Source: a virus
Length of the DNA stretch: 64,000 nt
Strand: one strand, 5' to 3'
Virus record (IMG/VR): IMGVR_UViG_3300020469_000023
Location: 35,096 to 99,095 of that record
Each line of letters begins with the position of its first letter. Within the stretch, counting starts at the first letter, position 1. The translations under genes were made by a program, and so were the position numbers. Positions 1-64,000 of the stretch are shown here, piece by piece. The notes below the pieces were generated by a model that saw only the letters and a program-made list of their open reading frames with translations, was not told where the DNA came from and did not search any database.

Positions 1-863
1 ATCATCAAACCTCTTCTACCACCTGCCCAAATAGTTGACATACCACCTGTAGCAATACCTGCCGCGAGTAGACCCATACCTTTAACACCAGCAGGTGTTG
101 CCAATACTTCTGTGAATCCTATATTACCTGCAATTGCTTCTGGTATACTAGATAAGTCATAGTCACTATCTAAGTTACCTGAGAATGACATTTGTAACCA
201 CTGATATGTTAAAAATCCTGCTATTCCTACACCAGCAACTGTTTTTAATTTAGGGTACTTATTAAGAAACTCATCAACTTTTATTGTACCTTTTTGTAAT
301 CCTTGTACCATTTGTGTGGCCGCTACTTTATCTGAGGCAAAGTTTACTGCACTATCTACTGTTTTAAGACCATCAAGTGCAACTTTACCACCACCCATAC
401 CAACTGCCTTAACTGCTTTGAAGACACTTTTTTCTTTGATTGCATTTACGAGTTCGTCTCGTGCAACACCTAAATCTTTTGTAATCTGATTTACTTCACT
501 ACTAAGTGCTTTCTTTAATGTTGGGTGTTTACTGAGAGGTTCGTTATATCTTTTCGGGTCTGGTGTATCTGCATCTGCAGAACTTGTTTTGACATCAACA
601 CTTTTATTAGTATCAGTAGTGGGTGTGTCTTTAGTTGATAGATAAGACCTCATTGCTTTTGCAGTATCAGATTGTGGATTCTTTTTAATATAGTCTTGTT
701 GAAACTTTTCACCTTTGTCTTGCCACCAAGGTGTCTTTTCGTCTTCTAATAACATACACCAGTCATTGTATGTACATTCATTCAGTTCACGATTTACTTG
801 TTGTTCAAACAAGAATGTGCCTTCTGTTAGTTCTTGGTGATTGACGTAAGTTGTAAACTTCAC
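1..863 (-). CDS. Partial conserved phage protein, C-terminus beyond window
   Basis: An open minus-strand frame runs off the left edge; about 287 codons are visible. The start is a GTG overlapping the TGA of the upstream gene (AAGTGAAG), a typical coupled join. The N-terminal third is polar with a Trp pair, followed by an Asp/Thr-rich linker. The last visible part is Gly/Ala-rich with hydrophobic helices, which could sit in a membrane or a virion. I do not recognise a family; the late context suggests a virion or late protein. Confidence 0.75.
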   Translation of the reverse strand, partial: MKFTTYVNHQELTEGTFLFEQQVNRELNECTYNDWCMLLEDEKTPWWQDKGEKFQQDYIKKNPQSDTAKAMRSYLSTKDTPTTDTNKSVDVKTSSADADTPDPKRYNEPLSKHPTLKKALSSEVNQITKDLGVARDELVNAIKEKSVFKAVKAVGMGGGKVALDGLKTVDSAVNFASDKVAATQMVQGLQKGTIKVDEFLNKYPKLKTVAGVGIAGFLTYQWLQMSFSGNLDSDYDLSSIPEAIAGNIGFTEVLATPAGVKGMGLLAAGIATGGMSTIWAGGRRGLM

Positions 864-1465
864 TTAGTTATATCTCCTGTAGTCACATACATTTTTTGAT
901 TACTATGCAAATGAATTGCAGTATATATGTCAAGTCCTAAAACTTCATCTACAGGAGTTGATTCTTCTTCAAGAATTCTTATTTGGTCATCTTTATGTGT
1001 ATCAGTATAAATGCAAGTCATACTGTCATGTTTCATTCTATAGACACCAGGAGATAATTGTTTGTCTTCTAACATAAACCATTGTGTATCTTCTGCAAGT
1101 ACATCTAGTATATCAATACCAGTTGCTTCGTGAATCTTGCGAAGATTCTTATCTGATAATTCACCATGCTCTTTGATAAGTGCTAATGCGGCACCATATC
1201 TTGCAACAAATGATTTACCACCAGGGACTTTTGCTAATAAAGATTTAAGTCTAATAACAAGACGTAGAAATGTCGTGTAATGTGTTGACAATTCCATTCT
1301 ACCATCCATTGTTAATTTAAGTTCTTCTTTCTTTTTCTTATCTACTTTACCTTCTTTATCGATGAGACCAATCTCATATGCACCTAATTTTTCAAAAGGT
1401 GTAGTTAACAACTTTAAAAATCGAAGTGTATATACCAGGTCTGCGGCAGATTTTAGAATTCCCAT
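860..1465 (-). CDS. Conserved T4-like phage protein, probable late/structural
   Basis: 201 residues, mixed alpha/beta character, with a basic stretch near residues 38-50 and a Gly/Ala helix near 80-98. No catalytic motif is recognised. The start ATG lies 5 nt downstream of a perfect TATAAATA late box (1471-1478), so the mRNA is predicted to begin at the A of the ATG. Its stop overlaps the GTG of the next gene. Probably a late gene of the virion module; function unknown. Confidence 0.75.
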   Translation of the reverse strand: MGILKSAADLVYTLRFLKLLTTPFEKLGAYEIGLIDKEGKVDKKKKEELKLTMDGRMELSTHYTTFLRLVIRLKSLLAKVPGGKSFVARYGAALALIKEHGELSDKNLRKIHEATGIDILDVLAEDTQWFMLEDKQLSPGVYRMKHDSMTCIYTDTHKDDQIRILEEESTPVDEVLGLDIYTAIHLHSNQKMYVTTGDITK

Positions 1466-1470
1466 ACGTC

Positions 1471-1478
1471 TATTTATA
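1471..1478 (-). promoter_or_regulatory. T4-like late promoter TATAAATA
   Basis: A perfect TATAAATA on the minus strand ends 5 nt before the ATG at 1465. With T4 late geometry (last A at -6), +1 is the A of the start codon. Confidence 0.75.
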
Positions 1479-1830
1479 TCTCTCGAAGTTTCTCGACAAC
1501 ATTTTTATCCATTTCTATGTTGGTATACTCTTCGTTTTTAATTGTTTTAAGAAAAATAAGAAAGGGTTTGATAACTGGCCAGTATTCTAGTTCTAGTTTA
1601 AGTTCAAGAATATTAAGACCTGCTTCAATGTCAAAGACATTAAAGATTACAATAAGATGATTTAGTATAAGACGTTCAGAAAGAACACCACTATCTCTGT
1701 AACGATTAAGTAATCGTTTGATGTATTTAAAACGTTTTAAATCTTCAAGAAAATCGTCTGTGTCAATACACTTTGGATTGTAGTAATTCTGAGCGGCATA
1801 GACTAATAGATTATCTTTCGTTAACTTCAT
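1474..1830 (-). CDS. Hypothetical protein, Leu/Ile-rich helical
   Basis: 118 residues, strongly helical, rich in Leu, Ile and Lys, with no signal peptide. The sequence looks like a compact helical-bundle protein of the kind conserved in T4-like marine phages, but I cannot name a function. The late promoter of the next gene lies inside its 3' end. Start at 1830 is the first ATG; no strong ribosome binding site is seen. Confidence 0.65.
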   Translation of the reverse strand: MKLTKDNLLVYAAQNYYNPKCIDTDDFLEDLKRFKYIKRLLNRYRDSGVLSERLILNHLIVIFNVFDIEAGLNILELKLELEYWPVIKPFLIFLKTIKNEEYTNIEMDKNVVEKLREI

Positions 1831-1855
1831 GATATACTATTATGTATATCAATTC

Positions 1856-2161
1856 TTAACTAAAAAGTTCTTTTACAGTTTGTAGTAGTGTTGCTTTTGA
1901 TTTTCTTCTATCTAACTCAACACCTTTTTCTCTAGCAAGTGATTCAAGTTCTAACTTATTCATTTGGTCTAGACCTTTGTTATTAGCAGGTGCTTCTGTT
2001 AACACTTGTGCTTTTTTAGGTTTAGCACCAAAAAATAAATCTATTTCTTCTGTAGTAAATCCGGCACTTACATAAAGTTCGCCTGTGTCAGGGTCTTCCC
2101 AACCGTTCGCAGTAGGTACTGCATTTTCACACCAACCTGGTGCAACTGGTTTAATCGCCAT
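1856..2161 (-). CDS. Hypothetical protein with SAP/Rho-N-like C-terminal helices
   Basis: 101 residues. The N-terminal half contains Trp/Gly/Asp-rich segments (residues 9-30) typical of small virion proteins. The C-terminal 35 residues, with a Leu-Glu-Ser-Leu-Ala-Arg-Glu-Lys-Gly pattern, resemble the helix-extension-helix of SAP or Rho N-terminal nucleic-acid-binding domains (by pattern only). ATG overlaps the stop of the upstream gene. Function unknown; possibly nucleic-acid-associated in the capsid. Confidence 0.65.
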   Translation of the reverse strand: MAIKPVAPGWCENAVPTANGWEDPDTGELYVSAGFTTEEIDLFFGAKPKKAQVLTEAPANNKGLDQMNKLELESLAREKGVELDRRKSKATLLQTVKELFS

Positions 2162-3849
2162 TATTTTTCTCCTTTAGTCTTTGGTAATTCTTTTGGTTGC
2201 ATAGGTAAATCTTTTGGGTCATTGTCTTTAACCATTGTACCTTTATCACCATTCTTTCTTTTTGCCATTCTTTCTAAAAATGACTTAGCATCTTTAGTTC
2301 GTGCATCAAAAGGATTTCTGTTATCTTCTTTAGCACTAGCAACTATCTTTCTCATTTCAGGTACATTTTTACCTGATAATGCCTTAATTGCTAAGTCCAT
2401 AAGAGTATTTTCAGTTTTAATTGATTTCTTACCTTCACCTTCTTTAGGTTCTTTTTCACCTTTAACAGGTGCTTCTGTAGATTTAATAGGTTTAGAGTCG
2501 CCTTTTGCTTGTTGTTGTTTGACATGTTTGCCTTGTTTAGTGTCTTTAGCAGTTTTAGAAGTGTCGTCTATTGCTTTTTCACCATCAACAACTACGTCTT
2601 TTTTACCATGTGCATCTACAAAGTCTGTCTCACCTTCAGGATTGTTCTCACCTTTTTCTTCTGGTTCAGAACCATCTTTCTCTTTTTTCTTCTTACCAAC
2701 AGCATCAACTGCCATTAGTTCGTTTAAGAGATTAGTAAAGTCTGATACTTGTGCGGCCTCACTCAATTCTTTTTGTACATCTTTAATAGTTTTTGCCTTA
2801 GCACTAACTCCTAAATTTCCCTTAGCGAATTTAATAAGTACAGCATCTGGACCTGACATTTGAACATTGTCACCGCCAAATGGACTAGAACTAATTTTTT
2901 TAATTTTAATACCAAGTTTTTTTGCATTTCGTCCGCCGGCGCTAGAACCTTCATAGTCATCAACTTTTATTGTACCTTCACCAATTTTAGAGATTTCTGC
3001 TTCTTTTTCACCAGCATTACCAGAAGTTTTCTTTTTCTTTTTGTCTTCAGGTTTTTCTACGCCAACTTTTGGTTTGTCTTCTTCTGCATCATCTTCACTA
3101 GGTTTGTCTGCATCAGGTACCATAGGTTTCTTTTTCTTCTTCATTGGGTTTTCATCTGAGTCCATCATTTTTGGTTCTTCTTCTTCTTCGTCCTCTTCTT
3201 TCATTTTTTTCTTTTGACTCTTAATCATTTTGTCATCGTCTTTGTGGACTTTTTCTTTGTGTGCTTCTGTTTGAAGAATTTGCATGTCTTCTGCAGGGAC
3301 TTCTTTTTCTATACCATGAGCAAACTCAACATCATACCAGTCAACAGAACCGTCATCGTTTGGTATTGCATGAGATTCGTATACTGGTTTACCAAGTCCA
3401 AACTCTGGGTGGTCAACGTAAGTTGCACAATCGTGGTCTTTAGAATGACACATTTCACGAATGTCATCTAAACTAAATGATTCTTTTTGAAGTTTGTTTA
3501 ATTCTGATTGAACATCATATTCTTTATCACCAACTTTAAATTTCTTTTCACCTTTTTCTTTTGCGGCCATTAATGCTTTACTAAATGCATTGCCTTCTTT
3601 TTCCATTGCTTTTGAAACTGCTTTACGTCTTTTGTGAAGGAATTTATCAGAAGAGTCAACATCGCCATCGTTATCAATGTCTTTGTCTTTTCTATCGTCA
3701 AATTTCTTTTTAACTGCTTTAGGTTGAACTGCATCTAACCCATCGCCATCATCTGACTTATCGTTCTTGTTTGTTTCGTCAAGAACTTCTTCTTTTTGTT
3801 CGTACATACTTCTGTATGCATTTTTAATATTCTGATTTATGTCTGCCAT
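2161..3849 (-). CDS. Large charged protein with EF-hand-like loop, probable virion protein
   Basis: 562 residues from the ATG at 3849, chosen because it is preceded by GGGGAT and sits just after the upstream stop. The protein is extremely rich in Lys, Glu and Asp. A 12-residue calcium-loop pattern (D57, D59, D61, G62, D68) matches an EF-hand loop. Long KE/KD tracts around residues 190-290 and 390-480 are probably disordered. A more ordered patch near residues 300-390 is Gly/Ile/Lys-rich. Likely an internal head or other virion protein (inference). Confidence 0.7.
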   Translation of the reverse strand: MADINQNIKNAYRSMYEQKEEVLDETNKNDKSDDGDGLDAVQPKAVKKKFDDRKDKDIDNDGDVDSSDKFLHKRRKAVSKAMEKEGNAFSKALMAAKEKGEKKFKVGDKEYDVQSELNKLQKESFSLDDIREMCHSKDHDCATYVDHPEFGLGKPVYESHAIPNDDGSVDWYDVEFAHGIEKEVPAEDMQILQTEAHKEKVHKDDDKMIKSQKKKMKEEDEEEEEPKMMDSDENPMKKKKKPMVPDADKPSEDDAEEDKPKVGVEKPEDKKKKKTSGNAGEKEAEISKIGEGTIKVDDYEGSSAGGRNAKKLGIKIKKISSSPFGGDNVQMSGPDAVLIKFAKGNLGVSAKAKTIKDVQKELSEAAQVSDFTNLLNELMAVDAVGKKKKEKDGSEPEEKGENNPEGETDFVDAHGKKDVVVDGEKAIDDTSKTAKDTKQGKHVKQQQAKGDSKPIKSTEAPVKGEKEPKEGEGKKSIKTENTLMDLAIKALSGKNVPEMRKIVASAKEDNRNPFDARTKDAKSFLERMAKRKNGDKGTMVKDNDPKDLPMQPKELPKTKGEK

Positions 3850-3851
3850 TT

Positions 3852-4148
3852 TTATCCCCAAAGAGCATTACTTATTACACTTGCTATAACTGTTGCACAA
3901 GAAACTATTACTATCCAAAAAACTCGATGAATTACCATAACAGTTTGAGCATTTGATTGAACTTGTGCCTCTATAGCATCAAGTTTCACACCATGATTGT
4001 TCATTCTGTCGTGGCCATTCGATAGTTGATTTTCAATACTCACTATCTTCTCTTCGACTCTTGCCAATGAAACGATAGCATCTGACAGTTTATCGATTTT
4101 ATCTTCGATTCTGTCTAAACGAGTGGTTGAAGTTTCCTTTGCGACCAT
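3852..4148 (-). CDS. Coiled-coil protein with C-terminal membrane helix
   Basis: 98 residues. Residues 9-70 form heptad-like coiled coil (repeated Ile/Leu with Glu, Asp and Lys). A single hydrophobic helix near residues 73-95 is followed by a short tail. The architecture resembles XhlA-type hemolysin/lysis-accessory proteins or small tail-anchored phage proteins, but no family is certain. A late TATAAATA box lies upstream (4179-4186) and GGGA precedes the ATG. Confidence 0.7.
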   Translation of the reverse strand: MVAKETSTTRLDRIEDKIDKLSDAIVSLARVEEKIVSIENQLSNGHDRMNNHGVKLDAIEAQVQSNAQTVMVIHRVFWIVIVSCATVIASVISNALWG

Positions 4149-4178
4149 TTTTTCCCATTTAAGTAAAATTTATACTTT

Positions 4179-4186
4179 TATTTATA
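4179..4186 (-). promoter_or_regulatory. T4-like late promoter TATAAATA
   Basis: Perfect late box on the minus strand, 30 nt before the ATG at 4148; predicted leader about 25 nt with a GGGA ribosome binding site. Confidence 0.6.
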
Positions 4187-4215
4187 CAAATTAATTTCTA
4201 GACATTGAGTATGAC

Positions 4216-5004
4216 TTAAGAAAAACCTTTATTTTTGTGTAGTTTTTTATTGTCTTGCATGTATTTTTCACATAATAACATACCTAAATCAACTATTGAG
4301 TAGTCAAAACCTAAATAATCAAAAATTTTTATTAATTGTTCTTCTCTTTCATCTTCATCTTCTGTATGTAATAACTTCATTGGGTCTATATGTAACCAAT
4401 CGTGGGGTTCTGGTATCCAGTCTTTATATCGTTGTGTAGTAAATAAATTAAATTCTAATGGAGTTTCCCAGATATCACCAATATTGTTTAAACCGAACTC
4501 TTGTAATAAAGGAGTAAGTTTATTTATTGCAATTCCTTCTGGTTGATTGAATGCCGCAGTTTCTGACATAGTGTGAGTACCTTTACCAAACACTTTTATT
4601 TGTGCTAAGTCTCGACAAAACTTTGAACCTTTAAGTTCTGTTGTATTTAAAATAATAGTCTTCGATACATTCCAATCTGAGTATAAACCTTTTATCCATT
4701 GGTCTTCTTGTACTACATATCCATAACAGTGGTCAATTCGTAATGTCCACTTATCGTTTGAAGTTGTCCAAAGTTCTTCAAAAAACTCTTTTGGACTGTA
4801 ATCAACAAGGCATTTGTGTGTGCCTAAACCTAAATAAAGATGAGAATGATGGTCGAATCTGTCTCTTTTAAATTCGTATTTAGTAATATTATCTATTTTG
4901 TCAGTTTCATGTTGATTGAATTCATGATGGCGTTGTAGATATGATGCTAAGAATTCACCACCATTTCCACCTAAATAATGTATATTTAATAATTTATGTC
5001 TCAC
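4216..5004 (-). CDS. Hypothetical protein, sulfotransferase-like P-loop possible
   Basis: 262 residues beginning with GTG at 5004. A Gly-Gly-Asn-Gly-Gly-Glu-Phe loop near residues 13-19 after a beta-strand resembles the nucleotide-binding start of sulfotransferase-like proteins seen in marine phages. The rest contains several Trp/His-rich segments without a catalytic signature I can name. A near-consensus late box AATAAATA (5011-5018) sits 6 nt before the GTG. The assignment is tentative; it could be an unrelated virus-specific enzyme. Confidence 0.6.
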   Translation of the reverse strand: MRHKLLNIHYLGGNGGEFLASYLQRHHEFNQHETDKIDNITKYEFKRDRFDHHSHLYLGLGTHKCLVDYSPKEFFEELWTTSNDKWTLRIDHCYGYVVQEDQWIKGLYSDWNVSKTIILNTTELKGSKFCRDLAQIKVFGKGTHTMSETAAFNQPEGIAINKLTPLLQEFGLNNIGDIWETPLEFNLFTTQRYKDWIPEPHDWLHIDPMKLLHTEDEDEREEQLIKIFDYLGFDYSIVDLGMLLCEKYMQDNKKLHKNKGFS

Positions 5005-5010
5005 AAAAAG

Positions 5011-5018
5011 TATTTATT
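5011..5018 (-). promoter_or_regulatory. Late-promoter-like AATAAATA
   Basis: One mismatch from TATAAATA, 6 nt upstream of the GTG start at 5004, the same geometry as the perfect late boxes. Confidence 0.45.
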
Positions 5019-5352
5019 TAGTTTTTACGTACAGTCTATTTTTTGCTTGTTTTGTATTATCAAATGACATACCATACATTTTACCTATTCTATTGAGTTG
5101 TATGACTCTTTGATTGCTAGGCATGTTCATTAATTGTTTTTGCATTGTACCAAATAGTTTTTTCATTGCATCTATTTCAGTAGTAACCATTTGTCCTTCT
5201 TCTACATTTTCACCACGAGCATTCTTAAAATCTTGGGCCGAAGGTGCGCCTTTCTCACCAGGTTTTCTCATCTTCTTACCACTTTTTCGTTTCTTATGGA
5301 TATTGGCCCATAAAGACTCGTTTGAAGAAGCGAATTGTTTAAATGATTTCAT
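5014..5352 (-). CDS. Small basic protein with capsid-targeting-like N-terminus
   Basis: 112 residues, strongly basic. It starts with MKSFKQF and reaches a Ser-Asn-Glu at residues 10-12, resembling the T4 capsid-targeting tag (MKTYQEFIAE). A Lys/Arg/Gly-rich segment at residues 20-45 and a Met/Gln-rich helix at 65-90 follow. Its ATG overlaps the end of the large upstream gene. Proposed as a packaged internal head protein (inference from tag and composition). Confidence 0.65.
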   Translation of the reverse strand: MKSFKQFASSNESLWANIHKKRKSGKKMRKPGEKGAPSAQDFKNARGENVEEGQMVTTEIDAMKKLFGTMQKQLMNMPSNQRVIQLNRIGKMYGMSFDNTKQAKNRLYVKTK

Positions 5353-8060
5353 TTTCCGAGTAGTCTTTTTAGACCTTGAACTGTCATTTTCTTATCGTTC
5401 ATTGCAGTTTGAACTTTAAGTCTGTCTTGTGGTTTACGAATTGCATCAAACTTTTTCATCATCATCTTAGCATCTGCTGGTTTCAACATTACTTTTTTAC
5501 CATTTCGTAATTCTATTTGTGCAGGTCTTTGTAAATCTGTAACTTTTCTTATTTGCATAACAACATTTTTATCTGCGGCCTTTCTGTCATCTTTAGTTGC
5601 AACACCGTAACCATCATCGTCTTTATCTTTACGTTTACCCATATCTCTCATTGCATCTGCTTTTGCACGAGACATAGATTCTGTATTTATTGCCTTTTCT
5701 AAATCATCTGCCTGTTTTGCATGAGTCTTAGAACCACCTCTTAACTTCTTAACTAAGTCTTTGACAAATGGTTTGTCTTTGGCATCTAATGCTTCTGACT
5801 TAGGTTTCTCATGAGTATAACCCATTTTACCAAACTTCATATGGTCAGCATATGTATTTGCCATGACTTCTTTATCACCCTTATACATTTTATGTGGTTT
5901 AAAGTCTTTCTCATCTGCACATTCATTCTTAGGTTTCTCACCTCGTTCTTTCTTAGAGATTGCAATTGCGGCCTGTTGTGCGGGAGATACTGCTTCTATT
6001 TTATATTTTTTACCATAATTAGTCATAAGTGTTTTTAATGCTTTTAAATCTCTTTTGTCATAGGCATTTCCCAAAGCAAGATAAAGTGTAGAATCAATTT
6101 GTCCTTTTGGTTTAACAATCTTAGCAATTTTTTCTTGTTCTGCTTTACCCAATCTAGGGAATCTTTCTTTAACTCTTTGTAATATTGCTTTTTGGTTAGG
6201 TGATACTGCTTCTTTTTGCATTAACATTTTAGTATTAAGAGTTCCAATCATTTTAAGGATTGAGTCTCTTGCATCTAAAACTTTTTTATAGTCTTTGTTA
6301 TGTCTTGTATCTTTTAATTCTTTATCACCTATAGTTGCAATCTTTTGATAAGTTTGTAAAACCTTTTGCATGTCTTTGGAGAGTTTTTTCATTGCATCTA
6401 CTTCTTGTCTTGTGACTTCTTGTAAATCAGTTGACTCTTTTCTTGATTTACCAGCAACTTTCATTGTAAGATTAACAAGTCCTGGTAATTTAAGTGTGTC
6501 CATTCTTTTCTTGTTCTGTGAATTAACTTTGTCATATACAGATGCTATCATACTTGCAGTTGTTAAGTCAAGTTGCATACCGTCTATTTTCATCATAGAT
6601 TTTTTCTTAACTACTTGACGAACCTTCTTCATAGTTGCAGACTCTTCGTTAAGTGGTGTACCTGATTTATAACCTTCGTATATCAAACTGAATATTAATC
6701 CATTACTTGCTTGTAAAATAACTTCATAAACATCGTCCCTAATTGCAGTATCTAAATCTGCAAACAAGTTTAATTCTTTAGGGTCTCTCATTATCTTTTT
6801 ACCCTTTTTAGTAATAGTCATTCCTTTTGAGATTACATCAATTATCTTCTTAATTTTTGGGGCGTCCATTTCATCTCTCGGTTCACCTTTACCAAAAGCG
6901 GCGCCTTTCTTAGCGGCACCTCTTCTATCTTGGTTCATTATTCTTGCAAGTGACCTAACAATAAGAGAAGTATTCGGGTCTTTTATTTTATGTTTACCGT
7001 CTTTCTTTTTCTGAAGCATGTCCATGACATCATCATGTTCCATTGCTGGACCCGATGCTCTAGATTTTTTGAATTTGGTTCTAATTTTTCGTTCAAGACC
7101 GTCTTGGCCTGGTTTTAGTGCAAATTGTTTTTCTAACAAGTCAAGTTGTTCTTCAAGAGAGTTTAGTTGTGCAAGTACATCTTCTGTTGCAGTATCTTTA
7201 GTTCTTTGTATTTCGTCTTTCTCTTGTTCTGCTTCTCTTTTATGTTTTGCTTTTAAGTCTGCCATTTCTTTTGCTCTTTCAACTGCATCTTCAATTAAAG
7301 ACGGGTCTCCATAAGATGATTTACCTCTTGCCACTGCATCAAAGTCTCTTAACTGTTTCTTATTGCCACTCATAGTTACAAGAGTATCATTACCTTTTTT
7401 CTTAAATGCTACTTTCAACTTCATTAACTTTGCAGATGAATTAAACTTGTCCATTTCAGGTTTTTGTATACCTTTAACTCGGTAAGTCATCGTATTTTCA
7501 TTTATCGATTCTTTCATAGCAGGTAGTTCACCCATTTTAATCGCCATTCTTGAGAAACCTTTTGGATTTTGTTTCTGCATTGACTGTAAAACTTTAACAC
7601 TAGTCATGTTCATAAGATTTGCAATACCGTCTATCTCTTTTCTATTTCTAGTTTTGAATAGTTTACCCAACTTATCTTCCATAGACTCTTCAAGGTCTTT
7701 TCTTTTTAAAACTTTAGTTTTCTTTACTTTACCAAGTGGTATACCATCTGGCATTGCAACAGAAGTTGTGCTTGTCATATCTTCGTTTGCAGTTTTAAGT
7801 GCTTGTTGAACAACAGGCATCTTTGAAAGACCTCTTTTAAGTTTTTCTATTTCTTTACTTGCGAGAGTATAATTACCACCTAAATCAAGTGCAAGTTCAA
7901 TTGCTTTCTTAACTGTCTTGTCTTTAGCGGCCATTTTTGCTTTAGGATTATCTTTATAATACTTTGCAACTTCTTGACCCGTAAGTTTAGACTTACCCAT
8001 TTTAGATAATGGGTCTAACTTACCACCTTTAACTCTTTCAGATATGTCTCTGAACTTCAT
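5349..8060 (-). CDS. Very large lysine-rich protein, putative internal or structural virion protein
   Basis: 903 residues, very Lys-rich with many Met, Asp and Ala residues and few Trp or Cys. It reads as a string of small helical modules joined by charged linkers, e.g. around residues 60-110, 180-260, 380-460, 540-640 and 720-903. An Asp-rich stretch (DKDDDGYG) near residue 800 could bind metal. Start at 8060 has AGGAG at good spacing. Neighbours with capsid-tag-like ends suggest virion location. No enzyme motif is recognised. Confidence 0.7.
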   Translation of the reverse strand: MKFRDISERVKGGKLDPLSKMGKSKLTGQEVAKYYKDNPKAKMAAKDKTVKKAIELALDLGGNYTLASKEIEKLKRGLSKMPVVQQALKTANEDMTSTTSVAMPDGIPLGKVKKTKVLKRKDLEESMEDKLGKLFKTRNRKEIDGIANLMNMTSVKVLQSMQKQNPKGFSRMAIKMGELPAMKESINENTMTYRVKGIQKPEMDKFNSSAKLMKLKVAFKKKGNDTLVTMSGNKKQLRDFDAVARGKSSYGDPSLIEDAVERAKEMADLKAKHKREAEQEKDEIQRTKDTATEDVLAQLNSLEEQLDLLEKQFALKPGQDGLERKIRTKFKKSRASGPAMEHDDVMDMLQKKKDGKHKIKDPNTSLIVRSLARIMNQDRRGAAKKGAAFGKGEPRDEMDAPKIKKIIDVISKGMTITKKGKKIMRDPKELNLFADLDTAIRDDVYEVILQASNGLIFSLIYEGYKSGTPLNEESATMKKVRQVVKKKSMMKIDGMQLDLTTASMIASVYDKVNSQNKKRMDTLKLPGLVNLTMKVAGKSRKESTDLQEVTRQEVDAMKKLSKDMQKVLQTYQKIATIGDKELKDTRHNKDYKKVLDARDSILKMIGTLNTKMLMQKEAVSPNQKAILQRVKERFPRLGKAEQEKIAKIVKPKGQIDSTLYLALGNAYDKRDLKALKTLMTNYGKKYKIEAVSPAQQAAIAISKKERGEKPKNECADEKDFKPHKMYKGDKEVMANTYADHMKFGKMGYTHEKPKSEALDAKDKPFVKDLVKKLRGGSKTHAKQADDLEKAINTESMSRAKADAMRDMGKRKDKDDDGYGVATKDDRKAADKNVVMQIRKVTDLQRPAQIELRNGKKVMLKPADAKMMMKKFDAIRKPQDRLKVQTAMNDKKMTVQGLKRLLGK

Positions 8061-8068
8061 TGATACTC

Positions 8069-8335
8069 CTATCTAAATGCTACTGAAACTCCAAGAACTG
8101 CCGCGTTTGCCGCAAATATCTCGTCTGTCTTACCTTTTCTTACGTATATCTCTTGATTACCAGCAAGTGTAAAAGTTCCTATTGCCACTCCAGCAGAAGT
8201 TTCAACTGTAACTAATCTTGCAGTACCACCACTATTAATAAGGCGAACTAATCCTGCTTTACCAAAATTACTACCATTAGTAGTCGATGTACCACATGCG
8301 GCCTCTGTTCCTAATACTTGAATATATCTTGCCAT
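8069..8335 (-). CDS. Small conserved beta-rich structural-type protein
   Basis: 88 residues, low charge, rich in Gly, Ala, Thr and Val, with alternating beta-strand patterns and no signal peptide. This composition is typical of small virion decoration or fibre-associated proteins of T4-like marine phages; the exact role is unknown. GGAG lies 7 nt before the ATG. Located between two lysine-rich probable virion proteins. Confidence 0.7.
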   Translation of the reverse strand: MARYIQVLGTEAACGTSTTNGSNFGKAGLVRLINSGGTARLVTVETSAGVAIGTFTLAGNQEIYVRKGKTDEIFAANAAVLGVSVAFR

Positions 8336-8344
8336 GTTTTTCTC

Positions 8345-8590
8345 CTAACCTAAATCTTGGTCGTGATTTAATTTAATACCTTTCTTTTTCTTAGTAATGA
8401 AGGCATTAACTCTTGCCATACCCCATTGTGCTGGAGTTGTCCCTGGTCTATGACCAGTTCTCCATGCGGCAACACCTCTATCGAATACTTTTTTTAAAGT
8501 TTTAAATGCAAATCCAGACTTTGATGCCTTGTTTTGAAGACCTTTAGTCGAACTTTCTTCTATTTCTGCATATTCTTTAAAAGATATCAT
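8345..8590 (-). CDS. Small basic protein with capsid-tag-like N-terminus
   Basis: 81 residues from the ATG at 8590, preferred over an upstream ATG because a perfect TATAAATA late box ends 5 nt before it. It begins MISFKEYAEIEES, matching the tag pattern of its neighbours and T4 internal proteins. The rest is basic with a conserved Trp-Arg-Thr-Gly-His-Arg-Pro-Gly segment near residues 44-52. Function unknown; proposed to be packaged in the head. Confidence 0.7.
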   Translation of the reverse strand: MISFKEYAEIEESSTKGLQNKASKSGFAFKTLKKVFDRGVAAWRTGHRPGTTPAQWGMARVNAFITKKKKGIKLNHDQDLG

Positions 8591-8595
8591 GTTTC

Positions 8596-8603
8596 TATTT
8601 ATA
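8596..8603 (-). promoter_or_regulatory. T4-like late promoter TATAAATA
   Basis: Perfect late box 5 nt before the ATG at 8590; the predicted transcript starts at the start codon. The box lies in the gap after the stop of the upstream gene (8607). Confidence 0.75.
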
Positions 8604-8606
8604 CTA

Positions 8607-9845
8607 TTAGTCATCGCCAAACATTTGTTTGTATGATTTCGTATGTTTACTAAGTTTTGTTCCTTTCTTTCTTGCCTTTTTGTCTCCAGGTGCATCTTTG
8701 TATGCAGATGGATTATCATCGTCCATCTTACCATGTTTAGCAAAATGTGATGCTCTAGAACTTTTCGTTTTCTTTGCTACACCTTTATAGTAAACAGATG
8801 GTTGCGAACCTTCTTTATCTTTGACATCTTTATCTTGAGCAACTCTTGCCTTTTCTTTTTCCATGATAGTCGCAACGTCATCAACAATTTTTTCTGCAAC
8901 ACGTTTAGCAGTAGCAGTAGCAATTGCCATTTTTTTACTCATGTCCATTTTAGGGTTATCTTTTTCAATTGCTTTTGCTATCTCTTCTCTTTTCTTAAGT
9001 TCTGCTGGTGTTAGTTTCTTTTCAACAAGTTCTATTGCATCTAACCATTTACGTACTTTCTTTTTATCACTTGTTTCAATAATAACATAATTAGAACCTA
9101 ATACTGTAATAACACCAACTTCTTCTGATTCTTTGATAACAACAGTATCGCCTATTTCATAAAGACTACCTTTGATGTAGTTCTCTCGAAGTTCGTTTAA
9201 TTTACCAAGGTCAACATGACGTTTGAACTTTTTCTCTTCTTTAAGTCCCATGCCTTTACGAACATCATTAAATAACTTACGAGTATCTTTATCATTCATT
9301 GTGCTTGGTACACCTTGAGAGAATGCAGTATAATCATTTTGTTGAGCATTTGCTCTTTGTTTTGATGCAGACATACCAGCAACTCCTTCAGCATCTGGGT
9401 CACGTTCACCTGCAGACAATACATTAATTGATTCAAAGTTGTAGAAACCATGTCTACCTTTGACACCATTATACTTTTTCAATAGTGTGTCAAACTCTCT
9501 AACTCTATCAGAACCAACAATCATATTTACTTTACGATATCCTTGGTCATATAGTTCTGTTACAGCATCAAAGGCAGTTCTTATCTTTTTATTAATGATA
9601 ATACTTCTACCATGTTTTGGAAACATTTTTCGCATATGTTTGATTTTATCTGAGTAAGATAGTGGGTCTTTCTTTGGATTAGATACTTGTGAAGTAAAAA
9701 CTTTATAGTCATTTCTACCAGATTTCTTTGCTAAATTTTCAAGTACTTTACCATGTCCAATAGTAGGTGGATTCATTCTACCAAACGTGAAGAATACCTC
9801 TCTTTCTGCTTCAATTAAATATTGTGAAAAGTTTTTGATTGCCAT
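8607..9845 (-). CDS. Nucleotidyltransferase-fold protein (HxGH type) with tag-like N-terminus
   Basis: 412 residues. After MAIKNFSQYLIE|A (tag-like) comes a Rossmann-type nucleotidylyltransferase domain: FTFGRMNPPTIGHGKV at about residues 19-34 gives the (T/H)xGH motif of NMN adenylyltransferase or cytidylyltransferase-like enzymes. IVGSDRVREF near residue 113 and a Ser-Ala-Ser-Lys-Gln-Arg site near residue 160 fit the second nucleotide-binding motif. The C-terminal half has an SH3-like strand region (about 225-275) and a Lys/Ala-rich tail. Substrate unknown: NAD precursors, CTP-alcohol or other. Similar proteins occur in marine T4-like phages. Confidence 0.75.
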   Translation of the reverse strand: MAIKNFSQYLIEAEREVFFTFGRMNPPTIGHGKVLENLAKKSGRNDYKVFTSQVSNPKKDPLSYSDKIKHMRKMFPKHGRSIIINKKIRTAFDAVTELYDQGYRKVNMIVGSDRVREFDTLLKKYNGVKGRHGFYNFESINVLSAGERDPDAEGVAGMSASKQRANAQQNDYTAFSQGVPSTMNDKDTRKLFNDVRKGMGLKEEKKFKRHVDLGKLNELRENYIKGSLYEIGDTVVIKESEEVGVITVLGSNYVIIETSDKKKVRKWLDAIELVEKKLTPAELKKREEIAKAIEKDNPKMDMSKKMAIATATAKRVAEKIVDDVATIMEKEKARVAQDKDVKDKEGSQPSVYYKGVAKKTKSSRASHFAKHGKMDDDNPSAYKDAPGDKKARKKGTKLSKHTKSYKQMFGDD

Positions 9846-9851
9846 GATATA

Positions 9852-10214
9852 TTACTTATCTTCTTTAGATTTCTTTTTCTTTGCTAACTCATCTTTCCTT
9901 ACTTGTGGTAAAATCTTTACAGCAAACTTTTTAATCTTATTTTTCATTTTGTCAAGTTTTTTCTCAATCTCATTTCTTCGAGCAAGAGATACTTGTTGAG
10001 GTGCTTGACCTTTAGTTATTTTCTTAAAGAACTTTAGACGTGCTTTTTTCAATGCACGTTTCTTTAGTTTCTCAGGTGATGCTATTTTACGGGCCGCTTT
10101 CTTTCGACCCATTGCGATTTTTGCCTTGATTTTTTTGAATTGACGAGACCTCTTCAACCTTTGTTGAACTGTCATTGCTTCGTCTGTAGTTGTGAACTCT
10201 TTAAATGATTTCAT
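9852..10214 (-). CDS. Small Lys/Arg-rich protein with capsid-tag-like N-terminus
   Basis: 120 residues, about one third Lys or Arg, almost without acidic patches except the first 14 residues. It starts MKSFKEFTTTDE|A, like a T4 capsid-targeting tag with a possible gp21 cleavage after Glu12. Such a tag followed by a highly basic body fits a DNA-binding internal head protein. It sits two bases after the next gene upstream, implying co-translation. No specific family named. Confidence 0.7.
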   Translation of the reverse strand: MKSFKEFTTTDEAMTVQQRLKRSRQFKKIKAKIAMGRKKAARKIASPEKLKKRALKKARLKFFKKITKGQAPQQVSLARRNEIEKKLDKMKNKIKKFAVKILPQVRKDELAKKKKSKEDK

Positions 10215-10215
10215 T

Positions 10216-12462
10216 TTACCTCGGTTTATCCCATCCTTTCAATATATTAGCAGAAAAGTTATTATAAGAAAATTCTAATCTATCAACTAACTTAACTGCA
10301 CCACCACCTAACTTATCAATAGCAACATATCCTTCTGCACCTGTTGTTTTATAACCATTTCTTGTTTTTACAAATGCATCTATATTGCTAATGTTGTTTA
10401 ATCTATTTATAAGTTTTAGTTTTGCGAGAACTATATTCTTCTGTAAATCAAACATATTGACAAGCGAAACTCTATTTTGTGGTGAAAAGAACTTTAAAAT
10501 TGTGTCTAATTTATCTTGTTGTGTTTGTTTTCCTTTTGCAGTTTTACGTTTGTCCATTTCTTTTTTATATTTATTCTCAATCCAACGTATCAATCTTGCA
10601 GTATGTTTCTTACTGTCTGGTAACATTTGCCCTGCTCTAACAAAAGTATTATTGTATTGTTCGATTAATTGTGCAAGTTCTGGATTCTTTTCTAGTTCTC
10701 GAAGTGTATCACCAGCGACTTTGTTAAAAAGAAAACCAGCAGTACTTAAATAACCTGTAACTTCTGTTGTTTCTTTTTCATTCATTGTTGCCTCACCAGC
10801 GCCACTTAGTTCTGCATCTTGCGACCAAACTGCTGGAGAAGATGGTATCTTTTTCACACCATACGATGCTTTCATTGATGCAAAGTCTTTACCTTTATAT
10901 GTTGTATGCCAAACTATACCAATCTGTGACTTAGTAATACGTTTGGCCGCTTCTGTACCTGATTCAACTGCATAGACAATTGTGTTTGGGTGAAATGTAA
11001 TATACTGCTTACCATCTATTTTAGTTTTACTTAAGTCTTGTTTTGAGTATAAGAAGTCTCCTTGTATGACATCTTTAATACCAAGATTCTTTAAATGCTT
11101 CAATGCAAGTTTTAGTTTCTCTGCTAAATCGCCTGAAGTATCAGCATCAATATCAGCATTTGATTTATATACTTTTGGATTCTTAGCAAAGATACCTTTC
11201 TTAGCAACAAAGAACTTACCATCACTTGGGTCTTCACCACAGAAGATTGCTGGTGCACCATCCCACTTAACTGACATCTTAGTTGATGATTTACCTGCTA
11301 ACATATCACGTATACTTCTCAAGGCATTGATTGCCTCTCTTGTACCTTTGACTCCACCATACAAAACTTTATCTTCTATATGTGTCATGTGTGTATTCTT
11401 TTCTTCTGGTAAGAAAAGACTTTTGTAAGATTCTGTCTGAAATGGTGTCAACTTACGATACTTTTTATTGTTCTTCGGGTGATATTCCATGTAGTCTTCG
11501 TTTCTTTCTTTAGTTTTCTTTTTCATCTTATTAATATATGTACGATAGATTGCCGCTTCTGCAGATTTACCCATTTCTTTTGCACGTTGTTCCATAGCAA
11601 CTGCCGCTTGGATTTTGTGTGCATGTTTTTTACCAGAGTTTTCTATCTTCTTAACACTTGCTCTTGCAGTTTCAACGTCTTTAAATCCTAATCCATGTAT
11701 TGTACCTTTAGGGTTTTCATCTGTATATAAATCAGAATGTTTTTTAGAGTTAGCGGGTTGACCTTTCTTTCTAGGTATTCTAGGGTTTGTCTCTTCTTTC
11801 TGAGTCTTTATCCACTTTTGTGCAATTGGATTCATAGGTTTCTTGTCTGCAAATTGTTTTATTATTCTAAATGCTCTAGTTGTTTCTTTATTATAGTCTT
11901 TTCCATCTGAGTTGTCAACTATTGTCAATCTACTTTTAAATGCTCTTTGATATTTACCAACGTTTCTTTGAACATTGTCCCACATCTTTGCAACTTCTTT
12001 CGGGTCTAGTTTTCTTGCTCTTTCCATATTTCTACGTAAAGCAGTTTCTTTATCTGTGTTGACAAATATCATTGCAGTAGAATAACCTAATTCTTTTAGT
12101 TTTTCATTCTGTCTAATTATTTTATCTGCATCACGCCCTGTACCATCAATGACTAAACCAAGTCTGCCTTTCATATACATCATTTGTTGTTTTGCAGTCA
12201 ACTCTTTTGCTTTAGTTCTTATATCTTGACCACCAACAGAAAAAATATTATCAGGGTTCATTTCTAGACCTGCTTGATTCATTGCACGTTCAAATGCAGT
12301 ATCAGAATTTACAACTTTAAAACCTAAAGATGTAAGTCCTGTTTTACCAACAATAAATGATTTACCACTACCTGGTCCACCAGCAAGAAAGATTGCTTTG
12401 AAGATTGCAGGGTCATTAACACCTTCTTCAACTTCTGCTATGTGTTCATTAAAACTTAACAT
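10216..12462 (-). CDS. Fusion of P-loop kinase-like and covalent nucleotidyltransferase (ligase)-like domains
   Basis: 748 residues. Start MLSFNEHIAE matches the capsid-tag pattern. A P-loop kinase-like domain follows: Walker A GGPGSGKS at 28-35, NSD near 52, DGTGR near 106-110, and Arg-rich lid near 140-150. The middle (250-350) is basic and helical. The second half carries ligase-superfamily-like motifs: KWDG at 399-402 (KxDG), GDF at 468-470, AEGYVA at 709-714, and KLVDR at 724-728. This resembles polynucleotide kinase-ligase repair enzymes, although the assignment is by motif only. An annotation of unknown function (DUF6267, from memory) is the conservative alternative. Packaging into the head would deliver it at infection (inference). 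Confidence 0.65.
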   Translation of the reverse strand: MLSFNEHIAEVEEGVNDPAIFKAIFLAGGPGSGKSFIVGKTGLTSLGFKVVNSDTAFERAMNQAGLEMNPDNIFSVGGQDIRTKAKELTAKQQMMYMKGRLGLVIDGTGRDADKIIRQNEKLKELGYSTAMIFVNTDKETALRRNMERARKLDPKEVAKMWDNVQRNVGKYQRAFKSRLTIVDNSDGKDYNKETTRAFRIIKQFADKKPMNPIAQKWIKTQKEETNPRIPRKKGQPANSKKHSDLYTDENPKGTIHGLGFKDVETARASVKKIENSGKKHAHKIQAAVAMEQRAKEMGKSAEAAIYRTYINKMKKKTKERNEDYMEYHPKNNKKYRKLTPFQTESYKSLFLPEEKNTHMTHIEDKVLYGGVKGTREAINALRSIRDMLAGKSSTKMSVKWDGAPAIFCGEDPSDGKFFVAKKGIFAKNPKVYKSNADIDADTSGDLAEKLKLALKHLKNLGIKDVIQGDFLYSKQDLSKTKIDGKQYITFHPNTIVYAVESGTEAAKRITKSQIGIVWHTTYKGKDFASMKASYGVKKIPSSPAVWSQDAELSGAGEATMNEKETTEVTGYLSTAGFLFNKVAGDTLRELEKNPELAQLIEQYNNTFVRAGQMLPDSKKHTARLIRWIENKYKKEMDKRKTAKGKQTQQDKLDTILKFFSPQNRVSLVNMFDLQKNIVLAKLKLINRLNNISNIDAFVKTRNGYKTTGAEGYVAIDKLGGGAVKLVDRLEFSYNNFSANILKGWDKPR

Positions 12463-13549
12463 TTCTTTTTACTCTAATATCTGGTATCGCACCAAGAAAA
12501 GATGTAAGTTGTCTCAAACCTTTTTTAAAAAAGTTTGTAACTTTACTCCATGTTTTACTTACAAATGATTTAACTTTATTTAATATGTTAAATTCAACTA
12601 ATGTTTCTTTTTCATTTGTATCTAATTCTTCTGTCATAGAGTCTACTATTAATGAAATTACTGACCAGAAAAAATATTCTCCAGTTCCACCTTTTTCATT
12701 AGTCGGAGATACAAGTTCTTTTTTAGTTCGTTGTGATGTTTTAAACCTTGTTTGAAGTTTCATTGCAGTTGCTATTTTTTCACAATAACTATCATCATTA
12801 ACATCATGAATTTCTACTTTTCCACCGTCAGCAGTAGAGACCAACATTAAGTCTGCAGATGCTGGACTACTTTTACCAAATTTTTCATAACCTGACATTG
12901 CTTCTCTGGCAAATTCTATTTTAAATTCTTTAGACTGATTAAATAAATTACCAAGTTCTTTCATACAATCTTTGTGTGCTTTTTCCGCGGCATTAACTAC
13001 TTTGTTTGTACCCGCTTTAATTAAAGGTCTAATTTTTGAAGGTGCTAATGTATTTTTTACAAAACCTTCTAATACTTGATTTGTTTTTTTATATTGTGGA
13101 CTTTTTACTAAATCTGAATTAGAATTTTTAACTGCCGCTTGAAACGTTGCAGTTGATTCTGCTTTACCGCCAGACATTAGTTGTGCTAAACCTATTTTAA
13201 CTGAAAAGTTTTTATCACCTATTTTTACATCTGTTTTTGGTGTAGTATCAGAAGCATCATATGATTTCCAAAAATCTGTTAAACTAGATTTTGTTCTACC
13301 AAATACTTCTGCTTTTTTATTTTTTAGTTGTGGGTAATCTTTTAGTATTTTTGTTGCAATTAATTCACCTGTTTTTTTGGCACTTGGAGTATTTTCTATT
13401 TTATCGTAAAGTTGTTGTTTAATACCATAATCTTCTGTAGATTCCATTACTCTTTTAGTTACAGTATAAAAACCCATAACTATTGCCGCTTCATAATCTT
13501 CTGCTTTTAATTTTGCTTCTGTCAAAAAATTATTTTTAAATGAATGCAT
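12449..13549 (-). CDS. Hypothetical protein with capsid-tag-like N-terminus and amphipathic C-terminus
   Basis: 366 residues. It begins MHSFKNNFLTE|A, fitting the (L/I)xE|A cleavage pattern of T4 gp21. The body is Lys-rich, with a possible alpha/beta core (residues 100-270) containing KIGLAQLMSGGKAES and DVKIGDKNFSVKIG segments. The pattern faintly recalls restriction-endonuclease-like folds but the key residues are not secure. The last 45 residues form basic amphipathic helices that could contact membrane or DNA. Overlaps the downstream gene by 14 nt. Function unknown. Confidence 0.65.
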   Translation of the reverse strand: MHSFKNNFLTEAKLKAEDYEAAIVMGFYTVTKRVMESTEDYGIKQQLYDKIENTPSAKKTGELIATKILKDYPQLKNKKAEVFGRTKSSLTDFWKSYDASDTTPKTDVKIGDKNFSVKIGLAQLMSGGKAESTATFQAAVKNSNSDLVKSPQYKKTNQVLEGFVKNTLAPSKIRPLIKAGTNKVVNAAEKAHKDCMKELGNLFNQSKEFKIEFAREAMSGYEKFGKSSPASADLMLVSTADGGKVEIHDVNDDSYCEKIATAMKLQTRFKTSQRTKKELVSPTNEKGGTGEYFFWSVISLIVDSMTEELDTNEKETLVEFNILNKVKSFVSKTWSKVTNFFKKGLRQLTSFLGAIPDIRVKRNVKF

Positions 13550-13721
13550 ATCCGAACTCTGTTAATATCTGTTGTTTATCTATTGCTTCATCAAGAGGCA
13601 ATCTCTGTATTGTTGATGTAAAGTTGAAAAATTCTGTGATGATTACAGTATCATCTTCTAGAATTGAAAAGTTGACGAAGTGTCCTTCGTCTTCCATTGT
13701 TCCTGCCCAACATTGTGTCAT
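13536..13721 (-). CDS. Small hypothetical protein under late promoter
   Basis: 61 residues, acidic, beta-rich, with no membrane segment. The ATG at 13721 is 6 nt from a TATAAATA box, predicting a leader of about one base. It ends by overlapping the next gene by 14 nt. Likely the head of the late unit running through the tag-bearing proteins down to about 9.8 kb. Function unknown. Confidence 0.65.
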   Translation of the reverse strand: MTQCWAGTMEDEGHFVNFSILEDDTVIITEFFNFTSTIQRLPLDEAIDKQQILTEFGYAFI

Positions 13722-13727
13722 AACTAC

Positions 13728-13735
13728 TATTTATA
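13728..13735 (-). promoter_or_regulatory. T4-like late promoter TATAAATA
   Basis: Perfect late box, 6 nt before the ATG at 13721; appears to drive the minus-strand late genes from 13.7 kb leftwards. It lies right next to the end of the nuclease gene. Confidence 0.75.
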
Positions 13736-13739
13736 ATAG

Positions 13740-14432
13740 TTAAAATTTGACACTAGTGTTTTCTTCGTTCCATTGAGCAATTACTGATTTTAGTGGTGTG
13801 ACCCAGTTATCTCTATGTTCAATATAGACAATAGGGTCTCTGTCATCAACTGCAATTAGAGTTACGAGTTGAGTAATAGGTAATTGTGTTCGTTCTTCCC
13901 ACATAATCGCATATGCAGATTCTTGCATGAAGTAGTTATGACACCACTGTTTCTTTTTATACTTACGACTTGTTTTGAAATCAATAATAGATAGTTTGCC
14001 CTGCCATTCTGCAACACAATCGACTCTACCTGCAACCCCTAGATAATTAGAATAAAGTGGTGCCTCTTGAGCATGAATATTGTTTATGTTTTCATCTAGA
14101 ATAGGTCTTATCTTTTGAAACGTTTCTATATTGTTTGGCATTACGCCATCTAAATAATCAGCATCATTGTCTAGATACTTTTCGCAAACTGTATGAACTG
14201 CAGTACCACGATTCGCCGCACGAGTTGATATCTTATTTGCTTCTACTTCACCGACTCTTTTACGCCACTTTGCAATACTATCTCTACTGAGTATTGATAA
14301 TACTGTAGTAATCGATGGTAAGTCTATACCTTCGGGTGTGTGATACTTACGACCTTCATCTGTCGTTACAGCATTCATTTCAGTTAATTCTACTGGAATA
14401 TGGTTAAAATTTTGTTTCTCTTTCATATGCAT
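13740..14432 (-). CDS. PD-(D/E)XK-family exonuclease-like protein
   Basis: 230 residues. Motifs fit RecB/Cas4-type PD-(D/E)XK nucleases: RGTAVHTVCEKYL (about residues 75-87, an H-containing helix), GVAGRVDCVAEW (about 129-140, the catalytic Asp), and LSIIDFKTSRK (about 143-153, the D-x-K pair). A Gln/Glu helix with Tyr (MQESAYAIMWEE) follows, as in this family. Likely acts on DNA ends in replication, recombination or host DNA breakdown. It overlaps the metallopeptidase gene by 29 nt and probably belongs to the early unit from the promoter at 14.8 kb. Confidence 0.8.
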   Translation of the reverse strand: MHMKEKQNFNHIPVELTEMNAVTTDEGRKYHTPEGIDLPSITTVLSILSRDSIAKWRKRVGEVEANKISTRAANRGTAVHTVCEKYLDNDADYLDGVMPNNIETFQKIRPILDENINNIHAQEAPLYSNYLGVAGRVDCVAEWQGKLSIIDFKTSRKYKKKQWCHNYFMQESAYAIMWEERTQLPITQLVTLIAVDDRDPIVYIEHRDNWVTPLKSVIAQWNEENTSVKF

Positions 14433-14703
14433 CTTGCTCGTCTATTTCGCCTTTGATTAATAATTGTTGTGCATGAATTAACTCATGTGCCAATGTTGTA
14501 AATCTTTCTTCATCATATCTAATGTAGATATCTAAATGTTCTAACTGTTCATCAAATTCAATATAACCTTTAGTGTTTTGTAATGAGATAGTTGGTGGTA
14601 ATTTTCGAATTGAAACAATTACGTCTGCATCATCTATCTTTAGTTGCTTTACTAGTTCTATTGCTTTGTTCTGAATCTCTTTGTTTTTGCAAATAATGTT
14701 CAT
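14404..14703 (-). CDS. Small zinc metallopeptidase-like protein (HExxH)
   Basis: 99 residues. AHELIHAQQL near residues 77-86 is a zinc-binding HExxH helix; a Glu/Asp-rich tail could provide the third ligand. It resembles short SprT/ImmA-like metallopeptidase domains, cut to the catalytic helix and preceding strands. The role in infection is unknown (host repressor cleavage is one known use of ImmA-like proteins). Overlaps both neighbouring genes. Confidence 0.65.
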   Translation of the reverse strand: MNIICKNKEIQNKAIELVKQLKIDDADVIVSIRKLPPTISLQNTKGYIEFDEQLEHLDIYIRYDEERFTTLAHELIHAQQLLIKGEIDEQDAYERETKF

Positions 14704-14785
14704 CTTGTTCTTCGATGTATTCCATATAAGGACATTTCTCTTCTTCTTCTTGTTTTGAAAATAACTTTTTAAACCAATTAATCAT
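14630..14785 (-). CDS. Small hypothetical protein overlapping the metallopeptidase gene
   Basis: 51 residues, beginning MINWFKKLFSKQEEEE; an amphipathic N-terminal helix followed by a charged tail. The ATG at 14785 is about 7 nt after the predicted start of transcription of a perfect sigma70-type promoter, making it the first gene of that transcript. Its last 74 bases overlap the next gene in another frame, unusual but seen elsewhere in this genome. Alternative: a short leader ORF only. Confidence 0.5.
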   Translation of the reverse strand: MINWFKKLFSKQEEEEKCPYMEYIEEQDEHYLQKQRDSEQSNRTSKATKDR

Positions 14786-14798
14786 TTATTTTGACTAC

Positions 14799-14827
14799 AT
14801 TATACTTAAATATGCAAGAAAAGTCAA
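14799..14827 (-). promoter_or_regulatory. Early-type promoter TTGACT-17-TATAAT
   Basis: Minus strand: -35 TTGACT (14822-14827), 17-nt spacer, -10 TATAAT (14799-14804). Start of transcription near 14792. The -35 sits within one arm of a hairpin following the DUF932 gene. Confidence 0.75.
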
Positions 14828-14843
14828 CCCTTAAGTTGACTTT
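14820..14843 (-). terminator. Hairpin after DUF932 gene, overlapping a -35 box
   Basis: AAAGTCAAC / GTTGACTTT, a 9-bp perfect stem with a 6-nt loop, 15 nt after the DUF932 stop. It is followed by only a short U-run on the minus strand, so termination would be weak. One arm contains the -35 of the next promoter. Confidence 0.5.
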
Positions 14844-14858
14844 CCTCACTTGAAAAGA

Positions 14859-15815
14859 TTATGCCGCTTCGGCGTATTCTACTGCCTTCTCGACTGCTTT
14901 AATCTTTCTACTTTGGTTTCTACCAAACCATGCAGATGCCATTCTCGAATCTGCTTCTCTACCCATCTTGTGGTCTGTAAGATAAGTAACTGAGTTAAGT
15001 GCCTGCCACCAAGTTCCAGCACCCATTTCTGCACCCGGTTGGGTCTCAAGAACTGAGTATGCATCTTGACCTGTAGTAGATAAGTCTTCAAACTTTTCAA
15101 CTGTTACAGGTTTCTTACCTTGGTAAGTTCTAGGGAACACTTCATTGTAGTATTGAACTAATGCTTTCGCACTAAAGTTTTTACTTGCAAGAAATTGTGC
15201 CACATCTTTGTATTGAGCAAACTTTTCACTTGCAAGACCCATAGTCTCTTTTACGTGGTTAGCATCAAACACTTTTCTGTGATTCAATTTTGTACCCTGG
15301 TTTTTAACAGATGCTAATGCCATACTTAAAGTATTATTACAAACAACTCTGATTGGAGTAAATCTAATATCAATAGACTTTCCATATTCATGTGGGTTTG
15401 CAAACAATAGGTATGAATCTACTTGGTCATTTTTACCAATGTCAAATGATTCTTTGACTTTTGCAAGTCCCCAAACCATTTTACCATCACGTAATGAACC
15501 AGCAGTTTCCATACTCATGTCACCTGCTAAACAGTACTCTGAGAAGAATTCAAATGATTCTTCGTTTTGTACTGGGTGCCAATTCTTACCAACTTGAGTA
15601 AGAACTTTGTTATCAGAACTTCTTACCAATGCTTCTTGCCCAGTAAGAACTTCTATTTCACCAACTCTTGCATAAGTTGGAACCTTGTTGACTTGCCAAT
15701 CAAGTCCTGCTTTTACCATTATCTGGTTGGGACTCAAGTCATCGCTGACTTTCGTACCAAGGCCATGCCAAGGAACTTCTCCTGCATATGCCATACTTTC
15801 AACTGCCGCTACCAT
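14859..15815 (-). CDS. DUF932 (phage/plasmid-like TIGR03299 type) protein
   Basis: 318 residues. The start MVAAVESMAYAGEVPWHGLG, the segment VCNNTLSMALAS near residues 155-166, and overall length fit the DUF932 phage/plasmid family. Its biochemical role is not established in the family as far as I know; it is common next to early small genes in large phages. A strong AGGAGG lies 8 nt before the ATG, the best ribosome binding site in the region, suggesting high expression. Confidence 0.85.
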   Translation of the reverse strand: MVAAVESMAYAGEVPWHGLGTKVSDDLSPNQIMVKAGLDWQVNKVPTYARVGEIEVLTGQEALVRSSDNKVLTQVGKNWHPVQNEESFEFFSEYCLAGDMSMETAGSLRDGKMVWGLAKVKESFDIGKNDQVDSYLLFANPHEYGKSIDIRFTPIRVVCNNTLSMALASVKNQGTKLNHRKVFDANHVKETMGLASEKFAQYKDVAQFLASKNFSAKALVQYYNEVFPRTYQGKKPVTVEKFEDLSTTGQDAYSVLETQPGAEMGAGTWWQALNSVTYLTDHKMGREADSRMASAWFGRNQSRKIKAVEKAVEYAEAA

Positions 15816-15830
15816 ATAAACCTCCTATAG

Positions 15831-16217
15831 TTAGTCATTCCAATTGTAATCTGGTTGAACTTGACCATTGAGAATTTCCTCAATGAATTCAACCGCTTCA
15901 TAACATGTGCCACCTATGTGCCACTCGTATTCTTCTGTAGGCGTACCACCAGTTTTCCAATTGTAAACTGTCGCCTTAATAGTTTCATAATCTTTGTCAC
16001 CATATTCATCTGTAAAATAAACTTTACCGTCAATTGCCCATTGAGTTTGAACTTTGTCATATGGGTCACCTGTTGAATAAGAAGGTGTACCAAATAAGTT
16101 ATATAACTTATCATAAGTAGTAGTCACATAACTTTGTAAACTACTACCACTTTCTGGATTTTCAGCAACTTCATACTCGCAGTTTTCTGCAAGAATTTTC
16201 TCTGATAGATAAATCAT
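15831..16217 (-). CDS. Hypothetical acidic protein
   Basis: 128 residues, rich in Tyr, Glu, Asp and Gly, with no Lys clusters and no membrane segment. The repeated aromatic/acidic pattern could mimic nucleic acid or bind protein, but no family is recognised. The ATG overlaps the stop of the upstream small gene (4 nt), so both are likely co-translated in the early unit from 16.5 kb. Confidence 0.65.
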   Translation of the reverse strand: MIYLSEKILAENCEYEVAENPESGSSLQSYVTTTYDKLYNLFGTPSYSTGDPYDKVQTQWAIDGKVYFTDEYGDKDYETIKATVYNWKTGGTPTEEYEWHIGGTCYEAVEFIEEILNGQVQPDYNWND

Positions 16218-16474
16218 ATGTTTGCTACCTCTAACATTGAAAGAGGCACTCTGTATGCTTTACCTCTCATTTGAACAACTGCTTTCTTTTGTTTAATCTC
16301 AATGATTGTACCAAAAGTTTTTTTAGTTTTTTGAACAACGAACACGCCGTCACCTTCTTTGAAACTTGCTTTCGCAAGGGCATCTAAAATATCTTTACCG
16401 AAATGATAGACTTCTGCCAATTGTTCAGGTGTCTGAATCTTTGACAGTTCTTTTATTAACGTTTTACTTAACAT
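16214..16474 (-). CDS. Small protein with KOW/SH3-like strand core
   Basis: 86 residues. An N-terminal helix is followed by GDGVFVVQKTKKTFGTIIEI-type strands (about 40-60) and a Gly-Lys-Ala-Tyr-Arg-Val-Pro turn, a pattern like small SH3/KOW barrels that bind RNA or protein. No exact family. Transcribed from a consensus promoter at 16506-16534 with leader AGAGAGGTAAA before the ATG. Likely an early host-takeover gene (inference). Confidence 0.65.
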   Translation of the reverse strand: MLSKTLIKELSKIQTPEQLAEVYHFGKDILDALAKASFKEGDGVFVVQKTKKTFGTIIEIKQKKAVVQMRGKAYRVPLSMLEVANI

Positions 16475-16505
16475 TTTACCTCTCTGTTTATTAATTTATG
16501 TTGTT

Positions 16506-16534
16506 ATTATAACAAGTCAAACAATAATTGTCAA
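16506..16534 (-). promoter_or_regulatory. Early-type promoter TTGACA-17-TATAAT
   Basis: Minus strand, perfect -35 (16529-16534) and -10 (16506-16511) at 17-nt spacing; drives the gene starting at 16474. Confidence 0.8.
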
Positions 16535-16543
16535 CTCTTTTTT

Positions 16544-16999
16544 TCATATTAATTGAAATTTTTCTACCTCTGGTTGGAAGTTAAAATCCCAATCTTCAAA
16601 ATTTTCACACAATGGGTGAGAAAACCAACCATCACGACTATAATTTGTACTATACCCGTCTAACCAAACTTTTACTTGTTTTTCAATAAAGTCTTCGTAA
16701 GGAACAAAGACAAACAAAACATCGTCTCTAGAACCTTCTTTAGTATAAAATTTACGAGTATAAAATTTTATTGTTATACCTTTCTTAAAGTCATTTTTTC
16801 TAAAGTCAACATAACCCGTGACCCAAGGTAAAGACTCACCTAATTCTTCTGCTAATTTTTCATCGGTGATTTGAACTTCTTTTACATTCTGTTCATAATC
16901 ACTATGGAAAGTATATTTACCATCTTTATAATTATAATCTGTAGAATTAGACCTATAAATGTCTTCTTTTACTCTTTCAATAAATTGATTACTTTGCAT
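16544..16999 (-). CDS. Hypothetical protein
   Basis: 151 residues, mixed alpha/beta, rich in Tyr, Phe, Asp and Lys, with no signal peptide or recognisable motif. It is a separate transcription unit: its own promoter at 17030-17058 and a GAGGTAAA ribosome binding site directly before the ATG. Ends just before the next promoter. Probably an early gene of unknown function. Confidence 0.65.
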   Translation of the reverse strand: MQSNQFIERVKEDIYRSNSTDYNYKDGKYTFHSDYEQNVKEVQITDEKLAEELGESLPWVTGYVDFRKNDFKKGITIKFYTRKFYTKEGSRDDVLFVFVPYEDFIEKQVKVWLDGYSTNYSRDGWFSHPLCENFEDWDFNFQPEVEKFQLI

Positions 17000-17029
17000 T
17001 TTACCTCTTTTCTTATTCTTAATACAAGT

Positions 17030-17058
17030 ATTTTACAGGGTCAAACAGGAATTGTCAA
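17030..17058 (-). promoter_or_regulatory. Early-type promoter TTGACA-17-TAAAAT
   Basis: Minus strand: -35 TTGACA (17053-17058), 17 nt, -10 TAAAAT (17030-17035). The transcribed leader (AATACTTGTATT...AGAGGTAAA) is closely matched by the one at 48.7 kb. Confidence 0.75.
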
Positions 17059-17094
17059 CCCTTGTAATTAAAATAAGTGTTTTGCTACGACAGA

Positions 17095-17607
17095 TTATGT
17101 CGCATACTTTGAAAAGAATGTAATTACAGTTCTATCTGTATTGCCATGTAAGGGGTGATGTGGTACGTTTGCATTGAAACAAACTGCACGATTGTATTTA
17201 AATGGAACTTCGTCACCATCTATCCAAGTGCCACCATTTCCTTCTAGATAAATGACACCTGAAAAGTCCCATGCTTTATCGATATGTGGCATGGGTGTAG
17301 ATATGTTTTGTTCTAGTAAATGTTTGTAGAAAGTAATCCAACCAACTTTTACATCAAACATGTTTTGTATTTTATTGACGACCTCAGGAAGTTCGAACAT
17401 AAGATTTTTAGTTCGAAGTCCTGGCCATTTACCAATGGATTCGCTTTTATTATATTCTGCATATTGTTTTGCAGTATAATAATTAGAACTCTTAGAAAAC
17501 TCTAAGACTTCATCTGGGTCATCAAGAAAGTTTTCAAATACTTGATATTTAGATTTTGACACTAAACTGTAAGGTTGCATAGAGTTTGTCAGTATTGTAG
17601 TCATCAT
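17095..17607 (-). CDS. Fe(II)/2-oxoglutarate-dependent oxygenase-like protein
   Basis: 170 residues if the first ATG is used; the ATG at 17577 (residue 11) is an equally good start. The double-stranded beta-helix signature is visible: PHID (HxD iron ligands, about 116-119), PHHPL (distal His, about 152-156) and NTDRTVITFF (Arg for 2-oxoglutarate). Substrate unknown; this type hydroxylates proteins, nucleic acids or small molecules. Overlaps the 3' end of the outer-membrane-protein gene in another frame. Confidence 0.75.
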   Translation of the reverse strand: MMTTILTNSMQPYSLVSKSKYQVFENFLDDPDEVLEFSKSSNYYTAKQYAEYNKSESIGKWPGLRTKNLMFELPEVVNKIQNMFDVKVGWITFYKHLLEQNISTPMPHIDKAWDFSGVIYLEGNGGTWIDGDEVPFKYNRAVCFNANVPHHPLHGNTDRTVITFFSKYAT

Positions 17608-18166
17608 CTACTATGTATCTAACCCCAGGTCTTATGGTGAACTTTTTACCAAACTTAATATTTAACATGATATCAGTTTGAATATCTTCAAATTCTCCAT
17701 CATCTACACCGTCTTTTGCGAATGCGAATCTAGGTGAGAAATGAACTTGTGGTGCAAAACAAACTAAGTCTGTATTACATTGAAAGTTACCTTTATACCC
17801 AAGAGTAGTTAAGACTCTAAAGTAATAAGTATCACTTTTTTTACCTTCGATATCACGATACTCTACTCTAGGTCTAAAGTAGAAACCATTATCTTGTTCA
17901 AAGAGTTTTACTGATACTCTAGGTCGGTGTTCAATTCTGCCTTTCTTTTCAATGTACTGATATGAAAAATCCCAGTTATCGAGTTTGTAACCCAATTGGT
18001 GATGTGTTTTATCAGTATCTCCAAAGTAATGTCTGTATCTCCAAGATACATTATTACCAAAACTATCTTTAGTTTGTAATTTTAAATTTAATTGTTCTCT
18101 ATCCCAATTTTCTGCAGAAAATACTGATGCAGATAAGAACATTATTAATATTAAAAGGTTTTTCAT
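17549..18166 (-). CDS. Outer-membrane beta-barrel-like protein with signal peptide
   Basis: 205 residues. A signal peptide of about 17 residues (MKNLLILIMFLSASVFS, then AEN) precedes alternating aromatic/polar strands with many Tyr, Arg and Asp residues. The final residues end in aromatic/hydrophobic alternation (LQFSVKI), as in barrels inserted by BAM. It resembles DUF2490-type or KdgM-like small barrels by pattern only. It has its own early-type promoter and a GGAG site. A phage-made outer-membrane protein could change receptor exposure or permeability (inference). Confidence 0.7.
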   Translation of the reverse strand: MKNLLILIMFLSASVFSAENWDREQLNLKLQTKDSFGNNVSWRYRHYFGDTDKTHHQLGYKLDNWDFSYQYIEKKGRIEHRPRVSVKLFEQDNGFYFRPRVEYRDIEGKKSDTYYFRVLTTLGYKGNFQCNTDLVCFAPQVHFSPRFAFAKDGVDDGEFEDIQTDIMLNIKFGKKFTIRPGVRYIVDDDYNTDKLYATLQFSVKI

Positions 18167-18196
18167 TATATTACTCCAATAATAAATTTAACAAAT

Positions 18197-18225
18197 ATTA
18201 TACTCGCACTAACAAGAATTGTCAA
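18197..18225 (-). promoter_or_regulatory. Early-type promoter TTGACA-17-TATAAT
   Basis: Minus strand perfect boxes (-35 18220-18225, -10 18197-18202), 17-nt spacing, reading into the outer-membrane protein gene. Back-to-back with the late promoter of the curli operon. Confidence 0.8.
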
Positions 18226-18265
18226 TACTTGCTTAGTATATATGCTTCTTATAACTCTGTTTTCA

Positions 18266-18273
18266 TATAAATA
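18266..18273 (+). promoter_or_regulatory. T4-like late promoter TATAAATA of the curli operon
   Basis: Perfect late box on the plus strand, 7 nt before the ATG at 18281; predicted leader about two bases. It is the only clear promoter seen before the 18.3-25.1 kb operon. Confidence 0.75.
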
Positions 18274-18280
18274 GACGTGT

Positions 18281-18577
18281 ATGAACAATATAATGAAATT
18301 ATTAATGGAAGTGGGTATCCCGATTGGTAGTGCAATCATCATGGGGTTCTTTATCTTTCTGACTTTAAAATACATTTTAGATAGTGTTGGTGGTTCTGTT
18401 ACAGGTCTTACTAACATTATGAATGGTTTAGAGTCAAGAGTTCGTCAAATGAATAATGATATGATAAAGATTGACTTGTTAGTAAGTGAGTCTTTAGATT
18501 TAAGACCAGACATCGATAGAGTTGCGAGAGCAGAAAACTTTATGGAAGATGGTAAGATAGACTCTAGGAGAGATTAA
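18281..18577 (+). CDS. Small membrane protein, N-terminal TM plus coiled coil (first of pair)
   Basis: 98 residues. A hydrophobic helix at about 10-32, preceded by Glu-Val-Gly-Ile-Pro, is followed by a polar heptad-like stretch (40-75) and a charged tail. The pattern is repeated by the next gene, so the two are probably paralogs. Size and topology are holin-like or scaffold-like; no family is certain. First gene of the late curli-type operon; its stop overlaps the next ATG. Confidence 0.7.
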   Translation: MNNIMKLLMEVGIPIGSAIIMGFFIFLTLKYILDSVGGSVTGLTNIMNGLESRVRQMNNDMIKIDLLVSESLDLRPDIDRVARAENFMEDGKIDSRRD

Positions 18578-18906
18578 TGAACAGCAGTAATATTAATCAA
18601 ATTGTTTTGATTATTGATGAGGTTGGTTATCCAGTTTTAATGGCAATCGGTATGGGATATTTTATCTGGTATGTTTGGAAGTATGTGACGAAAGAACTAA
18701 AACCAAAAATTGGTGCTTCACATAAGACTCTTATTAAATTATTAGACCAGATTAGAATGCTTGACAATGACTTGATACGATTACAACAGAAAGTAAATAC
18801 TGTAATCGAATATAGAAAACAAGAAGAATTAAAAAAACAAGGGCAAGAAGATGAAGACAGCACAGTATATATTAATGATATGGGTAAGTCTAACGATAAC
18901 AAGTAA
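18577..18906 (+). CDS. Small membrane protein, N-terminal TM plus coiled coil (second of pair)
   Basis: 109 residues. A TM helix at about 15-36 begins with Asp-Glu-Val-Gly-Tyr-Pro, matching the Glu-Val-Gly-Ile-Pro of the preceding protein. A coiled-coil segment (45-85) and an acidic, Gln/Glu-rich tail follow. It overlaps csgF by 56 nt. Possibly holin-like, or a partner of the curli pore at the inner membrane; neither is demonstrated. Confidence 0.7.
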   Translation: MNSSNINQIVLIIDEVGYPVLMAIGMGYFIWYVWKYVTKELKPKIGASHKTLIKLLDQIRMLDNDLIRLQQKVNTVIEYRKQEELKKQGQEDEDSTVYINDMGKSNDNK

Positions 18907-19333
18907 TTTGTTTGCTGACCAGATAGTTCATAAATTTAAATCTCCATCATTTAGTGGTATTGGACAATCGTCACACTATTTAACAATAGAGAATCAACAG
19001 AAGTCTCGTAGAGATAAGATTCAAGAAGATATCGAATCTGCAATTGCAAAAGCAGAACGTGAAGCAGATAGTACGACCCATGCTAAGTTCCTTAGAAACT
19101 TAGAGTCAAGAATCTATGCTCAAATATCAAAACAATTAGTTGACCAAATGTTTGGTGATGGAGTAAATGAAGGTTCAATAGAAGGTTTCTTTGATATGCT
19201 TGGTAATACTGTAGCATACGAATTATGTACAGGTTGTGGTGATGATGGTATTGATGTAATTAGAATTACAATTACAGGCGATGATAATACAACAACAACA
19301 TTAGATGTACCAGTAGGTAGTGGAGCATTTTAG
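18851..19333 (+). CDS. csgF: CsgF-like curli assembly factor
   Basis: 160 residues. Signal peptide about 1-22 (ends LFA, then DQ). The mature start, with Lys-Phe-Lys-Ser-Pro-Ser-Phe-Ser-Gly, matches the CsgF N-terminus that inserts into the CsgG pore (YxFxNPxFGG in bacteria; here the Asn-Pro is Ser-Pro). FLRNLESRIYAQISKQL near 80-96 matches the CsgF helix, and the Thr-rich strand end (ITGDDNTTTTLDVPV) matches its C-terminus. CsgF sits at the outer face of the CsgG pore and helps nucleate curlin. Sits immediately before csgG, as in bacteria. Confidence 0.85.
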   Translation: MKTAQYILMIWVSLTITSNLFADQIVHKFKSPSFSGIGQSSHYLTIENQQKSRRDKIQEDIESAIAKAEREADSTTHAKFLRNLESRIYAQISKQLVDQMFGDGVNEGSIEGFFDMLGNTVAYELCTGCGDDGIDVIRITITGDDNTTTTLDVPVGSGAF

Positions 19334-20205
19334 TGAAAATATTTTTATTGATAGGAGTATTCGTTCTATCAAGTTGTGCTAGTATTCCTTCTTTCTCACG
19401 TATAGATTGTGATGAAAGAGAATTAGCATGTCGAGAAAGTGCAACTATAGAAAAGTTGCCATCGACAGCAGAATTAAAAAAAGTGCCAGGTCCAAGTAAT
19501 GGTAAACCTGTAGTAGTTGCAGTTTATGGATTTACAGACAAAACTGGCCAAAGAAAAAGTAGAGATACATTTTCAGATTTTTCTACTGCAGTAACACAAG
19601 GTGCAGATTTACTTGTTATTGATGCACTTAAAACTGCAAGTAATGGAGAGTGGTTTAGAGTAGTTGAGAGAACTAATATAGATGCTCTCATAAGAGAAAG
19701 GCAAATAATAAGAAGTTCTAGAGAAGAGTTTAAAGAAGATAAACAACTAGCATCTTTAGTATTTGCAGGGATTTTAATTGATGGTGGTGTTGTTGGGTAC
19801 GACACTAACATCGAAAGTGGTGGTCGTGGAGCAAGATACTTAGGTATCGGACACAATACATCATATAGAAGAGATTCAGTAATTGTTAGTCTAAGGGCAA
19901 CCTCAACACTAACAGGTGAAATTTTAATGAATGTTCAGGCGAAAAAAACTATTTTGTCTGTCGGTGGCGGTTATGATTTATTCCGATTCTTTGATATGGA
20001 TACAAAGTTATTGGAATTTGAAGATGGTAACGGATTTAACGAAAGTGTAACGTTTGCAGTTCGCTCCGCTATTGAAGTTGCCGTATTAGAACTTATTTAC
20101 CAAGGACACGATAGAGGTTTTTGGAAAATGAAAAGTGACCATCGTCACCCACACTTAAGTGATGGGACTAACGATAAACACTTAATAACTAAGGAGAAAG
20201 AATGA
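19333..20205 (+). CDS. csgG: CsgG-like curli secretion lipoprotein (outer-membrane pore)
   Basis: 290 residues; E. coli CsgG is 277. It begins with GTG overlapping the TAG of csgF. Lipobox LSSC with Cys15 marks a lipoprotein. The core follows CsgG: VVAVYGFTDKTGQRK (about 60-74), an alpha/beta body with VVERTNIDALIRERQI (about 113-128), and the transmembrane hairpin region around 150-215 (GGVVGYDTNIESGGRGARY). It should form the oligomeric outer-membrane channel of type VIII secretion. The C-terminus is longer and His/Asp-rich. Confident at family level; the phage role is unknown. Confidence 0.93.
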   Translation: MKIFLLIGVFVLSSCASIPSFSRIDCDERELACRESATIEKLPSTAELKKVPGPSNGKPVVVAVYGFTDKTGQRKSRDTFSDFSTAVTQGADLLVIDALKTASNGEWFRVVERTNIDALIRERQIIRSSREEFKEDKQLASLVFAGILIDGGVVGYDTNIESGGRGARYLGIGHNTSYRRDSVIVSLRATSTLTGEILMNVQAKKTILSVGGGYDLFRFFDMDTKLLEFEDGNGFNESVTFAVRSAIEVAVLELIYQGHDRGFWKMKSDHRHPHLSDGTNDKHLITKEKE

Positions 20206-21119
20206 GAACTTTAATTCTCGCTTTATTATTAACAGCAAGTGCTTTTGCATTTGCGGATAATGAAATATATATCGAGCAAGTTGGTGAAGGTGTAGAAATT
20301 ATTATTGAACAAACAGGTAATGGAAACTTGATTGGGCAAAATACTAGCACTGGTGCTAATGCGACCGACATGAAACTGCAGATAGGTAACTCTAATGCAT
20401 ATTGGTTGTTTAATGGAAGTAACAACTTACTATTTGGTGATATCAACTCAGATGGTTCAAACATTGACTATAATGTTCAAGGTTCGAACAACAGAATCAA
20501 TCAATTGATTGGTACTGTAACTGGTAATACTAGTAGTAATCAAAGTGCAGATGCCATTGATATGAATGTAGATGTTCAAGGTGATTATAACCAGACAACG
20601 TTTAGGTTAGGTAATAAATCTGAAACTTACAATACACCTCATAATTTAGGTGATGGTGCATTTTTTAACAATAGTGCAGGTTTTAAAACGTATAGCAATC
20701 ATACATTTACAGGTAGTAACATCACGGGTTATGGAACTTATGGTGGTAATGCTACAAGTAACTATGGGTCAAATGCCGCATATTGGGATGCCTGGAATAT
20801 TACAGAAGGTAGTGCTGATGGTGCCAACATTGACTTATTAGTTGATGGCAGTGGTGCTTCAAATACTATTGGTGCATTTATAAACTCTTCAAATGCTGTT
20901 TGGGATTGGGACATAACTGGTTCAAATAACTGGATATTAACAACTCAAGAAGATGGAAGTGATAATAAAATATCTGTTGATTTAACAGGTGATAAAAACT
21001 ATGTATTTGTTGGTCAAAGAACAGGTACAAGTATAAGTGGTGCAGAGGCGATATTAGATGCAAGTTTTGTTACAGACGGTTCAGAAATTACGATTATTCA
21101 ACAAGATACTGGCGAGTAA
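20202..21119 (+). CDS. Curlin-like repeat protein (CsgA/CsgB-type), copy 1
   Basis: 305 residues. Signal peptide about 1-18 (ends AFAFA). The mature start reads Asp-Asn-Glu-Ile-Tyr-Ile-Glu-Gln-Val-Gly-Glu-Gly, followed by curlin-like strands with Gln/Asn at turn positions (IEQTGNGN, LQIGNSN, VQGSNN, VQGDYN, ITGSNN, LTGDKN). Curlin repeats form amyloid beta-helices. It is longer and less regular than E. coli CsgA (about 150 residues), Asn/Gly/Ser-rich, almost without Lys. Its start overlaps csgG by 4 nt, so it is likely the substrate of the CsgG pore. Confidence 0.8.
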   Translation: MRTLILALLLTASAFAFADNEIYIEQVGEGVEIIIEQTGNGNLIGQNTSTGANATDMKLQIGNSNAYWLFNGSNNLLFGDINSDGSNIDYNVQGSNNRINQLIGTVTGNTSSNQSADAIDMNVDVQGDYNQTTFRLGNKSETYNTPHNLGDGAFFNNSAGFKTYSNHTFTGSNITGYGTYGGNATSNYGSNAAYWDAWNITEGSADGANIDLLVDGSGASNTIGAFINSSNAVWDWDITGSNNWILTTQEDGSDNKISVDLTGDKNYVFVGQRTGTSISGAEAILDASFVTDGSEITIIQQDTGE

Positions 21120-22209
21120 TCTTATTCTAATAGGGTCTGTTTATGCAGACTCTATTGGCGATATTCGTGAGCATACTGGTAGTGCGGCAATCGAAAGAGA
21201 ATCTGGTGAAGAACTAGTTGTCTCTCCTGCTTTTTTACCTGATGTTGAAATGAATGATACTGCTATTACTGGTAATGGCAGAATGTTAATTGAATTCAAA
21301 GATAAAGAAGAATTAGCATTGACTGAACACACAAAGATTTATATTGATGAAGTATATTATGACCCTGACCCATCGCTGTCAAAGATGACTATGCGAATGG
21401 CACTTGGTACTGCTAGATTTACATCTGGTAGAGGTGAAATGATTGACAAAGCAAACATTGACATTTCAACACCAACTGCTCAGATAGGTATTCGGGGAAC
21501 AGATTTTACAACTACAGTTGATGAACTCGGTAGAACGTTAGTTGTATTATTACCTGATGAAAATGGAGAATCATCTGGTGAAATATTTATTACAAATGCT
21601 GGTGGGACAATTACATTGAATGAAGCATATCAATCTATGATGCTTCAATCATTTGATGTAATGCCACAAAGAACAGTTATTCTTGAAGGCATTACGCCCG
21701 ATTCAATTAATAATATGTTTATTGTTAATCCACCAAAAGAGATAAAAGAAGTAGAAGCAGAAGGAGAAAGTAAAGAAGACGATGCTCAAGGTATTTTAGA
21801 TGTAGACTTCTTGGCATACGATGCCTTAGAAGAAGATGCTTTAGAAGATAAAGGAGAATTAGAATATACAGAACTAGATATTGACTTATTAGATGTTGAG
21901 TTTCTTCAAGACGTATTAGACATTACTGCTGACCTCGATAGAATAAATGAGATTGATAGAGAGGTTGCAGATATAGGTAATGTTAACATTGAAGGTACTC
22001 AAGTAGGGTTTGATGATGATAGTCAATATAGTACGTTTGTTAATAAAGAAGAAGAGACGATTGTTATGACTAGAGAAGTAGAAGGTGTAATTAGAATAAC
22101 TCATGCGATTTATACAAATGCAGTTATTGAAACATACACTAACCAAAAACCAAGCGAGATAACTTTAGGAGATGGTTCAGATGCAAGAATCATAATAATA
22201 CAAGAATGA
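21058..22209 (+). CDS. FecR-like domain protein, exported
   Basis: 383 residues. The start ATG at 21058 has AGAGG at suitable spacing, although it lies 62 nt inside the curlin gene. A signal-like segment (LILIGSVYA, then DS near residue 31) precedes a FecR-type domain: a strand-rich region with GNGRMLIEFKDKEELAL (about 73-89), and TPTAQIGIRGTDFT (about 137-150), a typical FecR IRGT motif. The C-terminal half is acidic and probably extended. FecR domains often sit in periplasmic or surface proteins beside CHASE2 cyclases, as here. Confidence 0.75.
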   Translation: MQVLLQTVQKLRLFNKILASNLILIGSVYADSIGDIREHTGSAAIERESGEELVVSPAFLPDVEMNDTAITGNGRMLIEFKDKEELALTEHTKIYIDEVYYDPDPSLSKMTMRMALGTARFTSGRGEMIDKANIDISTPTAQIGIRGTDFTTTVDELGRTLVVLLPDENGESSGEIFITNAGGTITLNEAYQSMMLQSFDVMPQRTVILEGITPDSINNMFIVNPPKEIKEVEAEGESKEDDAQGILDVDFLAYDALEEDALEDKGELEYTELDIDLLDVEFLQDVLDITADLDRINEIDREVADIGNVNIEGTQVGFDDDSQYSTFVNKEEETIVMTREVEGVIRITHAIYTNAVIETYTNQKPSEITLGDGSDARIIIIQE

Positions 22210-23036
22210 TTAAATTTTTAAAAGAAAATACATCACCACAAGGTATAAAGACTATCGTAACAATGTGGATTTTATTTGCATTTGCTATTGGTGGTTGTGA
22301 ATATGTATATGCTGATAATGAAGTATATATTACTCAAAGTGGTGAAGGTACAAAGTTGTTTATCGAACAAGAAGGTAAAGATAATAAAGTAGACTTCTCA
22401 ATGCAACATCAGGGTAATGAAGTAAAAATAATCCAGCATGGGCATAATAATAAAATAGCATATGGACATTGGGGTTCACTAACTAGTGGAGATATAGATG
22501 GAACGTTTAATTCATTAGACTTTGCACAAATATGTGGACGTGGTTCAAGTTGTAAAGAATCTGATATCGGTCTGCATATCTATGGAGACAATAACTCAAT
22601 ACGTTGGGGACAAGGATATATTTTAAGTTCTCCGACTTCAACTTGGACATGGGACGGAAGTGAAGGTGGTGGTCATCATCTAACTTTAGATGTTCATGGA
22701 GATAATAATAATGTTGCGGGTAGTCAAAGAAACTCATCTGCAGGCATCTATAGTGAACACCAAGCAGATATCTATCTTTACTCTAATAACAATAGTGTTT
22801 TTTGGAGACAAAATACAGATGGTGTTAAAGATGTAAATTTATACACATATAATGATGGTAATAATATTACTGGTTATCAATCTGGTTATGCAACACATAC
22901 TGCAAATATATCTTTAACTGGGTCTAGTCCAACAACATTAAATTTAACTCAAGAAGGTAACTCTGCTCAATCATATTCACTATCACAAAACTGCCAAACT
23001 ATGGGTGGTTGTAGCATTTCTGTTACACAACAATAA
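22206..23036 (+). CDS. Curlin-like repeat protein, copy 2
   Basis: 276 residues. A signal-anchor-like hydrophobic stretch (about 17-32) ends YVYA, then DNEVYITQSGEG, almost the same mature start as copy 1. GGC at residues 29-31 could instead be a lipobox. Curlin-like strands follow (IEQEGKDN, IIQHGHNN, IYGDNN, VHGDNNN, LTQEGN). Two Cys pairs (RGSSC region, and NCQTMGGC at the end) are absent from copy 1. Copies 1 and 2 may act as major/minor subunit or nucleator and fibre. Starts with a 4-nt overlap. Confidence 0.75.
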   Translation: MIKFLKENTSPQGIKTIVTMWILFAFAIGGCEYVYADNEVYITQSGEGTKLFIEQEGKDNKVDFSMQHQGNEVKIIQHGHNNKIAYGHWGSLTSGDIDGTFNSLDFAQICGRGSSCKESDIGLHIYGDNNSIRWGQGYILSSPTSTWTWDGSEGGGHHLTLDVHGDNNNVAGSQRNSSAGIYSEHQADIYLYSNNNSVFWRQNTDGVKDVNLYTYNDGNNITGYQSGYATHTANISLTGSSPTTLNLTQEGNSAQSYSLSQNCQTMGGCSISVTQQ

Positions 23037-23041
23037 AGACA

Positions 23042-24871
23042 ATGTATAATTGGAAAGTTGTTCTCGTAACAATAGCATTACTTGTAAGTGTTCGTATTGC
23101 TGACCCTAAATTAGTAGAGCAGTTTCGTTTAAACTATTTTGATTCACTTCAATATTTACAAGAACCCGTAGACTCTGGTATTGTTTTAGTTGATATTGAT
23201 GAAAAGTCTTTAGAGCAATTTGGACAGTTTCCATTTCCACGTGATATCTATGCACAAGAATTAAGTAAGAATGGTGCATTGTCTTTGTATGTAATGAATA
23301 TGAGTTTTACAGAAGCAGATAGATTTGGTGGTGATGAAGACTTAGCAAACGTGATGAATCTTCGTGAAGTTATATTATCTTCTATTCCTACAAACGTAAC
23401 AAATAAAGGCGACAAACCATTTCTTGGTTTTGGCAAACTAGGTAAAGGTAACCCAAGTAATTGGTTATATAACTACAAAGGTATTTCTACACCAATAAAA
23501 GAATTAAATCCTGTTGGAGTTGGTGTTGTAAGTGCGGCACCAAGTGTTGATGGTATAGTTCGTGAAGCACCCTTAATGGTAATTGCAAACGAACATATCT
23601 ATCCTTCTCTTGCATTAGAAACTTTACGTGTTTGGAATCGTCAACCTAATTATGCAATGAAAGTAAAAGAAGCAGGTGTTGAATGGGTAAGAATGGGTAA
23701 ACTAGATAAAATGTCCACTACACCTAACTCTAATATTCAGATTGCATATTGGAATAATTTTAAACGTATTTCTTTTGGTGAACCAATGCCAGATGGGCAA
23801 ATGTATATTATAGGACTATCTGCTGGTGGATTGGTAAACCCAGTACCAACACCCATGGGTGCAATGTACCCACATGATGTTCAAGCAAACTTAATTCAAA
23901 CTGTCGTGAGCGGTGTACAAATACAAAGACATTTCTTTCTTGAACAGTTAGAAATACTTGTTCTGATAATAAGTACACTATTAATACTACTTATGGTATA
24001 TAGATTGCCTACGTATTTAAGTGGTATACTATCTCTTGCAATGATTGGTGGTATAGTTGCAACAGGACTATATTATTGGTATACTGCTCTGTTACTTATT
24101 GATGTAGTTTACACGTCACTGGCATTATTCCTAGTGTTTGGACATGCATCATTTAACAAGTACTACGTCACATACAAACTTAAGGAAATGATTAAAGGAC
24201 AGTTTAAAACATATCTATCGCCAGATATGGTAGATAAACTTGCAGAAGACCCAAGTCTTTTAAAACTTGGTGGTGAAAGAAGAAACATGACTTTCTTTTT
24301 TATGGATATTGTAGGGTTTACACCAATATCAGAACACTATAAAAACAATAATGACCCCGAAGGTCTAGTGGAATTAATTAATAACTTTTTAGATAGAACA
24401 TCAAATATTATACTAAATAATGGTGGTACTATTGATAAATACATGGGTGATTGTATAATGGCGTTTTGGAATGCTCCATTAGACAACAAGTATCATGCAG
24501 AACTTGCCTGTATATCTGCAATTCAAATAGAAAAAGAAGTAGGAGAAATTCAAGATGAATTTAAAAGAAAAAATCTACCTAGCATTAATGTTGGTATTGG
24601 TATTAATACCAGTGATTGCATATGCGGTAATCTTGGTAGTCAATCCAGATTTGATTATTCAGTCATCGGAGATGGCGTCAATCTCGCCGCACGTCTGGAA
24701 GCATTAGCGGGTAGAGGCGATTATAAAAAACATATGACTATAGTTGGACAAGATACTGTTGATTCAATAGTTGTAAATGGATATAGTCAGAAAGATGTTA
24801 TGTTTAATTACATTGATGAGATACAAGTAAAAGGTAAAGAAGAAAAAATAAAAATATATTCACCGAGTTAG
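23042..24871 (+). CDS. CHASE2-domain class III adenylate cyclase
   Basis: 609 residues. N-terminal TM (about 5-19), then an extracytoplasmic CHASE2 domain to about 295 (IVLVDIDEKSLEQFGQFPFPR at 47-67 is typical). Three TM helices (about 303-367) and a class III cyclase domain (about 410-605) follow. Catalytic residues are present: metal Asp422 and Asp470, adenine-specifying Lys466 and Asp538, and transition-state Asn547 and Arg551. It should make cAMP from ATP in response to a periplasmic signal. The family is bacterial; in a phage late operon next to csgFG it is striking. Activity is inferred. Confidence 0.88.
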   Translation: MYNWKVVLVTIALLVSVRIADPKLVEQFRLNYFDSLQYLQEPVDSGIVLVDIDEKSLEQFGQFPFPRDIYAQELSKNGALSLYVMNMSFTEADRFGGDEDLANVMNLREVILSSIPTNVTNKGDKPFLGFGKLGKGNPSNWLYNYKGISTPIKELNPVGVGVVSAAPSVDGIVREAPLMVIANEHIYPSLALETLRVWNRQPNYAMKVKEAGVEWVRMGKLDKMSTTPNSNIQIAYWNNFKRISFGEPMPDGQMYIIGLSAGGLVNPVPTPMGAMYPHDVQANLIQTVVSGVQIQRHFFLEQLEILVLIISTLLILLMVYRLPTYLSGILSLAMIGGIVATGLYYWYTALLLIDVVYTSLALFLVFGHASFNKYYVTYKLKEMIKGQFKTYLSPDMVDKLAEDPSLLKLGGERRNMTFFFMDIVGFTPISEHYKNNNDPEGLVELINNFLDRTSNIILNNGGTIDKYMGDCIMAFWNAPLDNKYHAELACISAIQIEKEVGEIQDEFKRKNLPSINVGIGINTSDCICGNLGSQSRFDYSVIGDGVNLAARLEALAGRGDYKKHMTIVGQDTVDSIVVNGYSQKDVMFNYIDEIQVKGKEEKIKIYSPS

Positions 24872-24875
24872 CGTT

Positions 24876-25097
24876 ATGAAAAAAGTAGAGAGGTCTTTTT
24901 CAAGTGCAGTAAGAATGCCTTATCAAGATGCAATTGCATTTGCACTAAGACTTCATGACTTTCATATCGCACAATCTATTCAAGACTCAAAAAATAAAGA
25001 GTTTCATAAAAAACAAGCACAAAGAATGCGAGATTGGTTAACTGATATGAAAGATTTTATTATTTCGAATGAGTCTTCTCATGAACATGAAGCATAA
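24876..25097 (+). CDS. Small hypothetical protein ending the curli operon
   Basis: 73 residues, helical, with His, Gln and Lys in the middle and an acidic His-rich tail. No motif recognised. It follows the cyclase by only a few bases and overlaps the 3' end of the converging DUF3310-like gene by 38 nt. Probably part of the late operon, but could be a chance frame; its codon use and position support a real gene. Confidence 0.55.
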   Translation: MKKVERSFSSAVRMPYQDAIAFALRLHDFHIAQSIQDSKNKEFHKKQAQRMRDWLTDMKDFIISNESSHEHEA

Positions 25098-25335
25098 TCA
25101 AAGCATAATGAATAACTTTTAATAAGTCATCTTTATTATACCCATTCTTATTTCCATATCGCTGTGCATATTTCATTATGTTGCCGATACAAAACCCTTC
25201 GCCATGTCCACCATCAATAATAAACTCGGTTGCTTGAAACTTGTTTTTAGAATAATGTTGATTGTAAGTTTTATCAACATAACTTTTAAGTTCTTCTAGA
25301 AATTTGTCTTCGTTGTATTTGTATGTATTTTTCAT
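25060..25335 (-). CDS. DUF3310-like protein
   Basis: 91 residues. FIIDGGHGEGFCIGNIMKY followed by a RyxxKNGxxxxDLxKxxHY pattern (residues 46-82) matches the DUF3310 phage family, sometimes annotated SaV-like; the function is unknown to me. It has its own perfect early-type promoter, and the predicted start of transcription is about two bases before the ATG, so the mRNA is nearly leaderless. Confidence 0.8.
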   Translation of the reverse strand: MKNTYKYNEDKFLEELKSYVDKTYNQHYSKNKFQATEFIIDGGHGEGFCIGNIMKYAQRYGNKNGYNKDDLLKVIHYALIMLHVHEKTHSK

Positions 25336-25343
25336 TGTGGTAT

Positions 25344-25372
25344 ATTATACACTATTATTCAGGCGTTGTCAA
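25344..25372 (-). promoter_or_regulatory. Early-type promoter TTGACA-17-TATAAT
   Basis: Minus strand perfect boxes (-35 25367-25372; -10 25344-25349), overlapping the stop of the gene upstream. Transcription should begin near 25337, two bases before the ATG at 25335. Confidence 0.8.
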
Positions 25373-25984
25373 GTCTTCAATTACTTCATTTAAGTAATTC
25401 ATGTTAGTAAACTTTAGTGCCATTGTAAATCTATCGCATGAAGTATAAGCAGAATGCCAACAATGATTTTCTGGGTCATTCTCTTCACCAAAATGAAACC
25501 AACGACATTGCCAACCTTTCTTATCTGGTATAGTGACTATTTCATTTGTTTTTTTATCTAAGTAATTAAAATACCCATCGCCTTTTAAACTATATGTAAA
25601 TAGCATTTGATATGCAGATGCATTCCAATTTGTGTGCCAACCTATAAATCCACCTGGTGGATAATAATTTAATAAAGCATTATGTTTTGCGCCAATTTCT
25701 GGTGGAAATTGATATTTGTAATATTCATAAAATTTTTTCCAGACGCTTGGATTTTTTTCAGATGCATTACTTGTAGAAGTATTATAAAATGCATCAGGGT
25801 ATCCATCGTGATTTCTTGACATAATATCATTTAAGTACTCTCTAGAGCAATAATATTCACCATTATCTAAATCACCTCTAATTGTATTATAATCCATGTT
25901 GTCGTAATCTAAAGAATAAAATTCATCTATTAAATTATTTAACTTGTTGTTATAATAAGAATTATTAATTACTATTTCTGCCAT
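25355..25984 (-). CDS. Oxygenase-fold protein with HxN in place of HxD
   Basis: 209 residues from the ATG at 25984. YYPPGGFIGWHTNWNAS (about 102-118) and HCWHSAYTSCDRFTMALKF near 178-196 follow the Fe(II)/2-oxoglutarate oxygenase layout: first His, distal His and the Arg that binds 2-oxoglutarate. The expected HxD appears as His-Thr-Asn, so a carboxylate iron ligand is missing or lies elsewhere. Function unknown; it may be a variant oxygenase or an inactive fold. Lies in the early minus-strand run of small genes. Confidence 0.6.
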   Translation of the reverse strand: MAEIVINNSYYNNKLNNLIDEFYSLDYDNMDYNTIRGDLDNGEYYCSREYLNDIMSRNHDGYPDAFYNTSTSNASEKNPSVWKKFYEYYKYQFPPEIGAKHNALLNYYPPGGFIGWHTNWNASAYQMLFTYSLKGDGYFNYLDKKTNEIVTIPDKKGWQCRWFHFGEENDPENHCWHSAYTSCDRFTMALKFTNMNYLNEVIEDLTTPE

Positions 25985-26237
25985 ACCAATCAATTAATTC
26001 ATCGCCTTTTAATGCTTTACCAAAAATATGAATTAATTTACCATTCTTTACTCTTTCAATTCTTTTGTCATTGAAATGAGTATCAGTAACCATTTCACCA
26101 TTTGCTGTGTCTTCTGGTCTATTATCATACCACATACTGCTTAAACTATGTACGTGTACAGAATTAGTGCCTTTTGCCCACTCTTCTGCTTCAAGTAAAA
26201 GTCTCTGTCTTTCTACAGCACTATTAAATTCACCCAT
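25965..26237 (-). CDS. Hypothetical protein
   Basis: 90 residues, polar, with a His-Val-His-Ser stretch near 28-31 and a Trp-Tyr-Gly-Arg end. No family recognised; no membrane segment. It joins the short-chain dehydrogenase-like gene by a one-base overlap upstream and overlaps the HxN oxygenase downstream, so the three appear to be one translational unit. Perhaps accessory to a sugar or amino-acid modification, but that is only context. Confidence 0.6.
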   Translation of the reverse strand: MGEFNSAVERQRLLLEAEEWAKGTNSVHVHSLSSMWYDNRPEDTANGEMVTDTHFNDKRIERVKNGKLIHIFGKALKGDELIDWYGRNSN

Positions 26238-26911
26238 TATGCACCATACATTTCTATGTTTGTGATTAAGTCCATAAAAACCGGTACTCTATCTTTCTCT
26301 TCCCAGTTTCTGTTTTGTTCAATTCCAACTTCAAACTGCTTTAAATATAATTTATTTTCTATATCTTTCCACATTCTTTTAGCAATATCATCTGGGTCTA
26401 ACATGGGATAGTCTTTATGTTTTGTTGGGTCAAAATTACCAGTTTCGTCTTTGCTTGTTAAACCAGTTCTAGTTAGACCAAGACTGTAGTTTGTCCAATA
26501 TATATTTTTTGCTTCTCTATTTCTTACTTTCCACATATATGCTTCTAGTAGCAATTTTGCTTTACTGTTGGTGTAGTGCATATATGGTTGTTTTATTAAA
26601 CCATCATAAAAATCATCTAAGTTATCCACTAAAAAAGCATAAGCGAGAGCAGACCCAGTCGTAATCATAACACCTTTTTTAAATCTTTCTACAAACCAAG
26701 TAGCAATGTTATTTTGATTGCCATATCCCCAAACATTGTTAAACAATATATCTGGTTGATATTCTTTTATAAAACCAAGAACATCTGGAAGATTATTAAC
26801 AATGTCATGACCTGTTGAACGAGAAATACCTTTTACTTCATAATCACTAGGGCAATTTTCTAGTATTGCTTTACCAATACCAGAAGTATGTCCTGTGATT
26901 AGTACTTTCAC
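26237..26911 (-). CDS. Short-chain dehydrogenase/reductase-like protein
   Basis: 224 residues. MKVLITGHTSGIGKAIL gives the TGxxxGIG nucleotide-binding loop of classical SDR enzymes. DILFNNVWGYG (about 54-64, the NNxG motif) and YTNSKAKLLL (about 112-121, catalytic YxxxK with Tyr112 and Lys116) follow. A Rossmann NAD(P)-dependent oxidoreductase is therefore likely, with unknown substrate. Its neighbours include two further sugar-nucleotide enzymes at 30-32 kb, which hints at carbohydrate work, but no direct link is visible. Confidence 0.85.
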   Translation of the reverse strand: MKVLITGHTSGIGKAILENCPSDYEVKGISRSTGHDIVNNLPDVLGFIKEYQPDILFNNVWGYGNQNNIATWFVERFKKGVMITTGSALAYAFLVDNLDDFYDGLIKQPYMHYTNSKAKLLLEAYMWKVRNREAKNIYWTNYSLGLTRTGLTSKDETGNFDPTKHKDYPMLDPDDIAKRMWKDIENKLYLKQFEVGIEQNRNWEEKDRVPVFMDLITNIEMYGA

Positions 26912-27180
26912 TATACTCTATCAATTATTGATGTTGCATCTTCATATGCTTTTTTAACATCTTCATGAGTATCAACTTTTAATACTACATTGCTTTTTCT
27001 AAAATCAACTTTATCAGGTGATTCTACACTTGTTACACATACTCCTTTTGCAAATCCAAATCCTTCTTGAGATTGGATTACCATTTTAGGTTTAGATAGA
27101 GTAATGATATCTCCACTTTCGTATGTCAATTCACCTATGTATTCTCCATAAGTTGTTACTACAGTTGTTATGTCTGCCAT
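26911..27180 (-). CDS. Hypothetical small beta-rich protein
   Basis: 89 residues, strand-rich, with no catalytic motif. The pattern of GEYIGELTYESGDIITLSKP followed by paired strands resembles small SH3- or Lsm-like barrels conserved in marine T4-like phages, but this is weak. GGAG lies just before the ATG. The stop and the next gene's start overlap by one base. Confidence 0.6.
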   Translation of the reverse strand: MADITTVVTTYGEYIGELTYESGDIITLSKPKMVIQSQEGFGFAKGVCVTSVESPDKVDFRKSNVVLKVDTHEDVKKAYEDATSIIDRV

Positions 27181-27188
27181 ATTTTCTC

Positions 27189-27392
27189 CTATAATTTTAT
27201 TGCTAATACAACTAGTATTGCTAACTGTATTAATATAACTATTAACAACTCAATACCCAAGATAGTATGATACCATATCCACCTAGTTTTATATGCATTG
27301 TCAACACTTAATTCTTCGGGGTCTGGTTCACCAGATATACCTTTATCAGGTTGTCCCCATAATGTCTCTTTTATTTTGTTTATTATTCCCAT
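27189..27392 (-). CDS. Small single-span membrane protein
   Basis: 67 residues: a polar N-terminal half and one hydrophobic helix (about 39-66), a likely C-terminal membrane anchor. Sits between the replicative helicase gene and the small beta-rich gene. Overlaps the helicase stop by ten bases. Role unknown; a membrane link for the replication proteins is only a thought. Confidence 0.6.
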   Translation of the reverse strand: MGIINKIKETLWGQPDKGISGEPDPEELSVDNAYKTRWIWYHTILGIELLIVILIQLAILVVLAIKL

Positions 27393-28771
27393 TTGAAATC
27401 TTTAAATTTTTCTGAACTTACTCGTTCACCTGACGTTGACTTATCAAATACTGGAACATCATCTTTATTACTAACAACACCTTGGTCATTATCATCTGCT
27501 AGTTTCATTTTGCTTCTATCAACTTTTAATGTGAATCTATTATATTTAGTCGGGTCGTTATATCTGTTTTTTAATTGCTTAACAAGTATCTTGCCCATTG
27601 TATTTAATTCTTCATTTGATATTAATGCAAACATTAAGTCAGCAGTTGCTGGCAAACCAAACGATTCAGAAGTATCTTCTAGACCAGGGTCGTCACTAGT
27701 AAACCCACTTCTGTTTGTTTGTGTTGCACTCATAATCGGGACATTAAACTCTACAGCAAGACCTCGCATTTCTTCTGCAATACTCTTGATATAAGAATAA
27801 GAGTTGATACTACCACCAATCATTTTCATTCTACTTGATGCACATATGTTTAGATAGTCAACAAAGATTATTTCTGGTACAAAATTCTTTTTAAGTTTTA
27901 ATTCATTTAACAATGCACGAAAGTGAGAAGTGTTTGCTTGACCTGTGGGATATTCTTTGATAATTAATTTACCATCTGTCTTTGCAGTTATCTGACCTAC
28001 TTTATCTCTAAACATATCTTTAGATAAATTCTCAATTTGGTCAATTGGTATATTCAATAAGTTTGCATCGATTCTTTCTGCGATTCTTTCTTCTGCCATT
28101 TCCATAGTAATATATAAAACGTTTCTACCTTGTGCTAATATATTAGATGCACAATGACACATGAATAATGATTTACCAACACCTGTGCCTGCAAGAGCAA
28201 TGTTTAGAGTTTTATTTGGTAGACCACCTTTCGTTATCTTATTAAAATTATCTAAGTCAAAAGGTATTCGTTCTTCTTGTTCATGATAAAAATCATATCG
28301 TTCATCTACTTGTTCAAGATAATCATGCCCTACTTTAGTATCAAACGAAACACCAAGTGCTTTTGATAGAACATCAGGGATTGCATTCTTTTGAAGTGTT
28401 GCATGTTTACCATCGATGATAGATATAGACTCCATGACTGCATTATATACAGAACGGTCTTGACACCATTTCTCAGTTCTTTCAATTAACCAATCTAAAT
28501 TCTCTGGTTCAGCAGTAAAGATATTGGGTAACATTTCAATTGCTTGTCGATAGTTGTCTTCACTTAATCTATTACCTTCATCAACTTCAATCTTAAATGA
28601 TTCAAGTGTTGGTATCTTATTAAACTTAGATACAAACTTTGCAACTTCTTTAAATAAGTCTTTGTAAACACCTTCGAAATAATCGGGTGCTAAAAAGGGT
28701 AATACTCTTCGTGTGTATTCTTCGTTAGTAAGAAGATTACGAAGAATCGTTTGTTCTAGATTTATATTCAT
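27383..28771 (-). CDS. 41: Replicative DNA helicase, T4 gp41/DnaB-like
   Basis: 462 residues, close to T4 gp41 (475). The N-terminal helical domain (to about 160) is followed by a RecA-like motor: Walker A ALAGTGVGKS (about 194-203), Walker B IIFVDYLNI (about 300-308), and ATQTNRSG (about 346-353). It unwinds the lagging-strand template and works with the primase and UvsX/gp43 machinery. Encoded beside uvsX, as in T4-like marine phages. Confidence 0.93.
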   Translation of the reverse strand: MNINLEQTILRNLLTNEEYTRRVLPFLAPDYFEGVYKDLFKEVAKFVSKFNKIPTLESFKIEVDEGNRLSEDNYRQAIEMLPNIFTAEPENLDWLIERTEKWCQDRSVYNAVMESISIIDGKHATLQKNAIPDVLSKALGVSFDTKVGHDYLEQVDERYDFYHEQEERIPFDLDNFNKITKGGLPNKTLNIALAGTGVGKSLFMCHCASNILAQGRNVLYITMEMAEERIAERIDANLLNIPIDQIENLSKDMFRDKVGQITAKTDGKLIIKEYPTGQANTSHFRALLNELKLKKNFVPEIIFVDYLNICASSRMKMIGGSINSYSYIKSIAEEMRGLAVEFNVPIMSATQTNRSGFTSDDPGLEDTSESFGLPATADLMFALISNEELNTMGKILVKQLKNRYNDPTKYNRFTLKVDRSKMKLADDNDQGVVSNKDDVPVFDKSTSGERVSSEKFKDFKWE

Positions 28772-29123
28772 TTTCTGCCCATGCTATATTTTCTTCTGTT
28801 GCTAGTACTTCGTGATTCTCTTTATCCCATGCCATCATCGACCCATCTGTAATTGATGCTTCAATAATATTACTTAGTATTCTCCCAGAGTACTCTTGGA
28901 ATTCAAAGTTGCCTTCTATTTCTAAGTCAGGGTCAGGACTACTAATTATTTCGTAATTAAAAGTAAGTGCATCTTGCTTACCATCGAATGCTACATTACC
29001 ATAACGAATAACAGTTTCGGGAAACTCTTCTAATAGTCTTACGTCCCAACCCTTTTCATCTAATGAACTCGGGATAATTTCATAGTGAATACCTTCACTA
29101 AGTTTATCTACAATATCATTCAC
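28737..29123 (-). CDS. Hypothetical protein between uvsX and gp41
   Basis: 128 residues, acidic, strand-rich, no motif. Positioned between uvsX and the helicase with an 8-nt overlap with uvsX and a 35-nt overlap with the helicase gene, so it is likely co-translated. Such a small gene is common at this site in T4-like marine phages. Function unknown; a replication accessory role is an inference from location only. Confidence 0.65.
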   Translation of the reverse strand: MNDIVDKLSEGIHYEIIPSSLDEKGWDVRLLEEFPETVIRYGNVAFDGKQDALTFNYEIISSPDPDLEIEGNFEFQEYSGRILSNIIEASITDGSMMAWDKENHEVLATEENIAWAENEYKSRTNDSS

Positions 29124-30165
29124 TAACTATCTCTTCCATATCTACTTTTGATTGTAAACCAATAGAGTACTGACTTTTAACAAACTCTTTAAAGTCTGTG
29201 TCTGCAAAGATAGGATTCCAGAACTCGCCTGTCAAAGTATCTTTTTCTCTTAGTTTACTGCCAATCATTTCACCAGATTCTTTATTGACCACTTGGTACC
29301 AACCATTACTAGGTTTTACTACATAACCACCTGCAAGTGCAACATCAAGTAGACCACTAAAACTTTCTATACCACCTTCCCATGATACTGCGATAGGTAT
29401 TTTAGATTTCTCTTTAACATATCTACTCTTTTCAATATTAATAACAAATTCATAACCAGTAACTTCTGTACCAGTTTTTTGTTGTCTTCTACCTATAATC
29501 CAAATGTTGTCTGCAGAATAATAAATACCAGTCCCACCACCAACAACGTCTTTAGGGAACAAACCAATTTCTTTATAAGTATGATTTACTGCAATAAGTG
29601 GTATATTTTTCATTTTTAAATAAGGTGTTGTCATTCTAAATAAACCCTTAAGTGCTTTTGCTCTAGACATGTCTGCAACTGATTTTTCATTCATTGCATC
29701 TTCAAGTTCTTTTTTACTTGCGAGATTACCAATAGAATCAATTACAACTATTACATCATCGGTTCTTTCTAGTTCTTCTAGTTGTCTAATTAAATCAAAC
29801 TTTAATTCTTCTACATTAGTAATAGGTGTATGTAAGACTCTTTTTGTATCAATATCAAATTGTTCAAAGTAAGATTGTGGTGACCCAAACTCTGAATCAT
29901 AAAATAACATAACTGCATCTTTCTTTTCTTTTAAATAAGATGATGCCATTTTCAATGCAAAAGATGTTTTAAAGTGTTTACTTGGTCCAGCAAGAACAGT
30001 AAGTCCTGGCATTACACCACCATCGAAGTTACCACTCAATGCTACATTAATCATTGGTACATCTGTAGTTACCATATCTGATTCAGTAAAAAATTTAGAA
30101 TCAGAAAGTACTGCAGTATTTCCTAGTGTTGAATTTTTCTTCAACTTATCCATTATAGATGCCAT
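29116..30165 (-). CDS. uvsX: UvsX, RecA-like recombinase
   Basis: 349 residues from the ATG at 30165 (MASIMDK), chosen because GAGGAC lies 6 nt before it; a TTG five codons upstream is less likely. Walker A GPSKHFKTS (about 60-68), Walker B VIVVIDSIGNLASKKE (about 132-147), and the VNHTYKEIG segment match UvsX. It forms filaments on single-stranded DNA for strand exchange; UvsY (44.6 kb) loads it. Confidence 0.93.
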   Translation of the reverse strand: MASIMDKLKKNSTLGNTAVLSDSKFFTESDMVTTDVPMINVALSGNFDGGVMPGLTVLAGPSKHFKTSFALKMASSYLKEKKDAVMLFYDSEFGSPQSYFEQFDIDTKRVLHTPITNVEELKFDLIRQLEELERTDDVIVVIDSIGNLASKKELEDAMNEKSVADMSRAKALKGLFRMTTPYLKMKNIPLIAVNHTYKEIGLFPKDVVGGGTGIYYSADNIWIIGRRQQKTGTEVTGYEFVINIEKSRYVKEKSKIPIAVSWEGGIESFSGLLDVALAGGYVVKPSNGWYQVVNKESGEMIGSKLREKDTLTGEFWNPIFADTDFKEFVKSQYSIGLQSKVDMEEIVSE

Positions 30166-30166
30166 A

Positions 30167-31021
30167 TTATTTGTCCTCAAACTTTATGTTGTTATCTTTT
30201 TCACGTTCATCGAGTTCATACTCTTCTCGCATTTTATTGTTTATTTTAACAGACTCAGCAATTAAAGTCAAGTCTTCATCAAATTTAGTAAATGCATTCA
30301 TATCTTTTGGTAAACATGCACCACCAAACCCACGTTTGCCATCATAACCAGGGACTCTAGAATGAGCAAAACCTATTCTACCATCACTACAGATACCATT
30401 AATTACTCTTTGAGCATTCAAACTTTGTTTCTTTGCACTATCATGTATTTGATTCATAAATGTAACTTTCATACCAAGATAACTATTCACACCATATTTT
30501 ACCATGGCCGCTTCTTGTGGTGTCATACTAACCCAAGAAAGATTAATACATAAACTAAATGTACTATAAAAAGTTACAATTCTTTGGCAAGATTCTTCTG
30601 TTGGTCCACCAATAATTCTCATTCTAGAATTTATAAATTGGTCTTTTGCATTGTTCTCTGTTAAAAATTCTGGATTGTGTGTAATTCTGGGTTTATCATC
30701 GTCATGTACTGAATTATATAATCTAGTTAAAATATCTGGTGTGACTGTTGATTTGATAACAATAAGTGCATCTGTATGTTCAATAAGTTTTAATACTGCA
30801 TCTTCGACAATAGCACCATCGACTGTTCCATTATCAGACATTGGTGTTGGGGCACATACAAAAACACATGCTGGATTCCATTTACATAAATCATCTATAT
30901 TTGTTTGTAGTTTTGGGTCAACATAAAACTTTTCTAACTCGTCATTTGTAAATGCATAATCAATTGCTTGACCCACAAATCCATAACCAACAATTCCTAA
31001 TTTAAATTTACTTTTTGCCAT
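30167..31021 (-). CDS. Short UDP-glucose/GDP-mannose dehydrogenase-family protein
   Basis: 284 residues from the ATG at 31021 (GAGGTG at 6 nt, TAATG overlap with the gene upstream). LGIVGYGFVGQAIDYAF (about 8-24) is the NAD fold, and GFGGACLPKD (about 242-251) contains the catalytic Cys of UGDH-type enzymes. It is shorter than bacterial UGDH (about 390-430) because the C-terminal domain is reduced to a tail. It should oxidise a nucleotide sugar to a uronic acid; paired with the epimerase next door. Confidence 0.85.
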   Translation of the reverse strand: MAKSKFKLGIVGYGFVGQAIDYAFTNDELEKFYVDPKLQTNIDDLCKWNPACVFVCAPTPMSDNGTVDGAIVEDAVLKLIEHTDALIVIKSTVTPDILTRLYNSVHDDDKPRITHNPEFLTENNAKDQFINSRMRIIGGPTEESCQRIVTFYSTFSLCINLSWVSMTPQEAAMVKYGVNSYLGMKVTFMNQIHDSAKKQSLNAQRVINGICSDGRIGFAHSRVPGYDGKRGFGGACLPKDMNAFTKFDEDLTLIAESVKINNKMREEYELDEREKDNNIKFEDK

Positions 31022-31962
31022 TAATTCACCTCGTGATATTCTTTGTACCAACTTACAAACTCTGCGACACCATCATCAATGTCAACTACAGGTCTATATC
31101 CAATTTCTTCTATTTTCGAAGTATTGCTCCAAGTTTCAAGTACGTCTGCGGGATGTGGTGGTGATTTTATAATATCTGGTTCTCTGTTCAATTCAATTCC
31201 TATTCTATTTATAAAATGCATAAGGTCGACTTGTTTGCCTCTACCAATATTAAATATTTCACCTGAGTTTATATCTTGATTAAAAATACATAACTTAATA
31301 CCTCTTACGATATCGTCAATATACGTAAAGTCTCTTTTCATCATACCCCAATTAAATGCCCTAATAGAATTACCAGCAACAATGTCTTTTGTCATATCAT
31401 ACAATGCCATATCTGGTCTACCCCATGGACCATATACTGTAAAAAATCTTAAACCTATGTTGTGCAAACCTGACATTTTAAATTGACACTCGTTTACATA
31501 CTTAGTATATGCATATGGATTCTTTTGATGTGGTTGAACTATGTCTTCTGTCCATGGTAATGTTTTAGTGCCACTATAGACAGATGATGTTGATGCATAA
31601 ATTACTTTTTGGACGTCATGTAGTTTACATACGTTGATTAAATTCTGAGTACCATCTATGTTATCTTTGTGATATAAATGTTCGTTACCAACACTTTGAC
31701 GAACTCCAGCACGTGCGGCAAGATGTACAACGATGTCGGGTTCATAATCTTGAAAAAGATAATCTAGTTTTTCAAAGTCATTTAAATCACAATCTCTGAT
31801 TTCTAATCCAAAATGTTTGCATCTATCTTTTTTTAATTCTGGGTCATAGTAATTATTAAAGTTATCAATACCAACACAATATAAATCATGTTCTTCTGTA
31901 AGTAAAGAATTCATTAAATGACTACCAATAAACCCTGCACCTCCTGTGACTAATATCTTCAT
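31021..31962 (-). CDS. NAD-dependent sugar-nucleotide epimerase (UDP-glucuronate 4-epimerase-like)
   Basis: 313 residues from MKILVTGG (31962), 4 nt after the upstream stop; an earlier ATG (31989) overlaps that gene and is less likely. Motifs: GGAGFIGSH (NAD loop), AARAGVRQS, YAYTKYVNE (YxxxK), and RFFTVYGPWGRPDMA typical of UDP-glucuronate epimerases. Together with the UGDH-like gene it would give UDP-galacturonate from UDP-glucose. Inserted between uvsX and the primase-like gene; likely modifies surface sugars (inference). Confidence 0.88.
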   Translation of the reverse strand: MKILVTGGAGFIGSHLMNSLLTEEHDLYCVGIDNFNNYYDPELKKDRCKHFGLEIRDCDLNDFEKLDYLFQDYEPDIVVHLAARAGVRQSVGNEHLYHKDNIDGTQNLINVCKLHDVQKVIYASTSSVYSGTKTLPWTEDIVQPHQKNPYAYTKYVNECQFKMSGLHNIGLRFFTVYGPWGRPDMALYDMTKDIVAGNSIRAFNWGMMKRDFTYIDDIVRGIKLCIFNQDINSGEIFNIGRGKQVDLMHFINRIGIELNREPDIIKSPPHPADVLETWSNTSKIEEIGYRPVVDIDDGVAEFVSWYKEYHEVN

Positions 31963-31966
31963 GCAA

Positions 31967-32920
31967 TTAATTTCTATTTCTGTAGACATATTCTAGTGCC
32001 CTATCTGCTTCTCGTACCATATCTCTGTTTTTATACCAACCACCAGTTTCTGCATCGAGTTCTTTACATAGAGTTGCAATCTGTTGAGCAGTAATTGGAT
32101 AACCTTTCGATACTGCATTACCAGATGTTGCAACCATAATCTGATACATTTTATAATACCAACCCGACTCTGAGATAGTTCGATACTCTGATTCTAATTT
32201 CTTTGACCAGAAAGGACAATCTCTATAACTAGACCAAGTAATATTAGTATTATCTAGTTTGCTCTTACGATGTTCAACAACTGCTTTCTGTAATTCTGGT
32301 GGTAATCTATCTAAAAAGTTTGTCCCCTTGTTTTCAATATAAGAATGTTTCTCCATTAACATTTCTGGGTCGAGTTTAACACCCTCATTAGTAAAAATGA
32401 AATCAAATGCATTTGGATATTTTGCAGGGACATAATACATTCTTGCAAGGTCTTTTGTTTGTTCGTCACCAATCTCTTTGAATTGTTTATTCATTGCAAA
32501 CCAAAAGTGAGATAAGTCTTTTGCATCTACTTCTTTAGTAAGAGGAAAAACTAAACGAAACTTTGGTCGTTTTTCTGTTGATGATGCAGTACTATAACAC
32601 ACGTAATGATATACACCAAACTTTTCATATAACTCTTTCTTTAATTGCAAAAGAACATCGCCAGATGTATCAGCAAGTATATAACTATCCACATCAAGAC
32701 AAGACCAAGCACCCCATTTATTAACACTCTTATTACTTCTTGTCCGACCTTCGTCAAACCTAGCAGGACTAATAAGAGCAGAACTATTATTTCCACCTTT
32801 TTCACCTCGTTCATTTGATAATTTATATAGCAACTCTTCAAACTTATCCCATGAATCAAAACTCATAGTTCTATGAGTCTTATTGTCATAAGTATTTTTG
32901 AATATTGTTAGACTATACAT
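31967..32920 (-). CDS. Putative primase-like (AEP-type) replication protein
   Basis: 317 residues. WSCLDVDSY near 74-82 looks like the DxD motif I of archaeo-eukaryotic primases; YVCYSTASSTEKRPKFRLVFPL and DLARMYYVPAKYP follow where motifs II and III would be in prim-pol proteins. The C-terminal half is helical with Trp-rich strands. T4's DnaG-type gp61 is not recognised in this window, so this may be the primase. The evidence is motif spacing only. Promoter boxes lie immediately upstream, with a predicted leader of 1-2 nt. Confidence 0.55.
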   Translation of the reverse strand: MYSLTIFKNTYDNKTHRTMSFDSWDKFEELLYKLSNERGEKGGNNSSALISPARFDEGRTRSNKSVNKWGAWSCLDVDSYILADTSGDVLLQLKKELYEKFGVYHYVCYSTASSTEKRPKFRLVFPLTKEVDAKDLSHFWFAMNKQFKEIGDEQTKDLARMYYVPAKYPNAFDFIFTNEGVKLDPEMLMEKHSYIENKGTNFLDRLPPELQKAVVEHRKSKLDNTNITWSSYRDCPFWSKKLESEYRTISESGWYYKMYQIMVATSGNAVSKGYPITAQQIATLCKELDAETGGWYKNRDMVREADRALEYVYRNRN

Positions 32921-32928
32921 TACTTATC

Positions 32929-32957
32929 ATTATACATTAATTTGCACACAATGTCAA
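32929..32957 (-). promoter_or_regulatory. Early-type promoter TTGACA-17-TATAAT
   Basis: Minus strand perfect boxes (-35 32952-32957; -10 32929-32934). The predicted start of transcription is 1-2 nt before the ATG at 32920; apparently drives the primase-epimerase-UGDH-uvsX-gp41 run. Confidence 0.8.
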
Positions 32958-33073
32958 CCAGAAGAATCTGGCCAATGCATACAACCTTGTTCTTTAAATA
33001 TCTTGCGATATTTTTTCATCATTTTATTGTGTTGTCTTTGTTGTTCGATTTCTTTTTTTGTTTTCTTACCCAA
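32954..33073 (-). CDS. Possible 39-residue basic ORF
   Basis: A TTG-started frame of 39 codons, Lys/Gln-rich, ending Cys-Met-His-Trp-Pro-Asp-Ser-Ser-Gly. It overlaps the last bases of the membrane-protein gene and its stop overlaps the -35 box of the primase promoter. No ATG at the start, and no family; kept only as a possible small gene filling the gap. Confidence 0.3.
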   Translation of the reverse strand: MGKKTKKEIEQQRQHNKMMKKYRKIFKEQGCMHWPDSSG

Positions 33074-33221
33074 ACTTAGCACCACTGTTTACATCATCTT
33101 TCTTTTTCTTTTTAAAAGTAAAAAAGTTTTTAAATCCACCACTTAGTCCCCACATAGTAAATAGATATACTAAAGTTAATACACCTATTATTTGTAAGAT
33201 TGCTTCAATCCACTCTAACAT
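33066..33221 (-). CDS. Small single-span membrane protein after DNA polymerase
   Basis: 51 residues from ATG 33221, which overlaps the gp43 stop as TAATG. Residues 3-25 form one hydrophobic helix (EWIEAILQIIGVLTLVYLF), followed by a Lys-rich stretch. Translationally coupled to DNA polymerase, so it may anchor replication to the membrane or just ride with it. No family known. Confidence 0.6.
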   Translation of the reverse strand: MLEWIEAILQIIGVLTLVYLFTMWGLSGGFKNFFTFKKKKKDDVNSGAKFG

Positions 33222-35689
33222 TATCCAAAAAACTCGTCTAATGATGCTTTGGGTTCTGCCGACCAATCAATCGCATCAAAAATTGGTTCGAGCGGTTCAA
33301 GAAAAGTTTTTTCAAACATTGTATCATAGTCAACGTATTTATGTAAGTTAAATTCTTCTGGTAATCTCATCTTAAATGAAATAACATTTTCATTAATTGG
33401 GTTTGGTGTTTTTAAATAACAAAATTTAATCTTCTCACCATTACCAATCTTTTCATATTTTTTATTCAACTGGTGTTTTTCTATGTAGTGATTATGTAGC
33501 AAACTACCTCTAGAATGTATTGGTGTGCCTTTGGTATAAATGTTTTTGTTGTCTTTGTATTTTTTTACGTGACGAACACCACGAGGAAATGCAATATCTT
33601 CTGGGCGTATTTCACTAAACTCTTTACGAAAGTTTGCGACAAACTCTTGTGCTTCATCTTGAGTTTTACCAACTAAGATAGGAAATAACTCTTTCATTTT
33701 ATTACGAACTAATTCTGGTGTAGAAGATTTAATTGCTTCAATACCCATAATCTTTAGTTTTGGTTTTGCATACTGAACACCTTCTGAGTTGTGTACATTT
33801 AGAATATATCTTTTCTTTGCCTGCCAAATACCTTTATCTGCAATAACTTCTCTACCCATTTCCATACGATTACTCATTGCACCAGAATAGTTTGCAAACT
33901 CTTGATACGAATCTGTTAAGACTTTTTCAAAATGAGTTTTAGATATCTCGTCCAGAAACTTAACAGGATTTTTAGGATTGAATTTCTGGACGAGTTCACC
34001 CATACGAATGTATAGTGAATCTGTGTCAATTGCTATGACATAATCTTCTTCATCTGTTTCTAATAACTTATTCATTTCTTTATTGACAGTTCGTTCTGCC
34101 CAAAGAATTGCTAACTGACCTGACATTGTGATAGATTCTGCAACACGTTGGTCAAAGTATCTAAACCAACGATTGCCTAATGCACCATAAAGTGAGTTCA
34201 TTAAAATCTTAATTGCCATTTGTTCATTGTACAGATGCGATATCTTATTTGATAATGCTTTTGTTGGTGTAGTCTCATACTCTTGTTGTAACTTCAACAT
34301 TTCTTTTTTAATCTCTACACGTTCTTCATAATATTTCTGAATAACAAATGGGATTACACCCTGTCTTTCTTTTGAAAATCTTACACCATTGGGTGTTGTT
34401 GCATATGTTGTATCAATATCTGTTTGTTTTCTTAACATGTGTTCAATAGATGTATCGACTAGTCCATCAACTACAGTTTCGGGTGACATATTATTCTGAA
34501 CGATAATATTAGGATATAGTGAGTTCAAGTCAAACGATACTACCCAATCATGGCCGCCAATCTGAGGTTCTTTTACATATGCACCGACAAAATCTGATTT
34601 ACTCTTTTCTATTTTAGGTGGGCAAACAACTTTATTCTGCTCAAGTATACGATAGATAATAGTGTCCCATATCATTGTCGTACCAAGTACGTCTCTATAG
34701 TTTACACCACCACGATATGCCATAGTCAATGCTAATGTAATAAGACCTAACTTCTCTTCGAATCTATCAACTAATTCAACGTCTTTGATATTGTACTCAA
34801 TAAATTTTTGATAGTCGTTTTTATATAATGAAAACAAACTACCTTGGTCTTCATATGATAACTTACCTTCACCAAGTTCTACGTGTGAAATATGATTTAG
34901 TGAATACATTTCTTGTTGTACGTATGTAAACTTCTTGTATAGTTCTAAATAGTCAAGTTGAGTTACACCCATAATATCATATGCATAATTAGTGTTACCA
35001 GTAAACTTATCTTTTCTATTGTCTTCTTTAACATTACCCCAGGGTGATAGTTTTTTAATTTCTTCTTCGCCATAGACTTTTCTAATTCTATTGACAATGT
35101 ATACCATATCAAAACCAATACTATTCCAACCAGTAACAATATCTGGATAGTTATCTTTCCAATACTCTAGAAATTTGTGAAGCAGGGCCGCTTCGTTTTT
35201 ACATTGAGTATAAACTACATTGTCTGCAGGATTAAACTCACCAAAACCCCATGTACGATAAACATTTTCTTTACTATTCTTTGTTGTAATTGCAGTAATG
35301 GGCCATTCTGCTAAATGTGGTTCAGGAAAACCTTGGTCTGACTGACACTCAATATCAATTGTTGTGACAGATATATCGTCACGATTAAACTTTATATCTT
35401 CTGGGTATTTTTGTGCAATAAACTGAGAGACATAATTATTCATACCATAAACTTCAAAGTTATCTACGTGTTCATATCTTTTTGTAAAGTCTGTTGCATC
35501 TTTCATAGAATCAAACTCGATTGGTTCGACTAAAGTATTATCAAGAGTTTGCCAACCAGTGCTTGGTTTAGATGTTGTTACGTATAATTTTGGTTTAAAT
35601 GGAATTCTTTGCTTGACTCTTTGCCCACCTTTATATCCAATATAAAGTAAACTGTTGCCATAACGAGTCACGTTAGTATAAAAATTCAT
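33221..35689 (-). CDS. 43: DNA polymerase, T4 gp43 family B
   Basis: 822 residues (T4 gp43 is 898). Exonuclease motif I DIE (112-114) is present; the 3'-5' exonuclease region continues to about 340. Polymerase motifs: [11 protein letters not shown] (motif A, about 386-396), [13 protein letters not shown] (motif B), and AIDTDSLYI (motif C, DTDS). The catalytic Asp residues are intact, so it should be fully active. Leader of about 18 nt with AGGAT; preceded by a perfect early-type promoter. Confidence 0.96.
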
Positions 35690-35713
35690 AATGTAATCCT
35701 GTAGTTAATGTGT

Positions 35714-35742
35714 ATTATACTAGGTTGAACAAAAAATGTCAA
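35714..35742 (-). promoter_or_regulatory. 43p: Early-type promoter TTGACA-17-TATAAT for DNA polymerase
   Basis: Minus strand, -35 TTGACA (35737-35742) and -10 TATAAT (35714-35719), 17-nt spacer. Reads into gp43 with an 18-nt leader. Confidence 0.8.
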
Positions 35743-35795
35743 GAGATATTTTTTTAATAAATAAAAATACATATTATAAATTAACACGAGTAAAA

Positions 35796-36014
35796 ATGCC
35801 AACAAAATTTAAACCAAGCGAAGTACTAGTTGATAGAGCAACAAAGAAAAGAAGTATAAAACATCATTATATAAAACAGATAAGTCAAGATGAATTGTTT
35901 AAAACATTAAACAACGAATCTACCTCAAAAAAATTAAAACAAAAAGTTCGCCACGAACTAAGACGTAGGGGCGTAAAAATAGTTACAACAAGAAAAACAG
36001 AAGGTATCTGTTAA
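35796..36014 (+). CDS. Small basic hypothetical protein
   Basis: 72 residues from the ATG at 35796 (MPTKFKPS), preferred over the earlier in-frame ATG at 35736 that lies within the polymerase promoter. Lys/Arg-rich, with a helix pattern near 35-60; no membrane segment. A TATAAATT element (35775-35782) close upstream could be its promoter. Converges with the oxygenase gene with a 4-nt overlap. Possibly nucleic-acid-binding; unknown. Confidence 0.65.
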   Translation: MPTKFKPSEVLVDRATKKRSIKHHYIKQISQDELFKTLNNESTSKKLKQKVRHELRRRGVKIVTTRKTEGIC

Positions 36015-36496
36015 CCTTCAATCCCAAAAGAATAAGTCACTCTTGATTGTAATGGTGTTATTTTGTGGTCAGTACCTCTAGGTATATAAACAACATCGCC
36101 TGGTATCATAACTTTATCTATTTCTTCTACTACTAACTTAATACGACCTTTTACTTGTAGCAATAAAACGTCCATATTATCTCTATGTAATGGATAACTT
36201 TCATGTTTACCAAAACCCATGAATGCAATATTTGTAATTGTTTTGTTTGGACAAAGGTCTTGCAATAAAGAGATAATTGTTTTTACGATAGATTTAACTG
36301 AACTTCTTTTATGTAAATCATTTAACATGATTCTATTTTTATTAGGTTCTCTTTTAATTAAATCATCAGGGTGACTATCAATCATGTTAACGATTGTAGT
36401 CCAGTTTTGATTGATTAACTCTGGGTCAATACTTGTTTCGAAAACACGATTACTTTGTATTGCCGATGTTATATTTTGGGCAAAGTTCCCATTCAT
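36011..36496 (-). CDS. Cupin/2-oxoglutarate oxygenase-like protein
   Basis: 161 residues. The pattern YPLHRDNMDVLLLQVKG (about 100-116, HxD-like) and IPGDVVYIPRGTDHKI (about 129-144, distal His) is that of cupin-fold oxygenases such as JmjC/cupin-8 proteins. The predicted iron ligands are present. Substrate unknown. It overlaps the regA gene by 47 nt in another frame. Confidence 0.7.
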   Translation of the reverse strand: MNGNFAQNITSAIQSNRVFETSIDPELINQNWTTIVNMIDSHPDDLIKREPNKNRIMLNDLHKRSSVKSIVKTIISLLQDLCPNKTITNIAFMGFGKHESYPLHRDNMDVLLLQVKGRIKLVVEEIDKVMIPGDVVYIPRGTDHKITPLQSRVTYSFGIEG

Positions 36497-36824
36497 TTTT
36501 TTCTTTAAAAGGTATTATTTTAATTTGCTTTAGAGAACTGCATTCTTTTACTTGTTCTGCATTTTGTATTTCTACTAATCCCCAATCACTTAATAAAGTT
36601 GCAATTGTATTTCTACGTTCTAAATCTGATTGTTCTAAATTAGATTTCTTTCCATCTAACATAAACAATTCTTTAAAGTGTACTATAAAGTATCTACCTT
36701 GTTTGTGTAATATATGACACGATTGAAATAATTTATTTTCTTTTCTTGATGCAACACCGATACGTGTTAATGTTTCTCTGACTTTTAAAAAGTCATCTGG
36801 TTCTGCGATTGTTACTTCTAACAT
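36450..36824 (-). CDS. regA: RegA translational repressor
   Basis: 124 residues from MLEVTIAEPDDFLKV (36824), the start aligned with T4 RegA (MIEITLKKPEDFLKV). The segments TLTRIGVASRKENKLFQSCHIL (about 19-40), KQGRYFIVHFKELFMLDG, and WELCPKYNIGN at the end match T4 RegA closely (T4 122 residues). It binds translation start regions of early mRNAs and represses them. Same position as in T4, between gp43 and gp62. Confidence 0.92.
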   Translation of the reverse strand: MLEVTIAEPDDFLKVRETLTRIGVASRKENKLFQSCHILHKQGRYFIVHFKELFMLDGKKSNLEQSDLERRNTIATLLSDWGLVEIQNAEQVKECSSLKQIKIIPFKEKNEWELCPKYNIGNTK

Positions 36825-36849
36825 ATCTGCAGGTTTCCAAGTTACTGTA

Positions 36850-37227
36850 TTACTTTCTTCCACCTTTACTTACCTTCTTTCTTAATACATCTATTTGTTG
36901 TGGAGTAAGGAGTTGAATAACTTGTCTTGCTTTTTCATTGCTATATCCATAGTATTCTTTAACCACATCAACGTCATGTTCTATTTCTGGTTTAATCCAT
37001 TTACTAAACCTTTTTCTCTTTCTAATTGTATTTATAAGAAATGCGAATTGTAGACGTGATTCTAAGTGTCCATACCTATTCATTTCATTTGCAAGAGCAA
37101 CAGTATCAGGAAAATAAGACAATGACCTATTAATAACAAAAGGTACATATGCTTTTTCTGTTTCTTCATCGACCATGATATTTCTTTTACCATAGTTGAT
37201 TTCGTTTAAATATTTAAATGGATTCAT
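36850..37227 (-). CDS. 62: Clamp-loader small subunit, T4 gp62-like
   Basis: 125 residues (T4 gp62 is 187), starting MNPFKYLNEIN. Helical with a typical FSKWIKPEIEHDVDVVKEYYGYSN segment (about 76-99). It is shorter than T4 gp62 but sits in the T4 position between regA and gp44, separated only by an inserted oxygenase gene. Works with gp44 to load the gp45 clamp. Confidence 0.8.
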   Translation of the reverse strand: MNPFKYLNEINYGKRNIMVDEETEKAYVPFVINRSLSYFPDTVALANEMNRYGHLESRLQFAFLINTIRKRKRFSKWIKPEIEHDVDVVKEYYGYSNEKARQVIQLLTPQQIDVLRKKVSKGGRK

Positions 37228-37233
37228 TATTTT

Positions 37234-37710
37234 TTAAAAGTTCATTACCACACATATTCTACCATCTAGTGAAGGTTCAACACCATGTATTAAATTAGCA
37301 TTAAACATTACAAATAAATTGTCTTTAGGTTCTATTGTAATACCTTCATCTGGAAAAATTAAATTACCCGATTCATCACCAACTTTTAAATAGTATATTG
37401 CACTCATCTTAGTATCATTTACATCATGGTGATGAAACTTACAACCTTGACCATCTGTATAGTTTATACTCCACATTTCTATACTTTTCATCTTAGCATG
37501 TTTCTCAATTTCTTGTTTCATTATAGACCAAGAAAGTGGTACTTCTTTTCCATTACATTTTTCACGTTCAAAATCTGGTTCCCATATTTCACCACCAAGT
37601 AATCTAGTAATATCTGTGCCTGTTCTTGACTGGTCACGATGGGCATTTTCTTGAATATGTTCTATAATCAAGTCTTTGTTTCTTATTTCAAGTTTACTTA
37701 AACTCAACAT
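37234..37710 (-). CDS. 2-oxoglutarate/Fe(II) oxygenase-like protein inside the clamp-loader operon
   Basis: 158 residues. GCKFHHHDVND (about 88-98) gives the HxD pair; NANLIHGVEPSLDGRICVVMNF at the C-terminus gives the distal His and the 2-oxoglutarate Arg. The fold is prolyl-4-hydroxylase-like. Inserted between gp44 and gp62, with a 17-nt overlap with gp44, so it is likely translated with the clamp loader. Substrate unknown; a replication protein or a DNA base would be guesses. Confidence 0.75.
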   Translation of the reverse strand: MLSLSKLEIRNKDLIIEHIQENAHRDQSRTGTDITRLLGGEIWEPDFEREKCNGKEVPLSWSIMKQEIEKHAKMKSIEMWSINYTDGQGCKFHHHDVNDTKMSAIYYLKVGDESGNLIFPDEGITIEPKDNLFVMFNANLIHGVEPSLDGRICVVMNF

Positions 37711-38629
37711 TCGCCATAATCTCTGTTAGACATGCTACCATATTTAATTCATGGTCAGCAACAAATGAATTCTTGTATTGATAATCAGCAAGTATAATTA
37801 CAAGTTGTGGTATACTTTCTGGTTTGACATTTTCATTCATTGAATCATAAACACCACGAATGATTGCTACTGGGTCAATATCAATATTGTTTACAACCCA
37901 AGTTCGCATACGTTTAAAGTCTTTTGCTTTTAAGGCAGGATATAAATCGTTAAAACTATCGTCTTGTTTTATTAAGACTTCTGCATCAATTGTGCCACCA
38001 ATAGAATTACGTTGACACTCATTTAAAACTCTACGCCAATCTGGTGCATGTTTACTAATAAGTTCTGCAATTACATCTTTGTTATATTTAACATTTTCTT
38101 TGACAAGAATATCTTCAAGACGTTTCATAAACTGCATACACAATTGTGCCATAGTTTTCTTATCAGTATTAAATTCATAAACACCACATCTTGAATGTAG
38201 TGGTTCAATCACACGATTCTTAAAGTTACATGTAAGAATAAATCTACAGTTTTGAGAAAACTCTTCGATGAAACCACGAAGTGCTGGTTGTGTTGATTGT
38301 GGATTTAAATAATCTGCTTCATCTAGTATGACTACTTTGTAACCACCCTGTAATGAAATAGAAGATGCAAACTGTTTTATCTTACCACGAAGAGTATCGA
38401 TATTACCTTCTTCTGACCCATTGATAACAATGTAATCAAGTTCAAGTTGTTCACATATTGCTTTTGCTACAGTAGTTTTACCTAGACCAGCAGAACCAGT
38501 GAATAACATATTTGGTATTTCACCAGATTCAACAATCTTAGTAAATGTATCTTTTAGTTGTTTTTGAAGTATTGTCTGTTCGACAGTTTTTGGTCTATAC
38601 TTCTCGACCCATAGGAAATCATCATTCAT
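37694..38629 (-). CDS. 44: Clamp-loader large subunit, T4 gp44
   Basis: 311 residues (T4 gp44 is 319). AAA+ motifs: Walker A FTGSAGLGKTT (about 43-53), Walker B VVILDEADYLN (DEAD), sensor 1 FILTCNFKNRV, and the SRC arginine-finger motif (HSRCGVYEF). It uses ATP to load the gp45 clamp. A leader of about 90 nt contains a long inverted repeat (38648-38712). Confidence 0.95.
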   Translation of the reverse strand: MNDDFLWVEKYRPKTVEQTILQKQLKDTFTKIVESGEIPNMLFTGSAGLGKTTVAKAICEQLELDYIVINGSEEGNIDTLRGKIKQFASSISLQGGYKVVILDEADYLNPQSTQPALRGFIEEFSQNCRFILTCNFKNRVIEPLHSRCGVYEFNTDKKTMAQLCMQFMKRLEDILVKENVKYNKDVIAELISKHAPDWRRVLNECQRNSIGGTIDAEVLIKQDDSFNDLYPALKAKDFKRMRTWVVNNIDIDPVAIIRGVYDSMNENVKPESIPQLVIILADYQYKNSFVADHELNMVACLTEIMANVEFK

Positions 38630-38647
38630 AATATAAAGTTCAAAGGT

Positions 38648-38712
38648 GAGAGTTGTAAGAAAGCGTTGTGTATAATATTACTGTGACACCTAGCAATGTG
38701 CTTACAACTCTC
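38648..38712 (-). promoter_or_regulatory. Leader stem-loop upstream of gp44
   Basis: A perfect 12-bp inverted repeat (38648-38659 with 38701-38712) enclosing 41 nt, within the transcribed leader of gp44. No U-run, so it is not a terminator; likely a post-transcriptional control or RNA-protection hairpin. Confidence 0.6.
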
Positions 38713-38727
38713 GAAATTAAAAAGAGT

Positions 38728-38756
38728 ATTATAACAGGTCTAACTAGACTTGTCAA
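38728..38756 (-). promoter_or_regulatory. Early-type promoter TTGACA-17-TATAAT for gp44
   Basis: Minus strand: -35 TTGACA (38751-38756), 17 nt, -10 TATAAT (38728-38733), overlapping the stop of the gene before it. Reads into the gp44 leader. Confidence 0.8.
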
Positions 38757-38967
38757 GACCTTGCTGAGATTGAAATTGTTCGCACAATTGTATAATCTGA
38801 GTTGCTTGGTCTCTAAGTTGACCAATAGTAGTCAACTCTTCTCCTTTAAAACCACCTCTTTGTACTACTGTATCAATAACTGCTACTGTTGAACGAGCAA
38901 CTCTATTTGATACTTCATATATTTGTGAGTGGTCATCTGCTTTTTTTTCTGGTACTGGTTTTGCCAT
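38740..38967 (-). CDS. Small hypothetical protein between gp45 and gp44
   Basis: 75 residues from ATG 38967, one base after the gp45 stop. Polar, helical in the second half (ELTTIGQLRDQATQIIQLCEQF). In T4 the RNA-polymerase-binding protein RpbA lies beyond gp45, but no similarity to it is evident. Function unknown. Confidence 0.65.
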   Translation of the reverse strand: MAKPVPEKKADDHSQIYEVSNRVARSTVAVIDTVVQRGGFKGEELTTIGQLRDQATQIIQLCEQFQSQQGLDKSS

Positions 38968-38968
38968 G

Positions 38969-39646
38969 TTACGCTCCGTATGTTGAAGATTTCTCAAGTG
39001 CAATAAAATATTCTATGTCACTTTGAGTACTTGTAAATTGTGAAATTAATTTTGAAGAGATTGCTACATGAAAGTCTTCATCAATAACTTTTAAATTATT
39101 CACATTCATTATAAAGTTGAATTTCGCACCTTCGGGGTATGAACCTTCAACATCAATACTAAACAAATTCGAAGTTGCATTTTGACTATCAGTAATTGAT
39201 AATCTTACTGCGCCTTGTGTATCAGATATAGATAATTCACTATGCCCTAAAACACCCGATGCTTTTCTAACTTTCGAAAGTGTATCACTATCTAGTGTAA
39301 AATTAACTTCTGCTTCTGGCATAGTTACATCTTTACCAGATGAAGTTAACATGTCTGGGTCACTATAGTAATACTTTACTGCAGAACGACCAGTTTTGTC
39401 ACCGATAGTTACATAATCTGATTCAAATGAAAGATTCGCACTATCTACTAAATCTAAAACATTTAAGAATTCACTTAAATCATATATACCAAACCCTTGT
39501 GGGAATGATTCCTGAATTGTTGCCGATGAAAGAACATTTCTTGCTACAGAAATAGTCTTTATTTGATTACCCGATTCAACAACGATGTTCGGGTTAATAG
39601 TTGCATAATTTCTTAATACACCTATCGTTTGGTCACTTAGTTCCAT
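38969..39646 (-). CDS. 45: Sliding clamp, T4 gp45
   Basis: 225 residues (T4 gp45 is 228). MELSDQTIGVLRNYATINPNI matches the T4 clamp start, and the two-domain strand pattern is intact. The ring clamps gp43 to DNA and, in T4, also activates late transcription with gp33 and gp55. gp55 and late boxes are present in this window, so the same late-transcription circuit is likely. Confidence 0.94.
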   Translation of the reverse strand: MELSDQTIGVLRNYATINPNIVVESGNQIKTISVARNVLSSATIQESFPQGFGIYDLSEFLNVLDLVDSANLSFESDYVTIGDKTGRSAVKYYYSDPDMLTSSGKDVTMPEAEVNFTLDSDTLSKVRKASGVLGHSELSISDTQGAVRLSITDSQNATSNLFSIDVEGSYPEGAKFNFIMNVNNLKVIDEDFHVAISSKLISQFTSTQSDIEYFIALEKSSTYGA

Positions 39647-39655
39647 GATATACTC

Positions 39656-41371
39656 CTATCTAATTTTACTAAAGTTCTTATCTTTGATAAACTCAATCTT
39701 TCTATCAAAGATTGAATCTTCAAGTTCTCCCTTATGGGATATTACAAATACTTTTGTATCTTCCTGCAAAGTATACAGTATTTTCATTAAATTGTCAACC
39801 CCTTCCATATCTAAAGATGAATCAAATGTTTCATCAAGTACTAGAAGATTAGTTGCAACACTATTTTTCATCTTAGCAATTTGTCGCCAAGTAAATAATA
39901 GTGACAGGTCAATTCTTTGTTTTTCACCTTCTGAAAAAGAATCATAAGTAAAAGCATCACGATGGCGAGAACGAATAGTCTCTACGAAACTTTCGTCTAA
40001 GTCAAAGTGAACAAAGAAATCTAATGTCTGTAAATATTGATTAGTCAATTTATTTATTACAGGTAAATATTGTTTTATAATTTTTGATTTGATACCAGTA
40101 TCTCTAAGTAGTTCACTACTTACTTGATTGTAAGAGAACTGCTCATTTAATTTGTACTTTTCATCTTGGTGTTTTTCTTTTTCTTTTCTATACTCTTCGA
40201 GGTCTGCATTCGCATCTGATAAATCACCACTTGATTCTATTTGAGATTCTATTTCTCCTTTTAATGCATCAATTACTTTATTTAACTTAGCAATAGTTTT
40301 ATTATTACCTGATACCTCGGCATTATATCTTTTACAATCATCAACAGTATCTTGAAATAATTGAATTGCTTTTTCATAATTCTCTCTTTCTTTATCTGCT
40401 TTGCTTATACCAACTTCTAAATCTTTTACTCTTTTACTAGTAACTTTTAGTTTCTCTTGTTTTAATACTGAGTCTATCTCTTGACTACATGTAGGACACT
40501 CATCATTTTCTGTAAAGAACTTATGTTCTTTTTTGGTCGCTTTATGTTGTGCAACGATAGTTGAAAGTGTTGCCTCAAATTTTGCTTTTACTTTTTGAAT
40601 TGCATCTATTTTTTCTAGTGCTGGTTCAAATGATTGTGCTACATTATCAAGTAATGCTGTATTTCTATCGTTCAACACTCTAATATCTTCTTGAGTTGTA
40701 ACAATCATGTCCTCTTTTTCTTTTCTAAATTGAGCATTTACGTTGGCAATATCTCTAAGGTATTTCTTTTGAGCATTTATTTTTGAGTCAACTAAATGAA
40801 TGTCGTTTTGATTCTGAGTAATATTATCTTTAAGTAATGATATCTTTTCTTTTAGAATTTGATTCATAACAGAAAACATATTAATATCAAGTAGGTCTTC
40901 GATTACACTTCTTCGCTGTTGTGAGGATAACTGCATAAAAGGTATAAAACTCGAAGACCCAAGAACCACAATTTGATGAAACGATTTGTGATTTAATTTT
41001 AAAATATTTTTTTCTAACATTGCCTGATAATCTGTGACATGAGAATTTTGATTTGCCATGTTACCATCTATCCAAACTTCAAACTTATTAGGTTTAATTG
41101 TTCTAACTAATTTAAATTGTTTTTTACCAATTCTAAATTCTACTTCAACTACACTACCTTTCTGATTAACAGAATTAACTAATTGCATTTTAGATATCTT
41201 TCTATGTGGTTTACCAAACAATCCAAAAGATAGTGCATCTAACATTGTTGATTTACCTGCACCATTTTGTCCTACTACTAAAGTAGTTGGTGCTTTTTCA
41301 AAATCTATTTCTGTAAAGTTATTACCAGTACTAAGAAAGTTCTTGTACCTCAATTTCTCAAAATGTATCAT
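39656..41371 (-). CDS. 46: Recombination nuclease subunit gp46 (Rad50-like)
   Basis: 571 residues (T4 gp46 is 560). Walker A VVGQNGAGKST (about 33-43), the zinc-hook Cys pair CPTC (about 292-295) between two long coiled coils, and the C-terminal signature SFSEGEKQRIDLSLLF with Walker B LLVLDETFDSSLD. It forms the Rad50-like partner of gp47, resecting DNA ends. ATG overlaps the preceding micro-ORF stop (ATGA). Confidence 0.95.
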   Translation of the reverse strand: MIHFEKLRYKNFLSTGNNFTEIDFEKAPTTLVVGQNGAGKSTMLDALSFGLFGKPHRKISKMQLVNSVNQKGSVVEVEFRIGKKQFKLVRTIKPNKFEVWIDGNMANQNSHVTDYQAMLEKNILKLNHKSFHQIVVLGSSSFIPFMQLSSQQRRSVIEDLLDINMFSVMNQILKEKISLLKDNITQNQNDIHLVDSKINAQKKYLRDIANVNAQFRKEKEDMIVTTQEDIRVLNDRNTALLDNVAQSFEPALEKIDAIQKVKAKFEATLSTIVAQHKATKKEHKFFTENDECPTCSQEIDSVLKQEKLKVTSKRVKDLEVGISKADKERENYEKAIQLFQDTVDDCKRYNAEVSGNNKTIAKLNKVIDALKGEIESQIESSGDLSDANADLEEYRKEKEKHQDEKYKLNEQFSYNQVSSELLRDTGIKSKIIKQYLPVINKLTNQYLQTLDFFVHFDLDESFVETIRSRHRDAFTYDSFSEGEKQRIDLSLLFTWRQIAKMKNSVATNLLVLDETFDSSLDMEGVDNLMKILYTLQEDTKVFVISHKGELEDSIFDRKIEFIKDKNFSKIR

Positions 41372-41430
41372 AAATTATATTGTTTCTTTATCTCTTCGGG
41401 TATTGGTTCATGAAAAGGAATACTATTCAT
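41368..41430 (-). CDS. Possible 20-residue peptide ORF between gp47 and gp46
   Basis: A 20-codon frame (MNSIPFHEP...) whose ATG overlaps the stop region of the 47-residue gene and whose TGA overlaps the gp46 ATG as ATGA. This chain of overlaps suggests that it is translated, at least as a coupling device. A longer frame in the same phase begins at 41553 but would overlap the well-supported small gene. Confidence 0.35.
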   Translation of the reverse strand: MNSIPFHEPIPEEIKKQYNL

Positions 41431-41566
41431 AGTTCTCACTTTCATTTGTAGAATTAAGTTTCTGTTTTTTTCTATCGTATTTTGTTTTGTCTTTATGTGT
41501 AACAGGTTTATGAAACTTGTCCATATTCTTTTTAACTGGGTCTTTTTTACCATTTTGATTTCTCAT
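41423..41566 (-). CDS. Small conserved basic phage protein
   Basis: 47 residues, starting MRNQNGKKDPVKKNMDKFHKP, Lys-rich. Its ATG overlaps the gp47 stop as ATGA. A similar short Lys-rich protein (KDPVxKxMxxF...THxDK) lies between gp46 and gp47 in other T4-like marine phages, to my memory. No function known; perhaps a nucleic-acid or nuclease accessory. Confidence 0.7.
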   Translation of the reverse strand: MRNQNGKKDPVKKNMDKFHKPVTHKDKTKYDRKKQKLNSTNESENYE

Positions 41567-42621
41567 TGTATTTCAATATTCTGTGCCTCAGTCATCAAAG
41601 ATGATATTTCTCTTTTGATTCTATTTTTATCCAAATCAGTTTGTACCGAATCAATGTAATTATACACTACTGTTTCAGTATTGTCAATGTTTATTTCACC
41701 ATCATTTACATTTTCTCCAATAAATTCAGAAAAGTCTTCTGCTATTTTTAGTTCATGTATTTTTTGATTCTGTATTCTATCAACGAATCTTTCAAACTTA
41801 TAAGTATCACCTTTGTTAACAACAATTAATTTAACAAACTTATTATCTAGGTATCTTAAGTCTTGAAACTCATTCATTTTTTCGTGGTCATAATATATCT
41901 TTTCAAAGATAGTGTTTGGATTTAGTATTGCTTCTATTTCTCTTGTATCAGTATCAAGAACATGAAAATACTTTTTATCACCACAATCATTCCAGAAGAA
42001 CTCCATCTGTGCGCCTAAGTAATGCACATTACCTTGAGAAGACTTAGCATGAAAATGTCCAGTCAATACCATTTCGAATCTATCGAATAGACTTCGGTCC
42101 ATACCATCATGTGCTGGCATACCTCGATACATGTCAAACCCAATCAATTCTAAATGGGCACCAATAATAGATGCATTACAATTGTTAATAAACTCTAGTG
42201 ATTCTTTTTCATTATCGTCTGCAATCCATGGCACTAAACCTATCTTTAACTTATCGTACTCCATTACCATAGGTTTTTGAATGATGTTCACTTCATTCAT
42301 ATAATGACCTTGCAGTTCTTTCAACGAGTTTAATTCATTCGTGTTTTTAAAATAAGTATCATGATTACCTAAAATGATATCCATAGTCATACCATATTCT
42401 CTTAATTTCTCTAGAAATATTTTACGATTATGATTTAAACATTTAAAATTAACTGTCTTACGATTGTCATAGTAATCACCTAAATGTAATATTCTTGTAA
42501 TACCATTTTCTATTAGATATGGAAAGAATACGTCACGATAAAATAACTCTTGATAATCCATAAAGATATCAGAAGAATTACGAATACCGCAGTGGGTATC
42601 GTTTAAGATAGCAATTTTCAT
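41563..42621 (-). CDS. 47: Recombination endonuclease subunit gp47 (Mre11-like)
   Basis: 352 residues from MKIAILNDTHCGIRN (42621); an upstream in-frame start lies within the promoter and is rejected. Phosphodiesterase motifs: NDTHCG (8-13), LGDYYDNR (about 46-53), and ILGNHDTY (about 81-88). The nuclease partner of gp46. GAGGAAC ribosome binding site and a perfect early-type promoter precede it. Confidence 0.95.
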   Translation of the reverse strand: MKIAILNDTHCGIRNSSDIFMDYQELFYRDVFFPYLIENGITRILHLGDYYDNRKTVNFKCLNHNRKIFLEKLREYGMTMDIILGNHDTYFKNTNELNSLKELQGHYMNEVNIIQKPMVMEYDKLKIGLVPWIADDNEKESLEFINNCNASIIGAHLELIGFDMYRGMPAHDGMDRSLFDRFEMVLTGHFHAKSSQGNVHYLGAQMEFFWNDCGDKKYFHVLDTDTREIEAILNPNTIFEKIYYDHEKMNEFQDLRYLDNKFVKLIVVNKGDTYKFERFVDRIQNQKIHELKIAEDFSEFIGENVNDGEINIDNTETVVYNYIDSVQTDLDKNRIKREISSLMTEAQNIEIQ

Positions 42622-42646
42622 TGAATGTTCCTCACAATTATTTAGT

Positions 42647-42675
42647 ATTATATAGACTCCAACAACTTTTGTCAA
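42647..42675 (-). promoter_or_regulatory. Early-type promoter TTGACA-17-TATAAT for gp47
   Basis: Minus strand perfect -35 (42670-42675) and -10 (42647-42652), 17-nt spacer, reading left. About 25 bp from a plus-strand late box. Confidence 0.8.
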
Positions 42676-42700
42676 CCATTAATTTATAGGTTAGAAATTA

Positions 42701-42708
42701 TATAAATA
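42701..42708 (+). promoter_or_regulatory. T4-like late promoter TATAAATA
   Basis: Perfect late box, 5 nt before the ATG at 42714, predicting transcription to start at the A of the start codon. Divergent from the gp47 promoter. Confidence 0.75.
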
Positions 42709-42713
42709 GATGT

Positions 42714-43250
42714 ATGGCAGTAAACTCAACAGTACAAGTAGATGACCAGAATTTAACTACGAATCTAAACTATCTACAACCAACTGGATTCAAACTCTTA
42801 ATAGATAGAGTTAAATATCCTAATCTAGAATACTTTTGTCAAGGTGTTGCACACCCTAGTGTACAATTAAATCCTGTAGAATTACCTACAAGAAGAATTA
42901 CATCTGTACCACTTGCTGGTGATAAGATAACTCATGGTGAAATTACATTTACAATTATACTTGATGAAAATATGACTGGTTATAATGAAATGTTTAATTG
43001 GTTACAAAGACTTGTGAATGATGGGCAAGTAAATCCTATTGCAAGAAACACTAAGTTTCCAACATATGCAGATATAACTCTTGCAATACTGTCAAGTCAC
43101 AATAACACTACTCAAAAAATTAGATACAAAGATTGTTTGCCTACTGGTTTAGGTGCTATAAACTTTGTTACTACAACTGGTTCTGTAACGTACTTAACAT
43201 TCGATGCTACGTTTAGATTTAGTCAATTTGAGATAACAAAACAAACTTAA
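42714..43250 (+). CDS. Tail-tube-like (gp19/gp54-type) structural protein
   Basis: 178 residues, beta-rich. GDKITHGEITFTIILDENMTGYNEMFNWLQRL (about 65-96) parallels the GDRTFESWTATIINDTDFNVRNAMERW region of the gp19 tail tube in this window (57 kb). It is probably a tube-fold protein: a baseplate-tail initiator or completion protein. A true paralog of gp19 rather than a copy. Leaderless by promoter geometry; late expressed. Confidence 0.7.
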   Translation: MAVNSTVQVDDQNLTTNLNYLQPTGFKLLIDRVKYPNLEYFCQGVAHPSVQLNPVELPTRRITSVPLAGDKITHGEITFTIILDENMTGYNEMFNWLQRLVNDGQVNPIARNTKFPTYADITLAILSSHNNTTQKIRYKDCLPTGLGAINFVTTTGSVTYLTFDATFRFSQFEITKQT

Positions 43251-43251
43251 T

Positions 43252-44334
43252 ATGAAAATAATAAAAACAGAAACTCCAAAAGATGTCGTTGAATATGATG
43301 GAGAAGAATATCCAGCAAACTTAGACCCGACAGATATAGTAGAAATTTTTCAAACACCACTTACTGGTGCATATAACTGGGACTATACTGTTCAAGATAA
43401 TCGTATTAAAAAACTATATGAATTAGGTAAAGAACTTAATTGGAATGTAGAAGTTGATGTTGATTGGTCACCAAAAAAAGTAGAAATAACAAACGAAGAG
43501 TTTGAGTTTGAAGATAATCAATGGTCAGACCACCCAGAATATAAAAAATGGGACACACCAAAACGTATGGAGTTTTTTAAAGATTTAGAAAGTTGGGGAA
43601 CAAGTCAGTTTCTTCATGGCGAACAAGGGGCATTATTAGTTGCAAGTCAATTAACATCGTGTGCGCCAACATTTAATGCAAAATTATATGCGGCCTCACA
43701 AACATTCGATGAAGCGAGGCATGTTGAAGCATTTAATAAGTATATTCAAACAAGATTAGGAAGACGATGGCCTATTGGTACAGCATTAAAAGGACTTTTA
43801 GATAAGATACTTACAGACCCTAGATGGGATTTAAAATTTATTGGTATGCAAGTAGTTATTGAAGGTTTAGCATTAGCGGCCTTTCAAGCGGCAAAAGAAG
43901 GTACTAGTGACCCTGTTTATAAACAAATGCTCGAATATATTATAAGAGACGAGGCGAGACACGTGACGTTTGGTATAAATTATCTTACCGACTTTGTTAC
44001 GACACTCTCAAAAGAAGAACAACTGGATAGAGCAAAGTTTGCCTTAGAAGCATGTACTGTCAGTAGAAACAGATTAAAAGCATATGAAGTATGGAATAAA
44101 TATAGTCTAAATATAGAAGAGACAGAACAGTATCAAAAAGAACATATATTTCAAACACAATTTCAAGATACTTTGTTTAGTAGAATAATGCCTAATCTTA
44201 AAAAGATAGGATTATTACAAGACGAATTAATACCTGAATATGATAAACTAGGTGTGATGGGTTATGTAAATGGTGATAATGATTTTGAAACAAGTTGGGA
44301 AGAACTTAGTAAACCGCTCAAGGAGGCAGTATGA
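43252..44334 (+). CDS. Ferritin-like diiron-carboxylate protein (R2-/oxygenase-like)
   Basis: 360 residues. A four-helix diiron site is visible: Glu124, Glu154 with His157 (DEARH), Glu204, and Glu234 with His237 (DEARH). The double ExxH pattern is typical of ribonucleotide-reductase-R2-like and ferritin-like oxygenases. Tyrosyl-radical and R1 partner are not evident here, so function is open: a ribonucleotide reductase-like, hydroxylase or lipid/amine oxygenase role. Follows the structural gene by one base in the late plus-strand unit. Confidence 0.8.
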   Translation: MKIIKTETPKDVVEYDGEEYPANLDPTDIVEIFQTPLTGAYNWDYTVQDNRIKKLYELGKELNWNVEVDVDWSPKKVEITNEEFEFEDNQWSDHPEYKKWDTPKRMEFFKDLESWGTSQFLHGEQGALLVASQLTSCAPTFNAKLYAASQTFDEARHVEAFNKYIQTRLGRRWPIGTALKGLLDKILTDPRWDLKFIGMQVVIEGLALAAFQAAKEGTSDPVYKQMLEYIIRDEARHVTFGINYLTDFVTTLSKEEQLDRAKFALEACTVSRNRLKAYEVWNKYSLNIEETEQYQKEHIFQTQFQDTLFSRIMPNLKKIGLLQDELIPEYDKLGVMGYVNGDNDFETSWEELSKPLKEAV

Positions 44335-44531
44335 CAGAAGATATAATTAATGTATTAATTAAACAATGTGAAGCAGGGATAGAAAGACACAAAATGAATG
44401 TTCGTGTCTTAACAGAAAAGAATGTAGGTCTTGCTGAACATGGTGACTTGATAATTACAATAGAAGGTGAATTAGACAAGGTTGCAAACTACGAAGATAG
44501 ACTAGCAGTATTAAAAAAATACTTTACATAA
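44331..44531 (+). CDS. Small hypothetical protein
   Basis: 66 residues, helical, no motif. Its ATG overlaps the stop of the diiron gene (ATGA). Likely co-translated with it. Function unknown. Confidence 0.6.
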   Translation: MTEDIINVLIKQCEAGIERHKMNVRVLTEKNVGLAEHGDLIITIEGELDKVANYEDRLAVLKKYFT

Positions 44532-44551
44532 TCTGCCTAATACTGTATAAT
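44523..44551 (+). promoter_or_regulatory. Early-type promoter TTTACA-17-TATAAT
   Basis: Plus strand; -35 with one mismatch (44523-44528), 17-nt spacer, consensus -10 (44546-44551). Drives uvsY with AGGAA before its ATG. Confidence 0.65.
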
Positions 44552-44574
44552 AAGCAGTTTATAGGAAATATATC

Positions 44575-45024
44575 ATGATAAATTTAGAATCAATACTTGC
44601 TGAGTGGAAAGAAGACTCACAAATATCAAAGAATCAACTAGACGAAGTATCTAGAATCACACCAGCATTACACTCGAAATATTTAGAATATCTCTCACTT
44701 ACTAAACTACGTATGAAGAAAGCAGAATTCGAACAAAAGAATCTGTTAAAAGAGAAATGGTTATATTATGAAGGTAAAATGCCACAAGAAGATATAGAAT
44801 CACGAGGTTGGAAAGCAGACCCTTATGATGGACTTGTTATCACAACAAAAGGTCAGAAAGAAAATTGGTATGATACTGATAAAGAAATTCAAGATTCTGA
44901 ACTGAGAATACAATATTTACAAACAACTATTGATACGCTAACTGAAATAGTTAACAATCTTACATGGCGACATCAAACGATATCGAACATGATTAAGTGG
45001 AGACAGTTCGAAACTGGTATTTAA
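44575..45024 (+). CDS. uvsY: UvsY, recombination mediator
   Basis: 149 residues (T4 UvsY is 137). All-helical, basic/acidic mix; the middle segment KEKWLYYEGKMPQEDIESRGW (about 61-81) and the C-terminal TIDTLTEIVNNLTWRHQTISNMIKWRQFETG match T4 UvsY. It helps UvsX displace single-stranded-DNA binding protein. The stop overlaps the uvsW start. Confidence 0.85.
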   Translation: MINLESILAEWKEDSQISKNQLDEVSRITPALHSKYLEYLSLTKLRMKKAEFEQKNLLKEKWLYYEGKMPQEDIESRGWKADPYDGLVITTKGQKENWYDTDKEIQDSELRIQYLQTTIDTLTEIVNNLTWRHQTISNMIKWRQFETGI

Positions 45025-46520
45025 TGCGACCCGCAAACACAATAGAGATAGGTCTAAAAGACCACTCGATGATGTTGATAGATGCCGAAGGTCATCAACT
45101 CAAAGAATTATCTGAATATTTTTCATTCTTTGTCCCTGGACATAGATATATGCCAGCATTTAAACGTAAAGTGTGGGATGGCAAAATAAGATTATTTAAT
45201 CAAATGACACGTGAGTTAAATGTCGGTCTATATCCACATATAAAGAAGTTTGCTCTTGATAGAATGTATCCAATCCAACTTGTTGATAATGATGAGTATG
45301 GACATCCTGAACTTAAGAATAAAATACAACACAAGTCTTTAATAAAGTATCTTGATAGTCTCGATGCACCTTTTGAGATAAGAGATTATCAATACGATGC
45401 AATCTCACATGGTATCGAAAACAAAAGATGTTTATTATTGTCACCGACTGGTAGTGGTAAATCATTTATCATTTATAATCTGCTACGCTGGTATGCTGAC
45501 AATCATGATAAGAAGATGTTAGTTATTGTTCCGACAACAAGTTTAGTAGAACAATTATATAAAGACTTCTATGAATATGGGTTTGATGTTGATAATGAAG
45601 TGCATCGTATCTATTCTGGTAAAGATAAGATAACAGATAAACGTATCATTATATCTACGTGGCAATCTATCTATCGTCTTAAGTTTGATTGGTTTGAGCA
45701 GTTTGGTGCTGTCTTTGGCGATGAAGTTCATTTATTTAAAGCAAAGTCATTGACTGGTGTAATGAACAAATGTAAGAATGCTGAGTATCGTTTTGGTACT
45801 ACAGGTACTTTAGATGGGACAGAAACAAATAAACTAGTACTTGAAGGTCTATTTGGTATGACTCATAAAGTTATCGCAACACGTGATTTACAAGTTCGTG
45901 GTACTCTTGCTGGTTTAGATATTAACGTCTTACTATTAAGATATCATAATGATGTATGCCACATGATGAAAGGTAAGACATATCAAGATGAAATTGATTA
46001 TATTGTACGTCATGAAAAACGTAATAACTTTATTAAGAACATGACTTTAGATTTAGAAGGTAATACATTAGTCTTGTTTCAGTTTGTTGAAAAACATGGT
46101 AAAGAACTCTTTGAAATAATTAAAGATGATGCAGAAAAAAATCGAAAAGTTTTTTATGTATCTGGTGAAGTAGATGCGAAAGATAGAGAGCAGATAAGAG
46201 GTATCGTTGAAACACAAAAGAATGCAATAATTGTCGCATCATTAGGGACATTTAGTACAGGCATAAATATAAAGAACTTACACAACATTGTCTTTGCAAG
46301 TCCAAGTAAAAGTCAAATAAAAGTATTACAGTCGATTGGTCGAGGTTTACGACAATCAGATGATGGCAGTAATACAACTTTATATGATATAGCAGATGAT
46401 ATGCATGTCAAGTCACATAAGAACTTTACATTGAGACATAGTGGAGAAAGAATAAAGATATATGCGAAAGAACAATTTCCATATAAAATTATTCCTATTA
46501 ATTTAAAAGGTGATAAATAG
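45024..46520 (+). CDS. uvsW: UvsW, RNA-DNA/recombination helicase
   Basis: 498 residues from the TAATG overlap (T4 UvsW is 503). SF2 motifs: SPTGSGKSF (Walker A, about 132-140), DEVHLF, TGTLDG, SLGTFSTGINIKNL and QSIGRGLRQ. It unwinds R-loops and branched DNA; in T4 it shifts replication from origins to recombination. An in-frame ATG nine codons earlier overlaps uvsY and is rejected. A late box lies in its last codons. Confidence 0.93.
   Translation: MRPANTIEIGLKDHSMMLIDAEGHQLKELSEYFSFFVPGHRYMPAFKRKVWDGKIRLFNQMTRELNVGLYPHIKKFALDRMYPIQLVDNDEYGHPELKNKIQHKSLIKYLDSLDAPFEIRDYQYDAISHGIENKRCLLLSPTGSGKSFIIYNLLRWYADNHDKKMLVIVPTTSLVEQLYKDFYEYGFDVDNEVHRIYSGKDKITDKRIIISTWQSIYRLKFDWFEQFGAVFGDEVHLFKAKSLTGVMNKCKNAEYRFGTTGTLDGTETNKLVLEGLFGMTHKVIATRDLQVRGTLAGLDINVLLLRYHNDVCHMMKGKTYQDEIDYIVRHEKRNNFIKNMTLDLEGNTLVLFQFVEKHGKELFEIIKDDAEKNRKVFYVSGEVDAKDREQIRGIVETQKNAIIVASLGTFSTGINIKNLHNIVFASPSKSQIKVLQSIGRGLRQSDDGSNTTLYDIADDMHVKSHKNFTLRHSGERIKIYAKEQFPYKIIPINLKGDK
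46512..46519 (+). promoter_or_regulatory. Late-promoter-like GATAAATA
   Basis: One mismatch from TATAAATA, 5 nt before the ATG at 46525, inside the 3' end of uvsW. Confidence 0.55.
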
Positions 46521-46524
46521 TATT

Positions 46525-47010
46525 ATGGAAGTAAAACATTTTAAGTTAGACACAGGAGAGGAACTCTTGTGCGAAGTGGTTGAGTGGTATGATGAAGAAG
46601 GATTCGAAGACGAAATAATTATTCGTAAAGCGGCCAAATTAGTTTACACTAAAACTAAAACTGGTATACCTTTTTATTCGCTTCGCCCATGGATGGTATA
46701 TCAAGAAAATCTTACAGACGTTATGACATTAGATAGAAATCATATTGTTGGTATGGCAACACCTCCAGATTATTTAGTTATACAATGGGAAGATGCTATT
46801 CTAGATATGCAAGAACTTCATAATGATAGACAAGCAGAGACTAAAAAAAGAATTGAAGAGTTTACAAAAAGAGCAGAACAAAAACCACAAAAACCGATAT
46901 CAGAAGTGATAGATGATTTATTAAATACTATGGATGGTGCCAAAGAGCAATTTAAAGACAATGTAATTGAGTTATTTCCTAACGATGAAAAGGACGATAC
47001 GATTCATTGA
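46525..47010 (+). CDS. Hypothetical protein, Lsm/SH3-like N-terminus
   Basis: 161 residues from the ATG at 46525. The first 80 residues are strand-rich (FKLDTGEELLCEVVEW, KTKTGIPFYSLRPW, and so on), a pattern like Lsm or SH3-type barrels; the rest is a long charged helix (about 105-160). Such proteins are common in marine T4-like phages; no function is known to me. Ahead of the gp55 gene. Predicted leaderless late transcript. Confidence 0.65.
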   Translation: MEVKHFKLDTGEELLCEVVEWYDEEGFEDEIIIRKAAKLVYTKTKTGIPFYSLRPWMVYQENLTDVMTLDRNHIVGMATPPDYLVIQWEDAILDMQELHNDRQAETKKRIEEFTKRAEQKPQKPISEVIDDLLNTMDGAKEQFKDNVIELFPNDEKDDTIH

Positions 47011-47036
47011 TATTCAGCGCCCCGGAGAACTTTAAG

Positions 47037-47065
47037 ATTATACCACACAGAACATAAATTGTCAA
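47037..47065 (-). promoter_or_regulatory. Early-type promoter pointing left, antisense to 46.5-47.0 kb genes
   Basis: Minus strand perfect -35 TTGACA (47060-47065) and -10 TATAAT (47037-47042), 17-nt spacer. No annotated leftward gene follows; the RNA would be antisense to the gene at 46525-47010 and perhaps to uvsW. Confidence 0.7.
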
Positions 47066-47080
47066 CCATTATTTTAAAGA

Positions 47081-47109
47081 TTGACTAAATATGTAATATA
47101 GAGTATAAT
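47081..47109 (+). promoter_or_regulatory. Early-type promoter TTGACT-17-TATAAT for gp55
   Basis: Plus strand; -35 (47081-47086) with one mismatch, consensus -10 (47104-47109), 17-nt spacer; leader about 20 nt before gp55. Confidence 0.75.
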
Positions 47110-47135
47110 ACACAACAATTAAATATGGATATATT

Positions 47136-47747
47136 ATGACAGAGAAAAAATTAAAACCACAAGAAAAACCACACTATGTAAACAATAAAGATTTTTCATT
47201 AGCAGTAGTTGATTATTGTCAAGTCGCAGAGAAGGCAAAGAAACAAAAATCTAAAAAAGTACCAATTGTTCCAAATTACATTGCAGAATGTTTTCTTAAG
47301 ATTGCTGAAGGTCTATCACACAAATCAAACTTTATAAGATATACTTATCGAGAAGAAATGGTAATGGACGCTGTAGAAAATTGTTTGAAAGCAATTAAGA
47401 ACTATGATATTAAAACTGCAACAAGAACTGGTACACCAAATGCATTTGCATACTTTACTCAGATATCTTGGTATGCATTTCTACGTAGAATCGAAAAAGA
47501 AAAGAAACAACAAGACATTAAGTTAAAGTATATCGCTAACGTTGGTATAGACGAACTAGTTGACAATCAAGATGGCGATACGCCTAGTGATGAAGCAATG
47601 GCATTCGTTGATAATCTTCGTTCAAGAATTGATGGCGTAAGAGCAAATGATTTATATTGGAAAGATATTGTTACAGAAGAAAAAAAGAAGACAAGAAAGA
47701 GACGTGCTGTAAATGTTGATTCTGACTTAAAAGACTTCTTAACTTAG
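47136..47747 (+). CDS. 55: Late-transcription sigma factor, T4 gp55
   Basis: 203 residues (T4 gp55 is 185). AVENCLKAIKNYDIKTATRTG...NAFAYFTQISWYAFLRRIEKE (residues 77-129) is the sigma-region-2-like core that melts TATAAATA. In T4 it acts with gp33 and the gp45 clamp at late promoters; the many TATAAATA boxes in this window match. Its 3' end may form a hairpin with downstream bases. Confidence 0.9.
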   Translation: MTEKKLKPQEKPHYVNNKDFSLAVVDYCQVAEKAKKQKSKKVPIVPNYIAECFLKIAEGLSHKSNFIRYTYREEMVMDAVENCLKAIKNYDIKTATRTGTPNAFAYFTQISWYAFLRRIEKEKKQQDIKLKYIANVGIDELVDNQDGDTPSDEAMAFVDNLRSRIDGVRANDLYWKDIVTEEKKKTRKRRAVNVDSDLKDFLT

Positions 47748-47806
47748 GTATACAGAACCCCCGGATAAGTCTCTAGTCTATAGTATATATACAAACTAAG
47801 TTTTTT
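47741..47806. terminator. Possible terminator between gp55 and iscA
   Basis: AACTTAG (47741-47747) and CTAAGTT (47796-47802) could pair, followed by TTTTTT on the plus strand. The loop of about 48 nt is long, so this is tentative; if active it ends the gp55 transcript between converging genes. Confidence 0.4.
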
Positions 47807-48131
47807 AGAACTGTACAGAGACTCCACACCCACATGATGCTTCTTCATTAGGGTTTATTATCTTAAAGTATTCGTTAACACCATCGACAATCCAATCTAA
47901 AGTAGAACCTTGAAGAAATGGTATTGAGAGTTTATCTACTACTATATTGAACTTTCCGTAGTCTAGAATAATATCGCTTTCAGTAGTAGATTCAACATAC
48001 TTAATATAATACTCGTACCCAGCACACCCACCAGCAGTAACACCAAGGCGAATACCACTTCGATTGCTATTCTCCGTTCTCTCAATCGCTTTAGATATCG
48101 CTCCATCTGTTAACTCAATATCCATATCCAT
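47805..48131 (-). CDS. iscA: A-type Fe-S carrier, IscA/ErpA-like
   Basis: 108 residues from ATG 48131 (GGAAG seven bases upstream). The three conserved Cys are present: Cys36 (GGCAGYEY), Cys100 and Cys102 (SCGCGVSVQF). A-type carriers hold Fe-S clusters or iron and pass clusters to target proteins. The start overlaps the 3' end of iscU by 17 nt, so the two proteins are likely made together from the late promoter at 48.57 kb. Confidence 0.9.
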   Translation of the reverse strand: MDMDIELTDGAISKAIERTENSNRSGIRLGVTAGGCAGYEYYIKYVESTTESDIILDYGKFNIVVDKLSIPFLQGSTLDWIVDGVNEYFKIINPNEEASCGCGVSVQF

Positions 48132-48561
48132 TCGGGTCTTCCCATTGGTTGTGTTTTCTATGTTTACTTTTTTCTTCCCAATCTTCAACTGCTTTCTTAA
48201 TACCTTCTTCTGCAAGTACTGAGCAATGTAATTTGATAGGTGGTAATTCTAATGCTTCTGCAATCTCTTTATCTTTTATTTGTTTTGCTTCATCAATAGT
48301 TTTACCTTTAAGCATTTCAACAAACATTGTCGATGATGCTATTGCACTACCACACCCATATGTTTTAAACTTGACATCTTCAATTACGTCTGTTTCTGGA
48401 TTAAGTTTGATATCTAATTTCATGACATCACCACATGCTGGTGCTCCAACTAAACCAGTTGCAACATTAGGGTCATTGGGGTCAAATCTACCTACTGCAT
48501 GTTTTTCTGGATTCTTTAATACAGATTCAAATCTGTCTACTACTTTACTACTATATGCCAT
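48115..48561 (-). CDS. iscU: Fe-S cluster scaffold, IscU-like
   Basis: 148 residues from ATG 48561; an upstream in-frame start is rejected because a TATAAATA late box lies 5 nt before this ATG. Scaffold ligands are intact: Cys43 (PACGD, with Asp45), Cys70 (YGCGSAIAS) and Cys113 (LHCSVLAEE). The HscA-binding LPPIK (106-110; LPPVK in bacteria) is kept. It should assemble [2Fe-2S]/[4Fe-4S] clusters with host IscS; no IscS or HscA gene is in the window. Confidence 0.93.
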   Translation of the reverse strand: MAYSSKVVDRFESVLKNPEKHAVGRFDPNDPNVATGLVGAPACGDVMKLDIKLNPETDVIEDVKFKTYGCGSAIASSTMFVEMLKGKTIDEAKQIKDKEIAEALELPPIKLHCSVLAEEGIKKAVEDWEEKSKHRKHNQWEDPNGYGY

Positions 48562-48566
48562 ACTAC

Positions 48567-48574
48567 TATTTATA
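48567..48574 (-). promoter_or_regulatory. T4-like late promoter TATAAATA for iscU-iscA
   Basis: Perfect late box, 5 nt before the ATG at 48561; predicted transcript starts at the ATG. Confidence 0.8.
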
Positions 48575-48576
48575 AT

Positions 48577-48632
48577 AAAAAAAACCCCGGTCAAGGGAAA
48601 GTTGCGAACTTTCTGGTCTACCTCACCGGGGG
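48577..48632 (-). terminator. Strong hairpin terminator
   Basis: Minus strand: CCCCGG...CCGGGG with an inner GAAAGTTCGCAACTTTC hairpin, followed by eight U. Ends the RNA started at 48705. Confidence 0.75.
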
Positions 48633-48705
48633 TGATTGTCTATCGACTTTTGACTTTACGCCGTTACTTTATTTTAGAAATTTACCTCTCTTTCTCATTC
48701 TCAAT
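48577..48705 (-). ncRNA. Candidate 129-nt small RNA with terminator
   Basis: An early-type promoter (48712-48740) reads left into a stretch that ends in a strong hairpin terminator and has no ORF of note. Its 5' end copies the leader of the gene at 16999 (AATACTTGTATT...AGAGGTAAA) but the ATG is lost. It lies directly upstream of the iscU promoter. Could be a regulatory RNA or the remnant of a lost early gene. Confidence 0.55.
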
Positions 48706-48711
48706 ACAAGT

Positions 48712-48740
48712 ATTATAATAGGTTTGGCAACTTTTGTCAA
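48712..48740 (-). promoter_or_regulatory. Early-type promoter TTGACA-17-TATAAT
   Basis: Minus strand perfect boxes (-35 48735-48740; -10 48712-48717), 17-nt spacer. Reads only into the 129-nt candidate RNA. Confidence 0.8.
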
Positions 48741-48763
48741 CCATTTTTTTAAAAATATTTTAC

Positions 48764-48792
48764 TTGACAATTGTTGCTGAACTTGTTATTAT
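48764..48792 (+). promoter_or_regulatory. Early-type promoter TTGACA-17-TATTAT
   Basis: Plus strand; -35 48764-48769, -10 48787-48792. The ATG at 48799 is where transcription should start: predicted leaderless. Confidence 0.8.
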
Positions 48793-48798
48793 AACAAT

Positions 48799-49071
48799 AT
48801 GAATAATCTTACATTTCTAAAAGAAACTACTGATTGGGGTGAATACGAAACTCCTAATAACACTTACATTCTAAATGAGAAGGGTCAGTTAGTCGCTTTT
48901 ATTAGAGAGGGTGAGACTAGAGCAAGACGTTTTGCTACTCCTATCAAAAAGTTTGATAAGAGATACAGAACTTTTGAGAAAGTCAAAGTAACTCCCTCAG
49001 AGTGGGTCTGGGCAGATATCAGATATAGTAAAAAGAAATCTGCTACTTACGGGCCATACACAACAAAATAG
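48799..49071 (+). CDS. Small hypothetical protein, predicted leaderless
   Basis: 90 residues, basic, with several Tyr/Trp residues. No family recognised. The promoter -10 ends six bases before the ATG, so the first coding base is about +1. Lies before bS21, with its own promoter, in a short run of early genes; host take-over or translation role is a guess. Confidence 0.7.
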   Translation: MNNLTFLKETTDWGEYETPNNTYILNEKGQLVAFIREGETRARRFATPIKKFDKRYRTFEKVKVTPSEWVWADIRYSKKKSATYGPYTTK

Positions 49072-49074
49072 TTC

Positions 49075-49103
49075 TTGACAATTTTTGTTTAGTCAAGTAT
49101 AAT
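49075..49103 (+). promoter_or_regulatory. Early-type promoter TTGACA-17-TATAAT for bS21
   Basis: Plus strand perfect boxes (-35 49075-49080; -10 49098-49103), 17-nt spacer. The ATG at 49112 is 8 nt past the -10; transcript leader is 0-2 nt. Confidence 0.85.
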
Positions 49104-49111
49104 ACTAAACA

Positions 49112-49408
49112 ATGAGAAAAAATAACTATAACAGACGTCCACAGAGACCGAAGAAACGAAGATACGATGGACCAAAAGATACTGGTTTAACTGTATATGT
49201 TCGTGATGGCAATGTCGACCAAGCACTCAGAAGATTTAAAAAGAAAGTTAAAACTGCTGGTGTTATTGAAGACATTAAGAAAAGAGAATTTTTTGTTACT
49301 CGTAGAGAGAAACGTAGATTGCTAAAAGATAAAGCAATTCGTAGACAGAAAAGAGAAAACGAAGAATTTAAGAATACTTTCCTTAGGGGAAATAGAGGCA
49401 TTAGATAG
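49112..49408 (+). CDS. rpsU: Ribosomal protein bS21 homolog
   Basis: 98 residues (bacterial bS21 is about 70). VYVRDGNVDQALRRFKKKV (about 29-47), AGVIEDIKKREFFVTRREKRR (about 50-70) and the basic tail match bS21. An extra basic N-terminal extension (1-27) is phage-specific. bS21 sits near the anti-Shine-Dalgarno end of 16S rRNA and influences initiation. A phage copy could swap onto host ribosomes. I recall reports of viral bS21, including in a SAR11 myophage; not verified here. Its own mRNA is predicted to be leaderless. Confidence 0.9.
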   Translation: MRKNNYNRRPQRPKKRRYDGPKDTGLTVYVRDGNVDQALRRFKKKVKTAGVIEDIKKREFFVTRREKRRLLKDKAIRRQKRENEEFKNTFLRGNRGIR

Positions 49409-49506
49409 TCTTTAATTATCTAGCACATAGTCACTATTCGACTAAAGTGAAATCAGAATAGAGTTGGTTACTGAACACCCATGTGAATATGAGAAAGGTC
49501 ACATTA

Positions 49507-49566
49507 CCTCTATAAGGGAAGAGACGAACATTAACTCTTCCCTTAAATGTAGAGGTTGTATTTTTT
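49507..49566 (+). terminator. Hairpin terminator after bS21
   Basis: CCTCTA + TAAGGGAAGAG pair with CTCTTCCCTTA + TAGAGG, then TTGTATTTTTT. A strong stem with a poly-U end. It ends the bS21 transcript; its last base lies at the start of the next late box. The about 100 bases before it hold no gene I can see. Confidence 0.75.
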
Positions 49567-49573
49567 ATAAATA
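49566..49573 (+). promoter_or_regulatory. T4-like late promoter TATAAATA for the riboswitch transcript
   Basis: Perfect late box directly after the terminator; transcription would begin near 49579, just before the riboswitch. Confidence 0.65.
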
Positions 49574-49591
49574 CTAGTGTATAGAAATATA

Positions 49592-49748
49592 CATACGTTC
49601 ATCTTAGTATTATTGACTACTAAGACGGAAGTAGGAAGATAGGAAAACCTCTTTCTTTTTCATAAAGAAAGGTAAGCAAGTAAGCACTTATGGGTCAATA
49701 AATTCCAGTGCTGAACGAGACCGACAATCGACCGAAGGAACGCTATGA
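49592..49748 (+). promoter_or_regulatory. Glutamine (glnA-type) riboswitch
   Basis: Conserved parts of the glutamine-I aptamer are all present in order: CGTTCATC (49596-49603), a CTTAGTA/TACTAAG hairpin, GACGGAAGTAGG, and, after a variable part, CCGAAGGAACGC. The ends pair (GTTC/GAAC). These are the glnA RNA motif hallmarks. It should sense glutamine and control the small peptide gene that follows, probably through translation since GGAGGG precedes the ATG. Confidence 0.85.
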
Positions 49749-49807
49749 GAAGGGTGTACAACGAAAGTTGTATGTACGAAATCGATTAGAAAACTGGAGG
49801 GATACAC

Positions 49808-49972
49808 ATGTCTTATTACAGAGGTATCAAAGTAACTCCTGAAAATATTGCTAAAGAGAAAAATTCTCCAAAAGCAGGTATTTACAGAGGAACTAAGCAC
49901 GATGCGGAAGTATCTAAAGACAACACGTCTACTAGCGAATTAAATTATCGCGGTGTAAAACATGTTGCTTAA
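49808..49972 (+). CDS. Small YRG-repeat protein (DUF4278-like) under riboswitch control
   Basis: 54 residues, MSYYRGIKVTPENI..., with three Tyr-Arg-Gly motifs (YRGIK 4-8, YRGTK 26-30, YRGVK 47-51). Such YRG segments are typical of the DUF4278 family of cyanobacteria and marine phages (from memory). Function unknown. GGAGGG lies 8 nt before ATG. Expression is presumably tied to glutamine status. Confidence 0.75.
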   Translation: MSYYRGIKVTPENIAKEKNSPKAGIYRGTKHDAEVSKDNTSTSELNYRGVKHVA

Positions 49973-49995
49973 TAGATAACTTGCTATCAGAACAA

Positions 49996-50023
49996 GGGCA
50001 GACTTAACATCTGCCCTTTTTTT
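49996..50023. terminator. Hairpin terminator GGGCAGA/TCTGCCC
   Basis: A perfect 7-bp stem, 7-nt loop, then TTTTTTT on the plus strand. It ends the riboswitch transcript; on the minus strand it also lies after the small gene ending at 50022, with a weaker U-run. Confidence 0.85.
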
Positions 50024-50201
50024 ATGTTATGTATGAAAGTATAACTATACTGCATAGAGTAATTGCAGGTATCATGTAGAGAGAAGTATTAACATTTGAT
50101 ACTTCAAATTTCTTTTCTGCTACATCTAAACCACCTGCTTTTATTACTTTGTGTAATCTGCCAGACTTCATAAGTTTGTGTAGTTTTTTCATATGTTTCA
50201 T
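50022..50201 (-). CDS. Small protein with C-terminal membrane helix
   Basis: 59 residues: Lys/His-rich N-terminal half and a hydrophobic C-terminus (about 42-58). Its ATG follows a late TATAAATA box by 34 nt. Converges with the riboswitch gene at a shared terminator. Possibly a small membrane-active late protein; no family known. No good ribosome binding site is visible. Confidence 0.6.
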   Translation of the reverse strand: MKHMKKLHKLMKSGRLHKVIKAGGLDVAEKKFEVSNVNTSLYMIPAITLCSIVILSYIT

Positions 50202-50235
50202 TAATGTGACAATTGTGTGTCACCTATGTAACATT

Positions 50236-50243
50236 TATTTATA
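50236..50243 (-). promoter_or_regulatory. T4-like late promoter TATAAATA
   Basis: Perfect box on the minus strand before the 59-residue gene; start of transcription near 50230. Confidence 0.55.
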
Positions 50244-50267
50244 AGTTTATTATTTTACAAATAATGG

Positions 50268-50296
50268 TTGACAAATGTTGTAAACTTTGTTATTAT
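50268..50296 (+). promoter_or_regulatory. Early-type promoter TTGACA-17-TATTAT of the 510-nt RNA
   Basis: Plus strand; -35 50268-50273, -10 50291-50296. No gene follows; the transcript is the structured RNA. Confidence 0.85.
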
Positions 50297-50302
50297 AACA
50301 AC

Positions 50303-50810
50303 ACTCGATAACGTTAACTTTGTAATGTGAGTTAATAGTTCAGGGTCAATTGAGGTGAGAGTCCTCTTGAAGAAGAGACCTATCATACATGGTCCACTTG
50401 TAACCTGAACCTAGTTGGTGAGAGTTTTGCGACTCGATAAACAACGTAAGTTGATGTTTTGTGCCAAGGTGGCCAATTCATTAATGACGAAGCAGTTAAA
50501 TGTGGGAAAATAGATGCGAGTAGAGATACATGGTTTGTGAACCCCATGGAAACAATAGATTGATTATCTAGAGAATACGAAATGGTTGGCAAGTAAAACA
50601 ATGATTATGAGTTAATCACATAAGTCATAGTTTGAAGGCCGTAACATATGTAAACAATTTTTGAAAGAGAATTGGGGAATTTACCCGAAAGACGAAGTAT
50701 CTGCACCTTGATGAGCATGGAATTGCAAGGCGCCAAATCTCGATGGTAGTGAGTGGTAATGAGAAATGAATCAATACGAGGCGAAGAAGGAGTGGTGACA
50801 CTCCTTTTTT
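50303..50810 (+). ncRNA. Large structured noncoding RNA candidate, about 510 nt
   Basis: It runs from a consensus promoter to a strong terminator with no credible ORF. Many local helices can be drawn: GTTCAGG/CCTGAAC (50337-50343 with 50404-50410) enclosing two hairpins, GCC/GGC, CATGG/CCATG, TAGAT/ATCTA, TGATTA/TAATCA, GGG/CCC, CCTTG/CAAGG, and long-range TCTCG/CGAG. Purine-rich joining segments (GAGAG, GTGAGAG, GAAAGACGAAG) recall ornate bacterial RNAs. It does not show RNase P, tmRNA or group I core signatures. I cannot name its class; comparison to GOLLD, ROOL and similar giant RNAs is worthwhile. Confidence 0.7.
50787..50810 (+). terminator. Hairpin terminator of the 510-nt RNA
   Basis: AAGGAGTG / CACTCCTT with a GTGA loop, then TTTTTT. 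Confidence 0.9.
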
Positions 50811-50816
50811 GTATAT

Positions 50817-50843
50817 AAAAAAAGGGAGTCTCGAAAGACTCCC
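50817..50843 (-). terminator. Hairpin terminator after gp23
   Basis: Minus strand GGGAGTCT / AGACTCCC with a TTCG loop, then seven U. It closes the head-gene operon. Confidence 0.9.
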
Positions 50844-50869
50844 CCTTTTTGGTCTGTAACCTATACAGA

Positions 50870-52174
50870 TTAAGTTAAGATATTAGTAACCTTAAATATT
50901 CTGTAGTAGAAGTTAGTTTTAACAGATGCAAGACCGTTAGCAGGTGTAGAACCTACAAATGGGTTTGACGCCATTCCGTATCTTGTTTTAAAACCTATTC
51001 TAGGTTGGAAAGTATCTTCCCCAACTGCTTTAACCATTTGTAAAGGTACATATGGGCAGTAGAAAACACCAGCGTCATAAGGGTTAGTACCTTTATAACC
51101 TACAGTACAGTAGTCTGTGTTTGCATATGGGTCGATATACACTTTGATTCTTCCGTTAAGAAGACCAGCAAATGTATTTCCAGTATCGTCAACATTTAAG
51201 TTGTTCGCTATACCTGGAGAGTAATCTAAAGTTCCAGCGGCCGCTAAAGCAGTTGCAACATCAGAAGAACAGATTAGGATATTTCCTTTTCCTCTTCTTG
51301 AGTCTTTCGCTATCTGATTACATTCTCTATCTATTTGAACACCTAAACCTTTGAACTTCTCAGCACTCCATCTTCCATCAGCATCAGAAGACATATTGAA
51401 CACACCATTAACAGTAACGTTTGCTTGTTGGGCACCGTCTTTTGCTTGTGAGTTAATAGTTCTGATAACTTCTCTATTGATTTCCGCTAAGATTTCAGTA
51501 GATAAGATGTTAGCAAGTTCAGTTTCAGCATCTAAACCGTGGATTGCTTTAAGGTCTTGAGCAAGTTCTAAAGTGTACTCTGCTTTTAAGGCACGTGAAA
51601 CAGCAGTTACAGTTGATTTCTCAATTGTAAAACCCATTTCATTGAAAGTACTACCAGTAGTTGCACCAAGTTCCTCAGCATCTACAGTAGGCATACCAGA
51701 AGCGGTAAGAGCAGTTAATCTTAAACCTGCTGAGTCAATACCATTGTAACCTGAAACGTTGTCAGAATCATGAGTTCCAGATGAGTCACCTGAAAATCTA
51801 GTTTCTGCTTCGCTGAACAATGCTTCTCTATTAGAAGTTGAACCACCTTGGTATCTTGCCTTCATAGCAAAGATTAAACCAGTTGGTCCATTCATTGGTT
51901 GAACACCACATACATCGTATGCGATTAAGTTAGGCATAGCACGTCTAACTAATGAGATTAAGACTGGGTCAAAATTGGACACACTTGAAGTATTGTTAGC
52001 AGGTGCGGCCTCAAATAACATAGTCTCGTTTTGTTCTGCAATTGCTTTCTCTTGGTTTTCCAAAAGGGCCGCAGTTACGGAACGCCTGTGATTGTCTTTA
52101 ATGGCGCCAGCAGATTCTTCATCTAAGACTGGTTTCCATTTTTCAATCAGGTTGTCATAACTTTGAATTTCCAT
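50870..52174 (-). CDS. 23: Major capsid protein, T4 gp23
   Basis: 434 residues (T4 521; marine T4-like gp23 are commonly shorter). The HK97-like body begins around residue 60 (ISLVRRAMPNLIAYDVCGVQPM, GPTGLIFAMK). An N-terminal propeptide is expected; Leu53-Phe54-Glu55 | Ala56 fits the gp21 cleavage rule (L/I-x-E). The final gene of the head operon, with a terminator after it. Confidence 0.96.
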   Translation of the reverse strand: MEIQSYDNLIEKWKPVLDEESAGAIKDNHRRSVTAALLENQEKAIAEQNETMLFEAAPANNTSSVSNFDPVLISLVRRAMPNLIAYDVCGVQPMNGPTGLIFAMKARYQGGSTSNREALFSEAETRFSGDSSGTHDSDNVSGYNGIDSAGLRLTALTASGMPTVDAEELGATTGSTFNEMGFTIEKSTVTAVSRALKAEYTLELAQDLKAIHGLDAETELANILSTEILAEINREVIRTINSQAKDGAQQANVTVNGVFNMSSDADGRWSAEKFKGLGVQIDRECNQIAKDSRRGKGNILICSSDVATALAAAGTLDYSPGIANNLNVDDTGNTFAGLLNGRIKVYIDPYANTDYCTVGYKGTNPYDAGVFYCPYVPLQMVKAVGEDTFQPRIGFKTRYGMASNPFVGSTPANGLASVKTNFYYRIFKVTNILT

Positions 52175-52200
52175 CGTTATTTTCCTATGTTTAATCTAAA

Positions 52201-53292
52201 TTAATTTTTAGATTGAGTTTTTCTTAAAGTAGAAACATACTTATCCATTGAAGAATTAGATTCGATTAACTCGTCACTTTCTCCTTCACTTTCTTCGGAT
52301 ATCATATCGTCACTACCGCTAGGTTCGTTAGAGAAATGTGCTTCTTTAACAACTTTAACTTTTTCTGCATACTTTTCAGCATCTTCAAAGTCTAAGTCAT
52401 TAACTAAAGATTTTAATTTCTCAACTTGTGTGTCAGCAAGGTCAGAAGAAGATTCTCTGATAATTTCCTCTTTCTTCATTTCTTCTAACTCACCGCTTTG
52501 GTCGATAACTTTCTGAGTAGTTTCATTGAGTTTAGACTCAAGTTCTTCTACTTGTTCAGCAAGTTCGTCAACTAGGTCAACTTTGGACTCAGGAACTTCG
52601 ATGTAAGATTCACTAAATAAATCTTTCAACTTAGACATAAACCCTTCGGCGATTTCAGTCCTAAGACCGTTCTCAACCTGAAGTTCATTTTCCTTAACCC
52701 AATTTTCAACTACATAATTAAGGTATGAATCGACTTTCTCAACCATTTCAGATTTAGTTGAAGATAACTCTTCTTCTAATTCTTCTTTGTATTGAGATTC
52801 TAATCTATCAATTTCTTCTGATAGTTTAGATTTTACTGCCGCTTCAAATATTACTGCAGTTTTTTCCTTGAACTCATCACTTAGAGTTGCTTCGGATTCG
52901 ACTAGTGCATTTAAATCGCCCATAGTGTCAACTTCTGGTGATTCAACAATTGCTTCACCTTCCATTTCTTCTACTTCTTCTTTTTTCATGTGATAATTGG
53001 CATACATGCCTTCCATGTCTGATTTAGACATTTTCAACATTTTGTCAGTCATCGCACTAATCATGCCTGCTTTTGTTTTCGGTGCAGGTGCCTGTTTAGG
53101 TTTTACCGCATCGGCCGCTTTATCTACAGATGCAATAGACTCAGGTTCGCTTACTGGACTGGCGTCCTTAGCACTACCTTTTGCCTTTACACTTGACATT
53201 GCTTCCGCTTCTTCGAGAGTTTCTTCCACGATTTCGTTAACTACTTCATCAGTAGAAGTCTCGACTTCATCATTTCTGATTTCATCTGTCAT
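52201..53292 (-). CDS. 22: Prohead scaffold protein, T4 gp22-like
   Basis: 363 residues, very acidic, long coiled-coil (about 120-290) with Glu/Ser-rich N- and C-termini, as in gp22 scaffolds (T4 is 269). Position directly between gp21 and gp23 supports the call. It should guide capsid assembly and be removed by gp21. The C-terminal tail has serine-rich segments of unknown use. Confidence 0.9.
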   Translation of the reverse strand: MTDEIRNDEVETSTDEVVNEIVEETLEEAEAMSSVKAKGSAKDASPVSEPESIASVDKAADAVKPKQAPAPKTKAGMISAMTDKMLKMSKSDMEGMYANYHMKKEEVEEMEGEAIVESPEVDTMGDLNALVESEATLSDEFKEKTAVIFEAAVKSKLSEEIDRLESQYKEELEEELSSTKSEMVEKVDSYLNYVVENWVKENELQVENGLRTEIAEGFMSKLKDLFSESYIEVPESKVDLVDELAEQVEELESKLNETTQKVIDQSGELEEMKKEEIIRESSSDLADTQVEKLKSLVNDLDFEDAEKYAEKVKVVKEAHFSNEPSGSDDMISEESEGESDELIESNSSMDKYVSTLRKTQSKN

Positions 53293-53316
53293 AATTGACT
53301 CCTTTTGAACATATTA

Positions 53317-53976
53317 CTATGTTCTCGATTTAATTAACGAGAGGAAATTTTTAAATTCTCTTACAGAAGTCTCATAAGCGACTTTTCTGGGAGCATTTTT
53401 AATTTCTGTCTCCATTTCTTCAATTTCTTGAGGTTTTAAAACACCGTTATTCCAAACCCACTCAACACCTTCCATTATACCATTAACAAATGCTTCTGGT
53501 GCCGATGGGTCTTGCACGATATCAACTGTGCTAAGAATGAAGTCCTCTCGGACTTGCATAGCGCCGTTTCTATTCTCAAGACTACCCATACCACGAGTTG
53601 ACACTCCTAGTTGAACTCCGCCATCAAGAAGACCTTTTACAATCTTACCATTTGGCGTATCAAGTATTTGCGCCTTTCCTACTACATCAGTTCCCTCAAA
53701 TTTGAGTTCTTTGATTAAGTGTGAAACTTTATCTAAATTAACAGTTGGTCCTTCTGGGTGATTTAATTCACCGACCGCTCTGTTAGTTTTTATTTGTTCT
53801 TTATCATATTTTGCAACTGCTTTTTCCATGATTGCTTTAGGATATACTCGACCATTTCTATTCTTCTTGTCGGTCTGTGCAAATATTCCTTGAATCTTAT
53901 ACTGCTTTTCACCAGCATCATTCTTTTCAACAATACATTCTAAACTACTTTCTGTATATTCTGTAATTAACTTCAT
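53317..53976 (-). CDS. 21: Prohead protease, T4 gp21
   Basis: 219 residues (T4 212). Strands and motifs match gp21: GIFAQTDKKNRNGRVYPK (about 29-46), AVGELNHPEGPTVNL (about 67-81, likely catalytic His), and GVSTRGMGSL (about 124-133, nucleophile Ser). It processes gp23, gp22 and internal proteins after (L/I)xE. Its own start MKLITEYTESSLE also looks like a short cleavable tag. Overlaps the gp68-like gene by 4 nt. Confidence 0.94.
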   Translation of the reverse strand: MKLITEYTESSLECIVEKNDAGEKQYKIQGIFAQTDKKNRNGRVYPKAIMEKAVAKYDKEQIKTNRAVGELNHPEGPTVNLDKVSHLIKELKFEGTDVVGKAQILDTPNGKIVKGLLDGGVQLGVSTRGMGSLENRNGAMQVREDFILSTVDIVQDPSAPEAFVNGIMEGVEWVWNNGVLKPQEIEEMETEIKNAPRKVAYETSVREFKNFLSLIKSRT

Positions 53977-54182
53977 GTAAGTTCCTTTATAGTTGCTGTT
54001 ATTGCCCTTTCGGCATCTTTTTGATTCTTATACGAATCTAACTTATCACCATCCACATATGCGATAAACGGCAGACTACCAGTATCTTTGGTAATCACCA
54101 CGTCTATACGATTCATCTTTTTCTTGAAGACGATTTTACCCTTAGGTTTTACCGCTTCTCTAAGCGAAAAAAATGTTTTCAT
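53973..54182 (-). CDS. 68: Prohead core protein, T4 gp68-like
   Basis: 69 residues, Lys-rich, starting MKTFFSLRE|A, similar to the capsid-tag pattern. Its position between gp20/gp67 and gp21 and its composition fit gp68-type core proteins (T4 141). A leader of about 20 nt and AGAGGAAA precede the ATG. Call is mainly by location. Confidence 0.65.
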   Translation of the reverse strand: MKTFFSLREAVKPKGKIVFKKKMNRIDVVITKDTGSLPFIAYVDGDKLDSYKNQKDAERAITATIKELT

Positions 54183-54207
54183 AATAAGTTTTCCTCTTTT
54201 GTCTTAT

Positions 54208-54215
54208 TATTTATA
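54208..54215 (-). promoter_or_regulatory. T4-like late promoter TATAAATA
   Basis: Perfect late box before the gp68/gp21/gp22/gp23 run; TSS about 20 nt before the ATG at 54182. Confidence 0.7.
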
Positions 54216-54235
54216 CAAAAGAGGTTTTTTAAAAC

Positions 54236-54625
54236 TTATGCTTCTATACTATCTGTAGATTCGTCTGAGATTTCGTCTCCAGGCGTCTCTGCTTCATCTG
54301 GAGTGTATTCAGGTTCTGGTATATCTATACCATTGTAGACACTATTAGCAAGTTCAACTTTTTTGTTGTCTAACATATCATTCATTTTAGTATCTAAGAT
54401 ATCTTTAAATGAACCTTCAGCACCATTTAAATCACCATCTAATATCTGGTCAATCATATCTGCTTGAGGATTAGACATAACTTCTGCGGCATCATCAACT
54501 GCAGATGGCATATCGTCTTGGTCATGATATTCTACCTCTGTAGGTTGGTCTAATTCTAATTCAACTTCTTGGTCAGAAACATCATCAAGTTCTAATTCTT
54601 GTTGTTCTTCGTTTTCGTTAATCAT
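54236..54625 (-). CDS. 67: Acidic prohead core protein, T4 gp67-like
   Basis: 129 residues, extremely Asp/Glu-rich (T4 gp67 is 80, also acidic). In T4, gp67 lies between gp20 and gp68, as here. No catalytic motif. Probably part of the scaffold core removed by gp21. Assignment by composition and order. Confidence 0.65.
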   Translation of the reverse strand: MINENEEQQELELDDVSDQEVELELDQPTEVEYHDQDDMPSAVDDAAEVMSNPQADMIDQILDGDLNGAEGSFKDILDTKMNDMLDNKKVELANSVYNGIDIPEPEYTPDEAETPGDEISDESTDSIEA

Positions 54626-54627
54626 AA

Positions 54628-54846
54628 TTACGCCTTCTTAGTTGTTTTTTTAGCAGGTGCTTTCTTTTTAGCAGTTGCTTTTTTTACAGCAGTTTTTGCC
54701 TTAGTTGCAGTCTTTTTAACTGCTGTCTTTGTTTTCTTTGCAACAATCTTAGCATCTTCTTTATCAACATCACCATCACCGTCTTGGTCAGCAACACTTA
54801 TAAACCATGCTTTAACTTTTGCATACAAGTCTTTTATATAATCCAT
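54628..54846 (-). CDS. Small EF-hand plus histone-H1-like tail protein
   Basis: 72 residues. Residues 20-31 form an EF-hand-like loop (DQDGDGDVDKED: D20, D22, D24, G25, D31). Residues 35-72 are a Lys/Ala/Thr repeat tail like histone H1 or bacterial H1-like proteins. Located in the head operon between gp20 and gp67. A DNA-binding protein in the head core is plausible. Not described to me in T4. Confidence 0.7.
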   Translation of the reverse strand: MDYIKDLYAKVKAWFISVADQDGDGDVDKEDAKIVAKKTKTAVKKTATKAKTAVKKATAKKKAPAKKTTKKA

Positions 54847-54860
54847 TCTATTCTCCTAGA

Positions 54861-56396
54861 TTAAAAGTTATCATCACCACCAGCATCTGCATCATCACCA
54901 TCACCACCGGATTCGTTTTCTGCTTCTACTTGTGCTTTCATTTCGTCAATGTCTTCTTCGGACATTTGCATGACGTTTTTCATTACCCACTCACGTGAGA
55001 AATATTCACCTACATATTGAGATATTTGGTCCATAGTGTTTAATCTATTCTGTAATATCTCTGAGTCTTTCAACTCTGTAAAGTGATTATCTCTTAAGAA
55101 GTCAACAGTAATGTCGTTCTTCCAAAGATTCCAATCCGCATCAGTAATAATACCTTTGAGGATTAGTTGCTTTCTCAATATGTCAGTAAAGAGTTTTGAA
55201 AATCTTTTTCTTATTTTATCAATAAACTTTTGAAACTTAACTTCGTCACGATTAATTTCTGTACTTCTACCAAGACTAAATTGTGCTTCTTGTTCTAATC
55301 TACTAAGTGGTACGTTCAATGAACGATATAATCTTTTCTGAAAGTAAACGATATCGTCTATTTGACCTAAGTTTTCACCACCCGGTAGTGTAGTAATTTC
55401 TGTTCCTCTACCACCTTCACGTCTAGGTAACCAAAAGTCTTCAAGCATTGACATATGTTTTCTGTCATCTTTTAATTCACCAGTACTTGCATCATAGACT
55501 AACTTGTTTCGATAACGAGTCATAATGTCTTTCATATATGCTTCTGATTTACCTCTTGGCATATTACCAACATCAATATAGAATATTCTTCTTTCTGGCG
55601 CTCTTGCTAATCGATAGATTACAAGAGAGTCTTCCATCATTCTTAACTGATTGATTGGTTTTAATGCTTTGTGTAAATAAGATACGACTTGTTTCTTTGT
55701 TGGGTCCATAAGACCAGATGTAACATATGATACTGAATCGGGTGATAATCTTACACCCTGATTACTACCACTCTTTTCTTGAAAGATATAAAACTCTTCT
55801 ACTTTATCTACAATCTTGGCACCAGTTGCAGGGTCTTTCTTGTATTTAACATTCTTAACTTTTCTTACTTTAGTAGCATCAATAGTACGAATGTCTTGTA
55901 TACCAAGTTTAGGTTGTGATTCGTTTACTATTAAATGATGATATAGTCTACCATCAATGTAGTAAGACCTAAATATATCAGTACCCATTTCAGTAAACTT
56001 CATCATACTAACAACTTTATTAAATTCTTCCATCATTGTTTTCTTGATGTTATCTGGTGCATCAACGTTATCAAGATTTAATTCAACTGGTCCTTCATTT
56101 TCAGAACCTACGATTGCTTCATTAACAATATCTTCTATCGCCGCATCTACTTCTGGGTGAACTGCAACACCACGATACTTAAGTACTAATTGACGATTAT
56201 CTTTTGCTTGATTGCCGTCCATGTCAATGAACTGGCCATAGTGAGACCCACTTGCAGTTACATATCCAGCACCATCAGGGTCTGTGGGTGTAACCACTGA
56301 TTGAAGTTTTTTCTTCTTGTCTTCTTTTTGTTTGTCTTCTGCTCTTTTTAGTTCGAAACCAAAAAGTTTCAGAATACTATTGTCTTGTTCTGCCAT
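54861..56396 (-). CDS. 20: Portal protein, T4 gp20
   Basis: 511 residues (T4 524). Portal features: YRGVAVHPEVDAAIEDIVNEAIV (about 70-92), EFYIFQEKSGSNQGVRLSPDSVSYV (about 212-236), RAPERRIFYIDVGNMPRGKSEAYM (about 264-287), and REGGRGTEITTLPGG (about 327-341). It forms the 12-fold DNA-entry vertex. Terminal Asp/Gly-rich tail is phage-specific. Confidence 0.96.
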   Translation of the reverse strand: MAEQDNSILKLFGFELKRAEDKQKEDKKKKLQSVVTPTDPDGAGYVTASGSHYGQFIDMDGNQAKDNRQLVLKYRGVAVHPEVDAAIEDIVNEAIVGSENEGPVELNLDNVDAPDNIKKTMMEEFNKVVSMMKFTEMGTDIFRSYYIDGRLYHHLIVNESQPKLGIQDIRTIDATKVRKVKNVKYKKDPATGAKIVDKVEEFYIFQEKSGSNQGVRLSPDSVSYVTSGLMDPTKKQVVSYLHKALKPINQLRMMEDSLVIYRLARAPERRIFYIDVGNMPRGKSEAYMKDIMTRYRNKLVYDASTGELKDDRKHMSMLEDFWLPRREGGRGTEITTLPGGENLGQIDDIVYFQKRLYRSLNVPLSRLEQEAQFSLGRSTEINRDEVKFQKFIDKIRKRFSKLFTDILRKQLILKGIITDADWNLWKNDITVDFLRDNHFTELKDSEILQNRLNTMDQISQYVGEYFSREWVMKNVMQMSEEDIDEMKAQVEAENESGGDGDDADAGGDDNF

Positions 56397-56458
56397 ATAT
56401 ATTTCTCATATTATATTCAATTCGCCCATAATAAAGAGCAAGTTTTATTCTCACTCTT

Positions 56459-56466
56459 TATTTATA
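56459..56466 (-). promoter_or_regulatory. T4-like late promoter TATAAATA for gp20
   Basis: Perfect box 62 nt before the gp20 ATG; TSS near 56453. Confidence 0.65.
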
Positions 56467-56478
56467 TATGTTTTAAGA

Positions 56479-57006
56479 CTAAGATGTAGTGTTACTTTCC
56501 CAATATTGTATTGCGAACTCAACTGTAAACTCTTCAATAGTATCTACTGTTTCGTAGTTTAAGTCAATTGCACTAATATTTATAGGGAATGCACCTCTAA
56601 AATTATAAGTCTTGATGACCGATTCGTCTCGGTCTAATTGTTCTACTTTTAAATCTGCTTGATAATCAACAGGATTAACTAAACCAGTATTTGCTTGGTG
56701 ATTGTTAATACCATTCTGCCATCTTTCCATAGCATTTCTAACATTAAAGTCAGTATCATTGATTATTGTTGCTGTCCAAGATTCAAACGTTCTATCACCT
56801 GCTACTTTAAGTTGACGACCTCTAAAAGGTACAATTAACTCATTCATAACTGCCGCAGGTAATTGAGCGGCCTTACATAAAAATGAAGTCAATTCAACAT
56901 CTGCCTCTGCATATGCAGGGAAGTTAATAGTCGCTTTAAAGAGATTAGGTCTAGCACCACCACCTCTTATTTTGGATTTAAAATCATCTACGCCCATTAT
57001 TGCCAT
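56479..57006 (-). CDS. 19: Tail tube protein, T4 gp19
   Basis: 175 residues (T4 163). MAIMGVDDFKSKIRGGGARPNLFKATINFP start and GDRTFESWTATIINDTDFNVRNAMERW (about 71-97) match gp19. It stacks as hexamers inside the sheath. A related fold is encoded at 42.7 kb. Confidence 0.94.
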   Translation of the reverse strand: MAIMGVDDFKSKIRGGGARPNLFKATINFPAYAEADVELTSFLCKAAQLPAAVMNELIVPFRGRQLKVAGDRTFESWTATIINDTDFNVRNAMERWQNGINNHQANTGLVNPVDYQADLKVEQLDRDESVIKTYNFRGAFPINISAIDLNYETVDTIEEFTVEFAIQYWESNTTS

Positions 57007-57017
57007 TTTTTATCTCC

Positions 57018-58802
57018 TTAAACTGTTCCGACTACTTCTTCAAACTCTACACCAGTTCTAACTGCTACAAAGTTAAGAGTCACAAAGTTAATGCTTCTTG
57101 CAGGTTTAATGAATATACTTGCAATAAACTCGTTTCTATCTATAACTGCCGCTGTGTTATTTGTTGAATCACAAACAACTCTAAAGTCTGTTATACCTCT
57201 TCGACCTTGAATTTCTCTTAAGAAAGGTTCGACAATGTTTACGAACTCAGCACGAGTAAACTCATCATTGAATTCAAACATTACGTTTCTACCAGCAATT
57301 GCTATTGCTCTTTCTATTCCTAAGAATAATCGTCTAACATTGATTCTATCAAATGCAGATGGTCTAGATTCGTTAGTTTTATCACCGAATAACATGATAC
57401 CTTGACCAGGTATATTTGCTATTGGGTTTATACCTGCTTTGTAAAGTGTATCTCTTTCAGATTTACTTGGTGAAAGAACTATATCTGTTATTCCTAGATA
57501 TCTACCACGTCTTTGACCTGCAGGTGAGAACCAATTTGCCGCAACTAAGTCAGTTGCCGCCATTAGACCTGCAGTACTTGATGCCGCAGGAATCTTAATA
57601 AATTGGTCATTATACTTATCAAATACTTTTAGATAATTATTATCTTGTACTAGATAAGATGATTTAGTATATGTGTTGTTACATGCTAGTACTGCCGTAT
57701 TTGTTGATGTTACAACTGCCGCAGTTCTACTTGGTGAAGCAACTGCTACACAATCTTTTCTTAATGATGCCGCTGTAGAAACTAAATCGTTTACTACAGT
57801 AGTTGCATTTGCATCTGCAATAGATTCAGGTGCGATTAAGAAGTCAACTTCAATGTTGTCAACATCTTCAAACTTATCGAAACCTCTTAGGACATCGTCT
57901 GTACCTAATGTTGATGAACTAACACCACCAGTAAATGACCACTCATTTTGTCCTGTTCCGAATGTTACATCACCTGCGAAATCTTGAGAACCATTTGCGG
58001 CCGCTGTGTCCCATAGAGAACCAGAGAAATCATTGATTCCATCTGAGTCACCATGTCTATGAAATGCGCCAGCATAAATGTATTCTGATTTTGCTTTGAT
58101 AACATCTTTGTAATAATTAGACGTACCATCAGTTGCTTTTGCATTTGAGGCAACTGATAAGAAAGGATATGTTTCTAAGACTGTACCAGCAGTTCCTGAT
58201 ATTTCACCATCTTCATCTACAACTGCTACGTGTATTTCATCATTTTTACCACCAAGTCCAGTTACAAAACTAGATGACCCTGGTGCCGCATCGAATTGTG
58301 CTTTGTATGTCCAACTGTTAAAGTTGTTAGTACCACCACCATCTGAGTCAGAAGTACCACATATTGATACTAGTAAAGAGTTACCTAATGACCCTGGGAA
58401 TCTACCTATAAATGCTCCATCACTTGAGTCAATAGTTGCCGCTTCGAAGGCAGTTAAATTGCCAAGTGCTTGGTTAGTTGCACTTGCATTAGTACCAATT
58501 TTGTTGTTAACTGCTAAAGAGTTTTTAGCATCTGAGTCTGTTTCACGTACTACTTGTAGTGCATTTGAGTATCTCAGAAAGTAAGCGGCCGAATGAAAGT
58601 CTACCGTATTAGTTGTGGTGGGTGCAGAAAATACTTCTACTAGTCCTGCTTCGTTAGAAATTAATGTAGTTTCTCCTACTGGACCCCAACCGAAGTTGCC
58701 CACAAATGCACCTGTATTAGTCGCAACATTAGGGACTACTCCCGTTAAGTCTACTTCTTTTACAGTTACAGCAGGCGATGCCGAAGGTGTAAATAATGCC
58801 AT
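57018..58802 (-). CDS. 18: Tail sheath protein, T4 gp18
   Basis: 594 residues (T4 659). N-terminal ASPAVTVKEVDLTGVVPNVATNTGAFVG... and C-terminal NIPGQGIMLFGDKTNESRPSAFDRINVRRLFLGIERAI, FEFNDEFTRAEFVNIVEPFLREIQGRRGITDFRVVCD are typical. The contractile outer layer of the tail. AGGATAG before the ATG; late box at 58869-58876 upstream. Confidence 0.96.
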   Translation of the reverse strand: MALFTPSASPAVTVKEVDLTGVVPNVATNTGAFVGNFGWGPVGETTLISNEAGLVEVFSAPTTTNTVDFHSAAYFLRYSNALQVVRETDSDAKNSLAVNNKIGTNASATNQALGNLTAFEAATIDSSDGAFIGRFPGSLGNSLLVSICGTSDSDGGGTNNFNSWTYKAQFDAAPGSSSFVTGLGGKNDEIHVAVVDEDGEISGTAGTVLETYPFLSVASNAKATDGTSNYYKDVIKAKSEYIYAGAFHRHGDSDGINDFSGSLWDTAAANGSQDFAGDVTFGTGQNEWSFTGGVSSSTLGTDDVLRGFDKFEDVDNIEVDFLIAPESIADANATTVVNDLVSTAASLRKDCVAVASPSRTAAVVTSTNTAVLACNNTYTKSSYLVQDNNYLKVFDKYNDQFIKIPAASSTAGLMAATDLVAANWFSPAGQRRGRYLGITDIVLSPSKSERDTLYKAGINPIANIPGQGIMLFGDKTNESRPSAFDRINVRRLFLGIERAIAIAGRNVMFEFNDEFTRAEFVNIVEPFLREIQGRRGITDFRVVCDSTNNTAAVIDRNEFIASIFIKPARSINFVTLNFVAVRTGVEFEEVVGTV

Positions 58803-58868
58803 GATTCTATCCTATTCGTTAGTCTAATTATAAGTTATCATAATACGGTTATGTTCAATATATGCTTT

Positions 58869-58876
58869 TATTTATA
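58869..58876 (-). promoter_or_regulatory. T4-like late promoter TATAAATA for gp18
   Basis: Perfect box 67 nt before the gp18 ATG, just after the terminase stop. Confidence 0.65.
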
Positions 58877-58889
58877 CAAAAACTGATTT

Positions 58890-60509
58890 CTACCACTCTT
58901 CTTGAATTATCTCATCGTTGTGTTGGTCAAACCAACGTTCTGCTTGTTCTTTTCTTTCTAGTTCTTGTTCAAACTGAGTACCATCATCTATGAACCCTAC
59001 AGGTGGTACATCTTCATCTATTTGTCTCATTTTATCTTCAAACATTATCTTTTTTAAGTCAATGTCTGTTAAGTCTCTAAAATATGTACCAGAAACAAAA
59101 TAACCAAACATAACTAGATTCATCATTAAATCATCGTGATTACCATCACTTGCTTCGTAAGATTGACCTCGAGCAGTAAATGTAGATATTTCAAGTATCG
59201 TTTGCTCATCATATATCTGGAGTTTACGATGCTCTAGAATGTCTTTAATTGATGAACACCCAATACGTTTTACTTTACGTGTCATTTCAATTCCAATTCT
59301 ATCTGCCTTGACAGCAGACTCCATATGAATATTATCGTATTCCAATTCTTGGTATAGTCCATTGCAAACTACAGACCCCTGGTCATTTGACTCGATAACG
59401 ACATAACACTCATTATAGAATTTAGCGTACTTATATATAATATTAGGAAACAATACAGGAGAAATAGTATTATTGCGATAGACAGCGACTTGTTTAAAGG
59501 GCCTAGTGCTAATATCGATAACGTTAAACGTAGAATAATCCTGTCCCCTTCCTTTGCAGACATCTACTGTCATGATGTATTGGTGGTCTTTAGTAGGTTC
59601 TCGATAAATTAATAAATCACCACCTTCTCGTACCTTTCGTGGATTCTTTGCACGAAAACCCATAAGTGTTTCTCCATTAATCAAAGTATCACCTGTACCA
59701 AAAAACGTATTACCAAACTCTTGGTCAAATTGTAAAGCAGAGGTATTTGCAATTGTCATTTCTCTCCACTTCTCGTCACGCCCAGGAACGTCACTCCAAT
59801 TTACAGTAAATGGTATGAACTCATTGACATTTTGACATGCACCTTCCCAGAGTTTATGAAACGTATTACCAATACCATTTGCAGTAGAAGTAACAATTAC
59901 TTTTGTATCAGTACCAGCAGAGATAACAGGATATGTAGACGTATAGAACTCATTGGCACGTTCTACAAAAGCAAACTCATCAAGATATAGTAAGTTAACA
60001 GACATACCACGAATAGAACTACCAGACGTTGCAGATGCGATAATACGACTATTATTACTAAACTCTATTGAACCTTTGTTAAGTGCTTTGGTACCTGGTT
60101 GAAGAAAGAAAGGTAGATTCTCTAACATAAGAGTTATTCTTGCTAACATTTCTCTTGCTACAGCACCTTTATTTGCCAGTATTGCAATTGTTTTTTCGGG
60201 GTGAAAACATGCATACCACAAAAGATATGCAACAGAACTAATTGATTTACCTGATTGTCGACATGCTAACACTATAGAAAATCTGTTGTTATCAAAATGA
60301 GAAAACATTTCATGTTGATAAGGATAAAGTTTAAAAGGTACTAGACCTTCATCAAGTGAAATAATTTTTAAATATTTTTCACAAAAATATGCAGGGTCTT
60401 GACTACACTTGACATATTCTTTGATTTCTTTTTTAGTAAAGTCATGTTGAACACCATCACGTTTAACATTAATATTACCAAGATAAGTTTCACTCTTCGG
60501 GTTCAACAT
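58890..60509 (-). CDS. 17: Terminase large subunit, T4 gp17
   Basis: 539 residues (T4 610). ATPase: VLACRQSGKSISS (Walker A, about 79-91), LLYLDEFAFV (Walker B, about 174-183), VTSTANGIGN (motif C). Nuclease: MTVDVCKGRGQDYSTFNVI (first Asp, about 312-330), ESNDQGSVV and SDGNHDDLMMN (last Asp pair). It powers DNA into the head and cuts concatemers. Confidence 0.96.
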   Translation of the reverse strand: MLNPKSETYLGNINVKRDGVQHDFTKKEIKEYVKCSQDPAYFCEKYLKIISLDEGLVPFKLYPYQHEMFSHFDNNRFSIVLACRQSGKSISSVAYLLWYACFHPEKTIAILANKGAVAREMLARITLMLENLPFFLQPGTKALNKGSIEFSNNSRIIASATSGSSIRGMSVNLLYLDEFAFVERANEFYTSTYPVISAGTDTKVIVTSTANGIGNTFHKLWEGACQNVNEFIPFTVNWSDVPGRDEKWREMTIANTSALQFDQEFGNTFFGTGDTLINGETLMGFRAKNPRKVREGGDLLIYREPTKDHQYIMTVDVCKGRGQDYSTFNVIDISTRPFKQVAVYRNNTISPVLFPNIIYKYAKFYNECYVVIESNDQGSVVCNGLYQELEYDNIHMESAVKADRIGIEMTRKVKRIGCSSIKDILEHRKLQIYDEQTILEISTFTARGQSYEASDGNHDDLMMNLVMFGYFVSGTYFRDLTDIDLKKIMFEDKMRQIDEDVPPVGFIDDGTQFEQELERKEQAERWFDQHNDEIIQEEW

Positions 60510-60834
60510 CTATAACATTCTCTTTTTTTATAAGTTTTTGTAGTTCTGCAGTTGTTCCAACAAATAAATTATTAGTTGTTTGTCCTATTTGTTTAATGTC
60601 TTCTTCTGTTTTAACTTTTTTTAACTTAGCATTTACGTCCATTAACTTGTCGTTAACATCTGCTATTTGTTTTACCATGTTCCCAAATACTTCAAAAGCA
60701 CGTGGGTGTTCTGATTCTCTGGCAACATCTGCCATTAAATCTAAAGTCTCTTTACTTTTTTCTATTAATTCGTAGTATGTTTTTCGACTATACTCGTAAT
60801 CGGCATCTATGTTTTTATTATCTGTTTCTTTCAT
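60490..60834 (-). CDS. 16: Terminase small subunit, T4 gp16-like
   Basis: 114 residues (T4 164), helical, with a central coiled coil (VNDKLMDVNAKLKKVKTEEDI). Directly upstream of gp17, with a 20-nt overlap, as in T4. It recognises or regulates packaging. Call rests on position, length and helix pattern. Confidence 0.8.
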   Translation of the reverse strand: MKETDNKNIDADYEYSRKTYYELIEKSKETLDLMADVARESEHPRAFEVFGNMVKQIADVNDKLMDVNAKLKKVKTEEDIKQIGQTTNNLFVGTTAELQKLIKKENVIDVEPEE

Positions 60835-61396
60835 AATCGGTCTCCAACCACCCCGTTATAATGTATTTATCTTCTTTTAAATCTGGATTTGCACGATGTG
60901 TGTGAGTATAATATGCAGGCCATATTCCTAGTTTACCAGTTTCAGGTTTTACTGATAATTTTTGATGCAAAAAATCAGTATATCCAGTATCAGTATCATT
61001 TAAATAAAATGTCCAAACAGCAAACCTTTTTTTAAACTTTTCCCACTCTGGACTAAATATTGGTAGTTCAGAATGCCATGCAGTAAACCCACCACCCTCT
61101 ACACTCTTTTGCAATTTATATCCAGTAATAGTATAGGAACCAGTAGTACTCCCACCTTTATTAAATTCATTTAAATAATGTTTCATATGTTCGTGAATAA
61201 TAGAATTTAATTTATTATAAAATGCTTTAAAAGAACCAAACTGTTGACAACCAGAAATAGATATATCTTCTCTTCCTTTTCTAGAAACCTTTAAATAGTT
61301 TACTCCAGTGTTTCCACTTATTATCTTGTTATCAAACCAAGATATCATATCATTACAAACCTCTTTACTTAGAGAATTTTTTTCTTCATAAATCAT
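60818..61396 (-). CDS. 2-oxoglutarate/Fe(II) oxygenase-like protein within the packaging operon
   Basis: 192 residues. GGFTAWHSELPIFSPEW (about 100-116) with WHSE gives the first iron pair (HxE rather than HxD), and WPAYYTHTHRANPDLKEDKYIITGWLE near the C-terminus gives the distal His and likely the 2-oxoglutarate contact. Prolyl-4-hydroxylase-like. Inserted between gp15 and gp16 with 3-17-nt overlaps, so it is probably made late. May modify a virion or host-surface protein (inference). Confidence 0.75.
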   Translation of the reverse strand: MIYEEKNSLSKEVCNDMISWFDNKIISGNTGVNYLKVSRKGREDISISGCQQFGSFKAFYNKLNSIIHEHMKHYLNEFNKGGSTTGSYTITGYKLQKSVEGGGFTAWHSELPIFSPEWEKFKKRFAVWTFYLNDTDTGYTDFLHQKLSVKPETGKLGIWPAYYTHTHRANPDLKEDKYIITGWLETDYERNR

Positions 61397-62175
61397 ATAT
61401 TACTTATATTATCAGAATCTACAGTATTAAATCCATAATCACTATCTGCAGTCACATTTGCTGGTGTTGGTGTAATTTGTTGTGTTTTGTAGTAATCACC
61501 ACTATCTGCCGCACTATCAATAATAAACAAGTTATTACTAACTTCACGAATAATTTTACTTGTGCCAAGTGGTCCATGAAAGTTTATCTTCATTTCAAAA
61601 CTTAGTGTATAAACAATAGTTCGTCTTTGTTCTATTGAACCTTCAAAGTCATCTGAAAAAGACACACTTGTTAATGTAATTGGTACATCTTCACTTAATG
61701 CAACATTAGTAAAAGGTTTTACAGAAACAGTATATTGTGGTGTAAAGAATGGAAATATTTGTTCTACTATCTGTAGTGCATCGTCTTGAGACTTAGCATA
61801 AACATTTAAATCAAAATTAATGTTGTATGGTGTTGCAGTAAATAACTTTTGTCTTGATACTGTTGAACCAGCAAGTACTTTATTTAAGTTATTCATTTTA
61901 TTTAACTGTCTTGTTTCATCATATGCTATGCCATTTATTTCAAAAGACATACGTGGTAATTTGATTGCAACAACTCTTTCGTTTTGTTCACCATTTGTCA
62001 TTGCTTCTATTCTAGCAAGAAAATTTCTTTTTGGTGCATATGATAGTGGCACTTTAACTTGTGAGATAGTTTCACCTGCAGAGTTCTGTCTAAGCACATA
62101 AAGATTATTAAATAACGACCCGAAGACACTTACAGCACTTCGAACTCTTTTGTGATAAAAATGAGTACCAAACAT
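61393..62175 (-). CDS. 15: Tail completion/sheath stabiliser, T4 gp15
   Basis: 260 residues (T4 272). MFGTHFYHKRVRSAVSVFGSLFNNLYVLRQ start, VKVPLSYAPKRNFLARIEAM, and DDALQIVEQIFPFFTPQYTV (about 138-157) match T4 gp15. It caps the tail and joins it to the head. Confidence 0.93.
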   Translation of the reverse strand: MFGTHFYHKRVRSAVSVFGSLFNNLYVLRQNSAGETISQVKVPLSYAPKRNFLARIEAMTNGEQNERVVAIKLPRMSFEINGIAYDETRQLNKMNNLNKVLAGSTVSRQKLFTATPYNINFDLNVYAKSQDDALQIVEQIFPFFTPQYTVSVKPFTNVALSEDVPITLTSVSFSDDFEGSIEQRRTIVYTLSFEMKINFHGPLGTSKIIREVSNNLFIIDSAADSGDYYKTQQITPTPANVTADSDYGFNTVDSDNISNI

Positions 62176-63050
62176 TATGTCATATCTCCAAATGGATTAC
62201 CTTCACTAAAGTCTAAGAAGTCTGATTCAAAGTCATCGAATACAGTATTCTGAGCATCTTCTTGTATCTGTTGTATTTGTTTTACTAGTGAAGGTGTTGC
62301 AAGAGTAAGACTTGTACCACCTGATACTATAGCATTTGTTGTCCACTCATGAAACAATCCATCTGTTGCTCCACTATGAACAACATAAATTGTGTTATCT
62401 GAGTCAGACCTAAATGAAACTTCACCAGTCATACTATATGTGCCAAATGATTGTGTTATAGTTTCACCTACAATAAATCCTGGCACACCTTGAGAATCCA
62501 TACGAAGGTCATAAGTAAATGCATTCTTTTCTTCAATCTCTTGAATGTCAGCAACACCAGTATCAAAGTCTTCGTCATTGTATTCAAACAATTCACATTG
62601 CAATCTAAATGTTGGTAAATCTTTTAATTGATAGAATGGTGTTTCTGTTTCAACTTTACGTATTTCAAACATAGACTCAGACATTGGTAAAAATATTAAA
62701 TCACCTTCTCTTGGTCTAAAATTTGCTACTTCTAGTCGTTTACCAACTAATTGTACCCATCGCTTTCGAGATACAACAAAGTTTGCTTGGTCTCTTAACT
62801 CTATGCCAAACTTAGTAAATAAATCTCCTTCACCTTCAAATGCTTCTGTATTTTCAATATACATTTCTATTTTATATGCATCTGAAAATCTAGATGGTAC
62901 ATCATCTAAGAAAAGTTTATCTTTGTTAACTACTTCTCTAGGTAAATAATAAACATCTTGTCCAAACATCTGGAGAGATTCAATAACTAAATCTTCAAAG
63001 AGTTGTTGTTCTGAACGAACTTTTGTTTTAAAATACTGGTTTGTTGCCAT
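62175..63050 (-). CDS. 14: Neck protein, T4 gp14
   Basis: 291 residues (T4 256). Start MATNQYFKTKVRSEQQLFEDLVIESLQMFGQDVYYLPR matches gp14; SRFSDAYKIEMYIENTEAFEGEGDLFTKFGIELRDQANFVVSRKRW is typical. Works with gp13 at the head-tail joint. Confidence 0.93.
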   Translation of the reverse strand: MATNQYFKTKVRSEQQLFEDLVIESLQMFGQDVYYLPREVVNKDKLFLDDVPSRFSDAYKIEMYIENTEAFEGEGDLFTKFGIELRDQANFVVSRKRWVQLVGKRLEVANFRPREGDLIFLPMSESMFEIRKVETETPFYQLKDLPTFRLQCELFEYNDEDFDTGVADIQEIEEKNAFTYDLRMDSQGVPGFIVGETITQSFGTYSMTGEVSFRSDSDNTIYVVHSGATDGLFHEWTTNAIVSGGTSLTLATPSLVKQIQQIQEDAQNTVFDDFESDFLDFSEGNPFGDMT

Positions 63051-63053
63051 GAC

Positions 63054-63827
63054 CTACCCTACAAAGAAATTAGGCGGATTGTCATACTCGTTTCTTAATT
63101 TTTCTATTTCTTTTTCTATTTCTTCTTTAGCATCATCAATCAATTGTCTACCATTTAACGTCACACCACCAGGGAGAGTCATGCCTTCAAATTTACTTAT
63201 ATTTTCTCCCCATTGTTTTTTTAGTATAGCAGTTACGTAATTTTTCATGAATAAATTATTGTAAACACCGCCAACACTATCTGCTAACTCAATAAACATT
63301 TCAATCATAATATAATCTCCAACTTTTATATCACCAGTTGGACCCATATCTCCTTGAATAAACAAGTTAGAACTATGTCTATTGAATTGTATTTGAGGTT
63401 GACCAGTAAGTTTTAAATCAATCATTGAAAGATATTGTTGCATGTGTTCGTAATATGCTAAATCACCAACACCTGTTGCCAAGTCTGCAAGGTCATTTAA
63501 TCGCATTTGATATTTAATGTCAAAGAAGTTTACATTTGATGTTGAATCACCTATCATAAAAACTTTTACAACATCAAGTATTCTACCAGCAATTGCTGGT
63601 AAGGCAGTATCTAAATTAATTTGTTTAATATCAAGCATTGCTTGAGTAATTAGTACAGGTTGATAAATTCTTATCTGTCCATCAGCGGCATATTCACGAA
63701 ATAACTGTAGACCATCATCAATTCTATCTTCGATTTGGTCATCGTCTACATTTATTTCTATGACTGGATATCCGAGTCTACGAAGTACATAGTCTCTAAA
63801 ATCATTTCTATTACTTATTTTCGCCAT
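63054..63827 (-). CDS. 13: Neck protein, T4 gp13
   Basis: 257 residues (T4 309). DFRDYVLRRLGYPVIEINVDDDQIEDRIDDGLQLFREY and MDLIKLTGQPQIQFNRHSSNLFIQG-like segments match gp13. It seals the portal after packaging. A near-consensus late box (GATAAATA, 63833-63840) lies 5 nt before its ATG. Confidence 0.92.
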   Translation of the reverse strand: MAKISNRNDFRDYVLRRLGYPVIEINVDDDQIEDRIDDGLQLFREYAADGQIRIYQPVLITQAMLDIKQINLDTALPAIAGRILDVVKVFMIGDSTSNVNFFDIKYQMRLNDLADLATGVGDLAYYEHMQQYLSMIDLKLTGQPQIQFNRHSSNLFIQGDMGPTGDIKVGDYIMIEMFIELADSVGGVYNNLFMKNYVTAILKKQWGENISKFEGMTLPGGVTLNGRQLIDDAKEEIEKEIEKLRNEYDNPPNFFVG

Positions 63828-63832
63828 ATTAC

Positions 63833-63840
63833 TATTTATC
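63833..63840 (-). promoter_or_regulatory. Late-promoter-like GATAAATA
   Basis: One mismatch from TATAAATA; 5 nt before the gp13 ATG, predicting a leaderless gp13-gp14-gp15... transcript. Confidence 0.6.
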
Positions 63841-63842
63841 TA

Positions 63843-64000
63843 TTAATTTAATAAAGTTCCTGAGTTATTGTATACGTTAATTCTGTAGTGTGTACCTTCT
63901 TGACCATCTAATGTTGCGGCATTTAGACCACTACCATTTGAGTCAACTGTTTGTATTAGTGCCATTACATGATTTGCATTTAGTCCAAACTGACCACCAG
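63843..64000 (-). CDS. Partial tail-fibre-like protein (C-terminus only)
   Basis: The last 52 codons of a minus-strand gene that continues beyond the window. NAATLDGQEGTHYRINVYNNSG near its end follows the TLDGxxGxxYR pattern often repeated in marine myovirus tail-fibre or neck-whisker-type proteins (from memory). In T4, wac (whiskers) follows gp13-14 on the other side, so a fibre or whisker protein is plausible. Confidence 0.6.
   Translation of the reverse strand, partial: GGQFGLNANHVMALIQTVDSNGSGLNAATLDGQEGTHYRINVYNNSGTLLN

Follow-up and report, generated by a model that had tools for sequence, protein, structure and literature searches.

Genomic Setting

RNA510, the feature studied here, was found in a 99,095-base IMG/VR virus record that derives from a marine T4-like phage. 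The analysis covered a 64-kb stretch of this record, referred to below as the window, whose numbering is used throughout; contigs of relatives that were retrieved for comparison carry labels of the form L###. In the window, gp23, the scaffold gene and the portal gene are located on the minus strand, and the plus strand carries genes for a uvsW-like helicase and gp55. The isolates nearest to the phage by gp23 are Phage C48C1 (69%), Methylophilales phage Melnitz (62%) and Pelagibacter phage HTVC008M (61%).

RNA510 is predicted to be a noncoding transcript of about 509 nt (50303–50811, plus strand), the 5′ end of which was placed from the promoter. As stated in an earlier note made from the letters alone, it is positioned between a glutamine-riboswitch unit (49594–49800, plus strand; Rfam match at 49594–49746), which has its own terminator at 49994–50018, and the major capsid gene gp23 (50870–52174, minus strand). 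The same note called the RNA upstream of the capsid gene, which is wrong in the transcriptional sense because gp23 is encoded on the minus strand; the two units converge 3′ to 3′ and share a bidirectional hairpin. This second hairpin (50817–50849), which has A/T tracts on both sides and separates the 3′ ends of RNA510 and gp23, is likely to act as a bidirectional terminator for both. A divergent 59-aa ORF (50022–50201, minus strand) with a T4-type late promoter (TATAAATA, about 50243–50236, minus strand) is located upstream of RNA510, and a phage-encoded S21 homologue lies about 0.9 kb upstream in the same cassette.

Two other parts of this cassette deserve mention in their own right. A short peptide under riboswitch control that contains several YRG[IVT]K repeats (49808–49972, plus strand), assigned to PHROG 5049 (unknown function), has diverged from its counterpart in L004 much more than its surroundings. 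The gap of about 185 nt between the S21 gene and the riboswitch (49409–49593) is 91% identical to L004. It has a hairpin (GGGAAGAG...CTCTTCCC) in addition to short arms, and may be a further RNA element.

Promoter, Terminator and Coding Potential

The sequence TTGACA-17-TATTAT, followed by AACAACA (50268–50296, plus strand), precedes RNA510 and matches the sigma-70-type consensus at 11 of 12 bases. Three versions (window, L004 and L086) include the promoter; its two hexamers are the same in all of them, whereas the 17-nt spacer has changed. The promoter is a member of the TTGACA-17-TATAAT family of this phage, several members of which are preceded by ‘AATGG’. Promoter-like sites in general are as common as in shuffled sequence (16 against an expectation of 15.3). 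Few of those in the region combine 11 matching bases out of 12 with a 17-nt spacing. In work on the related phage Melnitz, promoters of the sigma-70 type were assigned to the early class and TATAAAT to the late class (PMC9004378). At the other end, an intrinsic terminator consisting of a hairpin and a T run was identified at about 50785–50811 (plus strand), and its hairpin, GAAGGAGTG-GTGA-CACTCCTTTTTT, is identical in every copy that reaches that far. The consensus promoter and the terminator reported in the earlier note are therefore both present.

No plus-strand ORF of at least 40 aa is found in the interval, and each of the three plus-strand frames contains 13–15 stops. ORFs of 58–72 aa are present on the minus strand and carry no third-position signal. 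The 40 substitutions that distinguish the window from L004 are distributed evenly across the three codon positions, and the versions differ by indels of 1–2 nt. One frame of the L004 version gave a weak match to the Pfam family DUF7678 (E 0.0063, below the cut-off), which did not recur in any further frame or version that was tried, and the read-through frames gave no credible Pfam match. An origin as a protein gene or pseudogene was rejected on account of the stops throughout, the lack of codon periodicity and the lack of credible protein homology. With the invariant hexamers and terminator at its ends, these results give good support to the description of the interval as a promoter-to-terminator noncoding RNA gene devoid of a credible ORF.

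Distribution and Searches against RNA Families

A search with gp23 yielded 80 loci. RNA510 is present in L004, L006 and L008, where the copies are identical, and partial in L005, which differs from L004 at two positions; a scan with a 23-nt block of RNA510 added L082 and L086. The L086 contig ends within RNA510, and L181 ends at the promoter. The distinct versions are thus three that are full or near-full (window, the L004 group and L086) and the partial one in L005. The three are 92–97% alike, the homologues are 90–94% identical, and their carriers are close relatives only.

Six exact-block scans of viral contigs (16–23 nt) recovered only close copies and otherwise short chance matches; L125, L109 and L151, which were considered as homologues, were rejected as weak gapped extensions of one 16-mer. 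No further homologue was identified when 84,980 genomes of bacteria and archaea were scanned with an 18-nt block. A blastn search of 50,697 phage records identified nothing credible, the only match being one of 37 nt in a Lactococcus phage that is attributed to chance. Full-sensitivity profile searches detected no more distant homologue, two sub-domain covariance models run over 73 loci (that of the 5′ sub-domain also over 18 whole records) detected no diverged one, and an S21-anchored search returned the same set only. RNA510 was absent from every more distant relative examined, and on these searches it is restricted to one narrow phage lineage.

Comparison with Rfam, which the earlier note had proposed as a check, gave no match to any family at the gathering score and none that was credible at E<=10. 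The covariance models of GOLLD, ROOL, OLE, HEARO, group I and group II introns, RNase P, tmRNA and 6S RNA were not matched by RNA510, so that the suggested membership in GOLLD or ROOL finds no backing. An identity as tmRNA was considered since Melnitz-like phages have one, and was ruled out by Rfam together with ARAGORN, which predicted no tRNA and no tmRNA in the 64-kb window. The alternative suggestion of a new class holds in that RNA510 falls outside every Rfam family, yet only three near-alike versions represent it; judged by sequence, a new class of RNA is possible.

Conservation and Predicted Fold

Between the window and L004, RNA510 is 90.7% identical, and the adjacent region of the 59-aa ORF is far below this value (58%). 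The third codon positions of gp23, scaffold and portal are 88–91% identical, about equal to RNA510, and purifying selection on RNA510 is therefore not strong overall. Constraint is patchy: identity is 100% at 50703–50752 and 78% at 50603–50652, and the most conserved block, about 80 nt beginning GGGGAATTTACCCGAAAGACGAAGTATCTGCACCTTGATGAGCATGG... (50672–50752, plus strand), shows no change in any copy that extends this far.

The folding-energy z-score of RNA510 is −2.75 with the terminator and −1.12 without it, and that of the L004 version is −0.87; stability by itself is unremarkable, and ‘strong fold’ would be an overstatement. The minimum-energy folds of the window and L004 versions have 97 base pairs in common, against 37±15 when the substitutions of L004 were put at random places in the window sequence (0 of 300 mutants as high), and the complementary strand shows no excess (47 shared pairs against 39±15). 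When the terminator was omitted, the three version pairs, which are not independent of one another, gave 0/200, 5/200 and 0/200 on the plus strand and 64/200, 186/200 and 18/200 on the minus strand; 2 of 12 coding controls were also extreme in this test. One control region, the sense strand of the gp23 mRNA at 51401–51882 (minus strand), shares 130 pairs with L004 against a null of 47. In the window's own fold, 10 pairs are broken where 15.5 are expected (83 of 5000). In the two-sequence consensus, which is derived from the same sequences and makes the comparison partly circular, differences fall in 16 of 296 paired and 30 of 215 unpaired columns. The unpaired positions of this consensus fold are 71% A+G (49% A), in keeping with the purine-rich joints that had been noticed by eye.

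Several elements can be distinguished on the plus strand of the predicted fold. CUCG at 50304–50307 may form the 5′ half of an invariant closing helix, with CGAG at about 50777–50780 as its partner; a 5′ domain with inner hairpins (50338–50410), closed by GUUCAGG/CCUGAAC, is almost unchanged among versions; and a long hairpin is likely at about 50445–50487. The hairpin at 50655–50674 contains the sole two-sided compensatory change (CAAU..AUUG in the window, CAAC..GUUG in L004). This change concerns a single pair, and shuffles give as many; the versions differ too little from one another for true covariation to be more than minimal. The covariation analysis that the earlier note had called for thus produced this one change only, and it was in the strand-specific preservation of the fold that a positive signal appeared. 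Taken together, the evidence that the plus-strand fold has been preserved in evolution is good but not conclusive, and it is conservation, not folding energy, that sets RNA510 beyond chance.

The same data bear on the possibility that RNA510 is a decaying remnant, of an old protein gene or of a dead RNA, which has retained its promoter and terminator. The narrow distribution, the ordinary folding energy and the divergence close to that of neutral sites are all compatible with decay, as is the sub-threshold DUF7678 match. However, this match is lost in the other frames and versions, codon periodicity is lacking and stops occur in all frames; moreover, variation in other parts has left the promoter hexamers, the terminator and the block of about 80 nt untouched, and the plus-strand fold is preserved. 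A remnant is consequently regarded as unlikely, and RNA510 is, very probably, a real structured RNA gene as judged from its sequence.

The Site 3′ of gp23

In L002, L003 and L007, the gp23 proteins of which are 97–98% identical to that of the window, RNA510 is missing and an RNA of about 135 nt, termed RNA-A, is found instead. RNA-A is flanked there by the same upstream sequence, which extends as far as the −35 box, and by the same gp23 terminator, and hence occupies the same promoter-terminator slot adjoining gp23 as RNA510; no sequence similarity between the two was detected. More distant relatives have opposite-strand genes there: in 30 of the 57 loci for which enough sequence is available, the large ORF that comes first 3′ of gp23 is on that strand. 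Those identified are D12-class adenine methyltransferases (L030, L049 and L069); in addition, L037 gave a methylase match and L033 a weak ParB-like one. Because RNA-A and opposite-strand genes replace RNA510 in relatives, the site 3′ of gp23 looks, at the sequence level, like a hotspot for accessory cargo.

RNA-A also occurs in the window itself, at a different site upstream of a NifU-like gene (48712–48600, minus strand); the copy in L007 is at 4690–4551 (minus strand). It extends from promoter to terminator (CCCCCGGTGAGGTAGA...CCGGGG), is conserved in sister phages, occurs at two different genomic sites and has no Rfam match. A 44-nt stretch of the window (16989–17031, minus strand) that shares 86% identity with the 5′ part of RNA-A stands behind a TTGACA-17-TAAAAT promoter (17058, minus strand) and may be a shared leader or a second copy.

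A tRNA-Asp(GUC) gene with a further noncoding stretch, of about 290 nt, directly behind it is found in L007 (6689–7058), L004 (9551–9905), L016 (7557–7925) and L011 (4148–4515); in L004 the tRNA-Asp gene is about 1.7 kb from the RNA510 copy. The stretch is 93–98% identical across contigs with S21 proteins that are only about 71% identical, and its predicted fold has an end-to-end helix of about 20 bp with two-sided changes at two pairs. It has no Rfam match except the tRNA and is absent from the window, and is possibly a better candidate for a new RNA than RNA510.

Proposed Role and Alternative Explanations

The promoter, the terminator, the absence of a coding signal, the preservation of the plus-strand fold, the exchange of cargo and the absence from Rfam are properties of the sequences compared; for transcription, early timing, stability, action in trans and a target of RNA510, we infer the following course. 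The RNA polymerase of the host, carrying the housekeeping sigma factor, would start early at RNA510's own promoter and stop at its own terminator, and the folded RNA of about 509 nt would accumulate as a separate species. RNA510 would be optional cargo in a slot that holds interchangeable early accessory genes among relatives, the alternatives being a different small RNA, Dam-type DNA methyltransferases and possibly a ParB-like protein. It would most likely act in trans, as a decoy or inhibitor that binds a host component of RNA processing, translation or defence. That RNA510 is early accessory cargo is probable, its function as cargo being deduced from the slot and the promoter type, and a trans-acting role in host takeover or counter-defence is put forward tentatively. 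The explanation as a whole, a free-standing RNA gene that is early, lineage-specific and trans-acting, is given a probability of about 0.5. A role in virion assembly or as a scaffold, which the earlier note had offered, finds no support, given the early-type promoter, the convergence with gp23 and the absence of RNA510 from phages with nearly the same gp23.

The main specific rival is pairing with the gp23 mRNA, according to which RNA510 is a base-pairing regulator that uses its nt 24–39 to delay or lower capsid synthesis until late infection. These 16 nt (50326–50341, plus strand) are perfectly complementary to the interior of the gp23 mRNA (matching plus strand 51447–51462) and form the longest complementarity of RNA510 in the whole 99-kb record; a second match of 12 nt involves nt 96–107, and the 16-nt stretch is present in both RNA510 and gp23 in L004, L006 and L008. 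Pairing energies were calculated as ungapped stacking scores for eight genes, and the gp23 value of −26.4 was reached by 11 of 1000 shuffles, with no other tested gene standing out. Corrected for the eight genes, however, the chance is about 0.09, and across the genome a complementarity of 16 nt is attained by 7 of 100 shuffles. The pairing site is deep within the reading frame and occurs also in phages without RNA510, the complementary stretch of RNA510 is itself paired in a hairpin of the predicted fold, and a 16-nt antisense would not require 509 nt. Regulation of gp23 by pairing is, on balance, quite doubtful.

By analogy, RNA510 could instead work like GOLLD, ROOL or OLE, by self-assembling or by sequestering a ribosomal component, perhaps the phage S21. 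Its scale is similar (ROOL and GOLLD are several hundred nt), it has A-rich joints and many short helices, and the S21 homologue is close by, a pocket for RpsU (S21) having been proposed for OLE (PMC12286853). Such a mode of action appears improbable, since Rfam matches to these families are lacking even at the permissive threshold, the window has no tRNA and the link to S21 is one of genome proximity only. Weakest is the view that the interval is an untranslated spacer with an incidental promoter-terminator pair and no stable RNA accumulating, which the chance frequency of promoter-like sites would allow but which is made very improbable by the rarity and conservation of a promoter of this quality and by the occurrence of another promoter-terminator RNA in exactly this slot in the sister clade.

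It is conceivable, albeit rather unlikely, that RNA510 founds a new class of phage RNAs, large, structured and expressed early, which would do a job that in relatives falls to proteins encoded in the slot. If so, this job might be counter-defence or a takeover of the machinery that the host uses for translation or RNA decay. Large structured RNAs are scarce in phages and their roles still open, and a discrete, lineage-specific RNA in a methyltransferase hotspot would suggest that RNA cargo takes part in the arms race between marine phages and their hosts. RNA510 is well bounded by promoter and terminator, so that it can be synthesised, probed and deleted. RNA-A and the tRNA-Asp-linked RNA suggest that this lineage is unusually rich in undescribed RNAs.

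Comparison with Known RNAs

By its sequence, RNA510 is a new and so far orphan family among the free-standing noncoding RNAs of phages. ROOL RNAs are roughly 500–600 nt long, a length comparable to that of RNA510. Like RNA510, ROOL is phage-borne and free-standing (PMC12286853); RNA510 differs in that it does not match the ROOL covariance model, has no tRNA island nearby and is lineage-restricted. GOLLD is likewise large, encoded by phages or prophages and of unknown function, and has also been found in marine metagenomes; it is often >800 nt, is located near tRNAs and forms a nanocage (PMC12286853), whereas RNA510 is about 509 nt, lacks a match to its covariance model and has no tRNA in the window. 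OLE, from bacteria, is a large structured RNA as well. Its proposed link to RpsU recalls the phage S21 gene in the cassette of RNA510, although RNA510 has no Rfam match to OLE and the companion-protein context of OLE was not seen among the neighbours examined.

Two comparisons come from marine T4-like phages. The CfrI antisense RNA of cyanophage S-PM2 resembles RNA510 in its location beside protein genes and in its unknown function, and is about 225 nt in length with antisense overlap with its targets (PMC2984593), whereas RNA510 is free of overlap with any gene and ends at a terminator of its own ahead of gp23. In the Melnitz-like phages a permuted two-piece tmRNA occurs with a glutamine riboswitch (PMC9004378); the window has no tmRNA and blastn of RNA510 finds nothing in Melnitz, and the likeness is that of related marine T4-like phages in which regulatory RNAs are located beside a glutamine riboswitch (PMC9004378).
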